Origin: Actinomycetes bacterium
GTDB lineage: Bacteria > Actinomycetota > Acidimicrobiia > Acidimicrobiales > SZUA-35
Length of the DNA: 60,051 nt
Direction: 5' to 3'
Assembly (NCBI GenBank): GCA_024280015.1
Contig: JAJRQY010000166.1
Location: 1 to 60,051, forward strand
The notes under the pieces are model-generated. The model did not search any database, had not been told where the DNA came from, and was given only the letters and a program-made list of their open reading frames with translations. Positions 1 to 60,051 of this stretch are shown one piece after another. The first letter of the stretch is position 1, and each line of letters starts with the position of its first letter. The position numbers and the translations under genes were made by a program.

Positions 1-73
1 GATTGATGTCGGCGACCTTGTAGTCGCCTTCAGCGACAGTCCGGGGGCGGCCAGTGGTGTTTTCAGTATTCAT
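1..73 (-). CDS. ahcY: Adenosylhomocysteinase, 5' end only
   Basis: The window opens inside this gene; only its first 24 codons are present, read leftwards from an ATG at 73-71. The translated end contains EGDYKVADIN, the conserved opening of S-adenosylhomocysteine hydrolases (usually YKVADISLADFGRKEI). The enzyme splits S-adenosylhomocysteine into adenosine and homocysteine in the methyl cycle. Actinobacteria often keep ahcY close to manA and the phosphomannomutase gene, which agrees with the genes found from 1.8 to 5.8 kb here. The call rests on a short stretch plus this context. Confidence 0.75.
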   Translation of the reverse strand, partial: MNTENTTGRPRTVAEGDYKVADIN

Positions 74-132
74 TTGTGCTCCATGCGAGGCGTCTGTCAG
101 AGCTTCGACAGCCACTGCTCACATACAAGTAG

Positions 133-148
133 TTCCTCTCAAGAGGAA
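133..148. promoter_or_regulatory. Dyad upstream of ahcY
   Basis: TTCCTCT and AGAGGAA form a 7-bp inverted repeat with a 2-nt centre, 60 bp upstream of the ahcY start. It could be an operator or chance; no regulator is visible nearby. A second dyad, TATCGT/ACGATA at 224-241, lies just ahead of the isomerase pseudogene. Confidence 0.25.
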
Positions 149-250
149 GCGGGATGGTTCGGTTGATTCAAGACAAAGGCTGAGGCCCACTGGCCAAGTC
201 AAGGCAGCCCAACTCGACGAGCCTATCGTTGCCCGACGATACTGGCGGGC

Positions 251-1022
251 ATGCCCTCCAACCGCCAGCTTGCTCACAACGACTACCTCGCTGCTATTGA
301 AGAGAACGCGCAGCTGGCCCACGACGCCTTGGATGGACTTACCCCAAGACTCCGGTCCCAGACTGTCCCGGTTGGCCCGCCTCCGAACTCCGAGACCACA
401 TCAGCGGAGTCTTCACCTTCTGGTCTCACCAGCTCAGCCGGGCCACCACCGAAGGCCCGGACTTCCCCGACTCAGTCAGGGAGGGATACCGACGCCCGAT
501 TCTGGAGAATGCCATGTCATCGCCGCCCTTGAACCCCTCGGGCCGAATAAGGTTTGCTGGAATTGGTCAGGGGCCAACATGACAACGGGCTGGGTGGCGC
601 GACGAATGACCCATGAGATCGCCGTCCATCGGATCGATGCCCAACGAACAGCCGGACCAGGCGCGGTGACACCAATCGCCTCGCCTCTAGCCGTCGATGG
701 AATTGATGAGCTTCTCGATGTCTTCGTCGGTCCCAGCAATCCTGCTTCTCCAGGTAGGGCAATGGCAGCGGACAAGGTCGAAACAACAAACAGTCCAAAA
801 GCTAGCTCAGATCCGGTTCTGCAGATCACAACTCCTGAGGCTCAATGGACGCTGGCCATCGGCCAAACAGCAGTGCCGACAGATCGTCGACCTGACCTCA
901 CTCTGATGGCCTCTGCTGGGGCAGCACTTCTAACCCTTTGGGGACGGGAAGCGGAGGTCACTTGGCAAGGTGACATGACTGTCTTGGGGGCTTGGTGGGC
1001 GCTCCCAGCGTTCGGTTTCTGA
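251..1022 (+). pseudogene. Mycothiol-dependent maleylpyruvate isomerase-like protein, two frameshifts
   Basis: Three reading frames each carry consecutive parts of one MDMPI/DinB-like protein. Frame 2 from ATG 251 gives NDYLAAIEENAQLAHDALDG. Frame 1 at about 346-510 gives KTPVPDCPGWPASELRDHI, the family's CPGW...DL..H signature. Frame 3 from about 510 to the stop at 1022 gives RRMTHEIAVHRIDAQ, LAVDGIDELL and a C-terminal LTLWGRE segment. Each shift equals loss of one base; the first falls at a run of four C at 342-345, where a fifth C would restore DGLTPKTPVPDCPGW. The family acts in gentisate breakdown and other mycothiol-dependent reactions. It may be a true pseudogene or an assembly error at two sites. 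Confidence 0.7.
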
Positions 1023-1053
1023 GCCACGTTTCAGGCAGAGCCGCTAGTCCTAG

Positions 1054-1821
1054 CTAGCGAGCCTTCATTGCTCCGTCGACCGGAATGGCAGCACCACTGA
1101 TGAAGCTGGCAGCGTCGGACAACAAGAAGGTCATGAGCGCGGCAACTTCGTCGGCATCCCCGATACGTCCAAGCGGGATTGAAGCGGCGATCAGAGCCTC
1201 GATTGCTGCACTGTCCAGTTCGTCGGACTTCATCCCGTCAATCAAGCTGTCCATCATTCTGGTGCGGATTGGGGCGGGACAAACTGCGTTGCAGCGCACC
1301 CCGAGGGGAGCAAACTCAATGGCTGCGGTCTTGGTCAATCCAATGACGGCGTGCTTTGAGGCAACATAGGCCGACAGATTTGAGGCACCACCAAGGCCAG
1401 CGACGGAGGCAACGTTTACCACGGAGCGGTGCTCACCTGTCATGGCGGGCACAATGGTCTTGAGTCCCAGGAACACACCCTTAACGTTGACAGCCTGCAC
1501 CTGATCAAAGACGTCCTCGGGGTACTCAAAGATCGGAGTCATCGACCCTTCAACCCCAGCATTGTTGATCAAGCCGTTGATTGCACCAAACTTGTCCAAG
1601 GCAGTATCCCGGACCCGTTCCCAATCGGCACTGGACGTCACGTCAGCTTCGATGGCGACAACCTGGTCACCGAGCGACTCAATCTGTGATAGTCCAAGAC
1701 CAGGCAAGTCCGAGGCGACAACACGTCCTCCCTCGGCCAGCAGCTTCTCTACTGTTGCCGTTCCGATACCGCCACCAGCGCCGCTAACGATGACTGTTCG
1801 GCCTGCCATCATTCCGCTCAT
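1054..1821 (-). CDS. SDR family NAD(P)-dependent oxidoreductase
   Basis: A classical short-chain dehydrogenase of 255 aa. It has the cofactor motif GAGGGIG near residue 14, NNAG near residue 87, the catalytic serine in VNVASVAG and the YVASK Tyr/Lys pair near residue 152. The C-terminal FLLSDAASFISGAAIPVDG is typical of FabG-like and alcohol-oxidising SDRs. Its ATG overlaps the stop of the SIS-domain gene by 4 bp, so it is probably translationally coupled as the last gene of the sugar-phosphate operon. The substrate cannot be read from the sequence; the coupling to a hexose-phosphate isomerase hints at, but does not show, a sugar-related substrate. Confidence 0.85.
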   Translation of the reverse strand: MSGMMAGRTVIVSGAGGGIGTATVEKLLAEGGRVVASDLPGLGLSQIESLGDQVVAIEADVTSSADWERVRDTALDKFGAINGLINNAGVEGSMTPIFEYPEDVFDQVQAVNVKGVFLGLKTIVPAMTGEHRSVVNVASVAGLGGASNLSAYVASKHAVIGLTKTAAIEFAPLGVRCNAVCPAPIRTRMMDSLIDGMKSDELDSAAIEALIAASIPLGRIGDADEVAALMTFLLSDAASFISGAAIPVDGAMKAR

Positions 1822-2894
1822 GGGCCAAGCCAGACCTTGAGGTCTTCAACCAGGTTGAGCGGGCCCGGGTCAATGCCGCGATTGGCGGCCAGCTCCAGAG
1901 AGGTCATGTCGCCCATCAGCACCAGGTCAAAGAGTTGAGCAACCGAGCTTTCGCCCAGTGCCTCCACACTCAGGACACTGGCCATCTCATCGAGGGTCTT
2001 CTCCTCAACATACTCAAACCGCCGAGCCGTCTGTGGATGCTCGGATTCGTGACGGAGCTGGATCTGGGTGAAAAGCTTCTCCGTTGGAACTGCATCTCCG
2101 GTCCAGCCAACCAGCTCGTTGTGACACAGATCGGGCATTGGAGCCCAGAAGGCTGGCGTTTTCACATTGTGGTTGAAGGCCACTTTCCAGCGCCGTGCCG
2201 CCGTGGTCCCAATTGCGCCGCCTCCATAGATAACCGGCATGGTTGACCCGATGGCGTCAGCCAGCTCCTTGGCCGGGCTGTTGGAGGAAAGCAATTGCTC
2301 CCGACGAATCTTGAGCTGGGTCACCGCCTCGTCCAGCCAGAGCCGAGCTCCAGGGAACAAACCAATCTGATCGAGGGCGAGCATTATCGGGGTGGCTAGC
2401 GACCCAAGGGATGCTCGAGGCATCGGTCCGGGTTTAGCGACTGGCAATACCGGTGCTCCAGCGCGTCGGGCCAGGTTCTCCAGCTCACCCCCATTGGTGA
2501 CAGCTACCAAGGGCGCACCAGACTCGACTGCTGCTTCCAGGGACTCCAAGGTCTCTTCTGTCGTTCCTGATTCAGAGATGGCAATCACCAGGGTTGAGCT
2601 GCTGACCCAGGAAGGCGGCAGGTAGCCGCCGTAAACAACGATGGGAAGTGGCGCAAAGGGCCGGGCGCACGCCGCGGCGACGTCGCCTCCAAAGCCAGAG
2701 TCGCCCATACCAAGGATCAGAACCTGATCGATTGATGTGCTACTTGGGAGTCCTGGAACTGAGTCGATGGCAGCAATCGATGCTTCGATCTGCTCGGGCA
2801 GTCCGAGCATGGCTTCGCGCATGCCCAGTGTGTCGGTTGGCGAATCTGTGTCAGCTGGTGAGTCTGTGTCGGTTGGCGAATCAGGTGTGTTCAT
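1818..2894 (-). CDS. Bifunctional phosphoglucose/phosphomannose isomerase-like SIS protein
   Basis: A two-SIS-domain protein of 358 aa like archaeal and actinobacterial PGI/PMI enzymes, which interconvert fructose-6-P with glucose-6-P or mannose-6-P. The phosphosugar-binding loop is GMGDSGFGGD (62-71), followed by SESGTTEETL (107-116) and the conserved C-terminal CHNELVGW that carries the catalytic Glu. The family loop is usually GMGGSAIGGD, so this one is slightly divergent. Residues 5-22 are a three-fold Ser-Pro-Thr-Asp repeat encoded by 18-bp tandem units; starting at Met25 (position 2822) would leave the repeat untranslated. It lies 2 bp after Trm112 and overlaps the SDR gene by 4 bp, so it is one operon with manA and manB. 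Confidence 0.8.
   Translation of the reverse strand: MNTPDSPTDTDSPADTDSPTDTLGMREAMLGLPEQIEASIAAIDSVPGLPSSTSIDQVLILGMGDSGFGGDVAAACARPFAPLPIVVYGGYLPPSWVSSSTLVIAISESGTTEETLESLEAAVESGAPLVAVTNGGELENLARRAGAPVLPVAKPGPMPRASLGSLATPIMLALDQIGLFPGARLWLDEAVTQLKIRREQLLSSNSPAKELADAIGSTMPVIYGGGAIGTTAARRWKVAFNHNVKTPAFWAPMPDLCHNELVGWTGDAVPTEKLFTQIQLRHESEHPQTARRFEYVEEKTLDEMASVLSVEALGESSVAQLFDLVLMGDMTSLELAANRGIDPGPLNLVEDLKVWLGP
2830..2883. repeat. 18-bp tandem repeat, three copies
   Basis: Three adjacent 18-bp units (2830, 2848, 2866) of the form GTGTCGGTTGGCGAATCT; the outer two differ only in the last base and the middle one diverges at several positions. Read on the minus strand they give the SPTDTD-like N-terminal tail of the SIS protein. 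Confidence 0.85.
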
Positions 2895-2896
2895 CG

Positions 2897-3112
2897 TCAG
2901 CCCTCGGCCGCAGCCTTGGCCACCAGTCGGGCCGCTTCTTCGTCGGAAATGACCTCTGACTCGTCAATGAGCATCAAGGGGATGTCATCTTCAATCCGGT
3001 AGAGCCGCTTGAGACGAGGATTGAGAAGGGAATTCTCATCCTCGAAATAGAGCAGTGAGCCCTTGTCGTCAGGGCAAGCCAGAATCTCTAGAAGTTTCGG
3101 ATCAAGGGCCAT
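2897..3112 (-). CDS. Trm112 family protein
   Basis: A 71-aa Trm112/YcaR-like protein. It has the family's opening LDPKLLEILACPDDKGSL, a central NPRLKRLYRIEDDIPLML, and an acidic Ala-rich tail. Family members are small activator subunits or zinc-knuckle proteins that stabilise methyltransferases; bacterial members often sit beside sugar-nucleotide genes and their partner is unknown. Only one of the usual cysteines is present, so zinc binding is doubtful. The start is supported by an AGGAG Shine-Dalgarno just upstream. The position between manA and the SIS isomerase is the arrangement commonly seen in Actinobacteria. Confidence 0.85.
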   Translation of the reverse strand: MALDPKLLEILACPDDKGSLLYFEDENSLLNPRLKRLYRIEDDIPLMLIDESEVISDEEAARLVAKAAAEG

Positions 3113-3195
3113 AGTTTTCTCCTACCTGCGGATCATCGCGCCGGTGAACCCGCGCCAGCCACTGAGGGTAGCCGGAACCGGCCCTAGGACAGAAT

Positions 3196-4419
3196 CTACG
3201 CGCCAACCGTTATTCGCCAGACCAAACCATGGCCACTCATTCGATACGAGCCCTCATCGGCACTCACAAAGGCAACCTGGCCGCGTCGCAGCGTTGTGGT
3301 TGCTCCAGATTGCTCTTCCAGGACCGCTTGGCCCTCGGTCACCACGATGAGTTCCGGCCCCGCGCATTGCAGTTCGCGGTGATCCTTGCCTGATTCTCCG
3401 AGCTCGATTCGATGCAGACCAAAATCAGAAACTGGGGCGTGGTAAAGATGGTCTGCACCGACCGGCGACTGGACAGGGACATCGATGGGCGTGAACTTGG
3501 CGACCGTCAGAAGTTCGTCAATGTCGATGTTCTTCTTAGTCAATCCGCCACGAATCACATTGTCACTATTGGCCATGACCTCGATCCCCAACCCCGACAA
3601 GTAGGCGTGAACGTTTCCAGCAGAAAGGAAGACTGCTTCCCCCGGCTCGAGCAAGACGGGGTTCAACAACAAGGCGACCAGAACACCCGCATCATCGGGG
3701 TATCGATCCGCGACATCGGGTACCCATGAAAGGTGGCAAACAGCATCCCCGGAAGAAACAGCATCACTGGAAGGAACAGTGCGGTTGACTACTTCCAACC
3801 TGACAGCGGCAATCCACTTCCTAACCTGACTTGTTGGCAGGGCCAAGAGCCACTGCACCGTCCTAGCAAGAATCTCGCTGTCTGACCCCGGGCCTGACAA
3901 GAACCGCAGCATCTCATCCAGGTCAGGAAGGCCAAGCCCACGAATAATCGCAATCGTTTCGTTGACCGCACGGAACCCACAGAGGGCACGGAACGGTTCC
4001 AGGGCAACAATCAGTTCAGGCTTATGACTCTTGTCCCGATACGTCCGGGTCGGGTCGTCTCGATCAATCTGCAGCTTCTCTTCACGAAGGAACCCGTTGA
4101 GAGCCTGGTCTGCATCGGGGTGGACCTGGATTGAGAGCGGCTCAGCGGCGGCCAAGAACTTGCACAAGAAGGGAAGCTCCGGACTTTTCGCCGCGAGCTT
4201 TTCGCCCAAAATCAGCTTTGGGTTATCGGCAATAGCGTCGGGCAGGGTTCGGCCGCTACTGGCCAGCAGGCTTGGGGCACCGGGATGAGCGCCCATCCAC
4301 ATTTCCGCCTGAGGCTCGCCAGTTGGCGAGACCCCAAGCAGCCGGGGTATGGCCTCGGGGTCACCCCAGGCATAGTCTCGGATCTCGCAAAGGAGCGGCT
4401 CAATCACGAGGCGTAGCAA
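3196..4419 (-). CDS. manA: Mannose-6-phosphate isomerase, class I
   Basis: A type I phosphomannose isomerase of 407 aa that interconverts fructose-6-P and mannose-6-P at a zinc site in the cytoplasm. Visible motifs are RDYAWGDPEAIPRLLG at the N-terminus, the zinc-binding QVHPD near residue 117, and DKSHKPELIVAL with its conserved HKPE. It feeds the phosphomannomutase immediately upstream. The open frame begins with TTG exactly after the manB stop codon; a GTG four codons later (4407) is an equally good start because the conserved region begins just after it. Spacing indicates one transcript with manB. Confidence 0.9.
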   Translation of the reverse strand: MLRLVIEPLLCEIRDYAWGDPEAIPRLLGVSPTGEPQAEMWMGAHPGAPSLLASSGRTLPDAIADNPKLILGEKLAAKSPELPFLCKFLAAAEPLSIQVHPDADQALNGFLREEKLQIDRDDPTRTYRDKSHKPELIVALEPFRALCGFRAVNETIAIIRGLGLPDLDEMLRFLSGPGSDSEILARTVQWLLALPTSQVRKWIAAVRLEVVNRTVPSSDAVSSGDAVCHLSWVPDVADRYPDDAGVLVALLLNPVLLEPGEAVFLSAGNVHAYLSGLGIEVMANSDNVIRGGLTKKNIDIDELLTVAKFTPIDVPVQSPVGADHLYHAPVSDFGLHRIELGESGKDHRELQCAGPELIVVTEGQAVLEEQSGATTTLRRGQVAFVSADEGSYRMSGHGLVWRITVGA

Positions 4420-5790
4420 TCATGAAATTGGTGCCGTCATGATCGCCTTGACTTCGGCCACCCTCGTCACAACGTCCTCGGTCGATCCCGCTTCAAGATT
4501 GAGTCGAAGCAATGGCTCGGTGTTAGAGGCTCGCAGGTTGAACCACCAGTCACCACTGTCAACAGTCAGCCCGTCGAGGCGGTCAATTGAAGCATCGGCA
4601 TAGTGATTGGCCACGGCCTCGATCACCGCTCCGGCATCGCTGACCTTGGTGTTGATTTCACCCGAGGCGGCGTAGCGCTGGAAGGGAGTCAGCATGTCTG
4701 CCAACGAACCATCGAACTTGCACAGTTCAGCCAGCACCAACATGGAAGCAATGATGCCTGAGTCGGCTCGCCAGTTGTCTCGGAAGTAATAGTGGGCCGA
4801 GTGCTCGCCACCAAAGGCTGCACCAGTTTCGGCCATGATTTGTTTGATGAAGGAATGACCGACCCGAGAGCGGATTGGCGTACCACCGTTCTCGCTGACC
4901 ACCTCAGGCACCGTTTTGGAGCAGATCAGGTTGTAGATGATTCCTGCTCCTGGGTCCTTCTCCAAGGTGGCCCTGGCTAGCAGTGCGGTGGTGAGTGACC
5001 CAGAAATACCGTTGCCCTTGTTGTCGACCAGGAAGACCCGGTCAGCGTCGCCATCAAAGGCTAGCCCAATGTCTGCTCCGGTCTCAACAACTCGTGCTTG
5101 CAGGTCGACGATGTTTTCCGGCACGAGGGGATTGGCCTCATGGTTGGGGAATGTGCCATCTAACTCTTCGTACATGACCTCCAGATCAAAGGGTAGGGCC
5201 TTGAATATCTCCGGGACGATCAACCCACCCATGCCATTTGCGGTATCGGCAATGACCTTGAGCGGCTTCAGCTTCGAGACGTCGATAAAGCTGTGGACAT
5301 GTTGGGCGAAGGCATCAAGAAGATCGTCTTCTCGACGGCTTCCGGTGCTCGAGTCATCCTCAACACCCCCTGCAGCCCATGATGTTGCAACCGCCTTGAT
5401 CTCCTCAAGCCCCGATCCTTCACCGATTGGAGCAGCAGCCGAACGACAGAGCTTGATGCCGTTGTAGCCCGCTGGATTGTGGGAGGCCGTGAACATCGCT
5501 CCGGGCATATTGAGTGAGCCGGAAGCGAAGTAGATCATGTCCGTGGAGGCCAGACCGATATCGAGCACGTCCAACCCCTGGCTCTGCACTCCGTCAGCAA
5601 AGGCGGCTGTGAGCTCTGGGCCCGATGGGCGCATGTCGCGAGCGACGACAACCTCGGTTGTTTCTGGTTCGACGGTCCGAATGTACTGAGCGAACCCGAC
5701 ACCGAGCGCCCGACATGTATCGCCATCAATCTGATCCGGGTACGTACCTCGGATGTCGTAGGCCTTCACAATGGTCTGGAGATCCTTCAC
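4420..5790 (-). CDS. manB: Phosphomannomutase/phosphoglucomutase
   Basis: An alpha-D-phosphohexomutase of 456 aa, full length for the family. The catalytic phosphoserine loop is TASHNPAGYNGIK (about residues 102-114), the metal site is AFDGDADR, the sugar-binding loop is GGEHSAHYYF, and the C-terminal phosphate-binding loop is RASNTEPLLRLN. It converts mannose-6-P to mannose-1-P, the step before the GDP-mannose pyrophosphorylase encoded at 32.9-34.0 kb. The start is GTG at 5790, preceded by an AGAGGA ribosome-binding site 7 nt away. No base separates its stop from the TTG of manA. Confidence 0.92.
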   Translation of the reverse strand: MKDLQTIVKAYDIRGTYPDQIDGDTCRALGVGFAQYIRTVEPETTEVVVARDMRPSGPELTAAFADGVQSQGLDVLDIGLASTDMIYFASGSLNMPGAMFTASHNPAGYNGIKLCRSAAAPIGEGSGLEEIKAVATSWAAGGVEDDSSTGSRREDDLLDAFAQHVHSFIDVSKLKPLKVIADTANGMGGLIVPEIFKALPFDLEVMYEELDGTFPNHEANPLVPENIVDLQARVVETGADIGLAFDGDADRVFLVDNKGNGISGSLTTALLARATLEKDPGAGIIYNLICSKTVPEVVSENGGTPIRSRVGHSFIKQIMAETGAAFGGEHSAHYYFRDNWRADSGIIASMLVLAELCKFDGSLADMLTPFQRYAASGEINTKVSDAGAVIEAVANHYADASIDRLDGLTVDSGDWWFNLRASNTEPLLRLNLEAGSTEDVVTRVAEVKAIMTAPIS

Positions 5791-5876
5791 CTATCTGTCC
5801 TCTCGGCTGGGTTTAACTCTGATCTGCTGGCCGTCAGGCACGAGCCCTCTGACTTGCTGTCTCGTCACGCGCTGTT

Positions 5877-7148
5877 TCATCTCGGACTGTCTTCTTGCGG
5901 ACTGTCTTCTTGCGAGCCGTCTGATGATTGTCCCACGGCTAATTGTGGCACGACTGAGTCCTCAGGCCCACCATCTTCTGGGCCAATTGACTTGGGCCGA
6001 CCAACAACGAGTTGTTGGCGGGGATCGGGCCGGTACCTCCCCCACCCTGCCATTCGCCGTACCCGGATGAGATCCCGCAACAAGAGCACCGTGTCTGCAA
6101 CAATCCGAACCGACGACGAGGCCCGATTTTCTACCGATACTGGCACCTCGGCCAGCGACAGCTGATCTTGCTCAACGATCAGGAAAATCTCGACATCGAA
6201 TCCGAATCCATCAATGGTGGTTCGCTCGAATATGGCTTTCCCAATATCGCCCCGAAAACCCTTGATGCCACATTGTGTGTCGCGAAAGTGGCCGAGCAAG
6301 ACGAGGTGCGTCAGCCAGTTGATCACTCGCCCACCCAGCTCTCGAAGTCGTCGCGCCCGAACCAGAGTCGTTGTCTCGTCATGACGCCTGCTTCCAACGA
6401 CCACATCCCAACCGTCCTCTAACTCAGCCAGAAGGACGGCGACCATCGCTGACGGATAGGAAAGGTCGGCATCAGTGAAAATGATGGACCTACCTCGTGC
6501 CGCGAGCACACCAGCCCGGACCGCGGCACCCTTGCCCCCGTTCTCGGGCTGGGTCAGAACTCTTGCTCCGGCGGCAGTCGCGACCGCCGACGTATCGTCG
6601 CTGCTGCCATCATCGACGACCAGTATTTCCATATCCTGTTGACCGACCAAGACCTCCAGTTCAGAACGCAAGGCAGCGATCGTTGCCGCGATGGCATCCT
6701 GTTCGTTGTATGCGGGAACAACCACGCTTAGCCGCAGATCACCAGGAGAGGGTCCACGATCCTGACGCTCGGCCAACTCTCGCCGCACAATATTGAACAA
6801 GACCCATCGGTACACCCCCCAGCGGACAGTGGCAGCAGTGGCGATACTCAACACTTTCGCCAACCACGTCGGGGTCCACCCGATGACAATCAGGACAACG
6901 GCCAAGTCCAAGAGTCCAGCAACCACGGCCGTGGTTGCGAACACAATGGGGTTACGAACCCAGCGAGCATTCGACTCGCCGCGAAAGGTCAGCTGACGAT
7001 TCAGACCGTAGGAGACAGTGGCCGCCAAGCCCATGGCAACAAGATCGGCCAGCACCAACCCCTTGTCACTCAGGGCCAGGAAGACCAGAAAGTCAACCGC
7101 CGTCGCAACCAAGCCGACCAGCGCAAAAATGCGGAGTCGACTTCTCAC
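5877..7148 (-). CDS. GtrA-like domain fused to GT2 glycosyltransferase (polyprenyl-P-sugar synthase type)
   Basis: 423 aa. Residues 1-120 form about four membrane segments of GtrA type (RIFALVGLVATAVDFLVFLAL...), the kind that handles or flips polyprenyl-phosphate sugars. Residues about 137-370 are a GT2 domain of the dolichyl/polyprenyl-phosphate glucosyl- or mannosyltransferase type: SVVVPAYNEQ, VVDDGSSDDT, the metal-binding FTDADLS and DTQCGIKGF. The likely product is a polyprenyl-phosphate hexose (inference). The C-terminus is a low-complexity tail with a 15-bp tandem duplication at 5883-5912. It overlaps the upstream membrane-protein gene by 4 bp, so the two are coupled. Confidence 0.85.
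   Translation of the reverse strand: MRSRLRIFALVGLVATAVDFLVFLALSDKGLVLADLVAMGLAATVSYGLNRQLTFRGESNARWVRNPIVFATTAVVAGLLDLAVVLIVIGWTPTWLAKVLSIATAATVRWGVYRWVLFNIVRRELAERQDRGPSPGDLRLSVVVPAYNEQDAIAATIAALRSELEVLVGQQDMEILVVDDGSSDDTSAVATAAGARVLTQPENGGKGAAVRAGVLAARGRSIIFTDADLSYPSAMVAVLLAELEDGWDVVVGSRRHDETTTLVRARRLRELGGRVINWLTHLVLLGHFRDTQCGIKGFRGDIGKAIFERTTIDGFGFDVEIFLIVEQDQLSLAEVPVSVENRASSSVRIVADTVLLLRDLIRVRRMAGWGRYRPDPRQQLVVGRPKSIGPEDGGPEDSVVPQLAVGQSSDGSQEDSPQEDSPR
5883..5912. repeat. 15-bp perfect tandem duplication
   Basis: CGGACTGTCTTCTTG occurs twice in a row (5883-5897, 5898-5912), four bases inside the 3' end of the GtrA-GT2 gene, giving the repeated QEDSP of its C-terminus. Confidence 0.9.
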
Positions 7149-10138
7149 GGTCGACTCGGCGGCCCATCTGGGTCGCCAAGCACTCCGTCACCCGCGTCGC
7201 CAAGCAAACCGGGGTCAGCCAACGGGGACCCCGGAGCGACAACGTCATCCGAAACAAGCCGAGGGGGAACAGCCGCAGGTACTTGAGACTCCGCGGTTAC
7301 TTGAGACTTCGCTGAGTCGTGCTCAGCGCCCGGTCCAGCCTTGATTGCTACCAAGTCATCCTCATCAGGCAACGCGCCCCCTGGCGACGTCCCACCATTG
7401 GGCAGAGCACCCTCTTGCTGTACCTCATCTTGGGCGACGTCATCCGCTAGCTCATCATCAGGCAGAATCTCCTCGGTTGGCATGTCTCCGGCCGCTTGTC
7501 CGGGCTTGCGACGGCTCACGCCGACAAGTATCAGGATTCCGGCGAGGGACATCAGGTAACCAAGATACTCCACTCCTGTCTGCCCGTAGGACAAGGTGAC
7601 ATCGTTCTCGGTTGGTATGACAACCATCATGTTTGGCCCAATGCGCCATGGCCCGTCCGCTCCAGAAACCTTCCAGTTTGGGAAGTAGGAGATCTTGACC
7701 AGGACCGGCTTCCCGATCTCATCAACATGAAAATCGACCTGGTCTGTCCCGATCACAATGTCAGAAACTGCGGTCGCTTCGACGGGAACACCGTCGGCTG
7801 GCGAAAGGCTCGAAACACGCTGCCAGGACAATGGTCCGTCTTCCGCGGGCAGAGCCGAGTACAGGTCTGGATCGTTGTAGAAAGCAACCGCCTGGCTTAC
7901 CCAGCCAACATCAAATCGGGAGGCGATGTCGCCTGCCTGTTCCTCACTGAGGCCTTCAGCCACCACCGGCTCGACGGCGAGTCCTTCGACCAGTTCGGTC
8001 CCTGAAACCTCGAAAATAACAAATGGTTCGGAGGTCGCCACCTCTTGCAGATCAGCGTGGCCACGGGCGGCAAGAATGGCCTCGTTGCTTTGGGCCATGT
8101 AGTAGCGAACACCCGTCACCTGTAGCTGGGCAATACCGCGATCGATATCAAACGCTTTGTACGGCAGGTTCCGCTGAGCTCGTGAGGGTTTGACCGACAG
8201 GGCGCTCTGGTTTAGGAAATGGAATGGTGTTGTGGCCGAAGACTCAAAATAGAGGCCTTCCATCGATCCGATACAGCCATCGGTCCAGTGAGGCAGAAGC
8301 ATGAGCGCCATTGGTGTTCCGTAGCGATCCAACTCCTTGCTGTACTCCCACATGGCTCGACCACATCCAATGTCGCCGCCGAGCTGATCCATGGTGGCAA
8401 CAACGTCCCGGTATTCCCGAAACGACCGTTTCTCTTCATAGCCCGAGTAGTTCCACGAGACCCAGCTCGGGATGAAGCTCTTGCTCGATGGTGCAATGCC
8501 AAAGACCTGGTAGGTCCCATCGTCTTGTTCGAATGGAAGAATCTGTAGAGGAACGCTGACGGTCCCCAGTGTTGCCAGCAACCCAAAGACTGTTGCCCCG
8601 ACAAGAACTCGTCGGTCCGGAGCTTCCAGCCGTTCTGAATAGGCGGCAGCGCTGAAGCGAGCAACGTGGGCTACGGCCAAGGCAGCAACGATGTAGACCG
8701 ACAGGTAGTAGAAGGGAAGGATGCGAGCGTTCCAGAGCTTGCCATCAGCCAGGTTGGCGACCGAAGAGGCCGAGACCAGGGCCAAGATCGAGAACAACAT
8801 GCCCAACCGGTCGCGCGTCGCAAAAGCCAAGAAGACTCCAACTGCTGCGATGGGCAAGGCAATCTTCATCGGATTCGTCAGCAGGGCTGGTCCAACGTCA
8901 TTGAGGCGCTCCCAACCCATGTCGTTGAAGTAGTCCGAGCGAGAAGCGAAGGGGACAAGCCAGAACGACGAAAGCAAGGCAGCACTTGGCCCAGCAATGA
9001 GCAGCCAGGTCATGCGACGGCGGACTCCCTCATTGGCCGCAGCGATAGCGCCAAAGACGACAACAACCGTCAGCGCCGAAGCGATGAACATCATGGTTCC
9101 GTTGCCATCGGCCTGACTCAGCGGCACAAGACCCATGGTCAGTCCAGTAGCGACAATCCACCAACGAGGCAGGTCCTCGTCAAGGATGGTCAGGATCAGC
9201 AACGCGGTGACAACAAAGAGCAGTGGGATGATGTGGCAGAGAGCGACCAGAGCAATCAGGATTGCTCCCGAGACATGACCCCGGCCGGTGTCCATGCCCC
9301 GCATGGCAACACCAATGGCCAGAATGCCGAGACAGAGGGAGATTGCGAAGGCAAACTCACCAGCCAGCGTTGAGGCAATGTTTCCGCCATAGATATTGAA
9401 GTTCGTGTCGAAGAGGAAGATCGTGACGCCAAAGGCCATGAAGGCTGGGATCGGATCGGGACTCCTGGTCAGGCGACCAGCGGCATAGGCGGCCATCGGC
9501 ATGCCGATCAAGCCAGCGACACTCACGATCTTGAACGATGCCCCATAGGAGATGCCAACCAGAAGCACCGAGATCAGTCCGGCGATCGACCAAATCAGAG
9601 CCTTGTGAGCCGGGTAGCGACTGACCGCGCGATAGGCCCCAGCAAGCACGACTATGGCTAGGGGGACTCCCAGCCAGATCGAGAACCCAGCGTTGACGGC
9701 CAGAATGGCCAATGCGGGAACCACCATGTAGTACTGGTACGCCGGGAACCCGGCGTACCAGTCCGGTGTCCAACCGGTGAGTCGGCCACTGGTCAGCAGA
9801 TGATCGCGCATGAAGGCGGGCCCCCAGACATGGGCCCCCATGTCGCCGCCCGAGGGTGTCGTGCTGGTGATCAGTAGGTCCGGACGCATCTGGAGCAGTA
9901 CGAACAGGGAGCACAACAGGGCGGCAACGAGGACGGCAATCCCAACGAAATGGTCACTCAACCGGGCGAACCCAGAAGCCCTTTCCGAGGGTCTTGGCGG
10001 CTCCAATCCGCCCGACTCTGCCTCAATCGGTTGGCGCGACAGTCCAACTCCCTGACTCACAAATTCTGACTCGGGGGACTCCGGTGTTGACAATTCTGGG
10101 TCGACTTCATCGGCGACTTGCGACTCATTGCTCTTCAT
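7145..10138 (-). CDS. Large PTPS-related polytopic membrane protein, possible GT-C glycosyltransferase
   Basis: About 997 aa. After a 60-residue acidic cytoplasmic N-terminus come many hydrophobic segments (roughly 12-13), then a long extracytoplasmic region with WNYSGYEEKRSFREY, a last membrane span, and an acidic low-complexity tail of about 100 residues. The order resembles membrane proteins annotated as 6-pyruvoyl-tetrahydropterin synthase related (PF10131), which are thought to be GT-C-like transferases using polyprenyl-linked sugars; TPSGGDMGAH near the first span fits an acidic GT-C loop. The open frame extends to a GTG at 10162, but ATG 10138 (MKSNESQ) is more natural. Coupling to the GtrA-GT2 gene suggests that enzyme makes its donor (inference). 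Confidence 0.75.
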   Translation of the reverse strand: MKSNESQVADEVDPELSTPESPESEFVSQGVGLSRQPIEAESGGLEPPRPSERASGFARLSDHFVGIAVLVAALLCSLFVLLQMRPDLLITSTTPSGGDMGAHVWGPAFMRDHLLTSGRLTGWTPDWYAGFPAYQYYMVVPALAILAVNAGFSIWLGVPLAIVVLAGAYRAVSRYPAHKALIWSIAGLISVLLVGISYGASFKIVSVAGLIGMPMAAYAAGRLTRSPDPIPAFMAFGVTIFLFDTNFNIYGGNIASTLAGEFAFAISLCLGILAIGVAMRGMDTGRGHVSGAILIALVALCHIIPLLFVVTALLILTILDEDLPRWWIVATGLTMGLVPLSQADGNGTMMFIASALTVVVVFGAIAAANEGVRRRMTWLLIAGPSAALLSSFWLVPFASRSDYFNDMGWERLNDVGPALLTNPMKIALPIAAVGVFLAFATRDRLGMLFSILALVSASSVANLADGKLWNARILPFYYLSVYIVAALAVAHVARFSAAAYSERLEAPDRRVLVGATVFGLLATLGTVSVPLQILPFEQDDGTYQVFGIAPSSKSFIPSWVSWNYSGYEEKRSFREYRDVVATMDQLGGDIGCGRAMWEYSKELDRYGTPMALMLLPHWTDGCIGSMEGLYFESSATTPFHFLNQSALSVKPSRAQRNLPYKAFDIDRGIAQLQVTGVRYYMAQSNEAILAARGHADLQEVATSEPFVIFEVSGTELVEGLAVEPVVAEGLSEEQAGDIASRFDVGWVSQAVAFYNDPDLYSALPAEDGPLSWQRVSSLSPADGVPVEATAVSDIVIGTDQVDFHVDEIGKPVLVKISYFPNWKVSGADGPWRIGPNMMVVIPTENDVTLSYGQTGVEYLGYLMSLAGILILVGVSRRKPGQAAGDMPTEEILPDDELADDVAQDEVQQEGALPNGGTSPGGALPDEDDLVAIKAGPGAEHDSAKSQVTAESQVPAAVPPRLVSDDVVAPGSPLADPGLLGDAGDGVLGDPDGPPSRP

Positions 10139-10221
10139 GACTGGATCATCGTGCCATCTCACTCACGCTGGCTGGCGTCATCGCTTCAGAAATATCGCCA
10201 AACGACGACTTGATGGCCGGT

Positions 10222-10530
10222 CTATTGGGGCGCGACTGCTGCGGATACGACGGAACGTCGTCGACCGCTGTGCTCGCCGACCTCAGCTAAGGCATGCTGC
10301 AGATCAACCGGTTCACCGTCAAGGGTCCAGCATCGGGTATCGCACTTCTGACATGACAACATGACCAGGTCTTGGCCATCTACTGCCATAACGATGCTCA
10401 CCAGCTCCTGGTTGCAAACGCCACACTGCTCCGCTCGGGAAAGTCCCATCGTTCCGCCTATCTGCTCGTCGAGATGGTCTGTCTTCACGTTCTCGATCGG
10501 CCGTCGACCACACGGAGTGAGAAACATCAC
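10222..10530 (-). CDS. Small zinc-ribbon-like hypothetical protein
   Basis: A 102-aa open frame with paired cysteine knuckles, CGVC and SCQKC, about 22 residues apart, followed by WTLDGEPVDLQHALAEV. The spacing suits a zinc ribbon. Met28 (position 10449), just before the first knuckle, could be the true start; the stretch before it is not convincing. No family is recognised. It lies between the membrane-protein gene and cheA, whose promoter must lie in the 144 bp to its right. Confidence 0.5.
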   Translation of the reverse strand: MMFLTPCGRRPIENVKTDHLDEQIGGTMGLSRAEQCGVCNQELVSIVMAVDGQDLVMLSCQKCDTRCWTLDGEPVDLQHALAEVGEHSGRRRSVVSAAVAPQ

Positions 10531-10674
10531 CCAAAATGGGTCAACGGCCCCACGTTGGGAACAGGAGTCATAGTCGGGGCCGCATCTAGCGGTGTTCTTG
10601 CCTGATCTGTTCTCATCCCCTCATAGTGGGCTTTCACGGGTCGAGCCTCATCGTCATGATGAGAGGACCGGCGT

Positions 10675-13011
10675 ATGGATGAGATCATCGGCGAGTTTGT
10701 TGTCGAGAGCATGGAGGGAATCGATCGGCTCGATCAGAACCTGATCGTTCTCGAAACAGATCCCAAGAACCATGGCATTCTCGATGACATTTTTCGAACC
10801 CTTCATTCCATCAAGGGAGCATGCGGATTCTTGGATTTCGCAACCTTGGAGAAGGTTGCTCACCGAGGGGAGAACCTTCTCAGCTTGTTGCGTGAGGACG
10901 TCCTCGATGTAACCCCCGAAATTACTGATGCGCTTCTGGCCACCGTCGATGCCATTCGAGCAATGCTCGAAGTGGTTGGCGAGAGTGGCGAAGAAGGCAG
11001 CCAGGATGTTTCCGAACTCTTGATCACGCTGGAGCGAATCGCTGCTCAGGGCGATCCAAACGCCGAGCCGGCCGACCCCAATGCCGAAGCGGAGATGCCT
11101 CAGGAAGACGGCGACGCCACAAACGATGCTCCCGCTGACCCTGACGCTGCCGCCACCGAAGGCGACCGGGTAGGTGACATCTTGACCGAAACGGGCGAGG
11201 CCGATCGGGTCGATGTTGAAATAGCGGCCAAAGAACAAGAACTCGGTGACCAACGTCCTATCGGCGAGATCCTGGTTGATGAGAAGAAAACGACACCAGC
11301 CAAGGTAGATGAAGCCCTCACCAAGCAAGCCGAGACTCGCAGCAGTGCCCCAGTTGACAGCACCATTCGAGTTGACGTCAAGCTGTTGGACAAGCTGATG
11401 AACCTGGTCGGCGAACTTGTCCTGACCCGCAACCAGATCGTTGAACTAGCCGACAACCACCCCGAGGAGCACTTCACTCCAACCGCTCACAGCCTCAATC
11501 TGATCACCAGTGAGTTGCAAGAAGGGGTCATGAAGACTCGAATGCAGCCAATCGGAAACCTCTGGGCCAAGCTGCCCCGAGTTGTTCGAGATCTTTCTCG
11601 CCAGATGGACAAGAAGATCGAGATCGAGATGGACGGCGCCGACACCGAGTTGGACAAGACCATCATCGAAGCAATCAAGGATCCACTCACCCACATTGTC
11701 CGCAACACTGTCGATCATGGGATCGAGCCACCGGCGGACCGGCTAGCGACGGGTAAACCAGAAGCCGGAGTACTTCGGCTCAAGGCCAGCCACGAAGGTG
11801 GCCTCGTCACCATCGAGATATCTGACGATGGTGCAGGAATCGATGCGGCGAGACTCAAGGCAAAGGCCCTCAAGAACGGCCAGATCTCTGAAGAGGTCGC
11901 AGCCAAGATGAGCGAGACGGAGGCTCTCTACCTGATTTTTATGCCCGGCTTCTCAACGGCAGAGAAGGTTAGTGCGGTCTCTGGCCGAGGCGTTGGCATG
12001 GACGTGGTGAAGACCAATATTGAACGGATCGGCGGAACCGTCGAGGTTCGCACAGAAATGACTGTTGGCACAACATTCAAGATCAAGATTCCGCTGACCC
12101 TTGCCATCATTCCTGCACTCACCATTCGTTGCGCTGGCAGCCGATTTGCCATTCCCCAGGTCAACCTCTTGGAGTTGGTACGAACCTCAGCCCCCCGGAG
12201 TGAAGCACTAGAAGACTTTCATGGAACTCCCGTCTTTCGACTGCGCGGTCGTTTGCTTCCAATCGTCGATCTGCGAGAGCAGATCGGGAAGCCGTGCCGC
12301 GAGAACGAACGCTCTGTCAATATTGTTGTGCTTCAAGCCGACGACGTGCACTTTGGCCTTGTCGTTGATGAGATCCTTGACACCCAAGAGATTGTGGTCA
12401 AGCCCTTGTGTGCTCAAGTCAGTTCGGTACCTCATTACTCGGGTTCCACCACCATGGGCGATGGGCGGGTTGCACTCATCCTTGACGTGATGAACCTGGC
12501 TGGTGAGGCCGGCCTTGGACTGGCGAGTAAGAACTACGATGTCGCTGGAGTCAGCGAAGGCACCGAGCCAGAAGATCTGGACGACGGCACCATCCTTCTC
12601 TTGGATCTCGGCGGAGAAAAGCGAGCGGCACTACCACTGCGAACGGTTGCTCGTCTCGAGAAGTTTTCAGCCCAAGACATCGAAACAGCCAAGGAGCAGC
12701 CAGTCGTTCAATACCGCGGCTCAATCATGCCTTTGATCGATCTGGCCGCCATGCTTGGTCTCGGTTCACACGACATGCAATATGGCGAGAGGCCCCTCAG
12801 CGTCGCGGTTTACAACCACGAGGGCAATGAGGTCGGCCTCGTAGTCGATGCCATCCTCGACATTGTTGACAACGACGGCCAAATCGACACCGGATCGGCT
12901 TCGGTTATCCGAGGCAAGGTCACCGAGGTCATCAACCCCGAAGCCTTTGGCCATATCTACAACCATCGGATCGAAGAAATACAAGCTGTCGATGCAGGAG
13001 CCTCATGGTGA
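10675..13011 (+). CDS. cheA: Chemotaxis histidine kinase CheA with two CheW domains
   Basis: 778 aa. HPt (1-125) with phospho-acceptor His44 in LHSIKGACGF; an acidic Ala/Asp/Pro linker (126-162); a segment with two copies of a G-D/E-I-L motif (165-170, 195-200) like the MshEN/GspE N-terminal repeat in place of a P2 domain; the dimerisation helices (about 230-300); a HATPase with N box HIVRNTVDHGIE, DDGAGID, FMPGFSTAEKVS and GRGVGMD; then two CheW-like domains (about 480-615 and 635-772). It should autophosphorylate and pass phosphate to response regulators. An AGAGGA site sits 7 nt before the ATG and partly inside a small hairpin (10647-10663). It overlaps cheW by 7 bp. Confidence 0.93.
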   Translation: MDEIIGEFVVESMEGIDRLDQNLIVLETDPKNHGILDDIFRTLHSIKGACGFLDFATLEKVAHRGENLLSLLREDVLDVTPEITDALLATVDAIRAMLEVVGESGEEGSQDVSELLITLERIAAQGDPNAEPADPNAEAEMPQEDGDATNDAPADPDAAATEGDRVGDILTETGEADRVDVEIAAKEQELGDQRPIGEILVDEKKTTPAKVDEALTKQAETRSSAPVDSTIRVDVKLLDKLMNLVGELVLTRNQIVELADNHPEEHFTPTAHSLNLITSELQEGVMKTRMQPIGNLWAKLPRVVRDLSRQMDKKIEIEMDGADTELDKTIIEAIKDPLTHIVRNTVDHGIEPPADRLATGKPEAGVLRLKASHEGGLVTIEISDDGAGIDAARLKAKALKNGQISEEVAAKMSETEALYLIFMPGFSTAEKVSAVSGRGVGMDVVKTNIERIGGTVEVRTEMTVGTTFKIKIPLTLAIIPALTIRCAGSRFAIPQVNLLELVRTSAPRSEALEDFHGTPVFRLRGRLLPIVDLREQIGKPCRENERSVNIVVLQADDVHFGLVVDEILDTQEIVVKPLCAQVSSVPHYSGSTTMGDGRVALILDVMNLAGEAGLGLASKNYDVAGVSEGTEPEDLDDGTILLLDLGGEKRAALPLRTVARLEKFSAQDIETAKEQPVVQYRGSIMPLIDLAAMLGLGSHDMQYGERPLSVAVYNHEGNEVGLVVDAILDIVDNDGQIDTGSASVIRGKVTEVINPEAFGHIYNHRIEEIQAVDAGASW

Positions 13012-13472
13012 TCACCATTCCATCCAGCAGAAAACTCTGCACCTTCCGGGTCGGTGACCTGTATCTAGGCGTCGATGTATTGGACGTACAAGAGGTCCTC
13101 TACCACCAAGAAATCACTGAGGTACCTGGCAGCCACGAGACAGTTTCGGGACTCATCAATCTGCGTGGGCAAGTTGCTGCCGCCTTGGATCTACGGGTCC
13201 GATTCCAGCTTCCTGTCCGGGCCGAGGGTGTCCAACCAGTTCATGTGGTTGTTCGCTCCAACGGTGAGGCCGTCAGCCTCCTCGTTGACGAAATAATCGA
13301 TGTCACTGACGTACAAGTCGAGGACTTCGAAGAGGCGCCAGACACGGTGCCTGCAGCAACACGAGAACTGATCAAGGGGGCATACAAGCTCAAGGATCAG
13401 CTTCTCTTCACCCTCGATATTGACCGAACCGTACAACTCGACCCCTTCTTTAACCCTGAGGACCACTCATGA
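13005..13472 (+). CDS. cheW: Chemotaxis coupling protein CheW
   Basis: A single CheW domain of 155 aa: [21 protein letters not shown], the [19 protein letters not shown] core and [14 protein letters not shown] near residue 100. It links receptors to CheA. It overlaps the cheA stop by 7 bp and the receptor gene by 4 bp, giving a coupled cheA-cheW-mcp transcript. Confidence 0.93.
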
Positions 13473-14458
13473 ACATGCCAGAAAGCTCACCGTTGGACAG
13501 CCTGTCAATCCCTGCACGATTCGGGATTAGCGGAGCTGTCGCCGCTGTCTCACTGGCGGCGCAATTTGCTCTGTCGCCGGAGAAGAGTGGCACCACCGTT
13601 GTGGTGTTTGTTGTCGGCCTTCTCATCATGGGATTGGTGATGGGACTCGTCACCCACTCCATCATGTCCAGCCTGAAGGGAGTTGCTCGCACTCTGTCCA
13701 GAACCGCCGATTCGCTCGGTGGCACCTGCACGGCGATGGCAGTTACCGTTGACGAAAACATGGACCGCACCGGAGACGTGAATAGTGCAGCCGATGAGTT
13801 TTCCGAAACCGTCAACTCCCTTGCTGCAGCTGTTGAGCAGATGTCGGCTTCCATTCTGGAAATCGCCGAGAATGCTGGCAGAGCAACCAGTGTCGCCAAT
13901 GACGCCGTCAACTCTGCCTCACGAACGAACGAGACCGTGACCAAGCTCGGAGTCTCCTCAGCCGAAATCGGTCAGGTAATCGAGGTCATCACCTCCATCG
14001 CCGAGCAGACCAACCTGCTGGCATTGAACGCCACCATCGAAGCTGCTCGTGCCGGTGAGGCAGGCAAGGGCTTCGCCGTTGTCGCCAATGAGGTCAAGGA
14101 ATTGGCTAAGCAGACGTCTGCTGCCACCGACGAGATCTCCAGCCGCATCTCGGCGATCCAGTCCGATACTGACGAGAGCGTTCAGGCCATCGAGCAGATC
14201 ACCGAAGTCATCCAAGAGATCTCTCACATCCAGACCACCATCGCCGCAGCAGTGGAGGAGCAGAGCGCAACCACATCGGAAATCTCTCGAAGCATTGCCG
14301 ATGGAGCAAACGGCAGCGGTCAAATTGCTGCTGCTATCTCCACCCTCGGTGGCGGAGTACGAGAGGTAAGAAATGGCGTTGATGCCACCGCAAGTGCTGC
14401 CTTGGACATGGAAGATCTTGCCAGCAAGGTCGACCAGCTGATCGGCACCAAGGCCTAG
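13469..14458 (+). CDS. Methyl-accepting chemotaxis protein without a sensor domain
   Basis: 329 aa. Two hydrophobic segments (about 16-35 and 43-62) are joined by only seven residues, so there is no periplasmic ligand-binding domain and no recognisable HAMP. The rest is the coiled-coil signalling domain, with the invariant hairpin tip around [20 protein letters not shown] (179 onward) and [19 protein letters not shown]. It can dock CheA and CheW but must sense through the membrane, a partner protein or the cytoplasm. It is the last gene of the cheA operon and is followed by a strong terminator. Confidence 0.9.
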
Positions 14459-14549
14459 TAGCGCAAATCGAACCGGTGAAGGCGGGGCCGTCGAACCTCG
14501 CCTAGCGAGACGAACGCCACCAAGCATTCGTTCCCAACCACTAAATCTG

Positions 14550-14594
14550 AGCACCGCACCGAGGTCCTTTGACCTCAGTGCGGTGCTGTTTTCT
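14550..14594 (+). terminator. Rho-independent terminator of cheA-cheW-mcp
   Basis: AGCACCGCAC and GTGCGGTGCT form a 10-bp outer stem, a C/A mismatch follows, then GAGGTC/GACCTC closes on a CTTT loop. The stem is followed by GTTTTCTTT. It lies 92 bp after the receptor stop. Confidence 0.9.
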
Positions 14595-15040
14595 TTCACG
14601 ACTAGCCGCCTGCGTCGAACGTGCCGCTTGCTGTGTGCTACGCCCCAGCGCTGCATCCAGGCGATCAGATCTCGGGATGCCGGGTAGTCGGGTGCCGGAT
14701 ACGGGGTGGTCGGATGGCGGGCGGCCAGATGTCGCGGTGGTCTGGTGATCGGGACGATGGGTGTCCCGCCTTCCCACTACCAAGATCAACAACTCCACTA
14801 AGCGAGGTAGCCCTCGATGTCGCCCGCTCGGCCCGACTACCACCGTGCTCATCCCAAGTAGTAAGCCAATTCGAACTAGCGACAGGCATGAGTCCACCTG
14901 TCGTTGGCGCAGCAGAAACCGCTCACCAATCAGAGAAGTGGAGCAACCAGAGAACCTAGATGAAGCCGCCCTTAAGCCGGCGAATCCGGCAGACCAACAA
15001 TCTCTACGGACCGATCAGGTATCCATTCGCTGCGCGGATG

Positions 15041-15067
15041 CTTTTCGCGGACTCAGTCCGAGAAGAG
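15041..15067 (-). terminator. Possible terminator hairpin of cheB-cheR
   Basis: Two 13-nt arms pair at 11 positions around CGGACT-CA-GTCCG. The hairpin lies 12 bp beyond the cheR stop, but no U tract follows on the minus strand. Confidence 0.35.
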
Positions 15068-15078
15068 TGAAATGAGCC

Positions 15079-16335
15079 CTATCGACCGCGTCGGTCGCGC
15101 TCATCGCGCAACGCACGCAGCCGCTCAAGGGCAGATGGCTCACCACTGCCCGACGCTGCTTCTGTGCGAGTGTTTGATGTTGATCCTGCGTGGGCAGAGC
15201 CAACACTGGCTCCGACGGTGGATCGCTTTCTGGATTCGCTTCGCGATGCATCCGAAGCCGATCCGCCTGGCGACTTTGAGCTCTTACGGAAGCTGTCCTC
15301 ACCCGAACGGCGGGCAGTCCCGCGCTTGGTCGAGTCCTCAGTTGGTAATGGGTCAGTTGACCGGCGAGCACGGGAGGCTCGATCCGTCGTTGTGGACTCT
15401 GGCCGGGACGAACCGGCTGTTCCTCGCGGAGAAGGTGACGTCCGCTCAAAGGCTGAGCTTGTTGTCCGTGGCTTCCGTGAGGCCGCCGAAACAATCGAGT
15501 CGTCAGCCCCGTTGAGCTTGAAGGCAACAAGACCGTTCATGCGCACAGGTGTGAGTACCGAAGGTACACCGACAGCTCCCTCAGATGCTCCCAATAGCAA
15601 GCATCCGGTCGGTGTCAACAGCTTCGCCATCTGGCGAAGTACGTCCTCTCGAGTCTCGGCAGAGAAATAGATCAACACATTACGCAACATGATCAGATCA
15701 AATGGACCTAGGGCCGGCGGAAGGCTGGACAGGTTTGCCTGTCTGGTATCGACGCGCGACCGAAGTCGGTCATTGACCTGCCACTTGTCCCCCAGCGGGC
15801 GGAAATAGCGGTCCCGCGTCTCAGCCTCCATCCCTCGGCTCACTTCGTAGTTGGAGAAGACTCCGGCCTTGGTACGAGCGACCATCTCTCGAGAAAGGTC
15901 ACTGGCGGAAATCTTCACATCCCAACTGGCGTCTTCTTTTCCGAGGAGCTCGGCCAATACAATGGCCAAGCTGTATGGCTCTTGGCCACTGGAACAAGCT
16001 GCACTCCACATCCTCATGGTCCGCTTGCCCGAGTTTGCTTCAATCAGTTCAGGAAGTAGGTTCTCTCGAAGTGATCGCCACACGTTTGGATCACGAAAGA
16101 ACAGTGTTTCGTTGACAGTCATGGCATCAATCACGTCACTCTTCAGTGCGCGGTCATGCTTCCGGAGACGTTCAACCAGAACACTCAGATCGGGCAAATC
16201 GTGTTGACGCAGGATCGGCTCAAGTCGAGTTACCGCAAGGTACTCCTTACCGTCCTCCAACAGGATGCCGACCTCTCGATCCAACATCTCTCGTAGGAAC
16301 TTATAGTCAGCAGTGTTGAGATTGTCGATGCTCAT
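15079..16335 (-). CDS. cheR: Chemotaxis protein methyltransferase CheR with a long disordered tail
   Basis: 418 aa. The N-terminal CheR helical domain (about 8-65) is followed by the SAM-dependent methyltransferase domain with TVNETLFFRD, the SAM loop WSAACSSGQEPYSLAIVL and the catalytic-core LIMLRNVLIYFS. It methylates glutamates of receptors. Residues from about 285 to the end are Ser/Arg/Thr-rich and apparently disordered, closing on a short charged helix (ALERLRALRDERDRRGR). CheR proteins more often end at about 270-290 aa or carry TPR repeats, so the tail is unusual. It overlaps cheB by 4 bp, so they are co-expressed. Confidence 0.9.
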   Translation of the reverse strand: MSIDNLNTADYKFLREMLDREVGILLEDGKEYLAVTRLEPILRQHDLPDLSVLVERLRKHDRALKSDVIDAMTVNETLFFRDPNVWRSLRENLLPELIEANSGKRTMRMWSAACSSGQEPYSLAIVLAELLGKEDASWDVKISASDLSREMVARTKAGVFSNYEVSRGMEAETRDRYFRPLGDKWQVNDRLRSRVDTRQANLSSLPPALGPFDLIMLRNVLIYFSAETREDVLRQMAKLLTPTGCLLLGASEGAVGVPSVLTPVRMNGLVAFKLNGADDSIVSAASRKPRTTSSAFERTSPSPRGTAGSSRPESTTTDRASRARRSTDPLPTEDSTKRGTARRSGEDSFRKSSKSPGGSASDASRSESRKRSTVGASVGSAHAGSTSNTRTEAASGSGEPSALERLRALRDERDRRGR

Positions 16336-17711
16336 TGACTGACCCCTGTTTGTAGTACTCCAGGCCTGGAGTCTGTTCTTGACCTTGCTGAGCCCCGGCT
16401 GGCGGCAACGTTGGCTGCCATGCCGGCTGCGACCTGTTGAAGCGGCACGATCTGATGGGCGCTACCTCGTTTGGCAACCGATCCTGGCATTCCCCATACC
16501 GTGCTCGTTGCTTCATCTTGCACGATTACGTGGCCTCCGATGGAAGCGATCTCTTGACAACCATCGGCTCCGTCATGGCCCATTCCGGTCAGAACAACAG
16601 CGAGAACTTGTGGTCCATAGATCCTGGATGCGCTCTTGAAAAGGACATCAACCGCAGGGCGACAGCCATGAAGCTTTGGGCCTTCGGACATTGCGAGCCG
16701 TCCGCTCAGGTCAGCGATCTCCATGTGAAAGCCACCGGGTGCGACCCATACTTCGCCCGGACGGGGCACGGTGCCATCGACCGCTTCGTCAACCTTGAGT
16801 CGGACGTTGTCATTGAGAGCGGTCGCAAACTGCTTGGTGAATAGGGCTGGCATGTGCTGAACCAGGAGAATCGGGAGGGGGAAATCGACCGGTAGCCCAC
16901 CAAGAACAGTCCGAACAGCATCGGGGCCACCAGTTGATGCGCCGAGGACCACAATTGAACGAACTTGGTTCGGGGAACTCGGCAAGGTCGATGCTTTGAC
17001 ATTGCTGGTAGGAGGGCTCTTGTCTGGTGTCACCACCCGCGGAGTCAGTTCGTTTGGACGACTCTGGGTTTCGCTCCGGTACGTTCCGGTCCGGTCAGAG
17101 GGCGTTCGACTTGGTCGAGCTCGTGAGGTCCTCTCTGCTGGCTGGCTGGCTGGCGTCTGGCTGGCGTCTGGCTTTGTCAAAGGTGGCAACGCCAGCGCAG
17201 GAATCGAATTGAGAGAGCCGGGGCGTGTTCGCCCAAGTCCGACACCACTGCTTGACTTACCGTTGATGAGCCTCCCGTTGGTTTCTGGTTGATCAGAAGC
17301 GGTGGCAGAAGCGGCGGTGGTCGACGCTGCCCCACCGCTGGCACTTCGGCTCGAGCCGTTCGATCCCTCTTCAAGGAACCGGATGACAACAGACTCAAAC
17401 GACTCATCAAAGGCCTGAATTGCCACGAGTTCGGAAGGGATTGACAGGGCCTCAATGGAACGCAAGCTCCTGGCAAGCACCAGGACCTTAGTACTTGGGC
17501 ACTGCTCGGCAAGGAAGCGAAACAAGGTCTCCGCATCACTGGCAAATGGATCCAGAACCACAATGTCAGCGGTGACCGATCCATTGCGAATCGAGTCGCC
17601 GTTTGCTGCTACCGAGATCAGATTGATTCGCCGACAGGACGGTATCGCTGCTCGAAGTTCATCACGATCGTTGGTACGGCGCATGACTGCCGCCACAGTT
17701 GGGCCTACCAT
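16332..17711 (-). CDS. cheB: Chemotaxis methylesterase CheB with a degenerate receiver
   Basis: 459 aa. The C-terminal methylesterase domain (about 250-440) carries the triad Ser259 (GASTGGPDA), His286 (VQHMPALF) and Asp380 (GMGHDGADG) at the spacing of known CheB. The N-terminal 115 residues resemble a receiver: D54 in DIVVLDP fits the phospho-acceptor and LVLA the next strand, but the N-terminal acidic pair that binds magnesium is absent (VAAVMRRTNDRDE). A 130-residue Ser/Thr/Pro-rich linker with CTGG microsatellite DNA (about 17137-17175) joins the halves. It removes receptor methyl groups; control by CheA phosphorylation is doubtful. Confidence 0.9.
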   Translation of the reverse strand: MVGPTVAAVMRRTNDRDELRAAIPSCRRINLISVAANGDSIRNGSVTADIVVLDPFASDAETLFRFLAEQCPSTKVLVLARSLRSIEALSIPSELVAIQAFDESFESVVIRFLEEGSNGSSRSASGGAASTTAASATASDQPETNGRLINGKSSSGVGLGRTRPGSLNSIPALALPPLTKPDASQTPASQPAERTSRARPSRTPSDRTGTYRSETQSRPNELTPRVVTPDKSPPTSNVKASTLPSSPNQVRSIVVLGASTGGPDAVRTVLGGLPVDFPLPILLVQHMPALFTKQFATALNDNVRLKVDEAVDGTVPRPGEVWVAPGGFHMEIADLSGRLAMSEGPKLHGCRPAVDVLFKSASRIYGPQVLAVVLTGMGHDGADGCQEIASIGGHVIVQDEATSTVWGMPGSVAKRGSAHQIVPLQQVAAGMAANVAASRGSARSRTDSRPGVLQTGVSQ

Positions 17712-17809
17712 CAGACGCGCCGCCGTTCAATGTCGAGACAAGGGAAGATTACGAGAATCACAAGGTGCAGTCTCGGCTCCTATGGGTAGCGAATAAGGGC
17801 CAACAACCG

Positions 17810-18577
17810 TCAGTTCCAAGGCTCGAGCAGGATGGTCACGGTTGCTAGGTTGAACCCAATGTGGAACAGAACCGAGGGGCCAAGTCGTCCAGTTCTGACT
17901 CGAAGCAGGCCGGCAATCACTCCAAACATGAAAAGGCCGGGCAAGTTCAGCAGTTGTAGATGCACGACAGCAAAGATCCCTGCCGATAGCAAGATCGATG
18001 TCCAGTCACCAAAATGGAACCGCAATGCACCCAGAAGCAGCCCTCGGTAGAACAGTTCTTCGGCGATTGGAGCAGCAAGAGCCACCATCAAGGTCAACAG
18101 CCACGCGTCAGCTGGGCCATCGACCCGGTTAGTCAGCTCTCGAGCAGCCTGACCCGGCTCATCCTCGACCAACCAGCGCAGGATCGGCCAGTACAAGATC
18201 CAGACCAGAACAAGCTGGGTAAACGCTCCGAGCATCAAGCCACCGGGAACATCCTTGGCTCGAAGTTCTGCTCCGTAGTCAGCCAGCGGTCCTCGGCCGC
18301 GAAATCGGGAGGTAACGAGCGGCCCAGCCCCGTAGCCAATCCAGATCCCGATTGAGGCCAGAAAAAGCATAGGTATCGTCGTGTGTGAAATCGGACTCGC
18401 CGCATCTTGCACACCAGCCTGCGCCTCGGGCTGGTCTGGGCTCACGAACAGTAAATAGCCGAGAGCTCCACCGAACTGAGCAACCAGAAACCAAAAGGCG
18501 GCGTCGGGCAGGCCCCAACGCCGAAATGGAGATGGGGGATGTGAGGGGCCGCTGGACACACTGCAGACGATAGCCAA
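17810..18577 (-). CDS. CPBP family intramembrane metalloprotease
   Basis: A polytopic membrane protein of 255 aa with the three CPBP/Abi motifs: EELFYRG (EExxxR), FAVVHLQ (FxxxH) and FHIGFN (HxxxN/D), in membrane helices that form the metal site. Members cleave proteins within membranes, as in CAAX processing or bacteriocin self-immunity; the substrate here is unknown. It is divergent from ftsH with a 43-bp gap that must hold both promoters. Confidence 0.85.
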   Translation of the reverse strand: MAIVCSVSSGPSHPPSPFRRWGLPDAAFWFLVAQFGGALGYLLFVSPDQPEAQAGVQDAASPISHTTIPMLFLASIGIWIGYGAGPLVTSRFRGRGPLADYGAELRAKDVPGGLMLGAFTQLVLVWILYWPILRWLVEDEPGQAARELTNRVDGPADAWLLTLMVALAAPIAEELFYRGLLLGALRFHFGDWTSILLSAGIFAVVHLQLLNLPGLFMFGVIAGLLRVRTGRLGPSVLFHIGFNLATVTILLEPWN

Positions 18578-18608
18578 GGACCCGACCTGGAACTCTGCAG
18601 ATACCGCC

Positions 18609-18614
18609 TAGGAT
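18609..18614 (+). promoter_or_regulatory. -10 box of ftsH (leaderless)
   Basis: TAGGAT ends 6 nt before the ATG of ftsH and no Shine-Dalgarno is present, so transcription would begin at or next to the A of the start codon. Confidence 0.45.
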
Positions 18615-18620
18615 TAATAC

Positions 18621-20528
18621 ATGTCTGAAAACGGCTCGACGCCTCCTCCCCCGCCTGAGGGACGAAACCCAAAAATTCCCGGTAAATCTGATGGATCCTG
18701 GCCTCGTTGGTCGGCATGGATTGTTGTTGGCCTGATCATCACCTTGTTCGTCGCCAGCATGAACCTCAACCAGGACACCAGCGAAGAAAAAACCTATACC
18801 GAGTTCCTCGAACAAGTTAGGAAGGACGAGGTCAAGTCACTGGAGTTCGACAACAGAGACTATGACATCGTCTACACCTTGAGAGATGGCGACGAAGAGG
18901 TGAGAACTGTTGGCTTGCGAGACTTCAGCGAAGCTGACCGCGCTCTCTTCATTGAGCACAAGGTTGATCTGAAGCCGGTCACGAACACTCCCGGACTTCT
19001 TGCATCCTTGCTCCCAATTTTCCTTCCCTTCATGATTGTCATTGGTTTCTTCTGGTGGATGGCCAAGCGCCAGCAGTCCCAGATGGGTGGAATCATGTCC
19101 ATTGGCCGGTCCAAGGCCAAGACCTATTCCTCGGAAAGGCCGGGTACAACCTTTTCCGACGTTGCCGGCTACGCCAACGTGAAGAAGGAAATCACTGAGG
19201 TAATTGACTTCCTCAAGGACCCCTCCAAGTTCGCCGAGGTCGGCGCACGCATTCCAAAGGGTGTGCTCTTGGTTGGACCTCCCGGTACCGGAAAGACCCT
19301 TATCGCCCGAGCAGTGGCGGGCGAAGCTGGTGTTCCCTTCTTGTCGGTAACGGGCTCAGACTTCATGGAGATGTTCGTCGGAGTCGGAGCCAGCCGTGTC
19401 CGCGATCTCTTCAACGAAGCTCGCAAGATGGGTCGCGCAATCATTTTCATCGACGAGATAGACTCCATCGGGCGCAAGCGTGGCGCAGGCATGGGTGGTG
19501 GCCACGACGAGCGTGAGCAGACCCTCAACCAGATGCTGGCCGAGATGGACGGATTTGAGGCAACGGTCGGCATTGTCATGATTGCCGCCACCAACCGCCC
19601 GGACATCCTCGATCCTGCCCTGTTACGACCAGGCCGCTTTGACCGCCAGGTCGTTGTGCCTCTTCCCGAGCTCAATGACCGCAAAGAAATCCTGAACGTT
19701 CACATCAAGCACAAGCGAATGTCTGATGACGTCGATGTCGACGTAATCGCCCGCGGAACACCAGGAATGTCCGGAGCTGATCTGGCAAACCTGGTCAACG
19801 AAGCTGCCCTATTCGCCGTCCGCGGTGGAGCAAAGGAAGTCAGCGCTGCCCACTTCGACCAAGCTCGTGACCGTGTCCTAATGGGTGTCAAGCGCGACTC
19901 AATGGTGCTTAGTCCACAAGAACGAGAAGCAGTCGCCTACCACGAGGCTGGCCACGCCTTGTGCGCCGCGGTGCTACCCAATGCCGACCCGCTTCACAAG
20001 GTCACCATCATTCCCAGTGGAATGGCTCTCGGTGTGACCATGCAGTTGCCCGAAATCGAGCGCCACATTTATCGTCGTGACTACATCGAGGACCGCCTCA
20101 TTGTCATGCTCGGCGGACGCATGGCCGAAGAGCTGGTATTCCAGATGGGTTCAACCGGCGCATCCGATGACCTTATGAAGGCCACCGAAACCGCAACCAA
20201 GATGGTGAAAGAATGGGGCATGAGCACCAAGGTTGGACCAATGGCTTGGGGTGGTAGTGGCCAGGTCTTCCTCGGAGACTCCCTCATGGAGGGCCGCGAA
20301 TACTCCGATGAGACCGCTCGTGTCATTGACGAAGAAATCCAAGCAATCTTGCTGAAGATGGAAGATCGATGCCGCTCGGTCTTGACCGAGAACCGGAGCG
20401 CATTGGACCTGGTTGCCCGGAACCTGTTGGAACACGAGACCGTCGATGGCAAGGAAGTTGATCGTCTGATCGAGCTTTCTCGTTCTGGCCCAGTTGTTGG
20501 TTCTACTGAGCCGGTACCGGCTTCCTAG
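18621..20528 (+). CDS. ftsH: ATP-dependent zinc metalloprotease FtsH
   Basis: A full-length FtsH of 635 aa. Two membrane spans (32-48, 127-147) flank a short periplasmic domain. The AAA domain has Walker A GPPGTGKT (219-226), Walker B IIFIDEID and the second region of homology [19 protein letters not shown]. The zinc site is HEAGH (441-445). The hexamer degrades membrane and short-lived cytoplasmic proteins. The Pro-rich N-terminus and the short C-terminal tail are normal variation. It runs convergently into the thioredoxin-like gene and shares 4 bp with it. Confidence 0.96.
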
Positions 20529-20953
20529 GCCAGCTGGTCAGCAATCTCCGCACGGTCCAGCGGACCGAAATACGACCGCAAAACCACGCCCTGATCATCA
20601 ACAATCAGAGTCGTTGGCACGCCGTCAATCTTGTAGCGCTGATGGAGGTCGGGCGTCTCCTCGATCTCGATCTTCTGGATGACCACTCCCTTACTGCCGG
20701 CTATCTCACTATCGGCTGCCTCACCGGCAGCAGCACGCACAACGTCCCAAGCCGCGACACATCCGTCGCAGGTCACCGAGGTGAACATGACAACCAGGGT
20801 CGCGACGTCCGGGGAAACAAAATCGCAACGATCAATCTGCACCGGTGCGCGATAAGACGGAGCTGTTGGAGCCTCTGGTCGCCGCCGTTGAAGCACGAGG
20901 GAGACCCCAACGGCCAGGGCAGTCAAAACCAGCAAGACAACGAGGCGTTCCAT
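20525..20953 (-). CDS. Membrane-anchored thioredoxin-like protein
   Basis: 142 aa. An N-terminal signal anchor (RLVVLLVLTALAVGVSLVL) is followed by a thioredoxin fold: VVMFTSVTCDGC with a CDGC active-site motif, IEETPDLHQRYKIDGVPTTLIVDDQG carrying the cis-Pro, and a short C-terminal helix. The tryptophan before the motif is missing. It probably acts as an extracytoplasmic disulphide reductase or exchange protein. It lies 37 bp after the DUF5719 gene and is likely the third gene of that operon. Confidence 0.8.
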   Translation of the reverse strand: MERLVVLLVLTALAVGVSLVLQRRRPEAPTAPSYRAPVQIDRCDFVSPDVATLVVMFTSVTCDGCVAAWDVVRAAAGEAADSEIAGSKGVVIQKIEIEETPDLHQRYKIDGVPTTLIVDDQGVVLRSYFGPLDRAEIADQLA

Positions 20954-20990
20954 TGTCGAAGGAGGCTAGCAGGATCGAGCTATCGCTGAC

Positions 20991-22556
20991 CTAGCGCGGC
21001 AGGGTCGGAATGGCAGGCACCACATCATGGCGCTGGCCGGGGATGATTACTTGAGCCTCAACCACGATGGGTGCACTTGCAGTCACGACGATTGGTGCGG
21101 CCTCAGCTGCCGAGGTGACAGGCAGCACAACACGGCCATCAGGTTGCACGATGGCCCGAATCGGAGGTTGCCATTCGCCAGCAACAAGGAGGCGGGCCTC
21201 CACGGATGCGCCCTCTTCACCAGCAGACAGGACGAGTGCGGTTCCGCCCTCAGGTGCCAGAGTCACCCACGGGACTACCCAGCGGGTCGAAGACTGTTCA
21301 ACCCCTCGCGTCATCGCTACTCCAAGATCAGGTATTGGCTGCAACAAGGATGTTTCGGGTTCAAGGCCTTCAAGTTCTTCGACGGGAATCTCGTCTGACT
21401 CACCGTCTTGGCGAACCAGGGTTTTGATTCGGGCATTGTCTCCGCCAGCGCCGATAAGCGACTCATCAATGGCGGGACTGAGGTGCCAACGTTCGGCCAC
21501 GATTGGAGTCCCATTGGCCGAAACAACACGAATACCAAGTTCGTAGGGCAGGATGAGCCCAATCTCAGCCGCGGCCTGATCCAGGTCAATCAAGATCGTT
21601 CGACCCGGGCCAATCGACAACTCACGAGGCAGCAAGCCATACGACAACAGATCAGCAGGGTCAGCGGGGTCAAGGAACAGGTCGATCTCGGCCGTCATCT
21701 CTGTCGGATTCGTGATCGCTAGCCGGTTGTCGCTTGTCTCGGTCAACAACCCCGAAGCGAAGGTCCATTGGGTCTTGGGATGGGTGACCCCCAGCTGCAA
21801 CGACGCACCAACAGGTCCAAGCGTGCCGTCAAAGGTCTGCAGTCGTTCGACAACAACCTGTCCTTGAACCGTCCGAATTTCCGCGGCAACAAGGGGTTCT
21901 CGGGCAACAAATTCGGTCACATCAATCACCAGAACCGACTTGGCGGCCACGACTCGTGACTCGAGGTCTTTAGGTTCTCGAATTCGAGTATCGGTGTGGA
22001 ATGTCGCCCCAAAGACAATGGCGTTCAGGGAGGGATTCATGACAGAGAGGTAGTAGTGAGTATCGCGAGTCGTGATTCCGCCCCCAAAGAACCATTGTCC
22101 GGCGGTAGCCGTTGAACAGGGGCCCTCAGCCACTCCAGTAGCACTGACCACTCGATGCCCGACAACACCTTCACCACCGGTGACTTCGACAATCGCTCCG
22201 ACGGAGTCTCCAACAGCCAGTGTGGCTAGATCGATTACCTCCGTTGTTCGCGGAGCCAGATCCAACCGAAGGGCCGATCCCGGCCCGGCCTCCGTCAAGG
22301 TCTCCACCGTGGCCAGGGCTGGCTGGTCAGACAGGTTGCTCACATAAACCGTATGGGTAGCGAACCCGCTCTCACTGGTCGAGCCGACCGAGCAATACCA
22401 GTCTGAGCTGTGTAGGGCAGGCTCGCTCAGAACGGGAGTCACAATAGCTGTTTCCAGCTCAGGGTCGATCGGAATGTCGCTGTGCTCAACCCGGTCAAAC
22501 AAAACCCCAGCCACCAGTGATCCAAGAAGAACGGCAATGGTTGTCCAACGGATCAT
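20991..22556 (-). CDS. DUF5719-type secreted or anchored protein
   Basis: 521 aa. One N-terminal hydrophobic anchor (WTTIAVLLGSLVAGVLF) is followed by an all-beta extracellular part with repeated short segments such as HTVYVSNLSDQPALATVETL and RLAITNPTEMTAEIDLFL. The opening DWYCSVGST... and the position directly after a large GT2 membrane gene fit the actinobacterial DUF5719 family of unknown function. The two genes overlap by 4 bp. It may take part in cell-surface glycan assembly (inference from context only). Confidence 0.65.
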   Translation of the reverse strand: MIRWTTIAVLLGSLVAGVLFDRVEHSDIPIDPELETAIVTPVLSEPALHSSDWYCSVGSTSESGFATHTVYVSNLSDQPALATVETLTEAGPGSALRLDLAPRTTEVIDLATLAVGDSVGAIVEVTGGEGVVGHRVVSATGVAEGPCSTATAGQWFFGGGITTRDTHYYLSVMNPSLNAIVFGATFHTDTRIREPKDLESRVVAAKSVLVIDVTEFVAREPLVAAEIRTVQGQVVVERLQTFDGTLGPVGASLQLGVTHPKTQWTFASGLLTETSDNRLAITNPTEMTAEIDLFLDPADPADLLSYGLLPRELSIGPGRTILIDLDQAAAEIGLILPYELGIRVVSANGTPIVAERWHLSPAIDESLIGAGGDNARIKTLVRQDGESDEIPVEELEGLEPETSLLQPIPDLGVAMTRGVEQSSTRWVVPWVTLAPEGGTALVLSAGEEGASVEARLLVAGEWQPPIRAIVQPDGRVVLPVTSAAEAAPIVVTASAPIVVEAQVIIPGQRHDVVPAIPTLPR

Positions 22557-25500
22557 TGTGTTTCTCCACTTCTGGTCTGAGCCAGTAGGAAGGCCAGGAC
22601 TACCAAGACGGCTTGCAAAACCAGCGCGATCCGGCGATAGCCGCTGTCGCCATACCTCAGATCGACCGAATCGAGGGTTGCCCCGGTGGCAGGTTCGACC
22701 ATGAGCATGCCGCCCTGAGTCACCGAGACCTTGTTGCCGTTCGAGGAAGTCCAGCCGCGGCCATCAACGGCAATCCAGAGCTGTTCGGCCTCGATAGTCG
22801 TTCCGTGCCACCGACCCGAGGCTTCAACCTCCAGGTCTGCTCGGGTGCTTGCAGCCAGATCAACCGAGAGTTGGTCAGTCAACGCGGACGAAACTCCACT
22901 GAGGTCGACATTGACAACGGCCGGCCCAGCAGAGGCCCCGTTCTCGTAAACGACCAGGCTCGGGATGCCAGCCAGTCGCTCCAAGTCAAGCTGACTTTGC
23001 AGAGCGAGCACCACTCCTTGTGCTGGCTTGTCATCCGGGTGAAAGACGTGGCCCTCATAGGGCGGTGGAGCCAGCTGGTTTACCACGACAACAAAGTCAA
23101 TCCCATAGAGGCTCAAGAGACGACCAAGCCGGACGGTCTCCCCACGAGCAGCGAGATCAAGGCGATTGCCAATCTCCGCAGTTGCGCCATAGCCACTGGG
23201 GACCCACCGATTCAGGGCGCTTGGTTCTGCACCATCGGTAACAGCAAAATGCACGCCACCCGGTGACCGTTCTGTGTCAACGGGAGAAACTGCCGGGTGA
23301 GCAAGCCACAAAACCCTAGTCGTCCCTTCGTCACGGCCCTCCAGGTCGGCAGTGAATGAACCATAGTTGTGGGTAGGCAGGCCCCAGCGGCCCCCTAGCG
23401 AGGAGGAGAATCCGAGCAATGAGACACCGACCAGCCCGACCACACCGGCAAGAACCGAGACCTGTCGCCATCCGAAGCGATGGGTACGCAGGTCGATCTC
23501 TACTGATCTTGCACCGACGCCTACGGCAAGAGCTAAGCCCACAGCGGCCAATACGAGCACAAGTTCGGGAGCAGGCAGTCCGAGGGGGAGAACTCCGCGC
23601 CGTTCGACCCACAACCCGAACCAGGAAACAAGTGCCAAGGTCCAGCCAATGACCGCGACGTCAAACCGCCGGCCACGCCCGATAACGAGCGACACCGCTG
23701 CAGCCACCAGGAGGCCAAGGACGAGGACCGATGGGTCTCCGCTTGGCGAAAAGCGCATCAGGTCGGCCAGAGAGTCGAACTGACTTTCCGCAGACGGTGG
23801 ACCAATCAGCCATTCCCATGACAGTCCTGACAAGACATCAACCGTCCATGGCACGTGCAAGACAACCGGGACAACGACCACGACTCCAGCTCCCAGGATG
23901 AGTCGTTGCATTCCTGCGGTGCGAACAATCAGCAGCGAGCCAATGGTCACCGCCATGACGGCGGCCAATGCCAAGGGGATTGAGGCTGGGACGAAGGTGA
24001 CCAACATGGTCACAAGAAGTCCAAGTCGAAGCAGCCGGGTCGGCAGATCTCGTTTGACGATTCCTGGCCCGCCGGGGCCACCCACTGTGCCGTATGGAGC
24101 GAGGCCTTGAGTTTTGAGAATTGACCCGACGAGGGTCGGGGCACCGGCAAATACGATGAGGGCGTCCCAACGTCCTGCGGACATCGCCGCCACCATGACC
24201 GGGTTGAACACGTACGCCAGGGTGGCCAACGAGCTGGCTCGCAAGCTGTCGAATGGTCGCAGGAGTCGCCACATTCCTAGTCCGCCAAGAAGAACGGGAC
24301 CAAAGAGCAGTAACCAGTTGAGAAGCCCTGGAGCCCAGAAGAAGATGGCTCGCAAGACTCCGAGCACAACAAGCGCGGTCGGTGCGTTTCCGGGACCACC
24401 CAGGCCCGCACTGCGCCAGCCTCCAAACCATTCGCTCAATAGTGTCCCGGCGCTAGGAAGGAGGGGTATCTGGCCAACGGGAACAAATCCACCAGCCACC
24501 AGATTACGTCCCCCAAAGAACAGGGCAACCATCAAGACTGCGGCGATCACCATGCCATCTCGATCGACGGTGCTGTCTTGGTTGGTGAGGGATTCTCGAA
24601 CCGAGCCGACCATGTTTGACAAGCGATCCTGGCGTGTGCCGAACTGCTTGCGGAAGTATTGACTGACTCGAGCCGAGCCTCCGACCTGCAGGGCGTGAAT
24701 CTCTCGGTCTGACACCTTTCGGGTCACTTGAACAATGCGGCGTCGCTCTCGAATCTCATCCAAACGGGCCGCGTTCCAGCTGATTGCCCCAATTGCGGCT
24801 CGGGCTTGAGGCCTGTGGCCAGAGAACAAGGCGTACGCGGCCTCAAGGAGCAGCAGCAGGAGTGCGATTGGCACATGCGTGAGGAGTGAGTATCGACCCG
24901 AAACAACAAGGAGCGTTCGCAACCGGTGACGCCCCGTGGACTGACGACGCTCATCGGTGGAGCCAAGTTCGGGGTGGTCATTCAGATGACGGGCTCGTGC
25001 CGCCGGGACAGTCATCACTCGGGCCCCGGCTAGATGGGCTCGCCAACACAAGTCCAGGTCTTCACCCAGTGAGTGGATAACTGGATCAAAGCCGTTGAGT
25101 GCGGTGAAGAGATCGGTCCGGATGAGTTGGACTCCGCTTGGAGCAACAAAGACGTCGCGAACAGAATCGTATTGCTCCTGATCAAATTCATCAGGCTCGA
25201 CCAGATCGATTTGCACACCAAAACGATCCGATGAACGCCCAATTTGTTGCAGCCGCCTCCGGTCTTCCCACTGCACCACCTTCGGGGTGACAATGCCCGC
25301 GTTTGAACGGTAGAGCTCCTCGACGAGGGTGGAGGTACAGCGGGCATCGAGGGCAACGTCGTCATGACAGATCAGGAGGAAGGCTGCTCCCGATATCAGG
25401 GTCATTGCCTGATTGGCGGCGGCGGAGAACCCCGGAGCACCGGTGACCCGGTGAATGTATGCGTCGGGGATCACCGCGGCCACCTGCTCAGCGATCGGGT

Positions 25501-25858
25501 CATCGTCAGCGGCGTCAACCACCAGCACCGAGAAGTTGGCGTAGTCCTGGGCGGCTAGCGAGGCCAGCGTCTCGGCAAAGCCGTCCCCGGGATTGGTGGC
25601 AACAATGATGGCGACAACGGCTGGGGCGTCACCATCGACGAGGTCAGTATTCTGTTCGACCTCAATACCCGCCACCTCAATACCCGCGTCGTCTCCAGCC
25701 GCGTCGTCTCCAAGGGCAGAGTCCGCAGTGTTGGGGTCAGCAAGAGAGTCCTCCACGGTTGTGGCTGGTGGATTGTCAGACTGTGGTGACGAGGGAGGCG
25801 ACGTAGGTTCGGTCACGGGTCCCTCAGAGTAGTCGTGTTCCTCATGATTGTTTGACAC
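22553..25858 (-). CDS. GT2 glycosyltransferase with large membrane C-terminus
   Basis: 1101 aa. After an acidic Ser/Pro-rich leader (1-75), residues about 80-330 form a GT-A domain: VVAIIVATNPGDGFAETLASL, the metal-binding HDDV, and GEDLDLCWRAHLAGARV, the WbbL/rhamnosyl-type catalytic loop. The remaining 700 residues hold about a dozen membrane spans and a final extracytoplasmic domain with a last span at the C-terminus. Similar proteins next to DUF5719 and manB are typical of Actinobacteria. It probably transfers a sugar during cell-envelope polysaccharide synthesis; acceptor and donor are unknown. Confidence 0.85.
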   Translation of the reverse strand: MSNNHEEHDYSEGPVTEPTSPPSSPQSDNPPATTVEDSLADPNTADSALGDDAAGDDAGIEVAGIEVEQNTDLVDGDAPAVVAIIVATNPGDGFAETLASLAAQDYANFSVLVVDAADDDPIAEQVAAVIPDAYIHRVTGAPGFSAAANQAMTLISGAAFLLICHDDVALDARCTSTLVEELYRSNAGIVTPKVVQWEDRRRLQQIGRSSDRFGVQIDLVEPDEFDQEQYDSVRDVFVAPSGVQLIRTDLFTALNGFDPVIHSLGEDLDLCWRAHLAGARVMTVPAARARHLNDHPELGSTDERRQSTGRHRLRTLLVVSGRYSLLTHVPIALLLLLLEAAYALFSGHRPQARAAIGAISWNAARLDEIRERRRIVQVTRKVSDREIHALQVGGSARVSQYFRKQFGTRQDRLSNMVGSVRESLTNQDSTVDRDGMVIAAVLMVALFFGGRNLVAGGFVPVGQIPLLPSAGTLLSEWFGGWRSAGLGGPGNAPTALVVLGVLRAIFFWAPGLLNWLLLFGPVLLGGLGMWRLLRPFDSLRASSLATLAYVFNPVMVAAMSAGRWDALIVFAGAPTLVGSILKTQGLAPYGTVGGPGGPGIVKRDLPTRLLRLGLLVTMLVTFVPASIPLALAAVMAVTIGSLLIVRTAGMQRLILGAGVVVVVPVVLHVPWTVDVLSGLSWEWLIGPPSAESQFDSLADLMRFSPSGDPSVLVLGLLVAAAVSLVIGRGRRFDVAVIGWTLALVSWFGLWVERRGVLPLGLPAPELVLVLAAVGLALAVGVGARSVEIDLRTHRFGWRQVSVLAGVVGLVGVSLLGFSSSLGGRWGLPTHNYGSFTADLEGRDEGTTRVLWLAHPAVSPVDTERSPGGVHFAVTDGAEPSALNRWVPSGYGATAEIGNRLDLAARGETVRLGRLLSLYGIDFVVVVNQLAPPPYEGHVFHPDDKPAQGVVLALQSQLDLERLAGIPSLVVYENGASAGPAVVNVDLSGVSSALTDQLSVDLAASTRADLEVEASGRWHGTTIEAEQLWIAVDGRGWTSSNGNKVSVTQGGMLMVEPATGATLDSVDLRYGDSGYRRIALVLQAVLVVLAFLLAQTRSGETQ

Positions 25859-25946
25859 CCTCGGCGCCCAGATTCGCCTATCTACTGGGTTGTTTCACCT
25901 GTTCATGGGTATCCAGCCCTGACCAATCACAACTCTCAGCTCACCG

Positions 25947-25989
25947 TCCATCCACCAGTCCATCCACCAGGCCATCCACCAGGCCATCC
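25947..25989. repeat. 12-bp tandem repeat, 3.6 copies
   Basis: Units KCCATCCACCAG begin at 25947, 25959 and 25971, with a partial unit from 25983. It lies in the 208-bp region between the divergent GT2 and rmd genes, which otherwise holds only promoter-like sequence. Confidence 0.9.
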
Positions 25990-26052
25990 TCCTTTGCCAT
26001 GCGAAGGCTGATCTCATCACACCGGCTCTCATCGCACTGTCTCAATTGGGGC

Positions 26053-26058
26053 TAACAT
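26053..26058 (+). promoter_or_regulatory. -10 box candidate of rmd
   Basis: TAACAT ends 8 nt before GTG 26067 and supports that codon as a leaderless start rather than the TTG at 26046 that opens the frame. Confidence 0.35.
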
Positions 26059-26066
26059 GTCGGACC

Positions 26067-27038
26067 GTGACTCCAGCCAGCCACTCATCATCAACTCAGG
26101 TCGCATCGGTTCCGGTCTCGACCGGTCGAGCCTTGATTACCGGAGCCGACGGATTCGTTGGCCCCCACCTCGCTGACCATCTGAGCGAGGCCGGCGATGA
26201 CCCTGTTGGCACCGACTTGGCCACGGGTCCAAACTTACTGGACGCTCAGGGTTGGATAGACCTGGTTGCCTCCATCAAGCCTCAGGTCATCTACCACCTT
26301 GCCGGGTGGAGCGACGTTGGGTCGTCATGGAATTCGCCGACGATGACCCAGCGAGTCAACGCTGAGGGAACACTGAACGTCTTGGAAGCAGCAAGACTCG
26401 GGGGTGTCGAGCGAGTTCTTGTCATCTCCAGTGCGGACCTTTACGGAGCCGTCGACCCTGCGAATCTTCCACTAACCGAGGATGCCCCGGTTCAGCCGAG
26501 CTCTCCCTATGGCGCAAGCAAACAGTCAGTCGAAGCTATTGCTCAGCAGTATGTGCGGGGCTGGGACCTTGACGTCGTCATTGCCAGGCCATTCAATCAC
26601 ATCGGCCGTGGCCAGTCCGTCCAGTTCGCGGTTTCGGCCTTTGCCGACCGTGTCGCTCGCTGTGAATTGACTGGTGGCGGAACCGTTGCCCATGGGGATC
26701 TGAGCGCAAGGCGCGACCTCACCGATGTTCGAGATGTCGTCAAGGCCTACCGCTTATTGGCCCTTCAGGGACGACCGGGCGAGATTTACAATGTCTGCTC
26801 CGGCGCCACAATCTCCATGCAGGAAATTCTTGATCACCTCATTGCCCATTCTTCGGTCGGCATCACTACCGAAATTGATCCCGCCTTCCTGAGGCCTGTC
26901 GAGCTTCCGGTCCTGCTTGGCAGCCACGCCAAGCTCACCGCCGACACCGGCTGGTCACCATCCATCGACCTTTCCGACACCCTCGCCGATGTTCTGGCTG
27001 ACGCCAGACAACGACTCACAACTTCTACAAACGAATAG
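26067..27038 (+). CDS. rmd: GDP-6-deoxy-D-mannose reductase (NAD-dependent epimerase family)
   Basis: About 323 aa from GTG 26067. An extended SDR with the GADGFVG nucleotide loop, the catalytic YGASK and the family run [10 protein letters not shown]..., [14 protein letters not shown] and [15 protein letters not shown] that is characteristic of Rmd enzymes. It reduces GDP-4-keto-6-deoxy-mannose to GDP-D-rhamnose. The gmd gene 11 bp downstream makes its substrate, which supports the assignment over GDP-fucose synthase. About 24 residues of uncertain sequence precede the Rossmann fold, so the start could be later still. Confidence 0.85.
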
Positions 27039-27049
27039 GTACAGATCTC

Positions 27050-28030
27050 ATGAGTAAACGCGCACTTATCACTGGACTCACGGGCCAGGATGGCTCTTAC
27101 CTAGCCGAGCTTCTTCTGGAAAAGGGCTACCACGTGAGTGGAATGGTTCGCCGCTCCAGCACCATCAACTTCGAGCGGATCGCCGGGATCCAAGACGATA
27201 TCGAGATCATCCAAGGTGACTTGTTGGATGAAGCTTCTTTGACCGATGTCATCAGCCGCACCAAACCAGAGGAGGTGTACAACCTGGCGGCCCAGTCCTT
27301 CGTGCCAACGTCTTGGCAGCAGGCAGTGTTGACCGGTGAGACCACCGCCCTTGGTGTCACCCGACTCTTGAATGCAGTACACCGCACTGATCCCAGCATC
27401 CGCCTCTACCAGGCTTCATCGTCGGAAATGTTTGGCAAGGTCATGGAGGTTCCCCAGACCGAGGCAACCCCGTTCTATCCGCGTAGCCCCTACGGCGTTG
27501 CCAAGGTGTACGGCCACTGGATCACCATCAACTATCGCGAGAGCTACGACATGCACGTGTCCAGCGGCACCTTGTTCAATCATGAAAGCCCTCGCCGTGG
27601 CTTTGAGTTTGTGACCCGAAAGATCACTCATCACGTGGCCCAGATCAAGCTCGGCCTGATCGACACGCTGACGCTCGGCGATCTGCACCCGCAGCGAGAT
27701 TGGGGCTTTGCCGGCGACTATGTCGAAGCGATGTGGCTGATGCTCCAGCAAGACAAGGCCGAAGATTTCGTGATCTCGACTGGTGAAACCCATTCGGTTG
27801 AAGAGTTCTGTGACATCGCGTTCAGTCATGCCGGTCTCGATTGGCATGACCATGTCGTGCAGGACGAACGCTTCATGCGACCAGCCGAGGTCGACCTCCT
27901 CATTGGTGATTCGACCAAGGCGAAGGAAAAGCTCGGTTGGGTTCCAAAGACCTCCTTTAAGGAACTGGTCACCATGATGGTCGATTCTGATTTGGAGATG
28001 GTCGCCCGCAATCAGCGAAATGCGGTCTGA
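27050..28030 (+). CDS. gmd: GDP-mannose 4,6-dehydratase
   Basis: 326 aa and co-linear with Gmd: [18 protein letters not shown] at the N-terminus, [11 protein letters not shown], the catalytic Thr/Ser in QASSSEMFG, the YGVAK pair, [17 protein letters not shown] and [23 protein letters not shown]. It converts GDP-D-mannose into GDP-4-keto-6-deoxy-D-mannose. With rmd before it and manA, manB and manC elsewhere in the window, the full route from fructose-6-P to GDP-D-rhamnose is present. Confidence 0.95.
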
Positions 28031-28073
28031 GTAAGGTCTTGTCCGACACGAGCAGAGTTCTGAGAACCGGATC

Positions 28074-29021
28074 ATGAGAGTTGCTGTACTTTGTGGCGGT
28101 GTCGGTGCGGCCAAGCTGCTGAAAGGACTGACAGCTGTTGTTCCCGACGCCGACCTGATCGCCATTGTCAATGTCGGCGACGACATGAACTTGCATGGGC
28201 TCCATATCTCGCCCGACCTTGACACCATCACCTACACCCTGGCCGATGCCGTCTCCCATGAACGGGGATGGGGTCTTGAGGGGGAGTCGTGGCAGGCAAT
28301 GGAGATGGTCGGTCGATACGGAGGGGCTGACTGGTTCGGGCTCGGCGATCGAGACCTTGGCACCCATCTGTTCCGGACCCAACGACTGTCAGAGGGTGCC
28401 GATCTGGCGACGGTGACTGCCGAGATCGTCAAGGCCTGGGGGATCGAATTTCAGGTCCTGCCCGTCACCAACGACCGCCTTCGGACTCATGTCACCACCG
28501 AACTGGAGGGTGAGATCACCTTCCAGGAGTACTTCGTTCGTCTCCATCATGATGTTGCCGTCTCAGCGGTCCGCTTCGAAGGTGCAATCGCCTCCAATCC
28601 TGCGCCTGGAGTACTGCAGGCACTGGAGCTGGCTGATCGAATCGTCATTGCTCCGTCCAACCCCGTTGTCTCAATCGACCCCGTCTTGGCCGTCCCTGGA
28701 ATTACCGAAATGCTGAAGCGACGACGGGCGGATGTGATCGCTGTCTCTCCAATCATTGGGGGCAAAGCCTTGAAGGGACCAGCCGATCGCCTACTACGCG
28801 AGCTCGGACGCCAATCTTCGGTAGCCGGAGTGGCTGAGTGGTACCGCGACCTGATTGGATCACTGGTCATCGACACGGTCGATGCTGACCTCGCTTCTGC
28901 CGTAGATGAGCTTGGCGTCACTCCAATCGTGACAAACACCATCATGTCAAATCAGGAAATCACGATCGCCCTGGCCGAGACTGTGCTTGCTGGTGATCCC
29001 GGTCACCGGGGCGCCATATAG
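28074..29021 (+). CDS. cofD: 2-phospho-L-lactate (or PEP) transferase of F420 synthesis
   Basis: 315 aa with the CofD/FbiA signatures: VLCGGVGAAKLLKGL at the start, NVGDDMNLHGLHISPDLDTITYTLA for binding Fo and metal, DRDLGTHLFR, and APSNPVVSIDPVLAVPG followed by SPIIGGKALKGPADR. It joins a phosphoenolpyruvate- or phospholactate-derived group to Fo, forming (dehydro)F420-0. It is 9 bp upstream of cofE. In Actinobacteria the homologue is called FbiA. Confidence 0.95.
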   Translation: MRVAVLCGGVGAAKLLKGLTAVVPDADLIAIVNVGDDMNLHGLHISPDLDTITYTLADAVSHERGWGLEGESWQAMEMVGRYGGADWFGLGDRDLGTHLFRTQRLSEGADLATVTAEIVKAWGIEFQVLPVTNDRLRTHVTTELEGEITFQEYFVRLHHDVAVSAVRFEGAIASNPAPGVLQALELADRIVIAPSNPVVSIDPVLAVPGITEMLKRRRADVIAVSPIIGGKALKGPADRLLRELGRQSSVAGVAEWYRDLIGSLVIDTVDADLASAVDELGVTPIVTNTIMSNQEITIALAETVLAGDPGHRGAI

Positions 29022-29024
29022 GGT
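29019..29024 (+). promoter_or_regulatory. Possible internal -10 box for cofE
   Basis: TAGGGT overlaps the cofD stop and ends 6 nt before the cofE ATG, the same layout as the other leaderless starts. It could also be coincidence within an operon. Confidence 0.25.
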
Positions 29025-29030
29025 GCTTCT

Positions 29031-29762
29031 ATGTCGTCGCCCCGCCTGGAGATTATTCCGATCCCTGGACTGCCTGAGATCGTCCCTGGTGACGATCTAG
29101 CTGGACTCATTATCGAGGCTTGTCAATCAAGTCTGGCTGAGTCTTCAGAACAGCTGCAGGACCACGATGTGCTCGTGGTCAGTCAGAAGGTCGTGTCCAA
29201 GGCCGAGAACAAGTTGGAGCAGGTCGATCCCGATGACCCCTTGTCTCACAAGCCGCTCGTGCTGCGAGAGTCAGTCCGGGTGGTCCGCCGAAGAGGCGAG
29301 TTGATCATTAGCGAAACCAAGCACGGCTACATCTGCGCTAATGCTGGTATCGACCGTTCCAACATGGCCCCCGGTGTCGCCGCCCTCTTACCCGATGATT
29401 CTGACCGCTCAGCCATTCGTATTCGTGACGCCATCGCTGGACGCCTGGGAGTCGAAGTCGGGATCATCGTCGCCGACACCTTCGGCCGACCTTGGCGTCG
29501 AGGTCTAACCGATATTGCCCTTGGCTGCGCCGGAATCATGCCGATCTTGGACCTGCGAGGAACCGACGACGCCGTTGGCCGAGAGCTCCATGTGACCGAG
29601 GTCTGCATCGTCGACGAGCTAGCTGGTGCAGCCGAGCTGGTACGGGGCAAGTCTGATGGCATTGCCGTTGCCCTGATTCGAGGAGTCGACCCAGCCTGGT
29701 TCGGACCCGGAGGCGTAGTCACTGACGTGGTTCGCTCCCCTGCTGAGGACTTGTTCCGCTAG
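29031..29762 (+). CDS. cofE: Coenzyme F420-0:L-glutamate ligase, short form
   Basis: 243 aa covering the ligase domain only: IPGLPEIVPGDDLAGLI, DVLVVSQKVVSKAEN, the RIRDAIAGRLGVEVGIIVADTFGRPWRRGLTDIALG block and a closing RGVDPAWF. It adds glutamates to F420-0 using GTP. Mycobacterial FbiB is about twice this length because it carries an FMN-dependent reductase domain that reduces dehydro-F420-0; that domain is absent here. It sits between cofD and the helicase gene in one direction. Confidence 0.93.
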   Translation: MSSPRLEIIPIPGLPEIVPGDDLAGLIIEACQSSLAESSEQLQDHDVLVVSQKVVSKAENKLEQVDPDDPLSHKPLVLRESVRVVRRRGELIISETKHGYICANAGIDRSNMAPGVAALLPDDSDRSAIRIRDAIAGRLGVEVGIIVADTFGRPWRRGLTDIALGCAGIMPILDLRGTDDAVGRELHVTEVCIVDELAGAAELVRGKSDGIAVALIRGVDPAWFGPGGVVTDVVRSPAEDLFR

Positions 29763-29777
29763 AAAGATGGCCAGCTC

Positions 29778-32774
29778 ATGAGCGCCGACACTGCCCCGAT
29801 CGAAGCCTCCAACCATTCCAGTCCTCTGAAACTGCCACCGCTCATTGCCAACCTCCCGTCATCACGCGAGGGCGAGCCCGCCAGCGAAGATGCCCTGCTG
29901 GAAGGGTTCGTCAAGTATGTGAACGAGATGGGGCTCCAGCTTTATGATGCCCAAGAAGAGGCCATCTATGAGCTGTTGGGTGGCAACAATGTCATCCTGA
30001 ACACGCCAACCGGCTCGGGCAAGTCCTTGGTCGCAGCAGCCGCCCATTTTGCTGCCTTGGCCCAAGGCAAGCGCAGTGTCTATACCGCTCCGATCAAGGC
30101 CCTCGTTTCGGAAAAGTTCTTCGCTCTTTGTCAGGAATTTGGCTCCGAACGAGTAGGCATGGTGACTGGTGATGCGTCAGTCAATCCCGATGCTCCCATC
30201 ATCTGTTGCAGGGCGGAGATTCTGGCTAACTGGGCCTTGCGCGACGGGGACCAAGCCGACGTCGACATCGCCATCATTGACGAGTTCCACTACTATGCCG
30301 ACCCTCAACGGGGCTGGGCCTGGCAGCTTCCCCTCTTGGAATTGCCCCACTGTCAGTTCCTGCTGATGTCGGCAACCCTGGGGGCTACCGAGTTCTTTGA
30401 ACGCGACCTGACGAAACGAACAGGCCGGCCAACCTCGCTAGTCCAGTCAAGGGTCAGGCCCGTGCCCTTGGAGTTTGAGTACCGACGAACAACCCTGCAT
30501 GCTTCCATTCAAGATCTCTTGGACCATGACCTCGCCCCCATCTATCTGGTCCACTTCACCCAGCGTGAAGCCACCGAAGCCGCTCAAGGATTCCTCTCGC
30601 TTGATCCCTTAACCAAGGAGGAGAAGAACCAGATCAAGGCGGCCATTGGCAACTTCCGCTTCGACTCCCCCATCGGCAAGGATCTGCTTCGCTACCTGCG
30701 GGGCGGAATTGGTGTGCATCATGCAGGCCTGCTTCCCAAGTACCGATTGCTGGTTGAGAAACTGGCACAGGACGGCTTGCTCAAGATCATCTGCGGAACC
30801 GACACTCTTGGGGTCGGGGTCAATGTTCCCATCCGTTCCGTCCTTTTCACCCAGCTCTGTAAGTACGACGGAATCTCGACCCGAACCCTATCCAATCGGG
30901 AGTTCCAGCAAATCGCCGGCCGCGCAGGACGCAAGGGCTACGACGACCAGGGGACGGTCTGGGTCCAGGCCCCACCCCATATTGTCGAGAACATTCAGGC
31001 CGAGCAGAAGGCCGCGGCTAAGGCCAACGCAGCTGGCCGTAAGGCCAAGAAACCGGTCAAGAAGAAGCAACCAGACCGAGGCTATGTTCACTGGACAGAG
31101 GACACCTTCACCAAGATGGTTAACGGAGAGCCGGAAGCCTTGCGCTCGAGTTTCCGAGTGAATCACCAGATGATGATGAGCTTGCTTGACCGCCCAGCTG
31201 CGGAGGACGGCAGCGACGGTTGCAACGCTGTTCAACGGCTGATGACGGACAATCATGAGCCTCGGCGCCGCCAGCGGGACCACATTCGCCGCTCCATTGC
31301 CATCTATCGGTCACTGGTAGAAGCACAGATCTTGGAGTTCCCAGCGGTCCGCGATGATCTTGGGCGCCGGGTGCGAGTCAACTTCGACTTGCAGGATGAC
31401 TTTGCCCTGCATCAGCCCTTGTCCCTGTGGGCACTAGAAGCAATCGAGGAGCTGGATGGGGCTGGTGCCCCTCAACCGCTGCCAACACCAGAAAATGACC
31501 AGTTGGCTTGGGACTCCCCCACCGATGAACCGTCCGAGGCGATCGAGGCTGTGGCGCCGGATCCCGTTCCAGAACCGGACAGGGACCGCCTCTCCTCCAA
31601 CGCCTTCTCCGAGCTAGCGGGACTGTTCGATGATGAGCCATCCGACGACACACATCTCGCCGACACGGTCAATGATGTTCCAGAGCACCCGCTGGTCGAG
31701 GACGAAGAAGCCGAGATCGAAGAAGCCGAGGACGGATCCAGCGCTGAAGAGACTGCCTTCGATATGGCCGAGGCGCAGGCTGAGCTGACTCGAGTCGCCC
31801 CCGAGCAACGAACTGCTTTTGGTGATGTCATCAATGACGATCTCCAACACGCGTTGGACATTGTGACCATCATCGAATCGGTTCAGGAGAATCCTGGAGT
31901 CATCATTGCTGCTCAGGTCAACTACTTGAAGTCTGCCCTCATGGCTGACATGAAGTCTCGGGGAATTGAATACGAGGAGCGCATGGAACGCCTCAACGAG
32001 GTTGAGCCTCCTCGCCCAAACAAGGAATGGCTCTACACCAGCTTCGACATCTTCCGGGCGAAACACCCGTGGGTCGGCGGCGACAATGTTCGACCAAAGT
32101 CCATTGTTCGAGACATGTTCGAGAAAGCCATGACCTTCACCGGCTATGTCAATCACTATGGACTGAAGCGTTCTGAGGGTGTTGTACTTCGCTACCTGTC
32201 AGACATCTACAAGGGCCTGAAACAGAACATCCCCGAAGAGGCCAAGACCGATGATCTGGACGACATTATCGAGTGGCTGGGTGCTCTCGTTCGCCAGGTC
32301 GACTCCAGCTTGATTGATGAGTGGGAGCGGATGAAGAACCCGGAGGAAGACGATGGCGCCGAAGTCACTGTTTCTCGTCCAGGGATCGATCCCGATGACA
32401 TCACCACCAATGAGCGGGCCTTTCGGGTCATGGTTCGCAATGCGATCTTTCAATGGGTGCAGCTTCTTGCCTTCCGCCAGCAATACATGGTCCTGGCCGA
32501 TGCGGGCAGCGAAGAATCAGGCTTTGACTCCATCGATTCGGTGGTGCAGGTCATGGCGGACTACTGGGAAACCTACGATTCCATCGGGGTCGATACTGAC
32601 GCACGAAACGCCAAGCTCCACATCTTTGATGCATCGTCGGGACGGGTGACCCAGATCCTGAACGACCCCGACCAACACCACGAGTGGCGCATTGAAGCAC
32701 ATGTTGATTGGGACGCGTCTCGAGAAGCTGGCAACGCTGTCCTAGTCCTGGATGAGATCAGTTCCGGCCTCTGA
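29778..32774 (+). CDS. Ski2-like DEAD/DEAH-box RNA helicase with DUF3516 region
   Basis: 998 aa. N-terminal RecA-like domains carry Walker A TPTGSGKS, motif II DEFH in IIDEFHYYADP, motif III LLMSATLG and motif VI QIAGRAGRKG. The C-terminal half fits the DUF3516 region of actinobacterial helicases. A basic stretch (AGRKAKKPVKKKQPDR, near residue 425) and an acidic low-complexity insert at about 570-665 interrupt it. Such proteins are thought to unwind RNA in decay or ribosome processing. It follows cofE by 15 bp, a context with no obvious functional link. Confidence 0.9.
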   Translation: MSADTAPIEASNHSSPLKLPPLIANLPSSREGEPASEDALLEGFVKYVNEMGLQLYDAQEEAIYELLGGNNVILNTPTGSGKSLVAAAAHFAALAQGKRSVYTAPIKALVSEKFFALCQEFGSERVGMVTGDASVNPDAPIICCRAEILANWALRDGDQADVDIAIIDEFHYYADPQRGWAWQLPLLELPHCQFLLMSATLGATEFFERDLTKRTGRPTSLVQSRVRPVPLEFEYRRTTLHASIQDLLDHDLAPIYLVHFTQREATEAAQGFLSLDPLTKEEKNQIKAAIGNFRFDSPIGKDLLRYLRGGIGVHHAGLLPKYRLLVEKLAQDGLLKIICGTDTLGVGVNVPIRSVLFTQLCKYDGISTRTLSNREFQQIAGRAGRKGYDDQGTVWVQAPPHIVENIQAEQKAAAKANAAGRKAKKPVKKKQPDRGYVHWTEDTFTKMVNGEPEALRSSFRVNHQMMMSLLDRPAAEDGSDGCNAVQRLMTDNHEPRRRQRDHIRRSIAIYRSLVEAQILEFPAVRDDLGRRVRVNFDLQDDFALHQPLSLWALEAIEELDGAGAPQPLPTPENDQLAWDSPTDEPSEAIEAVAPDPVPEPDRDRLSSNAFSELAGLFDDEPSDDTHLADTVNDVPEHPLVEDEEAEIEEAEDGSSAEETAFDMAEAQAELTRVAPEQRTAFGDVINDDLQHALDIVTIIESVQENPGVIIAAQVNYLKSALMADMKSRGIEYEERMERLNEVEPPRPNKEWLYTSFDIFRAKHPWVGGDNVRPKSIVRDMFEKAMTFTGYVNHYGLKRSEGVVLRYLSDIYKGLKQNIPEEAKTDDLDDIIEWLGALVRQVDSSLIDEWERMKNPEEDDGAEVTVSRPGIDPDDITTNERAFRVMVRNAIFQWVQLLAFRQQYMVLADAGSEESGFDSIDSVVQVMADYWETYDSIGVDTDARNAKLHIFDASSGRVTQILNDPDQHHEWRIEAHVDWDASREAGNAVLVLDEISSGL

Positions 32775-32812
32775 ATCAGCTCATCGATGATCAAGTTCCC
32801 TGCTACTCCGAC

Positions 32813-32856
32813 CTGGCACCGGCAGCGACCCATATACGACACCTGGTCGGTGCCAG
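32813..32856. repeat. 44-bp palindrome-ended repeat, copy A
   Basis: Arms CTGGCACCG and CGGTGCCAG flank a 26-bp centre containing CATATACGACA. It matches copy B (47755-47798) at 41 of 44 positions. It lies between the convergent helicase and manC genes and could fold into a terminator-like hairpin, although no U tract follows. Confidence 0.85.
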
Positions 32857-32896
32857 AATGCCTTTTGGGGTGCTTGGCGTGCGGAGCGACTAACAG

Positions 32897-34012
32897 TTAG
32901 AGGAATCGGGACCAGTCGGGGTTGTCCCGAAGAGTGGTTACGACCTTCTTGACGTCTTGAGCTTTGTCCTTGGGGCAGATCAACGTGGCGTCGCCAGCAT
33001 GGACGACGATCAGGTCTTGCACCCCAATGAGCGCGGTCAGTCGTCCTTCGGAAAGCACAATGTTGTTGGCCGCATCAAGAGCGACGACATCACCGATAGC
33101 CACATTCCCGGCCTCGTCGGCAGGCAGATGCTCACCAACCGCAGGCCAGCTGCCAACATCGTCCCATGCGAAGGTTCCCTCAGCCATAACAATATTGTCA
33201 GCCTTCTCCATCAGGGCATAGTCGATAGAAATCTTCTCCAACGGATCAAACTGCGCAGCCAGTGTCTGAGCAAACTGGTCGGTATCGACGACGGGGACCA
33301 GCGCAGCTATCAAGTCAGCCAGCTCTGGCTGATGAATCCGGAATGCCTTAGCAAGCGCCTCAACCGACCAGATGAACATGCCCGAGTTCCATGAGAACTT
33401 TCCCGAGTCAAGGTAGCCCTCCGCAGTTTCTCGATCGGGCTTCTCCACGAAGCGGGTTACATGGCGGAAGGCAATGTCGCCAACGATCTCTTCAGCTAGA
33501 TCAAGGCTTTCCCCAGTTTCCACATAGCCGAAGGCCGAACTCGGCTCCGTCGGAGTAATGCCAATGGTGACCAGGACCGATTCGGATTCTGCTAGTGCCA
33601 TGCCTGAGCGAAGGGTGTTCCTGAAACGCTCCAGATCGCCCATCACGTGGTCGGCGGTCAGCACACAGAACACCGCTTCTGGATCGCGAGCGGAAACCAC
33701 AGCGCAAGCCAGGGCAACCGCAGCCGCGGTATCGCGACGCATTGGCTCGCCGATCACGTTCTGTCGGGGCAAGTCCGGTGACAGGGCAATGGTTGGCGCC
33801 ACCAGGTCTTCGCTGGTCAGCACAATCACTCGCTCGGGGGGAATGAGTCCGGCCAGGCGGTCAATAGCCATCTCCAGCATGGTGCGGTCACCAAGCAACG
33901 AGAGCAGCTGTTTCGGTCGCTTGGCCGTGCTGGCTGGCCAGAACCGTTCGCCGTACCCGCCGGCCAGGATCACCGCGTAGCCATGCTCGACGCCAGTCAT
34001 TTCGTTGCTCAT
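32897..34012 (-). CDS. manC: Mannose-1-phosphate guanylyltransferase
   Basis: 371 aa. The nucleotidyltransferase signature AVILAGGYGERFWPAST opens the protein; RFVEKPDRETAEGYL, FSWNSGMFIWSV and SIDYALMEKADNIVM are all typical of GDP-mannose pyrophosphorylases. It lacks the fused phosphomannose isomerase domain of the type II enzymes, and separate manA is present at 3.2 kb. It makes GDP-mannose for gmd and for mannosyltransferases. Last gene of the ugd-led glycan operon. Confidence 0.93.
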   Translation of the reverse strand: MSNEMTGVEHGYAVILAGGYGERFWPASTAKRPKQLLSLLGDRTMLEMAIDRLAGLIPPERVIVLTSEDLVAPTIALSPDLPRQNVIGEPMRRDTAAAVALACAVVSARDPEAVFCVLTADHVMGDLERFRNTLRSGMALAESESVLVTIGITPTEPSSAFGYVETGESLDLAEEIVGDIAFRHVTRFVEKPDRETAEGYLDSGKFSWNSGMFIWSVEALAKAFRIHQPELADLIAALVPVVDTDQFAQTLAAQFDPLEKISIDYALMEKADNIVMAEGTFAWDDVGSWPAVGEHLPADEAGNVAIGDVVALDAANNIVLSEGRLTALIGVQDLIVVHAGDATLICPKDKAQDVKKVVTTLRDNPDWSRFL

Positions 34013-34084
34013 TTCGTTGTGTCGCTCATGATTGATGGCTCCTCGCCTGGCGGCTGGGCGCCATGCTCGTTTCTGTGCCTGTTC

Positions 34085-35332
34085 TCACTTCTGTGCATGT
34101 TCTGCAATCAGTCGCTCGAACAGATCTTCAAATCGTTTGGCTTGAGCATCCGGAGTCAAGCAGTGTTCGACATAACTCCGCCCGTTCTTGCCTTGTATCT
34201 CTAACTCTGTCGGCAGATCAAGCATCTCTTGGAGTGCCTGAAGGAATGCCTTGGGATCGTCCGGCGGCACTGAGCGTCCCGCTTGGGCTTTCTCTAAAGT
34301 GATTGCCACCTCGGAACCAACATCGATGGAAGCGAGGGTTGCCCGCCCCGAAGCAAGGATGCCATACAGCTTTGACGGTGTCGAAGAGCGAGCCAGCCCC
34401 GTCTTGAGCAAGATCAGATGCAGATCGGCGCTGCCAAGCACATCACTCACCTTGTCCCGGGGCGCAAAATCGGTGACCGTCACATTGGCGCGCTTCGACG
34501 CCCAGCGGTCGACTTCGGATCGTGCTGCTCCTTCGCCATTGATAACAAAATGCACATCATCGAGCGACTCAAACGCCTTGGCCGCATGCTCAATCAGATC
34601 GAAGGACTGGGACAGGCCAACATTCCCGGAATACATGACGATCTGTTTCCCGGTCAGACCGTTCGCTCGTCGATATTCAGTGGCGTCTGGCCGCTCGATG
34701 ACCGTGACTCGGTCCGTGTCGGCAAAGTTGTGGATGATCTCAACCTTGTGTCGACCGGCTGGGTCGATCTTGGCCCGGACATTGGCCGCCTGGTCCTCAC
34801 TCAAGACCGAAACAGAATCGACTCGTGAATAGAGCGACTTCTCATGTCGCTTGGCCAACCCGATTACCTTCTCGTTGCTCAACGCCCCAAGATCAACGGC
34901 GACATCAGGGAAGATGTCTTGCACATTGAAGACTGCAGGCACCCTCCAACGCCGGGCAACGAGCTTCGCCGCGTCGCCTAAGAAAATCGGTGGCGACATG
35001 CCCATGACGACATCCGGAGGACCCATGGTCAAAGCGGCAGCCGTTGCCAGTCCGGTGAATCCGCCAAAGGCCAGGGCCCGGGCGGGAATATTGCTCTTGT
35101 CGGTCGGGAACGGCCAGACCCGAATGATACGGCCGAATTCGGTTTGCTCGCTCCGCCAGGGGCGTCCTCGCCACTCTGGCCACACATCATGATGGTGATA
35201 CCAGGGAAGACTGGTCACCACGTCAATACGGTGACCACGACGATGGAGGGCATGAACAAGCTTGCTCATCACTTCGCCAGTGGCAGCGTGTAGGTCAGGT
35301 TCGAAGTGAGGGCACAGCAAGAGCAGTTTCAT
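34085..35332 (-). CDS. GT4 family glycosyltransferase (WbuB-like)
   Basis: 415 aa with a GT-B fold. The N-terminal domain reads LLLLCPHFEPDLHAATGEVMSKL and carries GMSPPIFLGDAAKLVARR; the donor-binding domain contains MYSGNVGLSQSFDLIEHAA and SSTPSKLYGILASGRATLA with the usual EX7E-like acidic positions degenerate. It resembles the WbuB type that transfers N-acetyl-fucosamine or related sugars, but the sugar here is not determined. Its start overlaps the next upstream transferase by 4 bp; its stop codon sits in an 18-bp imperfect tandem duplication. Confidence 0.85.
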   Translation of the reverse strand: MKLLLLCPHFEPDLHAATGEVMSKLVHALHRRGHRIDVVTSLPWYHHHDVWPEWRGRPWRSEQTEFGRIIRVWPFPTDKSNIPARALAFGGFTGLATAAALTMGPPDVVMGMSPPIFLGDAAKLVARRWRVPAVFNVQDIFPDVAVDLGALSNEKVIGLAKRHEKSLYSRVDSVSVLSEDQAANVRAKIDPAGRHKVEIIHNFADTDRVTVIERPDATEYRRANGLTGKQIVMYSGNVGLSQSFDLIEHAAKAFESLDDVHFVINGEGAARSEVDRWASKRANVTVTDFAPRDKVSDVLGSADLHLILLKTGLARSSTPSKLYGILASGRATLASIDVGSEVAITLEKAQAGRSVPPDDPKAFLQALQEMLDLPTELEIQGKNGRSYVEHCLTPDAQAKRFEDLFERLIAEHAQK

Positions 35333-36462
35333 GGAAGAGCATCACGATAGGCGCCTACTAGGGCTTCGCCAGCACTTCGCCAACCGAACTGCTTGGAACG
35401 TTCAACCCCGAGCTCTCCGAGGCTGACAACCAGGTCCGGTTCAGTCAGGATTCGGGTCATTGCTTCGGCCAAATCTCGAGCATTGGATGGTTCAACCAGG
35501 AGCCCAGCGTCACCGACGACTTCGGGAATCGACGCAGCAGTGGTTGAGATAACGGGACAACCGCGAGCCATCGCTTCCAATGTTGGATTCCCGAACCCTT
35601 CATAGGCCGAAGGGAAGACGAGGGCAGCTGCGGAGCGATAGAGGCTATCCAATAGGTTCTCGCTAACTCGGCCGAGAACATGGCAGCGGTCCTCAAGGTC
35701 CAGCTGGGTGATGCGGTTGGCAATGGCGTCTGTTCGCGGGCCTACGCCGCCGGTCATCACCACCTGCAGATCGGGGAACCGGTCACGCAACATGTCCAGC
35801 GCGTGCACCAGGTCGATGTGCCGCTTGTGGGCGTAGGTGATTGAGGGGAACAAGAAGTAACGACCGAATCGATCAAGGTTTTGCTGGTGGGAGACCTCGT
35901 CCAACACCCCAGGCTCGACCAGCTCATGTCCGTGAGGGACAACGACGACCCGCTCAGCCTCAACATCGAGAAGCTTACGTACCCGACCGGCAGTGAATTC
36001 ACTGGGGCACAAGATTGCCCGAGCCGATTTGGCTGTCCTCGGCAGCATGATATCAAGCCAACGGCCTCGACTACTTTCGAAGTTCTCCGGTAGGTCCAGT
36101 GGTTGCAAATCATGAATGGTGACAACGGCTGGTGTCGGTGAAATTGCAGGAATCACGCCACCTCCGTGATGGACAAGATCATCACCACGACTTACCCGGG
36201 CCAGCCAGGAGTGTTCAGCCAGAATCCTCGCTGACTTCCTTCGCAGATTGACTGGGCAGAGCTTCATCTCAAAGCGGTCCAGCAGATCCGGATGAGCCTC
36301 CACCAACTCTGGCTGGGCGTACAGGCGAAGCCACAGATCCTCCGGATCCAGCCGATCAACGGCTCGGAGCAGTCGCAGGATGTACTCCTCGCTACCTCCG
36401 ACCACGCCGGGAATAAGCCAGAGCAGATTGACACCGATTACCGCGTTCATCCTCTTGCTCAC
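35329..36462 (-). CDS. GT4 family glycosyltransferase
   Basis: 377 aa, GT-B fold. The N-terminal half has the acceptor-side glycine loop IPGVVGGSEEYI and VVTIHDLQPLDLPENF; the C-terminal half has PSITYAHKRHIDLVHAL and the donor-binding PSAYEGFGNPTLEAMARGCPV. These are hallmarks of mannosyl- and rhamnosyltransferases of exopolysaccharide assembly. It forms a coupled pair with the 34.1-kb transferase and is separated from the next by 37 bp. Confidence 0.88.
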   Translation of the reverse strand: MSKRMNAVIGVNLLWLIPGVVGGSEEYILRLLRAVDRLDPEDLWLRLYAQPELVEAHPDLLDRFEMKLCPVNLRRKSARILAEHSWLARVSRGDDLVHHGGGVIPAISPTPAVVTIHDLQPLDLPENFESSRGRWLDIMLPRTAKSARAILCPSEFTAGRVRKLLDVEAERVVVVPHGHELVEPGVLDEVSHQQNLDRFGRYFLFPSITYAHKRHIDLVHALDMLRDRFPDLQVVMTGGVGPRTDAIANRITQLDLEDRCHVLGRVSENLLDSLYRSAAALVFPSAYEGFGNPTLEAMARGCPVISTTAASIPEVVGDAGLLVEPSNARDLAEAMTRILTEPDLVVSLGELGVERSKQFGWRSAGEALVGAYRDALP

Positions 36463-36499
36463 TCCTTGTTCGATCCCCGGGGACTCGTCGATGATGGCG

Positions 36500-37597
36500 T
36501 CATCGGATTGGCATCTTCGCCGAGTAGACCCGATCGAACAACTCGCTGTAGCCGAAAGCGGTGTTGGCCCACGTCATCTTCTTGACATGTTCTCGACCAG
36601 CTGCGACCAGTGCTGCGGCCCGGACGGGATCATGCATCAACAGGTCGATCGCCTGCCCGATTTCGGTCACATTGGTTGGATCCACTAGCTCAGCTGCACC
36701 TCCCGCAACTTCCTCGGTCGCGGTTCCCCGTGATGTCACAACCGGGGTTGATTGCACCATTGCTTCCAGGACCGGAAGGCCAAAACCCTCCGCCAGCGAG
36801 GGCAGAGCGAACACGGAAGCCTCACGATAAACCGCTCGAAGGTCCGGGGTTGACAACCCACTCAGCCGAGTCACTCGGTCCCCCAGTGGTCCAAGCAGAT
36901 CTGCGCCATCAATGTTCCACCCTTGAGGACCAACGACCACCAGATCCAGGTCAAGGCGGCGTACTCCTTCGACCAGCCGGACCAGATTCTTTCGCGGCTC
37001 AACCGTTCCGACCCAGAGCACAAAACGCTCGGGAAGCGGGATTCTTTGTCGCACCGTTTTGGCGTCGGCATCAGTCACCGGCTTGTTCAGGACACCCCAC
37101 GGGATAACGACGACTCGGTCGCGATCCAGACCATGGCGAATACAGGCTTGCCGAACTACCTCGGAGGGAACCGCAACTGCAGTTGCCCGATCACGGGTGG
37201 CCTCCCATGCACGAGGAAAGAACGAGCGGCCACGTCTCGAAAGGCGTTCAGGCGAGTCCAGGAAGTCAACATCGTGGACGGTTGCGACGATGGGTGCATC
37301 CGATGGTGGAACGACCATGGCGGCGGCCCAAACCAGGTCGACCTTGCCTACCCGAAGGGGCGGGCGATTAAATCTCAGCCACGACTCATAAAGAGCCGGG
37401 CGGGGCAACGGCTCGTGAACTACCTCAATGTCAAGGTCCTCGGCGAAAGCTCCACCTCGGTGTTTGGCTGCAATCCCAACAATGTCGAACTCACCCCGAT
37501 CGAGCAAGGCCGATATCGTGCGACGGGTCGACACGGCGGTACCACCAGGCACGCGGTGCCAATACTGTTCAACGGTGACGGCGATGCGGCGATGCAC
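36500..37597 (-). CDS. GT4 family glycosyltransferase
   Basis: 365 aa, GT-B fold: RVPGGTAVSTRRTISAL near the N-terminus, PIVATVHDVDFLDSPE, the donor domain VLWVGTVEPRKNLVRLVEGV and SLAEGFGLPVLEAMVQSTPVV. The last motif holds the EX7E glutamates that contact the sugar nucleotide. The VEPRKNL motif is common in mannosyltransferases, so GDP-mannose or GDP-rhamnose is a reasonable donor (inference). Same operon as ugd and UDP-xylose synthase. Confidence 0.88.
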   Translation of the reverse strand: MHRRIAVTVEQYWHRVPGGTAVSTRRTISALLDRGEFDIVGIAAKHRGGAFAEDLDIEVVHEPLPRPALYESWLRFNRPPLRVGKVDLVWAAAMVVPPSDAPIVATVHDVDFLDSPERLSRRGRSFFPRAWEATRDRATAVAVPSEVVRQACIRHGLDRDRVVVIPWGVLNKPVTDADAKTVRQRIPLPERFVLWVGTVEPRKNLVRLVEGVRRLDLDLVVVGPQGWNIDGADLLGPLGDRVTRLSGLSTPDLRAVYREASVFALPSLAEGFGLPVLEAMVQSTPVVTSRGTATEEVAGGAAELVDPTNVTEIGQAIDLLMHDPVRAAALVAAGREHVKKMTWANTAFGYSELFDRVYSAKMPIR

Positions 37598-37650
37598 CCC
37601 ATGATTGTGGCAGCGAGAATTCGATTTGGTGACAGAAACTGATTTTGTCG

Positions 37651-38589
37651 TTACCGACCGAGCTCCGCGGCGAAGTACGTGATCGCCTTCTCAATCCCCT
37701 CAGCCAGCTGGATCTTTGGTTCCCATCCCAATTCACGGTTAGCTACAGTGAGGTCCGGCTTGCGTTGGGTCGGGTCGTCCTTAGGCAAGGGCAGGAATTC
37801 TAGCTTGCTGTTGGAGTTGGTAGCAGCGAGGACCGTCTCGGCCAGTTCCAACATGGTGAATTCGTGCGGGTTACCAATGTTGACCGGCTGTTGATAGTCA
37901 CTATCCAGAAGCGCAAGCTGGCCCGCGATCTGGTCATCGACATAGCAGAAGCTGCGACTCTGACTTCCGTCACCGTAGACGGTGAGGGCTTCACCTTTGA
38001 GGGCCTGAACAATGAAGTTGGACACCACACGGCCATCATCTGGCGCCATCCGTGGTCCGTAGGTGTTGAACGTTCGGACAATCCGAATGTCGATGTCGTG
38101 AGCCCGGTGATAGGCCATGGTCATGGCCTCACCAAAGCGCTTGGCTTCGTCGTACATACTGCGTGGCCCAATGGGGTTGACATTTCCCCAGTAGGTCTCA
38201 GGCTGTGGGTGAACGAGCGGATCCCCGTACACCTCGCTGGTTGAGTTGAGGTGAAACTTCGCACCCTTCGCCCGGGCCAAGCCAAGACAGTTGTGGGTTC
38301 CAAGGCTGCCAACCTTGAGAATCTGGATGGGAATCCGAGCAAAGTCGATCGGAGAGGCCGGACTCGCCAGGTGCATGATGGCATCGACTGGTCCGGGAAC
38401 CCACATGAAGTTCGATACGTCTTGTTCGACGAAGGTGAACCCTGGATGAGCAAAGAGGTGTTCGATATTGGCGGTTCGCCCCGTTACCAGATTGTCCAAG
38501 CAGACAACCTCGTCTCCTCGCTCCAGCAACCGATCACAGAGATGAGAGCCAAGGAAGCCAGCGCCACCGGTTACAACAACGCGTGCCAT
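37651..38589 (-). CDS. UDP-glucuronate decarboxylase (UDP-xylose synthase)
   Basis: A 312-aa extended SDR with [15 protein letters not shown], the catalytic Thr/Ser region [26 protein letters not shown] with the YxxxK pair, and [10 protein letters not shown]. The NPIGPRS..YDE(A/S)KR pattern is diagnostic of UDP-glucuronate decarboxylases, which make UDP-xylose. Its start follows the stop of the UDP-sugar dehydrogenase with no gap, so substrate supply and use are coupled. Confidence 0.93.
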
Positions 38590-39864
38590 CTATCGACCGA
38601 TGCCACGGTAAAGGAAGCCTCGTCGAACGATCTGATCTCGATCAAGGAGGTTTCGGCCGTCGACAATGTTGCGGCCCGACATCAGCTCGGCCACCTTGTC
38701 CATGTCGACTCGTTTGAACTCTTCCCATTCGGTGAGGATGACCAACACTTCGGCACCAGCAACAGCCTCCAGCGGGTCACCAACAACCTCAACATCGAGG
38801 CCATCTATTGGTGAGCCAACGGCCGGGTCATAGGCCTTGATCTGCACCCCGGCTTCACCAATCCGCTTCAGCACTTCAATGGCCGGTGATTGGCGAAGAT
38901 CGTCGGTGCCGGCCTTAAAGGTCAGACCCCAGCAAGCAACGCGGCGCCCGGCAGGATCGTGACCAAGCACATCAAGTACCTTCTGAGCGGTCCGGTCGAA
39001 CTGTTCATCATTGACCTTGAGGACCTCGTTAAGGAAGGTGAACTCATAGCCATGATCGGAGGCGATCTTGGCCAGCGCAATAGTGTCCTTGGGGAAACAA
39101 CTTCCGCCCCAGCCTGGCCCAGGATGGAGGAACTCCTTGCCGATCCGTCGGTCATAGCCCATGCCAAGCACCACATCGTTGACGTCAGCACCAACCGCTT
39201 CACAAAGGTTGGCGATGGCATTCACGAACGAGAGCTTCGAGGCGAGGAAGGCGTTGGATGCGTACTTGATTGTTTCGGCCGAGATCGGATCGGTCACCAT
39301 GATGGGAGCCCGAACCTTGGCGTAGAGTGAGGCGACCCGCATAGCGGCCTGCTGATCGTTACAGCCAATGACAACCCGGTCAGGGTTCAGGAAGTCATCC
39401 ATTGCCGTGCCCTCACGCAAGAACTCCGGGTTGGAAACAACGGCGACATCGCTGCGATTCAGTACTCGAGAAACAATGCCCGTTGAGCCAACCGGTACCG
39501 TTGACTTGTTGACAACAACGGAGCCAGCAGGCAAGCACTCGGCGATCTCGGCTGCCGCTGACTCCAGGTAGGAGAGATCAGCCGAGCCGTCTTCGCCTTG
39601 GGGGGTCGGGACACAAAGGTAGTGAAATTCACAGTCCTTCGAGGCCTCGACTGCGCCAAGGACAAAACTCAGCTTTCCGGAGGAGATGCCTTCTTTCACG
39701 TATCGGTCAAGGTCCTTCTCCACAATGGGGATCTCACCCCGCTGAAGCATTGCCACCTTGTCGGCATCGATATCGGCACAAACAACGTCGTGTCCAAGAT
39801 GAGCGAAGCAGGCACCGGTAGTCAGCCCAACGTATCCCGTACCAATTACTGCAATTCTTGCCAC
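38590..39864 (-). CDS. ugd: UDP-glucose 6-dehydrogenase
   Basis: 424 aa. N-terminal Rossmann motif GTGYVGLTTGACFAHLGHDV, the central helix with AETIKYASNAFLASKLSFVNAIA, and the catalytic cysteine in GPGWGGSCFPKDT. The C-terminal lobe has VACWGLTFKAGTDDLRQSPA. It oxidises UDP-glucose to UDP-glucuronate, the substrate of the next gene. GDP-mannose dehydrogenase is the alternative, but pairing with UDP-xylose synthase favours UDP-glucose. The start is GTG with AAGGGAG upstream; an inverted repeat lies at 39892-39913. Confidence 0.93.
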   Translation of the reverse strand: MARIAVIGTGYVGLTTGACFAHLGHDVVCADIDADKVAMLQRGEIPIVEKDLDRYVKEGISSGKLSFVLGAVEASKDCEFHYLCVPTPQGEDGSADLSYLESAAAEIAECLPAGSVVVNKSTVPVGSTGIVSRVLNRSDVAVVSNPEFLREGTAMDDFLNPDRVVIGCNDQQAAMRVASLYAKVRAPIMVTDPISAETIKYASNAFLASKLSFVNAIANLCEAVGADVNDVVLGMGYDRRIGKEFLHPGPGWGGSCFPKDTIALAKIASDHGYEFTFLNEVLKVNDEQFDRTAQKVLDVLGHDPAGRRVACWGLTFKAGTDDLRQSPAIEVLKRIGEAGVQIKAYDPAVGSPIDGLDVEVVGDPLEAVAGAEVLVILTEWEEFKRVDMDKVAELMSGRNIVDGRNLLDRDQIVRRGFLYRGIGR

Positions 39865-39891
39865 CCGAGGCTCCCTTGTCGAAGGCGATGT

Positions 39892-39913
39892 GTACTCAGC
39901 AAAGTATGAGTAC
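39892..39913. promoter_or_regulatory. Inverted repeat in the ugd operon promoter
   Basis: GTACTCA and TGAGTAC (7-bp perfect arms, 8-bp spacer) lie 28 bp before the ugd start. On the minus strand the sequence ACTCATACT occurs twice, 16 bp apart, around the same place. This suits a repressor or activator site for the glycan operon; the factor is not known. Confidence 0.4.
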
Positions 39914-40017
39914 CAAATAGTATGAGTGTTAGGGGAAAGACGCTATCTCATCTCCCCAGCCCGCTCCTGGGTATCTATACCCGTGAGCGTGGTTCGTTCG
40001 CCCAAAATGTGCCTGAT

Positions 40018-41532
40018 TTAGCCACATTGCACCGGTATTGGGGTGGTGGTTACACCAGATTCTGGTTCTGGACTCTCCGTTGAAGGAATCTCCGTTGTCG
40101 TAGTGTTCGACGTTGTAGTCGTCGCTGGGTCTGATTCCCCGGCAGCTCCAGGACCAGAACCGACATCAGATCCAAGGATCATGACCACCGAGCGTCCCTG
40201 ATAGGCCAGGTTGGAGATCGGGTCGCCGGCAATTAGTTCCAGGGTGATGGCTTCCTGCACGCCGGAACGCAGGAGTGAGGTTCGCACCAGCTCGGCCGCC
40301 TCTTGCCCATCGATCCCATGTTCAAGCACAATGCCACCCTGATGCTGACGAATTTGTGACTCAGCAACAGAGAAGCCGTCTTGTTCCAGGGCCAGAGATA
40401 GGTGTTGAAGTTGCTCTTTCTGGCTCGGGTCAGACTCAATGCTGAGATACACAGTTGCTGGTGAATCTGGCGGTGAACCTCGGAAGAGTTCAAGCACGGC
40501 ATCGGCCTGATTTCGCAGCGGTAGCAGCACCCATGCGGTGCCGACCCGTTCACTATCGGAGGGGTAGCTGTAGGTTCCCAGTTCCCCAGGATCGAAGGAT
40601 CGATAGGTGGTACCGAGGTCCAGCAGGAGCTGGGGCGTCATCTCCTGATCGATGGTGATTTGTTCGAGGGTGACATCGATCAGATCTGCCAGAGTGAAGG
40701 GGTTTCTCGCCCCAGTGGCGATTGCCCGTTTCATCAATTGAAACATGAAGTCTTGCTGGCGTTGAATCCTCCCGATATCGGACAGGGGGAGGCTGTTGGT
40801 CCATTCCCCATCTGCCTGCTGGACCTGGTAGTAACGAGATCTGACGTAGGCCAACGCGGTCGGAGGGTCGAGGGGCTGACACCCTGGGTTGAGCATCTCG
40901 AAGCCAGTCTGACTGTGCTGCTCGGCTTCATTCCAGTCCCTCGCTGGCTGCTCGAAATACACATCAACATGATCAACGGCTTCGACGATCCCCTGAAAGC
41001 CAGCAAAATCGACACTCATGTAGTGGTGAATGGGGATGTCGAACTCACGGTTGATGGTCTCGATCAACAGCTCGGGGCCTTCGATTCCGAAGGCGTAGTT
41101 GATGCGCCGATCACCGTAACCCTCAATTGGAACCCACAGGTCGCGAGGAATCGACAGCATTGCTGCGGTACCGGCCCGCTCATCGATATGAAGGATGATG
41201 GTGACATCACCGAGTCGTTCCCCGTCTCGACCAACCCGAATCGGGTCATCAGCATCCAAACCATCAGAGCTGTCGTAGCCAACAAGCAAGATGTTGAGCA
41301 CGCGTTCGCCGGGCTTGGTACTCGGTGCCAGAGTCAGGGTTCCTCCGAGTTGAACTCGGTCTATGGATGAAACCTGCTGGTAGGTCAGGTGCAGGACCCA
41401 GGCGAGGGTCAGAGCAGTCACAATCATTGCCGCATTGAAGGCCAAGACAAATCGTTGTCCCCAGCTACGGCTGAATCGACTCAGCCGTTGCCGGTCAGGC
41501 TTGGCGGTAAATGGCTGAGCAGCGGTGTTCAA
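40018..41532 (-). CDS. LytR-CpsA-Psr (LCP) family wall glycopolymer transferase
   Basis: 504 aa. A cytoplasmic N-terminus and one membrane span (about 33-50) are followed by the extracytoplasmic LCP domain with DVTIILHID, SIPRDLWVPIEGYGDRRINYAF, MSVDFAGFQGIVEAV and ALAYVRSRY, which hold the conserved Asp and Arg residues for the polyprenyl-pyrophosphate. A LytR_C-type domain (about 355-450) and a Ser/Thr/Pro-rich tail (TTTSNTTTT...) complete it. LCP enzymes move glycopolymers from lipid carrier to the wall, which fits the neighbouring glycan operon. It overlaps the thiamine diphosphokinase gene by 4 bp. Confidence 0.92.
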   Translation of the reverse strand: MNTAAQPFTAKPDRQRLSRFSRSWGQRFVLAFNAAMIVTALTLAWVLHLTYQQVSSIDRVQLGGTLTLAPSTKPGERVLNILLVGYDSSDGLDADDPIRVGRDGERLGDVTIILHIDERAGTAAMLSIPRDLWVPIEGYGDRRINYAFGIEGPELLIETINREFDIPIHHYMSVDFAGFQGIVEAVDHVDVYFEQPARDWNEAEQHSQTGFEMLNPGCQPLDPPTALAYVRSRYYQVQQADGEWTNSLPLSDIGRIQRQQDFMFQLMKRAIATGARNPFTLADLIDVTLEQITIDQEMTPQLLLDLGTTYRSFDPGELGTYSYPSDSERVGTAWVLLPLRNQADAVLELFRGSPPDSPATVYLSIESDPSQKEQLQHLSLALEQDGFSVAESQIRQHQGGIVLEHGIDGQEAAELVRTSLLRSGVQEAITLELIAGDPISNLAYQGRSVVMILGSDVGSGPGAAGESDPATTTTSNTTTTEIPSTESPEPESGVTTTPIPVQCG

Positions 41533-42170
41533 GAGGGAAGTTCCTGGAAGGCCAACAACACGCCAACGTCCAAGCTAACAACAGCCAACGGCGCAACAAA
41601 GGCGTTACTCATGCCCCGAGGCGAGTGGCGTTGTAGAGTCTCATCGTCCAGTTCATAGGCGAACCCCGTTGCATGGACGCCGCGCACCGATCCTCCAATT
41701 GGGAGGAGACTGACGCGAGATCCAATGGTTCCAGTCAAGGTCCGCCGTCGATGAATCACCGACACACGCTCATTGCCAACAAGGGCATCAATCTCGATGT
41801 CGGCAAAACGGTCATCAGCGAGAAGGAGCACGCTTGACATGAGATGATCGAGCCTGCCTCCCCCAATACCCGCAACCACGATTCGGTCGGGTTCTTGCAA
41901 GGCAGCATGCAAGAGAGCGAGTTCGAGATCGGTCTCGTTTTTATCCTCCGGATGACGAATAAGTTCAACACCAGCAGTCTCAGCCCGCAAATAGCCTTGG
42001 GCAGAGGCCGAGTCGAAGTCGCCAATGGCGACGTCAACAGCGAGACCCACCTCGTAGGCTCGGTCGATTCCCGAGTCTGCGGCAATTACTAGTTGAGCGG
42101 CCGGTAGCGCAGCTTTTTCTTGGGGGGAGATCGGTTCTCCTCCACCTATAACCAGTATGGGCGATGTCAT
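41529..42170 (-). CDS. Thiamine diphosphokinase
   Basis: 213 aa, normal length. VIAADSGIDRAYEVGLAVDVAIGDFDSAS carries the conserved GDFDS catalytic motif; HPEDKNETDLELAL and GIGGGRLDHLMSSVLLL complete the TPK core. It pyrophosphorylates thiamine with ATP. It is translationally coupled to the LCP gene and divergent from the acyl-CoA dehydrogenase; a TACGAT box 9 nt before its ATG could drive leaderless transcription. Confidence 0.93.
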   Translation of the reverse strand: MTSPILVIGGGEPISPQEKAALPAAQLVIAADSGIDRAYEVGLAVDVAIGDFDSASAQGYLRAETAGVELIRHPEDKNETDLELALLHAALQEPDRIVVAGIGGGRLDHLMSSVLLLADDRFADIEIDALVGNERVSVIHRRRTLTGTIGSRVSLLPIGGSVRGVHATGFAYELDDETLQRHSPRGMSNAFVAPLAVVSLDVGVLLAFQELPS

Positions 42171-42217
42171 CGGATACGGATCGTAGATTGCTTTGGCTCG
42201 CGAAGCTGGGTCACTAC

Positions 42218-42223
42218 TAGGTT
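42218..42223 (+). promoter_or_regulatory. -10 box of the acyl-CoA dehydrogenase gene (leaderless)
   Basis: TAGGTT ends 7 nt before ATG 42231 and no Shine-Dalgarno is visible. Confidence 0.45.
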
Positions 42224-42230
42224 TTCTGAC

Positions 42231-43382
42231 ATGTTACGTCGAACTCTCTTTACCGAAGATCACGATCTGTTCCGTGATGCCGTCCGTTCCTTCATCGCCA
42301 AGGAGATCGTGCCGCGGGCTGACGAATGGGAAGAGTCCGGGCGGGTGGACCTGGAGATGTTCAACAAGGCTGGCCAACATGGCTTCCTTGGCATGGAAGT
42401 TGCGGAAGAATTTGGCGGGGGTGGCGTCGACGACTTCCGGTTCAACATGATCATCAACGAGGAGGTCCAGTCCGCTGGTGTAGCTGGATCGGGGATGTGC
42501 ATCACCCTCCACAACGACGTGTGCATGCCCTACTTCACCAATGGCACGACCCAGGACCAGAAGGAACGCTGGTTGCCCGGCATCTGCTCCGGCGAGAAAA
42601 TGACCGCCGTAGCCATGACCGAACCCGGGACGGGCTCGGACCTTGCTGGAATCCGCACCACCGCCATTCGAGACGGTGATTGTTATGTGGTCAACGGCAC
42701 CAAGACCTTCATCACCAACGGACTGAATAGTTCCTACATCATTGTCGCCGTCAAGACTGACCCTTCTCAACGGCACCGGGGAATGAGCCTGCTGGTGGTT
42801 GAAGAGGGAATGGAAGGATTCAGTCGCGGCCGCCGACTGGAGAAGGTCGGGCTTCATGCCCAGGACACGGCCGAACTGATCTTTGAGGATGTGCGAGTAC
42901 CCGAAACCAACCTGCTGGGAGAAGAAGGAACCGGCTTCTTTCAGTTGGTCGAAAAGCTGGCTCGAGAACGACTCTCTCTTATCATCACCGCGGTGGCTCA
43001 CGCCCAACAGTCTTTTGCTTGGACCGTTGACTACTGCAAGGAACGCGAAGCCTTCGGTCAGCCGATCGGCTCCTTTCAAAATTCTCGGTTCGTGTTGGCC
43101 GAGATGAAGACCGAGTTGGATATTGCCCAGGTTTTCGTTGACCGCTTGGTCGAGGCGTATCTGGCTGGTGAACTCACAGCCGAAGACGCTGCCGAAGGCA
43201 AGTGGTGGTGCACCGAGCTACAAAACCGGGTGGCCGATCAGTGCCTACAGCTCCATGGTGGTTACGGCTATATGGAGGAATACCCGATTGCTCGAGCCTG
43301 GCGTGATGCTCGGGTGCAGAAGATCTACGGCGGTACCAACGAGATCATGAAAGAGATCATCGGCCGCTCACTTGGCTTCTAG
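42231..43382 (+). CDS. Acyl-CoA dehydrogenase family protein
   Basis: 383 aa from ATG 42231; the open frame extends 37 codons further upstream but that part shows no homology and overlaps the divergent gene. Landmarks are AMTEPGTGSDLAGIRTTA (FAD-binding), FITNGLNSSYIIVAV, the LQLHGGYGYMEEYPIARAWRD block and YGGTNEIMKEIIGRSL, whose Glu-equivalent is the catalytic base region. It oxidises acyl-CoA to enoyl-CoA; the pattern is that of FadE-type long- or medium-chain enzymes. It meets the sterol-desaturase-like gene tail to tail with a 4-bp overlap. Confidence 0.93.
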   Translation: MLRRTLFTEDHDLFRDAVRSFIAKEIVPRADEWEESGRVDLEMFNKAGQHGFLGMEVAEEFGGGGVDDFRFNMIINEEVQSAGVAGSGMCITLHNDVCMPYFTNGTTQDQKERWLPGICSGEKMTAVAMTEPGTGSDLAGIRTTAIRDGDCYVVNGTKTFITNGLNSSYIIVAVKTDPSQRHRGMSLLVVEEGMEGFSRGRRLEKVGLHAQDTAELIFEDVRVPETNLLGEEGTGFFQLVEKLARERLSLIITAVAHAQQSFAWTVDYCKEREAFGQPIGSFQNSRFVLAEMKTELDIAQVFVDRLVEAYLAGELTAEDAAEGKWWCTELQNRVADQCLQLHGGYGYMEEYPIARAWRDARVQKIYGGTNEIMKEIIGRSLGF

Positions 43383-44575
43383 ACAACAGAACTATTGCCG
43401 TCCTTGGTTCGAGTCGGGCGGCGGGTTGAGCGCCAGATCTGGCCCAAGATCGGTCGGACAAGTCGGGCCAGATCCCGGATCGACTGAACGGGGTGTCGGA
43501 TGCCACGCAAGATGAGGACCAGTGGATTACCCATGCCCCGGAATGGGTGACGAAACTGGGCGATAACCCCCGACGGCATTTCCTCGTCAACACCATATAC
43601 CTGGGGGCGTCGACCCTTTGGCATGAAGTAGGTTCCAAACATCAAATCCCAGAGCGGCAGGAAGACCGAGTAGTTGTGGTTGATCGCCTCCGCCTCATTG
43701 GCGTGATGCCAGTGATGGAACTCCGGGGTGATCACAACCTTATGGAACGGACGGAGGAGTAACCGGGTGTTGGCGTGCAGGAACAGACCGGTCACGACCT
43801 GGACGACGACCAGGATGCCGGTGAATTCTGCACTAAATCCGGCGGCTAACAAGAATACGAAGGGTGGGGCAACAAGGGCTCCGTCAACGGGGTGATTGCG
43901 AAAGCCACTGACCCAATCCAGCTTCTCGGTTGAGTGGTGAACGGCATGGAATCGCCAGAGCAGGGGAACTTCGTGAGACCACCGGTGGATCCAGTAGATG
44001 GCTAGGTCAAACAGGGCAATCCCAATAAATGGCGAGACATTGGCTGGGATCATGGCCACCAAAGGACGGATGGCCAGGCCTGGTAACCAGGCAAGCGAGA
44101 TGACAGCAACGGTGACCGCGACCAGCCCTCCGATCGGTGTCATGAGAGGGGTAAGTAATGCCCAAGCCATATCCGTTCCGACCTCCGGTCGGCGAATCCT
44201 TTGTCCCCGATGTCGTGGGTAGAGTTTTTCAACCGGCACAACCAAGACGAAGAGAACGCCGAGGACTGACAGCGGCTCCAGGTCGATGAGCAAGGAAACC
44301 AGGATTCCCAGAGCAGTTAGCACTCCGACCAGGGAAAGCTTCCGTCGCCACCGCGACCACCTGGAGTCGGCGGAAGCAGCGGACGTAGCCCGGCGAGTAC
44401 TCACCGGACGTTGTGGCGGCTGCGGCGGCCACACAGACACGGTCGAGTCGACAGATCGTGCGACGGGAAGCTGTGGTGGCAAAGGCATGGTCGATGTCGT
44501 GCTCATGTCCGGCTTGTCGAAACCACTGCTCCATTCGGTTCGAAGTTGACGCGATTTCGGCGAAAGATAGGCCAT
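43379..44575 (-). CDS. Sterol desaturase / fatty acid hydroxylase family membrane protein
   Basis: 398 aa, or 375 aa if translation begins at Met24 (44506). About five membrane spans surround the histidine clusters HRWSH, FHAVHHS and HHWHHANE that bind the diiron centre, followed by NHNYSVFLPLWDLMFGTYF. Such enzymes hydroxylate or desaturate lipids; the substrate is not determined. The first 90 residues are Ser/Pro-rich and non-conserved. It is convergent with an acyl-CoA dehydrogenase gene. Confidence 0.88.
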   Translation of the reverse strand: MAYLSPKSRQLRTEWSSGFDKPDMSTTSTMPLPPQLPVARSVDSTVSVWPPQPPQRPVSTRRATSAASADSRWSRWRRKLSLVGVLTALGILVSLLIDLEPLSVLGVLFVLVVPVEKLYPRHRGQRIRRPEVGTDMAWALLTPLMTPIGGLVAVTVAVISLAWLPGLAIRPLVAMIPANVSPFIGIALFDLAIYWIHRWSHEVPLLWRFHAVHHSTEKLDWVSGFRNHPVDGALVAPPFVFLLAAGFSAEFTGILVVVQVVTGLFLHANTRLLLRPFHKVVITPEFHHWHHANEAEAINHNYSVFLPLWDLMFGTYFMPKGRRPQVYGVDEEMPSGVIAQFRHPFRGMGNPLVLILRGIRHPVQSIRDLARLVRPILGQIWRSTRRPTRTKDGNSSVV

Positions 44576-44701
44576 TCGACCTATCCAGAGTCATATCGAG
44601 GAAGATGTAGGGCGAACAATGAACCGCTCGACCCCTTCGCTACGACAGATCCACCATGAGCACCACGTCCAGACATCAGCACAACAAGTGAAGATGAAAC
44701 G

Positions 44702-45244
44702 GTGACTCACGCGGACCGAGGCGAGGACCAGGCCCTCATGGCCCGCGTTGCTCGAGGCGACCGAAGTGCGCTCGAACAGCTCTATTACCGACACGCTCCC
44801 TGGCTAACGGGAAGGCTGCAAGCACGCTGCAATGACCCGGATCTAGTGGACCTCGCAATCCAAGACACCTTCTTGGCTGTTTGGAAGACAGCCAAGAAGT
44901 ATCGAGGTGAGGGCGCAGTTGGAGCTTGGATCTGGGGCATCGCCATCCGCCGTCTCATCGATCAGATCCGCAAGCGGCGGCCCGAACCAATCGCTCCCGA
45001 CGTGATAGCGGCCATGAACACCAACACCGTTTCCTTTGAAGATGACTTGCTCGGTTCGGGCGCTCACGGCGAAATTGGACCAGCCCTGCATGCATTGGAC
45101 CCCGACCTCCAAGCGGTACTGATCGCAACCGCCTTGGACGGACTCACCACCAAAGAAGCCTCCAAGCTTCTAGGCATCCCTCACGGAACAGTGAAGACCC
45201 GACTCATGCGAGCCCGCGCCCGCCTCCAGGAGACCTTGCAATGA
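44702..45244 (+). CDS. RNA polymerase ECF-type sigma factor
   Basis: 180 aa from GTG. Region 2 (about 14-85) has LMARVARGDRSALEQLYYRHAPWL and DTFLAVWKTAKKYRGEGAVGAWIWGIAIRRLIDQIRKR; region 4 (about 125-178) has LDPDLQAVLIATALDGLTTKEASKLLGIPHGTVKTRLMRARARL. It should direct polymerase to its own promoter set. It overlaps a membrane-protein gene by 4 bp, where an anti-sigma gene would normally be. Confidence 0.92.
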   Translation: MTHADRGEDQALMARVARGDRSALEQLYYRHAPWLTGRLQARCNDPDLVDLAIQDTFLAVWKTAKKYRGEGAVGAWIWGIAIRRLIDQIRKRRPEPIAPDVIAAMNTNTVSFEDDLLGSGAHGEIGPALHALDPDLQAVLIATALDGLTTKEASKLLGIPHGTVKTRLMRARARLQETLQ

Positions 45245-45954
45245 CCACCTACGATCAACCAAACCAAGACCGCCTTCGTTCAAACTGGCAGGCCATCACC
45301 GCCGAACTCGATACACCAGCGGCATCAGTGGTCGAGCGATTGCTTGGCCGGGTCGGGCTCAGCTCGGGAACTGTGCGACTGATGGCGGGCACGCCTGCGT
45401 TGCGTCGAGCCTGGTTCGCCGCCTTGGCGACCGCCATTGCTGTTGGCCTGAGCGCATCCGATTCCAACGATCCCCGCGCCAGCCTGTTCGCTTTCTTCGT
45501 CGTCGCCCCCCTTGTTCCCCTGCTTGGGGTCTCATTGGCCTACGGGGTTCGGGCCGACCCTGCCCACGAAATCACGTTGGCCACCCCAATGAGCGGGTTG
45601 CGTCTGGTTCTTCTTCGCTCAGCGGTTGTGCTTGTCGTTTCGGCGACAATCCTGGGTCTGGCCTCGCTGCTTGGACCGTCACCGGCCCTCATGGCCGGGG
45701 CCTGGCTGCTTCCAGCACTTGGACTGACGGCGCTGAACCTGGCGCTCATGACCATGATGGTTCCCCACCGTGCCAGCCTGACCGCGGCCATTCTCTGGTT
45801 GGGAACACTGGTGATTGTCAATGTGTCCACCACGGACAAGTTGGCGGCCTTCTCCCCCACCGCCCAGCTGATCGCAATACTGCTTGCCGTTGGATCCTTG
45901 ACGGTCGTCTTCACCCGTCGGCAGGCCTTTGACCGCTTGGAGGCCACAGCATGA
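45241..45954 (+). CDS. Membrane protein of a sigma/ABC operon
   Basis: 237 aa. A soluble N-terminus of about 55 residues (ERLLGRVGLSSGTVRLMAGTPALRRAWFAAL) is followed by roughly six hydrophobic segments. No zf-HC2 or other anti-sigma motif (HxxxCxxC) is seen. Its position between a sigma factor and an ABC ATPase, overlapping both by 4 bp, makes it the likely permease of the ABC unit and perhaps the regulator of the sigma factor. Family not firmly recognised. Confidence 0.75.
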   Translation: MTTYDQPNQDRLRSNWQAITAELDTPAASVVERLLGRVGLSSGTVRLMAGTPALRRAWFAALATAIAVGLSASDSNDPRASLFAFFVVAPLVPLLGVSLAYGVRADPAHEITLATPMSGLRLVLLRSAVVLVVSATILGLASLLGPSPALMAGAWLLPALGLTALNLALMTMMVPHRASLTAAILWLGTLVIVNVSTTDKLAAFSPTAQLIAILLAVGSLTVVFTRRQAFDRLEATA

Positions 45955-46802
45955 CGGCTGCTCAAGTTCTGACCGGCGGACTCACAAAGTCATTCGGCAA
46001 GACGACAGCCATCTCGAACCTTAACCTGATGTTGGAAGGGGGTCTGGTAGCGGTCCTTGGCCCGAACGGGTCAGGCAAGACAACCTTGCTTCGCTGTCTG
46101 GCCACGATCTTGTCGCCCAACGATGGCTGGATGCGGGTTGATGGCCTTGATCCAGACCACGAGTCGGACCGAACCGAGATTCGTCGCCGCCTGGGCTACA
46201 TGCCCCAAGAACCGGGCCTGAGTCGGTCAGGTCGTGTTTTCGATGTCTTGGACTATTTCGCTGTTCTGAAGGGGTTTGACCAGGAGCGACAGCGGCGCAC
46301 CGCCGTCTTTGCTGCCTTGGACGAGGTTGGGCTTCGAAAGCGGGCAAGCGACAAGGTTGGTGAGCTGTCCGGGGGTATGCGACGCCGACTCGGCCTGGCT
46401 CAAGCCCTGCTTGGTTCTCCAAGTCTTCTGATCTTGGATGAACCAAGCGCCAACCTCGACCCGGATGAACGTTTGCGACTGCGCCAAATCATTGCTGCCC
46501 GTCGCCTGACAACAACCGCCATCATTTCCACCCATTTGACCGAAGAGGCAAATGGATGCGAAACCATCCTGGTCTTGACTGATGGTCAGCTGGCATTCAC
46601 CGGCAGTCCCTCGGCGCTCGCCGCGGTGGCCGATGGTCGGTCGTGGCTCCAACCAGCGCCGCCGCTAGAAGTTCGAGCCTCCTGGCAGCAACCCGATGGC
46701 CGCTACCGGTGCTTGGGTAGTCCTCCGCCAGGAGCGATCCTGGTTCCTCCCACCATCGAGGACGGCTACCTGCTTCTACAAGAACCAGCGGCCGTCTCCT
46801 GA
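45951..46802 (+). CDS. ABC transporter ATP-binding protein
   Basis: 283 aa with Walker A GPNGSGKTTLLR, Q-loop MPQEPGLS, signature LSGGMRRRLGLAQALLG, Walker B LLILDEPSANLDP and the switch His in IISTHLTEEAN. The sequence is of the ABC-2/DrrA export type. About 80 C-terminal residues after the ATPase core lack a known fold. It would energise the membrane protein encoded immediately before. Its TGA stop lies in the first copy of a 17-bp tandem duplication. Confidence 0.9.
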   Translation: MTAAQVLTGGLTKSFGKTTAISNLNLMLEGGLVAVLGPNGSGKTTLLRCLATILSPNDGWMRVDGLDPDHESDRTEIRRRLGYMPQEPGLSRSGRVFDVLDYFAVLKGFDQERQRRTAVFAALDEVGLRKRASDKVGELSGGMRRRLGLAQALLGSPSLLILDEPSANLDPDERLRLRQIIAARRLTTTAIISTHLTEEANGCETILVLTDGQLAFTGSPSALAAVADGRSWLQPAPPLEVRASWQQPDGRYRCLGSPPPGAILVPPTIEDGYLLLQEPAAVS

Positions 46803-46825
46803 GCTAGACCGTCTCCTGAGCTACA
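46792..46825. repeat. 17-bp tandem duplication holding two stop codons
   Basis: CCGTCTCCTGAGCTAGA (46792-46808) is followed at once by a copy differing at one base (46809-46825). The first holds the ABC ATPase stop (TGA, 46800-46802); the second holds the stop of the opposite gene (TAG on minus, 46823-46821). Confidence 0.9.
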
Positions 46826-47690
46826 CCTTCACCAGGCAGAACGGATGGCCAGCGGGGTCAAGGAATACCCGCCATTCTTCGGGCGAGGGTTGCTCACTCG
46901 CCTTCGTTGCTCCCAGCGCAACAACCTTGTCCTCGGCCCGCTCAAGATCGGGCACATCAAAGTCCAGATGGGCCTGCTGGGGTGTTCCGTAGGGCCAGTC
47001 CGGTGGCTGGTAACTGGGATCCTCCTGGAAGCCAATGTCTGATCCGCCAGCAATCTGCAGCCGCACCCAGTCATCGGTGGCCGTCGATTTCTTGATCTTG
47101 CCTCCGACTAGTTTCTGATAGAAGGCGGCAAGGGCGTGAGGGTCTGGGCAATCCAAGGCGACGAGGCTGAAGGTAGCGATCGCTCCAGGAGGAACCCCAT
47201 CCTCCACCTCTCCACCCAGAAGATGGGTCCATCGGTTCTGGCTCTGGCCCGCCCCTCGGCCCAAGTCTTTGACCAACGGCTCATCTCGACCCGCCAAGGA
47301 TTCCAAGACGACTTCAACCTCGGCCGGATCAGCAAAGCCGATGGCCCGGTCGGTTCGGGTGCGAAGCTCCCCGGCGGACTGAGGTCCGCGCAGCATGAGC
47401 ACGGAGAGCACAACGGTTTGGTTTGTTGTTAGTCCTAGTGCATCGTCCAAGATATGTCGGTGTTTGGATGAGCGGCCACCCATCGTGCTGCGAGCCAGTC
47501 CGGCCTGGCGAAGCAGCATGACCGCTTCGTCGACCTCTCGGGTTGAGAGCGACATCACGGGGTCACGACTGGATTTCTGGTTACAGGCCGCGGTGAGGGC
47601 ATTGGAGGTCAGCGGATAGTGCTCCGGAGTGTTGGCTTCTTTCTCGATCAACGAGCCAAGTACCCGGATCTCTTCAAACGTCAGATCCAT
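46821..47690 (-). CDS. YceH (DUF480) protein fused to a VOC/glyoxalase domain
   Basis: 289 aa from ATG 47690; the frame runs 21 codons further to a TTG, but the DUF480 fold begins at MDLTFEEIRVLGSLIEKE. Residues 1-165 match YceH: TSNALTAACNQKSSRDPVMSL, GGRSSKHRH and NQTVVLSVLMLRGPQSAGELRTRTDRAI, a pair of winged-helix units. Residues about 175-289 are a VOC domain: FSLVALDCPDPHALAAFYQKLVGG...AHLDFDVPDLERAEDKVVALGA...RVFLDPAGHPFCLVKV. YceH normally stands alone (about 210 aa). Function unknown; a metal- or ligand-sensing regulator is one possibility. Confidence 0.85.
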   Translation of the reverse strand: MDLTFEEIRVLGSLIEKEANTPEHYPLTSNALTAACNQKSSRDPVMSLSTREVDEAVMLLRQAGLARSTMGGRSSKHRHILDDALGLTTNQTVVLSVLMLRGPQSAGELRTRTDRAIGFADPAEVEVVLESLAGRDEPLVKDLGRGAGQSQNRWTHLLGGEVEDGVPPGAIATFSLVALDCPDPHALAAFYQKLVGGKIKKSTATDDWVRLQIAGGSDIGFQEDPSYQPPDWPYGTPQQAHLDFDVPDLERAEDKVVALGATKASEQPSPEEWRVFLDPAGHPFCLVKV

Positions 47691-47754
47691 CGCGTTTCCA
47701 ATCGCATCATCCCAGTAGAGCAGGTTCTCTCGGAGCAGTCTGTCCAAAGCCAAA

Positions 47755-47798
47755 CTGGCACCGGCAGCGATCCATATACGACATCAGGTCGGTGCCAG
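47755..47798. repeat. 44-bp palindrome-ended repeat, copy B
   Basis: Arms CTGGCACCG/CGGTGCCAG with a 26-bp centre, differing from copy A at three positions. It lies 19 bp beyond the stop of the upstream acyl-CoA dehydrogenase gene and ahead of YceH-VOC, both on minus. Confidence 0.85.
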
Positions 47799-47816
47799 AA
47801 CGTCTCAAAGACTGGC

Positions 47817-49007
47817 TCACGAAAAGGCAGAGTGCCCGGTGATGGCTTGACCCATGATGAGGGTGTGGATCTCGTTTGTGCCCTCATAGGTGTACACCGA
47901 CTCCAGGTTGGTCATGTGACGGATCACTGGATACTCCGTGGTGATGCCGTTGGCCCCAAGTACTGACCGGGCCTCGCGCGCCACTTCAATGGCCATTCGC
48001 GTATTCTGCCGTTTGCCGAAGCTGACCTGGGCTGGGCCAAGCTGACCCTGGTCCTTGAGTCGACCCAGGTGATAGGCCACCAATGTTCCTTGTTGGACCG
48101 CGGTCATGAAGTCGACCAGGCGCTGCTGGGTCAGTTGAAAACGACTGATTGGGCCACCGAACTGCACCCGTTCGTTGGCGTAGTCCAGGGCTGATTCATA
48201 ACAGGCACGGGCGGCACCGACCACGCCAAACAAGATGCCGAAGCGGGCTTCATTCAGGCAACTGAGCGGTCCGCGCATGGAGGCAACGCCAGGCAGTACG
48301 GCATCGGCGGGAAGGCGGACATCCTCAAAGATCAGCTCGGAGGTCACCGAGGCTCGAAGCGAAACCTTACGTTCGATCTTGGGGGCAGAGAACCCCTCAA
48401 CATCGGTTGGAACGACGAAACCGCGTATGCCTTCATCAGTCTGAGCCCAGACCACGGCAACATCGGCGATGGACCCATTAGTGATCCACATCTTTGTTCC
48501 GTTGAGAATCCAGTCTCCGTTCGGCTGTTGTTTGGCGTTGGTTCGCATGGATGAAGGGTCAGAGCCCGAATCGGGTTCGGTCAATCCAAAACAGCCGATT
48601 GCCTCACCAGCGGCCATGCGAGGCAACCATTCTTGTTTCTGCTCCTCAGATCCGTAGGCCCAGATCGGAAACATCGCCAGCGAACCCTGGACGCTCATGA
48701 AGCTTCGCAGGCCGGAGTCCCCGGCTTCGAGCTCGGTGCAGGCCAGGCCATACATCATGGCTGAGGATCCGGAGCAGCCATATCCTTCCAGATGCATGCC
48801 GAGCAGCCCCATATCACCCAGGGTCTTGGAGACCTCCTTGTAGGGGAAGGTTCCGGCATCAAACCAGGCGCCGACCTCGGGCAGGATTTCCTTGCTGACA
48901 TAGCTGCGAACTGTGTCGCGCAGCATGACCTCCTCGTCGCTCAAGAGGGAGTCGGTAGCGAGAAAGTCTCGGGGGTTCTCGGCCTTAGGTCGGAGTGGGG
49001 TTGCCAT
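47817..49007 (-). CDS. Acyl-CoA dehydrogenase, glutaryl-CoA dehydrogenase-like
   Basis: 396 aa. FGLTEPDSGSDPSSMRTNA, WILNGTKMWITNGSIADVAVVWA, RSVLGANGITTEYPVIRHMTNLESV and YTYEGTNEIHTLIMGQAITG follow glutaryl-CoA dehydrogenases, including the YEGT(N/H)xIHxL(I) catalytic-Glu block. Glutaryl-CoA dehydrogenase oxidises and decarboxylates glutaryl-CoA to crotonyl-CoA in lysine and tryptophan breakdown. Residues specific to decarboxylation were not verified, so the substrate is provisional. A TAAACT box lies 8 nt before its ATG. Confidence 0.85.
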   Translation of the reverse strand: MATPLRPKAENPRDFLATDSLLSDEEVMLRDTVRSYVSKEILPEVGAWFDAGTFPYKEVSKTLGDMGLLGMHLEGYGCSGSSAMMYGLACTELEAGDSGLRSFMSVQGSLAMFPIWAYGSEEQKQEWLPRMAAGEAIGCFGLTEPDSGSDPSSMRTNAKQQPNGDWILNGTKMWITNGSIADVAVVWAQTDEGIRGFVVPTDVEGFSAPKIERKVSLRASVTSELIFEDVRLPADAVLPGVASMRGPLSCLNEARFGILFGVVGAARACYESALDYANERVQFGGPISRFQLTQQRLVDFMTAVQQGTLVAYHLGRLKDQGQLGPAQVSFGKRQNTRMAIEVAREARSVLGANGITTEYPVIRHMTNLESVYTYEGTNEIHTLIMGQAITGHSAFS

Positions 49008-49015
49008 AGGTTGAG

Positions 49016-49021
49016 AGTTTA
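49016..49021 (-). promoter_or_regulatory. -10 box of the glutaryl-CoA-dehydrogenase-like gene
   Basis: Read on minus, TAAACT ends 8 nt before ATG 49007; there is no Shine-Dalgarno, so the transcript is probably leaderless. Confidence 0.45.
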
Positions 49022-49105
49022 GGCCACACCAACCTCGGAATTGAAGTCCACCTGCCAGTTCAGCATTTGCTGTCGGTGCCCCATCTCCGCCAAACTTTCG
49101 ACCGA

Positions 49106-49984
49106 ATGAACGCCAAACCCGAACAACACCCCGATGTTCCCAGCCCCGAACATCTCACCATCCGGTCAAGTTCCGGAATAGAACTGGCGACCCGTGTCTG
49201 GTCTGGCACTGAAACGCCAATCGTCCTGGCCCATGGTGGTGGGCAGACCCATCACTCCTGGGGATCGACGGCCACGACGTTGGCGGCTCGTGGGCATCGG
49301 GTCCTGACCTATGACTTACGAGGTCATGGGGACAGCACCTGGGCCGAAGATGGCGACTACTCCAACCCCGCCTACGGCAGCGATGCAGTTTCGATTGCCG
49401 AATGGTTGAGCGAGCCAGTGATCTGGATCGGCGCATCCCTCGGCGGCATGTCTGGCCTGTTGGCCACCCATCAAGCTCCTGGAGCCTTCGCTGCTCTGGT
49501 CTTGGTCGACATCACACACCGTCCGGCCTTAGACGGTGTGCGGCGGATCCTGGAGTTCATGCAGGCCGATATCGAGCACGGCTTCGCTTCTCTGGACGAC
49601 GCAGCCGATGCCGTCGCCGCCTATCAACCCCATCGTAAGCGCCCGCCTGACACCAAAGGCTTGGAGAAGAATCTGCGACTGGGTGAGGATGGTCGCTGGC
49701 GCTGGCACTGGGATCCAGCCTTCTTGCGAACCCGGCCTTCGGGTGGGATGGCCAAGGACTACTGGACGGAGATGGACGCCGCTACTGAGGCTTTGCAAAC
49801 GCCGACCTTGTTGGTACGGGGCCAGTTATCCGACCTGGTAACCGATGCCGAAGTCGCGGCTTTCCGAAAAGCTGTTCCCCATGCCAACTATGTCGATGTC
49901 GTCGATGCTACCCACATGATTGCTGGTGACAAGAATGACGTGTTTACCTCAGTCATTCTCGACTTTGTTGCCGGGCTGGACTGA
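49106..49984 (+). CDS. Alpha/beta hydrolase
   Basis: 292 aa from ATG 49106 (the frame opens at TTG 49067). Oxyanion loop HGGGQTHHSWG, nucleophile Ser in IGASLGGMSG, and a late DATHMIAGD holding the catalytic His. TYDLRGHGDSTWAEDGDY is characteristic of peroxidase/epoxide-hydrolase-like members. Substrate unknown. It lies between an acyl-CoA dehydrogenase and a HIT gene without overlap. Confidence 0.88.
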   Translation: MNAKPEQHPDVPSPEHLTIRSSSGIELATRVWSGTETPIVLAHGGGQTHHSWGSTATTLAARGHRVLTYDLRGHGDSTWAEDGDYSNPAYGSDAVSIAEWLSEPVIWIGASLGGMSGLLATHQAPGAFAALVLVDITHRPALDGVRRILEFMQADIEHGFASLDDAADAVAAYQPHRKRPPDTKGLEKNLRLGEDGRWRWHWDPAFLRTRPSGGMAKDYWTEMDAATEALQTPTLLVRGQLSDLVTDAEVAAFRKAVPHANYVDVVDATHMIAGDKNDVFTSVILDFVAGLD

Positions 49985-50012
49985 GCTCAACCAACCTTTG
50001 TTCAGTCAAACT

Positions 50013-50441
50013 TCAGTCTGTAGGGACGGCTCCACCGTGTCCGGCTTCTCGTAGGGCAGCACGAAGGGTTTCGGCCATTGCATCCAGATCCTCGGTTTGA
50101 GCTGAGGTGTCAGCAGTGGCGAAGTCGAGGTTGGCCATGGTGGACATCGGCACGACATGGATATGGGTGTGCGGTACTTCAAAGCCTGCGATCATGAGGC
50201 CAACCCGAGCGCAGGGAACGCTGGCCTTTTGGGCCTGGGCAACATGGTGAGCAACGGCCATGAGGTGGCCAACGGTTGCTCCGTCCAGATCGGTCCACTG
50301 GTCGACTTCGGTCTTGGGGATGACCAAGACGTGGCCTGGGTGCAGGGGTCGAATATCCAGCATGACAATACAGGTTTCGTCATTCCAGATGAATCGACCA
50401 GGAATCTCGCCACGAATGATGCGGGTGAAAATAGACGTCAT
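50013..50441 (-). CDS. HIT family protein
   Basis: 142 aa from ATG 50441; the open frame runs to 50801, but the extension is only the antisense of enoyl-CoA hydratase. MTSIFTRIIRGEIPGRFIWND opens the HIT fold, HPGHVLVIPK follows, and the active-site HTHIHVVPM (HxHxH) is intact. HIT proteins hydrolyse or transfer nucleotides from dinucleoside or AMP-linked substrates. A TACCGT box at 50455-50450 is 8 nt before the ATG. Its start is 15 bp from the divergent enoyl-CoA hydratase. Confidence 0.9.
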   Translation of the reverse strand: MTSIFTRIIRGEIPGRFIWNDETCIVMLDIRPLHPGHVLVIPKTEVDQWTDLDGATVGHLMAVAHHVAQAQKASVPCARVGLMIAGFEVPHTHIHVVPMSTMANLDFATADTSAQTEDLDAMAETLRAALREAGHGGAVPTD

Positions 50442-50456
50442 GGGTGCAGACGGTAG

Positions 50457-51269
50457 ATGATGTTGGACATGACCGTGTCTTCCAGTCCTTCTGATCCCGT
50501 GCTGTATGAGATTTCCCGGGGGGTTGCCACCATCACCCTGAACCGGCCAGAAGCCAGGAACGCGCTGTCCGACGAACTGGTGGACCTGCTTGGTTCCTAC
50601 CTGGAGCGAGCCAACGCCGAGGGCTCTGTTCGTTGCATCGTGCTCACCAATACCGGCAACACTTTCTGCGCCGGCGCCGATCTGAGCGCCACCAAGCCCG
50701 GTGTTGCTGGTCAGGTTGGCCAGGAGACACGAACGTTCATTGACGTGTTCCGGCTCATCATGCACGGCCCGAAGCCCGTTGTCGGCCGGATTGATGGCCA
50801 CGCCATGGGGGGCGGTCTTGGGTTAGCGGCGGCCTGTGACATTTCCATCATGCGTTCGGACGCCAAGATGGGATTCACGGAGGTTCGGTTGGGAGTAGCA
50901 CCGGCCATGATCTCGGTGGTTTGTTTGCCCAAGCTGAGGCGGGCCGACGCCAGCGAGTTGTTCTTGACTGGTGAGCGAATCTCACCCGCACGGGCAGCTG
51001 AGGCTGGTCTGATCAATGAGAGCTGCGAGCCTGAGGAGATCGATGCCCGAGTCAAGCACTTTCTGGACATGCTGGTGCTTGGCGGCCCGCTTGCGCTTGC
51101 CGCGGCCAAGGACATCATCAACCGGGTTCCGGAGTCGCCCCAAGAAGAGGCGTTCATGTGGACGGCCATTCGCTCTCGGGAGCTGTTCGAGTCCGATGAG
51201 GCCAAGGCCGGCATCGCTGCCTTCCGCAACCGCACCCCTGCCCCTTGGATTCCGAGCGAGGCGGGTTAG
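50457..51269 (+). CDS. Enoyl-CoA hydratase/isomerase family protein
   Basis: 270 aa. Crotonase fold: RGVATITLNRPEARNALSDEL, the oxyanion-hole CAGADLSATK and GHAMGGGLGLAAACDISI, and the FTEVRLGVAPAMIS segment. It hydrates or isomerises enoyl-CoA thioesters, consistent with the two acyl-CoA dehydrogenases in the same region. The first codons are ATG-ATG; Met5 (50469) is also possible. The exact substrate is not readable from the sequence. Confidence 0.9.
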   Translation: MMLDMTVSSSPSDPVLYEISRGVATITLNRPEARNALSDELVDLLGSYLERANAEGSVRCIVLTNTGNTFCAGADLSATKPGVAGQVGQETRTFIDVFRLIMHGPKPVVGRIDGHAMGGGLGLAAACDISIMRSDAKMGFTEVRLGVAPAMISVVCLPKLRRADASELFLTGERISPARAAEAGLINESCEPEEIDARVKHFLDMLVLGGPLALAAAKDIINRVPESPQEEAFMWTAIRSRELFESDEAKAGIAAFRNRTPAPWIPSEAG

Positions 51270-51324
51270 TCGATGATCCAGGTAATCAGTTGCTGACAGC
51301 TCTCGCCTGGACGACACTGCTCGA

Positions 51325-51552
51325 ATGGGTAGGGCAATCGGATTCACCTGGATGATTCGGAAGAACGGTGAACTGGTGATCTCCCATCAAGGGCGAGCGG
51401 CGACAGTTCTTCGAGCTGGCAAGGCCGAGGGATTCCTGACCGGTATCGAAGAGTTTTCCGACCAAGAGCAGCAAGATCTCATGGCCCGCCTCACGGGGAA
51501 CTACCGGCGGGGAAACGAACGCCAGGCCAAGACTCATCCTCGAAATCGCTAG
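51325..51552 (+). CDS. Small conserved actinobacterial protein
   Basis: 75 aa. TWMIRKNGELVISHQGRAATVLRAGKAEGFL and QQDLMARLTGNYRRGNER resemble short proteins common in Actinobacteria (a beta-rich start, then a helical LMAR.TGN.(K/R).GNER end). Function unknown. It is free-standing, with 55 bp to the enoyl-CoA hydratase gene and 9 bp to the end of the opposite MocR gene. Confidence 0.65.
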   Translation: MGRAIGFTWMIRKNGELVISHQGRAATVLRAGKAEGFLTGIEEFSDQEQQDLMARLTGNYRRGNERQAKTHPRNR

Positions 51553-51561
51553 GTCAGACGT

Positions 51562-52992
51562 CTACTGGATAGCAAGCTCTTGGAGTGCGGCTGCGAGTCG
51601 TTCGACGCCAAGCTCAAGCGCGTCATGACCTACGGCGGCGTTGCTCAGACGAATCCTTGGACTATCCGAGGTGCCCGGGTACCAGGCGGCTCCGGCGACA
51701 ACAGAAACACCGTGGCGCAACGCTGCCTCTCGAACGACCTGGTCCGACACGGTGGTCCTGCCGTCGCGACCACTAACGTCAATCCAGAGATGGAGCGGAC
51801 TGGGTGTTGCCTCCTCGTTGGCTTGGACCAACGACAATCCTGGGACTTTTTGGACATGCGCTTGTAAGAATCGGCGGCGATCCAGCAGGGCCGAACGAAG
51901 CTTCCGAAGGTGACCAGGCCAGCGAGTCGACGTGACAACTCCGAGTGCGGTCTCTTGCAAGAGGGGTGAAACGAAGAAGTCTTCTGAGGCCCGAACCTGA
52001 TGAAGCCGGTTGGCAATGGCACCAACTGCGCCGATTGCGGCCACCCGAATACCGGGAGCGATGGACTTGGTCAGCGAACGGAGATGCACCACATGTCCAT
52101 CAGGATCAATGCTGGATAGCAATCCAGCGGACCAACCCGGCTCGGCGAGATCAGCCAGCCAGTCATCTTCAATAATGATGAGGTGATGTTTGTCGGCCAG
52201 TTCAACCAGCCGCTGGCGGCGCTTAACCGACAAGGTGGCCCCGGTCGGATTCTGAAAACGCGGCTGCACGTAGATCACGCGCGCTCCGCTCTGGCCGATT
52301 GTCTCCTCCAACTGATCCATGTCAATGCCCTCGCCGTCGACGGCCACCGGTACCGGAGTCAAGCCTGCCGCTCTGGCCGACACCAGTGCCCCGGCGTAGG
52401 TTGGCGACTCCATGAGGATCACGTCTCCGGGCAGACAAAGGGCACGAAAGATGAGCGACAGCGCCGCCTGACCACCGGGCATGATCAAGACACGGTGGCG
52501 ACGTTCGGGATCAATCTGCTCCTCGAACCATTCTCGAAGCGGGCCGAGTCCCTCGCTGGCCGAACGACCGAATGTTCCCGGGCGTCTGGCCGCTTCGCGA
52601 ACCGAGGCCGCAATCAGAGCAGTTGGCTGGAGGGTCGAATCGGGATAGCCGCTGGCCAGATCAATCACTCCCACCGGAACCAGGCCAACAAGAGGGTCCA
52701 ACACGCTCCTCTCCGAGACGTCTGATCCAAGGGCCAAGGTTTGCCATGCGGTATCTGCCGGGGTAGCAACCCGCTGGGTTGATTTGGGGGCAATGAAGGT
52801 TCCGCTACCGGGGATGGTCTCGATCTTGTCCAGGCGTACCAATTCGCTCACGGCTTGTCGGATGGTGGCTGGCCCGACCCCGAGCTCGGACATGAGGTGG
52901 CGAACCGAAGGGAGTCGGCCACCGACCTTGCCACCTTCAATCAGGGACTCCAGATGGATCCGAACCCGATTTGAAGCGCTATCATGAATCAT
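51562..52992 (-). CDS. MocR/PdxR-type GntR regulator with aminotransferase domain
   Basis: 476 aa from ATG 52992. A GntR winged helix (1-75: LPSVRHLMSELGVGPATIRQAVSEL) is joined to a class I aminotransferase-like domain with NPTGATLSVKRRQRLVELA, IIIEDDWLADL and the PLP-lysine region LTKSIAPGIRVA. MocR proteins use PLP or amine ligands to control metabolism or transport. The longer frame to 53355 is antisense of the transporter. Its ATG overlaps the transporter's ATG in a CATG, and direct repeats flank the pair, so it probably regulates itself and the transporter. Confidence 0.9.
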   Translation of the reverse strand: MIHDSASNRVRIHLESLIEGGKVGGRLPSVRHLMSELGVGPATIRQAVSELVRLDKIETIPGSGTFIAPKSTQRVATPADTAWQTLALGSDVSERSVLDPLVGLVPVGVIDLASGYPDSTLQPTALIAASVREAARRPGTFGRSASEGLGPLREWFEEQIDPERRHRVLIMPGGQAALSLIFRALCLPGDVILMESPTYAGALVSARAAGLTPVPVAVDGEGIDMDQLEETIGQSGARVIYVQPRFQNPTGATLSVKRRQRLVELADKHHLIIIEDDWLADLAEPGWSAGLLSSIDPDGHVVHLRSLTKSIAPGIRVAAIGAVGAIANRLHQVRASEDFFVSPLLQETALGVVTSTRWPGHLRKLRSALLDRRRFLQAHVQKVPGLSLVQANEEATPSPLHLWIDVSGRDGRTTVSDQVVREAALRHGVSVVAGAAWYPGTSDSPRIRLSNAAVGHDALELGVERLAAALQELAIQ

Positions 52993-53015
52993 GAGAGAAC
53001 ACAGTAGCGCTATCA
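52975..53015. promoter_or_regulatory. Candidate MocR operator with two divergent -10 boxes
   Basis: AGCGCTATCA occurs at 52975-52984 and again, perfectly, at 53006-53015, a 31-bp period (about three helical turns). Between them lie the overlapping start codons (CATG, 52990-52993). TATCAT (52980-52985) is a -10 box 5 nt before the plus-strand ATG; TACTGT (53006-53001, minus) is a -10 box 8 nt before the minus-strand ATG. Confidence 0.6.
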
Positions 53016-53893
53016 GCACTAGTCGAGAAACGCTTGGTCTAGTTCTTGGCTTCGGAGCAGTCCTGGCGTTCAGCCTCACCCTGCCAGCTACCAAGGCAGC
53101 AGTACCGGTCTTTGGCGGCTGGACCATCGGCATTGGCCGAGCCGTCATCGCTGCTTCGCTGGCCATTGTTCTGCTCGTGGTAAAGAAGGTTGAACTTCCC
53201 GATCGCCGATTCTTGGGGCCACTGGCCCTGATCGCCTTCGGCGTGGTCTTCGGATTCCCCATCCTCACGGCCCTGGCCTTGGAACATGTTCCAGCAACCC
53301 GTGGTGCCATTGTTGTCGGCCTCCTGCCAGCGACGACTGCCTTGGTCGCCACCATTCGTCACGGTGAGCGGCCGAGCCGAGGATTCTGGTTCGCAGCGGG
53401 TGGAGGCTTGCTGACCGTGGTGGCCTTCGCCTTTCTCAGCGGGAGCCGAGGCAAGCCCGAACCGGCCGACCTATTGCTCGGTCTTGCCATCATCGCCGCC
53501 GCCATTGGCTATGCCGAAGGGGCCGAGGTGTCCAAGTCAATCGGCAGCTGGCAGACCATCTGCTTTGCTCTGGTGCTCTCATTGCCAATTACCATTCCGG
53601 GCGCGGCGATTGCTGTCTGGAAGCATGGAGTAGTCGAGCCAACTACCTCAGCGATCGCCGGGCTGGCCTATGTATCGGTCATCAGCATGTTCCTCGGCTT
53701 CTTTGCCTGGTACGCCGCCCTAACCTTGGGCGGCGTGGCCCGGGTCAGCCAGATACAGCTCTTGCAGCCAGTACTCACTCTGGGTTGGGCCTGGCTCCTG
53801 CTTGGTGAGCGTGTTACCGCAGGCGCCATTCTGGCGGCAGAAGCAGTGGCTGGCTTTGTCTGGTTGTCGCGGCGAGCTGCGATTGCTCGCTAA
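52991..53893 (+). CDS. EamA/DMT family transporter
   Basis: 300 aa with ten hydrophobic helices in two EamA halves (LGLVLGFGAVLAFSLTLPATKAAVPVFGGW... and ...PTTSAIAGLAYVSVISMFLGFFAWYAALTLGG). VLPATTALVATI-like and LLLGERVTAGAILAAEAV segments at the ends of the halves are typical. It probably exports an amino acid or related metabolite. It is divergent from the MocR gene and likely its target. Confidence 0.9.
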   Translation: MREHSSAISTSRETLGLVLGFGAVLAFSLTLPATKAAVPVFGGWTIGIGRAVIAASLAIVLLVVKKVELPDRRFLGPLALIAFGVVFGFPILTALALEHVPATRGAIVVGLLPATTALVATIRHGERPSRGFWFAAGGGLLTVVAFAFLSGSRGKPEPADLLLGLAIIAAAIGYAEGAEVSKSIGSWQTICFALVLSLPITIPGAAIAVWKHGVVEPTTSAIAGLAYVSVISMFLGFFAWYAALTLGGVARVSQIQLLQPVLTLGWAWLLLGERVTAGAILAAEAVAGFVWLSRRAAIAR

Positions 53894-53987
53894 CAAGGCG
53901 AGAACACGAGGCCACCAAAGGTTCGCATTCGGGAACAAAATCACCGCTCCACCGATGGGGCTGAACGGCTGTCGGCCCAAGTGGGCG

Positions 53988-54179
53988 CTAGTCGAAGTCG
54001 GGATAGATGGACGGTGGCGGACCGGGACGACCTGGTTCTTCGCAAACCCAGCAGCTCGATTCGGCTGGACCAGTCCAAGCAACTTCACACGCGTCACAAC
54101 TCATTCGCAGACCTGCCCGCCGGTAGCGGGGTTGAATTATCCGGGGCCGTAGGACCGGTGTCGCCGTTGCCGTAGTCAC
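53988..54179 (-). CDS. Small zinc-ribbon protein
   Basis: 63 aa. MSCDACEVAWTGPAESSCWVCEEPGRPGP holds two CxxC knuckles separated by 12 residues, with a Pro-rich end. Short proteins of this type occur in Actinobacteria without known function. Met26, just before the first knuckle, could be the start. It is downstream of, and opposite to, the EamA gene. Confidence 0.5.
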   Translation of the reverse strand: MTTATATPVLRPRIIQPRYRRAGLRMSCDACEVAWTGPAESSCWVCEEPGRPGPPPSIYPDFD

Positions 54180-54334
54180 TCGTGCTACTTCGGCGGCCAG
54201 CCGTGCTCTATGAGTGGTCGTGTCCGGTTCGGTTTGAGACTGTCACAGAGCTGACAAGAACGGTTGATCCAACATGACCCCGGTTGCGGGCACTCCGCCT
54301 CTGCCCGCTTAGACCGGCTAGTTGGTGACCAAAG

Positions 54335-54757
54335 CTAGTTGCTAACCATGGACGCAAGCTCGGTGGCATGAGCAACCCAACGCTCAACCTCAGATTCTGA
54401 GGGTGCCCGGCGAACAATGCTCCGGCGTGTCGTCTTGATTGCTTGCCGATTGACTTCGGCCATCTTCTCCGCCAGGTTTGCCGGCTTCCGACTGCGCAGG
54501 TCAATAATGGTTTCAACCCCACACGCTTCCAGCAAGTCGCTGTATTCAGACCCAATGCCACGCACTCGCATGAGGTCCACGCGCTTCACCCAGCCAAGAA
54601 TGAGCTGTTCATTGATACCGGTCTCTGACGCCACCGAACGGCGTCCGAGCTTGGCACCACACCGTTTCAGCAATGCAGTTGGAGTCTTGATTGAAACGTC
54701 TCGGAGCTTGCTATGAGTATCTGGGCAGATTCCTTCAATCGTCTCCAAAGATACCAA
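54335..54757 (-). CDS. DUF4332 protein
   Basis: 140 aa of tandem helix-hairpin-helix-like units: ETIEGICPDTHSKLRDVSIKTPTALL, ETGINEQLILGWVKRVDLMRVRGIGSEYSDLLEACGVETIIDL and a closing VERWVAHATEL. This matches DUF4332, where such domains are presumed to bind nucleic acid or partners. In the usual family sequence the first turn reads GIGP; here it is GICP. The frame opens with TTG at 54757. Confidence 0.8.
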   Translation of the reverse strand: MVSLETIEGICPDTHSKLRDVSIKTPTALLKRCGAKLGRRSVASETGINEQLILGWVKRVDLMRVRGIGSEYSDLLEACGVETIIDLRSRKPANLAEKMAEVNRQAIKTTRRSIVRRAPSESEVERWVAHATELASMVSN

Positions 54758-54892
54758 CGCCCGCGCTCCTGCTTCGTACCCATTGCTGGGTTGCCCAATA
54801 CTGACTTGCCTGAATCTGACTCGTGTGACCCAGGCGAACCAGTTGACGGCGGCTGTTCCAGGAAGACCTGGGAAAGCTATCGGTAAGTCAGC

Positions 54893-54937
54893 GTGTTCTG
54901 CAAGTCATTGTGTCTGCAAGTCAATGTGTTGCACAAG
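54893..54937. repeat. Degenerate 16-17-bp tandem repeat
   Basis: GTGTTCTGCAAGTCATT (54893), GTGTCTGCAAGTCAAT (54910) and a partial GTGTTGCACAAG (54926) lie just beyond the stop of the COG3224-like gene. Confidence 0.75.
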
Positions 54938-54938
54938 C

Positions 54939-55862
54939 TCACCAAAGCAGAGCTGTCGATACCGCGCATGCTCCGACGAATCCGGAGGTGGCTGCCAGTC
55001 CATACATGGTCGTTCGTGTTGTTGCCCGGGGATCGAGCCAGCTGGTAAGCAGCTTGCTAGCCAGGGGGATCAGAAACCAGTTGAGTAGGACGGTTGAGAC
55101 TAGGACACTGCCCAGAATTGCTGACCAGTTGGCCCAGCCAAGACCGTCGCTACCAAGTCGGGGGGAAAGGTGAGCGGACAATATGACAACCGTCGGGTAC
55201 AAGGCCACCAGCACAGCCATGGCTTGCTTCCAACTCGGTGGGGCAAGCTCTGATTGCTGATCAAACCAGCCAACCCATGAAGATCCCAGGTGGTGAATCT
55301 TGACATCCTCCATGCTCCCCTGGACCTCGGCCAGCAGGGTTTGACGTTCCGGCGAGGCCAGCCACTTCTGCAGTAGCTCACTGGTTTCGAACCGCAGGAC
55401 AATGGTCCAGTCTTCCTGTATCCCGGCGCGGGGAGGATGGTGCTCGGCGCTAACAAAGCCTGCTGCCACCAATTCGGTACCAGCAATGGACGCCTGCCAA
55501 CCCATGAACCGGCTCAAAGCCTTGGGGTCAAGCCGGTGGGTGACTACCGCGGAAACTGGCCGGGCGGAAACTGGGCGCCAGTGATCAAGTGTCAAACCTG
55601 GCGGATCACCCAGGATCACGGTGAGCTGTCGCATCGCGGCGTCGGCGGCATCGCTCAGCAACCAGGCAGATAAATCGTTGGGATCATCGGCCTCGACCAT
55701 GATGCCGTACTCACCAAGATCGGTCTCGGTGGTGTCTTGGGACCGCAGGCCGTGGTGTCCATCGATGGACTCGGCCAGCTGGTCACACATCTCCTGCGCT
55801 CGCTCGGGAGCACGACCTGCCGCTGGCCGTCCACTCATTAATACGCGAGCCTTAGCCGTCAC
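54939..55862 (-). CDS. Antibiotic-monooxygenase-like (ABM) membrane protein
   Basis: 307 aa from GTG. The first half has two ferredoxin-like ABM units: VLMSGRPAAGRAPERAQEM...LTVILGDPPGL and THRLDPKALSRFMGW...WTIVLRFETSELLQKWLASPER. The second half has three membrane spans starting at AMAVLVALYPTVVILSAHL, as in COG3224 proteins. Function unknown; it may be a peroxide- or heme-related membrane enzyme. An ARPVS duplication (ARPVSARPVSAVV) marks the join. Confidence 0.75.
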   Translation of the reverse strand: MTAKARVLMSGRPAAGRAPERAQEMCDQLAESIDGHHGLRSQDTTETDLGEYGIMVEADDPNDLSAWLLSDAADAAMRQLTVILGDPPGLTLDHWRPVSARPVSAVVTHRLDPKALSRFMGWQASIAGTELVAAGFVSAEHHPPRAGIQEDWTIVLRFETSELLQKWLASPERQTLLAEVQGSMEDVKIHHLGSSWVGWFDQQSELAPPSWKQAMAVLVALYPTVVILSAHLSPRLGSDGLGWANWSAILGSVLVSTVLLNWFLIPLASKLLTSWLDPRATTRTTMYGLAATSGFVGACAVSTALLW

Positions 55863-55920
55863 TCCTCGACGCTACACCGACCAGGCACCGACACCCACAC
55901 CATCCCGGCACCCACACGAC

Positions 55921-55965
55921 CTGGCACCGACTCGGCACGGTATAGCACGCGCTACCGGTGCCAAG
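55921..55965. repeat. Diverged relative of the palindrome-ended repeat
   Basis: CTGGCACCG at 55921-55929 pairs with CGGTGCCAAG at 55956-55965 after one extra base. The centre differs from copies A and B. It lies 31 bp beyond the tetR stop. Confidence 0.55.
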
Positions 55966-55996
55966 TCAGAGGAAGGAACGGTATTGATCAACCGGG

Positions 55997-56584
55997 TTAG
56001 ACTTGGGCGGTCAGCAGGCAAGTCCGAAGCAGCTCTCGTCTCGCTACATCTTCGGGAACTCCTGATCGGTGAAGCTCACCGATACCGCGGACGACGCCGG
56101 CTATGACAAGGACCCTGGCCTGGGTGATGTCAGTGCCAGTACCTGGCCGGTCGATGATCTGGCGAAGGCTTGCGTAGAGATCTTGATGCCTACGGCCGAT
56201 GGCTTGACGCTGCCCATCGGGCATGTCATCGGTTTCTAGCGATGCCCGAATCATTGCCTGGTTGTCGACATCAGATAGGAAATCCAGCTGCAAGCCGACC
56301 CATTCAGCGAGCCGATCCTGGGCCGGGTGAGACGACTGGGCGATCTGCAGGCTCTGCTCAGTAAGCGGAGCCATCGCCGTCGCGAACCAACGATGCACAA
56401 TTGAAGACTTGGTTGGGAAGTACCGGTAGAGTGAGGATCGAGCCAGACCAACGGACTCCGCGATCGTCGCTATCCCTACATGGTTGACACCGTGCTCGGC
56501 GAACAGCCGGGTAGCAGCTACGAAGATCGCCTCCTCTTGGGCGGCAACATGATCGGCAATATTGGCTCCGGCGATCTTTGGCAT
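55997..56584 (-). CDS. TetR family regulator
   Basis: 195 aa. The N-terminal HTH (about 12-58) reads ATRLFAEHGVNHVGIATIAESVGLARSSLYRYFPTKSSIVHRWF. The C-terminal helical domain is not specific. It is the third gene of an ABC transporter operon, 1 bp after the ATPase gene, so it likely controls that operon through the repeated sites at 58406-58446. Confidence 0.9.
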   Translation of the reverse strand: MPKIAGANIADHVAAQEEAIFVAATRLFAEHGVNHVGIATIAESVGLARSSLYRYFPTKSSIVHRWFATAMAPLTEQSLQIAQSSHPAQDRLAEWVGLQLDFLSDVDNQAMIRASLETDDMPDGQRQAIGRRHQDLYASLRQIIDRPGTGTDITQARVLVIAGVVRGIGELHRSGVPEDVARRELLRTCLLTAQV

Positions 56585-56585
56585 A

Positions 56586-57275
56586 TCAGTCTGACACCAG
56601 GCTTGGGGTCTGTTCCCGCAACCGGCCTTGATCGATTTCCAGCACTCGCGAGGATGCGATTTGTTGGGGAAGGTGGGTTACTACCAGAGCGGCGGCTCCG
56701 TGCTGGGTGGCCTGTTCGACAAGCAAGCTCATGATGGCCTGTCCCCGTTCGGCGTCAAGAGCCGCGGTTGGCTCATCCGCGAGCAACACCGCCGGCTTGT
56801 TCATGAGCGCCCTTGCTATTCCTACTCGTTGGCGTTCGCCGCCGGAAAGCTCGGCCGGGCGAGCATTCACGCGAGCTTCCAAACCAACGGTGACCAGCAA
56901 CTCCATAGCTCGACTCCGTGCCGCATCATTGAGGCTCCCGTCGATATGAGAAACCAACTCCAGCTGCTCAAGCGCGGTTAACGACGGGAACAGGTTGGCC
57001 GACTGGTACACCACCCCGATCTGATTTCGACGAACCGTTGTTCGTTTCCTATCGCTATTGGCGGGAACAATGTCACCAGCGATGCTCACGTTTCCCGAAT
57101 CGGGTCGTAGAAGGAGTGCAGCCACAGCCAGAAGGGTTGACTTTCCTGAGCCTGAGGCACCGGTCAAGGCAACAACCTCTCCTCCCGCGACCTCAAGTGA
57201 GACATCGTCGAGCAAGGTCCTGGTTTCGGTTCCGTCCGGGACAGTAAGGGTGACGTTCTGAAGCTTGAGAGACAT
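56586..57275 (-). CDS. ABC transporter ATP-binding protein (MacB/LolD type)
   Basis: 229 aa: Walker A GASGSGKSTLL, VVYQSANLFPSLTALEQLEL, signature LSGGERQRVGIARALM, Walker B VLLADEPTAALD and a His in VVTHLP. It is the ATPase for the FtsX-like permease encoded 9 bp upstream. Such pairs export lipoproteins, peptides or drugs, or signal across the membrane. Confidence 0.93.
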   Translation of the reverse strand: MSLKLQNVTLTVPDGTETRTLLDDVSLEVAGGEVVALTGASGSGKSTLLAVAALLLRPDSGNVSIAGDIVPANSDRKRTTVRRNQIGVVYQSANLFPSLTALEQLELVSHIDGSLNDAARSRAMELLVTVGLEARVNARPAELSGGERQRVGIARALMNKPAVLLADEPTAALDAERGQAIMSLLVEQATQHGAAALVVTHLPQQIASSRVLEIDQGRLREQTPSLVSD

Positions 57276-57284
57276 GTGTTTCCC

Positions 57285-58367
57285 CTAGACCCGTGACCGC
57301 AAGGCCACGATGGGATCGACCGATGCGATACGACGGACGGCAATTAGACAGCCAAGAATTCCGAACAAGATGAGTAGCCCACTTGATGTGGCAATAGAGA
57401 CCGGTTCGAGACGAAAGGGAACCGAGTCACCAACAAGCTGACCCAAGGCAACCGCAAGAGCTGCCCCAAGCAAGGTGGCGAGAACGAGGACGATTGCCAT
57501 CTGTCCCAGCGCATCGCGCACGGCATAGCTGGACGACGCACCGAGGGCCTTCAGAAGACCAATCTCTCCGGCTCGTTGCACGGTCCATACGGTAAAGAAT
57601 GCTCCGACGATTAGTGCCGAGATCACCAGTAAGAAGGTTCGGATCAGGCTCATGGTTTGGGTCTCCCCCGAGAACCCTGGTGAGCCACGGTAGGCGATCT
57701 CCTTGGAGTCGATCTCTAGGCTGGACCCCGCCAGGACATCAAGATCGATATCACCGTCGCTCAGTAAAGCAATGGCGGAGAATCGGTCATCGGCGTTGTC
57801 TCCAAAACGGAGCTGTTGCCAGGTTGCCAGGGTCGTAAATGCGATGTCGACGTGCCCATAGGACCCGGAGAAGGTGAACCCCAGAATGGGCAACGTCTTA
57901 TCGATACCAACCACCGTCACTTCATCACCAACCTTGAGACCTTCTTCCTTGAATCGGTCACTCAAGATCAGCCCCGGCTCGCCGTCTAGGGAATCACGGG
58001 CCGGTCCCGGTGGCACCAAGAAGCTCTCGGTCCGGACGCCCAAGAGGGCCATATCAATAGTGGTGCCGTCGGAGAGTCGAGCGTTGAAGAATGACACGCC
58101 GATTGGTGATGCCTCCGCCCCGTCCACTCCATCCCATTCAGCGAGTGATTCAGAGGTGAGCGTCGAGCGGGAGAAGGTGCTGTTGGCGCCCTCTTGGAAG
58201 GCCAAGTGCGTCATGGGCAACCGACGCAATCCCGAGATTCCGTCGTCGACGAGGCCGTTGGCGAGTCCCGACAACAGCGTCGCCATGAGCGCGACCAGCC
58301 CAATTACCGAACCGACCAAGGCGAATCGACCTCGAGCAAACCACAAGTCCCGTAAGGCAAGAAACAC
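57285..58367 (-). CDS. FtsX-like ABC permease
   Basis: 360 aa: one N-terminal span (FALVGSVIGLVALMATLLSGL), a large extracytoplasmic domain of about 215 residues, then three C-terminal spans beginning at TFLLVISALIVGAFFTVWTVQRAGEIGLLKALGAS, the FtsX/MacB signature. First gene of the permease-ATPase-TetR operon; its substrate is not known. Confidence 0.9.
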   Translation of the reverse strand: MFLALRDLWFARGRFALVGSVIGLVALMATLLSGLANGLVDDGISGLRRLPMTHLAFQEGANSTFSRSTLTSESLAEWDGVDGAEASPIGVSFFNARLSDGTTIDMALLGVRTESFLVPPGPARDSLDGEPGLILSDRFKEEGLKVGDEVTVVGIDKTLPILGFTFSGSYGHVDIAFTTLATWQQLRFGDNADDRFSAIALLSDGDIDLDVLAGSSLEIDSKEIAYRGSPGFSGETQTMSLIRTFLLVISALIVGAFFTVWTVQRAGEIGLLKALGASSSYAVRDALGQMAIVLVLATLLGAALAVALGQLVGDSVPFRLEPVSIATSSGLLILFGILGCLIAVRRIASVDPIVALRSRV

Positions 58368-58405
58368 TACGCACGCTCCGTCATCAGCCTTGTCAACACC
58401 ACTGT

Positions 58406-58446
58406 TATCAACACTATGTCGACAACATATCGACGCAGTGTCGACA
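58406..58446. promoter_or_regulatory. Four-site operator array upstream of the ABC/TetR operon
   Basis: 8-bp sites TATCAACA (58406), TGTCGACA (58417), TATCGACG (58428) and TGTCGACA (58439) start exactly 11 bp apart. TGTCGACA is a perfect palindrome. A fifth, TGTCAACA, lies at 58391. The array begins 39 bp before the permease start. Confidence 0.65.
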
Positions 58447-58510
58447 AACCTTGACGGGTGACAAATAGCTCACCCAACCCCAGCGCTTAGTACGCGCGCT
58501 AATCGGGTTG

Positions 58511-58541
58511 GACCCGGACCGTTCCGACAGCGGTCCGGGTC
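58511..58541 (-). terminator. Hairpin after rtcB
   Basis: GACCCGGACCG and CGGTCCGGGTC are perfect 11-bp arms around a 9-nt loop, 3 bp beyond the rtcB stop. No U tract follows on the minus strand, so termination is not certain. Confidence 0.6.
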
Positions 58542-58544
58542 AAG

Positions 58545-59771
58545 CTAGGCGCCCTTGTAGTTGAGGATGGTCTCCAGGCGATGCTCGACCATCACAAGAT
58601 CCTTCTGGTTCTCCATCACCTCACCAATGTCCTTGTACGCATCAGGATGCTCGTCGAGCAGGCCCCGTGAGTCCTCGTTCCACGCAATGCCAGCCATCAC
58701 TGCGTCCAGCGACTCCTCCGTGAGGTTCTTACGCGCCGCTGTCCGCGACATCCTGCGACCAGCGCCGTGTGATGCTGAGCGGTAGGCCGCAGGGCTACCC
58801 AACCCAGAAACAATAAACGATCCTGTCGCCATCGACCCCGGGATGATGCCCCACGCACCCTCGGACGCATCGATTGCACCCTTTCGAGTTACCCACATCT
58901 CAACGCCATCGTGATGTTCAAACGACGCATAGTTGTGATGGCACTGAATCTTCTTGCCCTGGTGAACAAAGCCTCGATGGTCCATCACCTTCGCAATGAC
59001 CTTCAGCACCTCATCCATCATCTGTGCTCGGCTCTCGAGCGCGTAATCCTGAGCCCAGAGCATGCCCTGGATGTAAGAATCGAACTCGGCAGTTCCCTGC
59101 ACGAAATGGGCAAGGTCTGGATCCTCAAGCGGATGCTCGAGCACAGCTCTCACCATCTTTCGTGCCCGACCGATGTACTCCTGAGCAAACAGGTTGCCTG
59201 GTCCGCGCGACCCTGAATGGAGAACAATCCAAACATGATCGTCCTCATCAACGGTCAGCTCAACGAAATGGTTTCCACCACCAAGGGTCCCAAACTGAGC
59301 TGCGATCTTCTTCGGATTGAACTTGTCACTCCTGACCTCAGGTGCGGTCCGCACCAACCGACTGAGAACCTTGGAGTCCGCGGAGCGGGTTCGCGAGCCA
59401 GCGTTGCGGTTGCCGCGTTTGGGCTGACCAGAGGGAACCGCCCTGGCAATACCGGCGTGGATTTGCCTCAAGTACTCATCCACCTGATCCCGCGAGAAGA
59501 CCGTCTTCTGGGCAACCATGCCACAACCGATGTCGACACCGACCGCTGCGGGAATGATCGAACCTTTTGTGGCAACCACCGAGCCAATGGTGGCACCCAT
59601 ACCCAGGTGTGCATCGGCCATCAACGCAAGCGGCTTGTGAACGAAGGGCAGGTTAGCCGTGCGGTGGGCCTGGGCCATTGTCTTTTCGTCAAGATCGGTC
59701 GCCCATGTACGGACGTTGCCAACCTCGACCGGCGTCTGTGAGTCGTGGGGTGTCATAGCCATGTCTGTCAT
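58545..59771 (-). CDS. rtcB: RNA-splicing ligase RtcB
   Basis: 408 aa. RtcB core: LPFVHKPLALMADAHLGMGATIGSV, the manganese-binding VDIGCGM, GTLGGGNHFVEL, LHSGSRGPGN, CHHNYASFEHH, and the C-terminal HRLETILNYKGA. It joins RNA 2',3'-cyclic phosphate and 5'-OH ends with GTP and manganese. An AAGGAGG Shine-Dalgarno (59786-59780) lies 8 nt before the ATG, unlike the leaderless starts elsewhere. No archease or RtcR gene is visible nearby. Confidence 0.95.
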   Translation of the reverse strand: MTDMAMTPHDSQTPVEVGNVRTWATDLDEKTMAQAHRTANLPFVHKPLALMADAHLGMGATIGSVVATKGSIIPAAVGVDIGCGMVAQKTVFSRDQVDEYLRQIHAGIARAVPSGQPKRGNRNAGSRTRSADSKVLSRLVRTAPEVRSDKFNPKKIAAQFGTLGGGNHFVELTVDEDDHVWIVLHSGSRGPGNLFAQEYIGRARKMVRAVLEHPLEDPDLAHFVQGTAEFDSYIQGMLWAQDYALESRAQMMDEVLKVIAKVMDHRGFVHQGKKIQCHHNYASFEHHDGVEMWVTRKGAIDASEGAWGIIPGSMATGSFIVSGLGSPAAYRSASHGAGRRMSRTAARKNLTEESLDAVMAGIAWNEDSRGLLDEHPDAYKDIGEVMENQKDLVMVEHRLETILNYKGA

Positions 59772-59779
59772 CTTCGCCG

Positions 59780-59786
59780 CCTCCTT
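59780..59786 (-). promoter_or_regulatory. Shine-Dalgarno of rtcB
   Basis: AAGGAGG on the minus strand, 8 nt before ATG 59771, decides the start among three nearby ATG codons. Confidence 0.8.
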
Positions 59787-59969
59787 AGGTGGACTGTTCT
59801 GTTGTACTCGATCGCCCGTCTTGGTGGGACAGGGCTGTCATGTTTGCTGGGGCCAGAACCATCAAAAGCCGCCTCTCATCCTGTGAGAAACGGCTTGCGT
59901 GGCGGAGGTCCAGGCATGCGGCATAAAGCAGCAGGGGCCAGAATGGAGTGAGTAACTGATTTCGCGGCA

Positions 59970-60051
59970 TCAAGCCACTGCTAATAACTCGAACTCTTCA
60001 CGAACCGCTGCCGGTGAACGATACCCAACCACCGAATGCAACCTCCGCCGA
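59970..60051 (-). CDS. IS3-type transposase, C-terminal fragment at window edge
   Basis: The last 26 codons of a minus-strand gene are present; it continues beyond the window. RRRLHSVVGYRSPAAVREEF is the typical end of IS3-family integrase-type transposases (RRRLHS.LGY.SP..YE). The reading frame stops at 59972-59970. Whether the element is complete cannot be seen. The 183 bp to the rtcB Shine-Dalgarno holds no other gene. Confidence 0.8.
   Translation of the reverse strand, partial: RRRLHSVVGYRSPAAVREEFELLAVA

Follow-up and report, generated by a model that had tools for sequence, protein, structure and literature searches.

Regulators of the MocR family bind direct repeats placed two or three helical turns apart, and operators with two direct boxes and one inverted box are the commonest kind, making up 32% of regulons (family survey, PMC5320631, section 9). 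In the sections of that survey drawn on here, GabR, TauR and PdxR combine a winged helix-turn-helix with an aminotransferase-like domain, and have a divergent neighbour, direct boxes and often one inverted box. The PdxQ regulons tie a MocR protein to DMT transporters, PLP-dependent aminotransferases and a CsdA-family desulfurase, and the passages on them mention neither an embedded operator nor a shared start (PMC5320631). EnuR, a MocR/GabR repressor of ectoine catabolism, has two predicted operators that overlap the core promoter on a 48-bp fragment, but its suggested consensus is the inverted repeat ATTGTn6ACAAT, and the excerpts of its description make no mention of shared start codons (PMC8739950). 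In the YczR/YczE divergons, common in Actinobacteria, a MocR gene is divergent to that of a membrane protein and inverted and direct repeats occur, although the intergenic regions of actinobacteria measure 27-274 bp, the motif is GGCCA/TGGCC and the membrane family is DUF161 (PMC4944035, in excerpt). A TANNNT element about 12 bp before the start is taken, in parts of two studies, as the mark of leaderless actinobacterial genes, and the known examples there are single promoters (PMC3160421, PMC3848588).

The locus studied here resembles GabR, TauR and PdxR in its domains, divergent neighbour and boxes, and resembles the PdxQ regulons in the kinds of partner gene found beside it and its relatives. 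It differs in lacking any intergenic region: both coding regions contain boxes, the start tetranucleotide is shared, two TANNNT promoters oppose each other over one CATG, and repression of both genes is favoured. The features within the window (the whole 60,051-nucleotide stretch of DNA that was analysed) are as follows.

51562..52992, minus strand: mocR, 476 amino acids; GntR-type winged helix and class-I aminotransferase-like domain (by Pfam).
52975..52984, plus strand: box A, AGCGCTATCA, with the core GCTATC at 52978-52983, inside mocR codons 4-6.
52980..52985, plus strand: eamA -10 element, TATCAT (TANNNT), ending 5 nt before the ATG.
52990..52993, no strand: CATG with both start codons, read directly; the sharing is kept in 54/58 loci.
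52991..53893, plus strand: eamA, 300 amino acids; DMT/EamA-type permease (PF00892, E 9e-27).
53001..53006, minus strand: mocR -10 element, TACTGT (TANNNT), ending 8 nt before the ATG.
53003..53015, no strand: box B, near-palindrome AGTAGCGCTATC in eamA codons 5-8, containing the second AGCGCTATCA (53006-53015).
53024..53036, no strand: box C, half-site opposite in orientation to box A, in eamA codons 12-15, near the place expected for a mocR -35.

Direct reading bore out the layout of the original prediction, in which mocR and eamA begin in one CATG, with a TAnnnT box 5-8 nt before each ATG and an exact repeat 31 bp apart: the two ATGs start at 52992 (minus) and 52991 (plus), the boxes lie at 5 nt (TATCAT) and 8 nt (TACTGT), and both copies of the repeat are present. 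For eamA, there is an in-frame stop two codons upstream of the ATG and no other ATG, GTG or TTG in codons 2-20; mocR likewise has no alternative start in codons 2-20, and has several in-frame starts upstream, the nearest a GTG nine codons away. The mocR product has the N-terminal GntR winged helix (PF00392, E 4.4e-11, residues 10-67) fused to a fold-type-I aminotransferase-like domain (PF00155, E 8.3e-29, residues 153-466) that defines the MocR family, both matches exceeding the Pfam cut-off. Its K309, in SLTKS, is invariant across a four-sequence alignment, and may be the counterpart of the PLP-binding Lys312 of GabR. Against NCBIfam, the protein scored below the cut-offs for PdxR (NF052282; 210.1 bits, cut-off 320), YczR (NF052290; 167.7, 487.4), EhuR/EnuR (NF052286; 156.2, 480) and GabR (NF052285; 54.4, 600), and all six named MocR types among the best 25 of 64 matches stayed below their cut-offs. 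Past the end of eamA, the window also encodes a small DUF4332 protein (54335-54757, minus strand; PF14229, E 5.7e-32) unrelated to the operator.

The 4.8-Mb genome has a single AGCGCTATCA pair at 31-bp spacing (backwards control, 0). By itself, the repeat is unremarkable within the window and proves little, because 17 exact direct repeats of at least 10 nt at 10-60 bp are present there (order-1 Markov mean 3.4, largest 9, in 100 sequences); it is conservation, and not the repeat, that carries weight.

We searched 99 genomes for MocR, including the window's own. A scan of genome contigs with the single MocR protein gave no match. Beyond the genome of origin, the best protein matches were in G001 (63% identity), G004 (53-54%) and G003 (44%), and mocR is patchy in the window's family, since only 4/39 genomes contain a close orthologue (738-838 bits; next best 182). 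G001 and G004 retain AGCGCTATC-type boxes at 31-bp spacing as well as the CATG, while the spacer and neighbouring codons differ. The G003 locus has diverged: GTTATC is repeated at 31 bp, a GTG stands at the expected eamA start, and there is no mocR ATG at that place.

A profile of four MocR proteins then yielded 60 loci in named genomes, chosen by protein similarity and not by their junction. Adding the window gave 61, from which we left out two without an anchor (L036 and L063) and a presumed duplicate (L088, of L087), leaving 58. A CATG shared between mocR and a divergent ORF of at least 200 amino acids was identified in 54/58 loci, window included. These 54 contain the window and the G001 and G004 loci (L032, L033), all represented in the profile, so that 51/54 lie outside it, and 42/54 are under 75% mutual identity by a crude ungapped count over the first 140 residues of MocR. 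Four loci without a long partner ORF at the CATG were excluded: L048, which starts with GTG and lacks a partner at that place; L060 and L077, whose partner ORFs measure 103 and 105 amino acids; and L056, also below the anchor threshold. In L056 (Catenulispora, about 2932) the spacing between boxes A and B is one base shorter and an aminotransferase partner is readable only in another frame; it is either a sequence error or a decaying copy. Among the loci left out, L063 (Chloroflexi) has GATAGC after the mocR start, separate mocR and eamA starts, and a purine-rich GAGGCGG preceding mocR. L087 and L088 are apparently the same 3441-base contig, assigned once to a Gemmatimonadetes bin and once to an Acidimicrobiia bin, and its gene content suggests Acidimicrobiia.

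The weight matrix that placed the start codons included the scored columns; the 54 anchors agreed with the tblastn start in 34 cases, were one codon off in 10 and lay further upstream in 10. In-frame upstream start codons were available for mocR in 43/54 loci and for the partner in 46/54, and other starts were present within codons 2-20 of mocR in 31/54 and of the partner in 13/54. The ORF criterion alone is unselective, as a long divergent ORF was found at another in-frame CATG in 4/10 plasmid loci; a long divergent ORF at some CATG is thus not rare, and the argument rests on the conserved register, the open frame alone being insufficient. Free variation of the repeat between strains would have refuted the original prediction; in the relatives the repeat, its 31-bp register and the CATG are conserved. 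The shared-start layout is not the feature of a single locus but recurs in many actinobacteria.

With columns numbered from the A of the mocR ATG as 0 and read on the mocR strand, the conserved positions of the 54 loci include T-14, A-13 and T-9 of the mocR -10 element, and A7, T11 and A12, which form the TANNNT of the partner. The core of box A occupies columns 11-14 as TA[AG]C in 52/54 loci, and TA[AG]C additionally occurs at -20, 31 bp from it, in 39/54. Box B is conserved on both flanks as a near-palindrome. We additionally identified a third, inverted box (box C) in the eamA coding region, which was absent from the original prediction and is weak in the window, although its columns -40 (C) and -39 (G) carry 1.42 and 1.95 bits among 42 representatives. 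Boxes A and B are direct and 31 bp, or about three helical turns, apart, and C is inverted and farther out. Relative to the partner start, the cores lie at about -13 to -8 (A), +13 to +24 (B) and +36 to +41 (C). Box A overlaps the partner -10 and box B the mocR -10; each -10 sits in the first codons of the opposite gene, and the two promoters overlap almost wholly, taking the -35 element and polymerase at their generally known positions. Spaced direct boxes, often with an inverted one, beside the regulator's own gene are what is expected of a MocR operator, and at the sequence level they are present here.

The boxes also vary together. A TAAC variant of box A is present in 8/54 loci; these have T at -38 in box C in 8/8 cases (versus 5/46 of the others) and T at -15 in box B in 6/8 (versus 0/46). 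This joint change supports a single reader of all three boxes; it may represent one event, because all eight TAAC rows fall within one clade of the MocR tree.

TANNNT was found at -11 of the partner in 54/54 loci and at -14 of mocR in 48/54, and at any other offset from -20 to -6 in never more than 6/54. Sequences resembling Shine-Dalgarno 4-mers precede mocR in 2/54 loci and the partner in 5/54, and are commoner (29.6%) in random 17-mers of the same loci. The junction thus has, at the sequence level, the TANNNT some 10-14 nt before the start and the lack of a Shine-Dalgarno that distinguish leaderless genes, and its first T, at -11 and -14, resembles that of the leaderless genes described in the cited parts of PMC3160421 and PMC3848588. 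That both transcripts are leaderless, probably starting at or a few nucleotides from the ATG, is well supported by these offsets and by the rarity of SD-like 4-mers; the leaderless mRNAs originally predicted are therefore retained as leaderless or nearly so.

We identified a constraint on the codons of both genes that appears to act on the DNA. The middle base of mocR codon 3 is A in 54/54 loci, the residue being D, N, E, H or Q, and that of partner codon 4 is A in 51/54, the residue being H, E, K, Q, D, N or Y; each of these bases corresponds to the final T in the -10 of the opposite gene. Compared with synonymous usage in codons 21 onward of both genes, third-base T is greatly enriched in mocR codons 4 (54/54, 6.8 expected; box A) and 6 (40/54, 3.0 expected) and in partner codons 5 (51/54, 5.2 expected) and 7 (52/54, 2.4 expected; box B), as is third-base A in partner codon 13 (49/54, 11.2 expected), while the middle base of partner codon 14 is C in 54/54 (box C); these counts are non-independent, as the sequences are related and the matrix that placed the starts included these columns. 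Partners of different Pfam families keep the same constrained positions. The partners thus share codons that their genes otherwise avoid, indicating a constraint on DNA.

As a second test, the pattern TAGCNNTANNNTN6TCATGN4ANNNTAGC, derived from the 54 loci, was searched in 396 genomes of the phylum, of which 15 matched (backwards control, 0). All 15 matches (14 and the window) are heads of MocR and EamA genes that share a CATG. Ten of the 14 new matches come from group g113, in which 10/11 genomes match and the MocR is 75-87% identical to that of L050; in the other four, MocR is 52-57% identical to the nearest row of the earlier set.

Relatives were also present in 22 plasmid records, ten of which we examined. 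The CATG is shared with a long partner ORF in 7/10 and not in 3/10. Among the annotated records, the mocR start is placed at the CATG in 6/8 (L130-L133, L135, L136), and both starts in only 2/8, Arthrobacter sp. U41 and a Microbacterium, where they overlap by two bases. Outside the actinobacteria, a shared-CATG junction with an MFS partner was identified on plasmids of Mesorhizobium (L129, 1735) and Rhizobium (L130, 1738). In both, the partner -10 is TATCTA and not TANNNT, the annotated partner starts lie off the CATG, and a SidA/IucD/PvdA-family monooxygenase adjoins the MFS partner. On Rhodococcus and Prescottella plasmids (L131, L135; about 1647-1733), the CATG is kept and the partner frame stops after 28-29 codons; the annotated BenE start lies about 80 bases farther out, leaving a short leading ORF with an operator-type peptide. 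In a Microbacterium record (L136, 211-1739, minus strand), an annotated FMN-binding negative transcriptional regulator follows the DMT partner with a one-base overlap, and the two perhaps form an operon.

The partner itself is not constant. By BLAST, the 54 partners comprise 28 EamA proteins, 23 relatives of the L053 protein and three matching neither. The partners at six loci (the window, L039, L053, L057, L079 and L086) were checked against Pfam, which assigned L053 to Aminotran_5 (class-V aminotransferase), L079 to MFS_1 and L086 to BenE, with no match for L057. The remaining names rest on BLAST; MFS and BenE partners occur at one locus each among the 54. The Nesterenkonia partner without a match (L057, 2271-3005, minus strand) opens like EamA (MRPHDTAIA...), gives no Pfam match over 245 residues, and seems interrupted. 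A tree of MocR was built by quick search from 58 rows trimmed of their first 12 residues (17 open forks, midpoint root); its rows include none under 350 amino acids except L035, and 6/14 of the new pattern loci, and the L057, L079 and L086 labels were set by hand. Four partner labels need three changes on this tree, the minimum for four labels, and the partner family thus appears to have changed at least three times. The aminotransferase group, with the MFS row within it, nests among EamA rows, and the midpoint root leaves the direction of change undefined.

We interpret the junction as part of a compact two-gene cassette, in which MocR, acting on boxes A and B (and C), represses itself and its partner, and the two promoters are leaderless and mutually exclusive; we give this reading a probability of about 0.64. 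From the conserved boxes we infer that MocR binds A to C. A MocR dimer would occupy A and B from the same side of the helix and touch C as well; both -10 elements would then be covered and both promoters blocked, giving autorepression together with repression of the partner. A PLP-reactive amine, or a change in PLP, would loosen MocR and free both promoters; amine-triggered release is carried over by analogy from EnuR and GabR, as presented in the portion of PMC8739950 used here. A plausible guess for the signal is PLP or an amino compound, because the DMT, desulfurase-like aminotransferase and BenE partners resemble those of PLP-related MocR regulons. With both promoters in the same 60-80 bp, and each -10 inside the other gene, a polymerase bound at one should keep the other free of polymerase, and free cassettes would alternate between regulator and partner. 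Repression of both genes is favoured because all boxes are at or downstream of the partner -10. Of the original prediction that a MocR-type operator is embedded in both coding regions and that one dimer could block or activate both promoters, the conserved boxes support the putative embedded operator, and the block fits the geometry; activation of eamA is unlikely, with boxes at or after its -10.

The same operator could instead serve a MocR that represses its own gene and activates its partner, as GabR and PdxR do, and in the text cited from the family survey such autorepression with divergent activation is frequent among described MocR divergons (PMC5320631). We consider this unlikely for the present junction, where box A sits on the partner -10 and boxes B and C lie about 13-41 bp past its start. 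None of the boxes lies at a place from which, as a general rule, activators contact polymerase. Boxes A and B both adjoin a -10 in like manner, as they would if they were an extended promoter motif, of GCTA type around TANNNT and read by sigma, and not a MocR site. This is improbable, as box C lacks a TANNNT, conservation of box B extends to both sides of its near-palindrome, the three boxes change together (though in one clade only), and the junction pattern, tested as a whole, was found only beside this MocR in the 396 genomes.

The prevalence of certain residues (Ser in partner codon 6 in 47/54 loci, Ala in codon 7 in 49/54, and Ser in MocR codon 5 in 44/54) might point to the protein, with an N-terminal peptide needed by both products conserving the bases. 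We reject this explanation, to which we give very little credence, on the grounds of the unlike partner families and the codon bias: the same positions recur in partners of different Pfam families (with Ser-Gly in the lone BenE partner), third bases are fixed at synonymous sites contrary to codon usage, and mocR codon 3 and partner codon 4 keep only their middle base while the residue varies. A chance repeat with a chance overlap of starts at one locus would be in keeping with the 17 comparable repeats in the window, and the repeat alone is not significant; conservation (54/58 homologous loci, and 15 pattern matches versus 0 in controls) nevertheless leads us to dismiss it as scarcely credible.

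Beyond the repressed, mutually exclusive cassette itself, we tentatively suggest, at somewhat under even odds, that it is old and transferable. Within its 60-80 bp, an operator and two exclusive leaderless promoters would coincide with coding sequence of both strands, an arrangement that has persisted through much of Actinomycetota and is also present on two rhizobial plasmids. On several occasions a new partner would have been fused in frame to the first 16 or so codons, which the operator specifies, so that unlike proteins would now begin with one operator-written peptide. MocR operators with spaced direct and inverted boxes are already known, and what seems new is the arrangement with a shared CATG, embedded in coding sequence and changing its partner. 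Among the matches listed from the open-access literature, supplementary tables aside, none describes a MocR operator over shared start codons, as far as their accessible text goes; the motif itself may already be in the survey, beyond the sections cited (PMC5320631), or in RegPrecise.

If this interpretation is true, the junction is an extreme case of information packing, in which a single stretch combines an operator with two promoters and the coding of two N-termini, and regulatory DNA would dictate amino acids of unlike protein families. It would offer a minimal natural system for testing mutual exclusion of polymerases by overlapping leaderless promoters. Such sites would escape operator searches that skip coding sequence, and the pattern allows start codons, and the link between MocR and its partner, to be predicted in many actinobacterial genomes.
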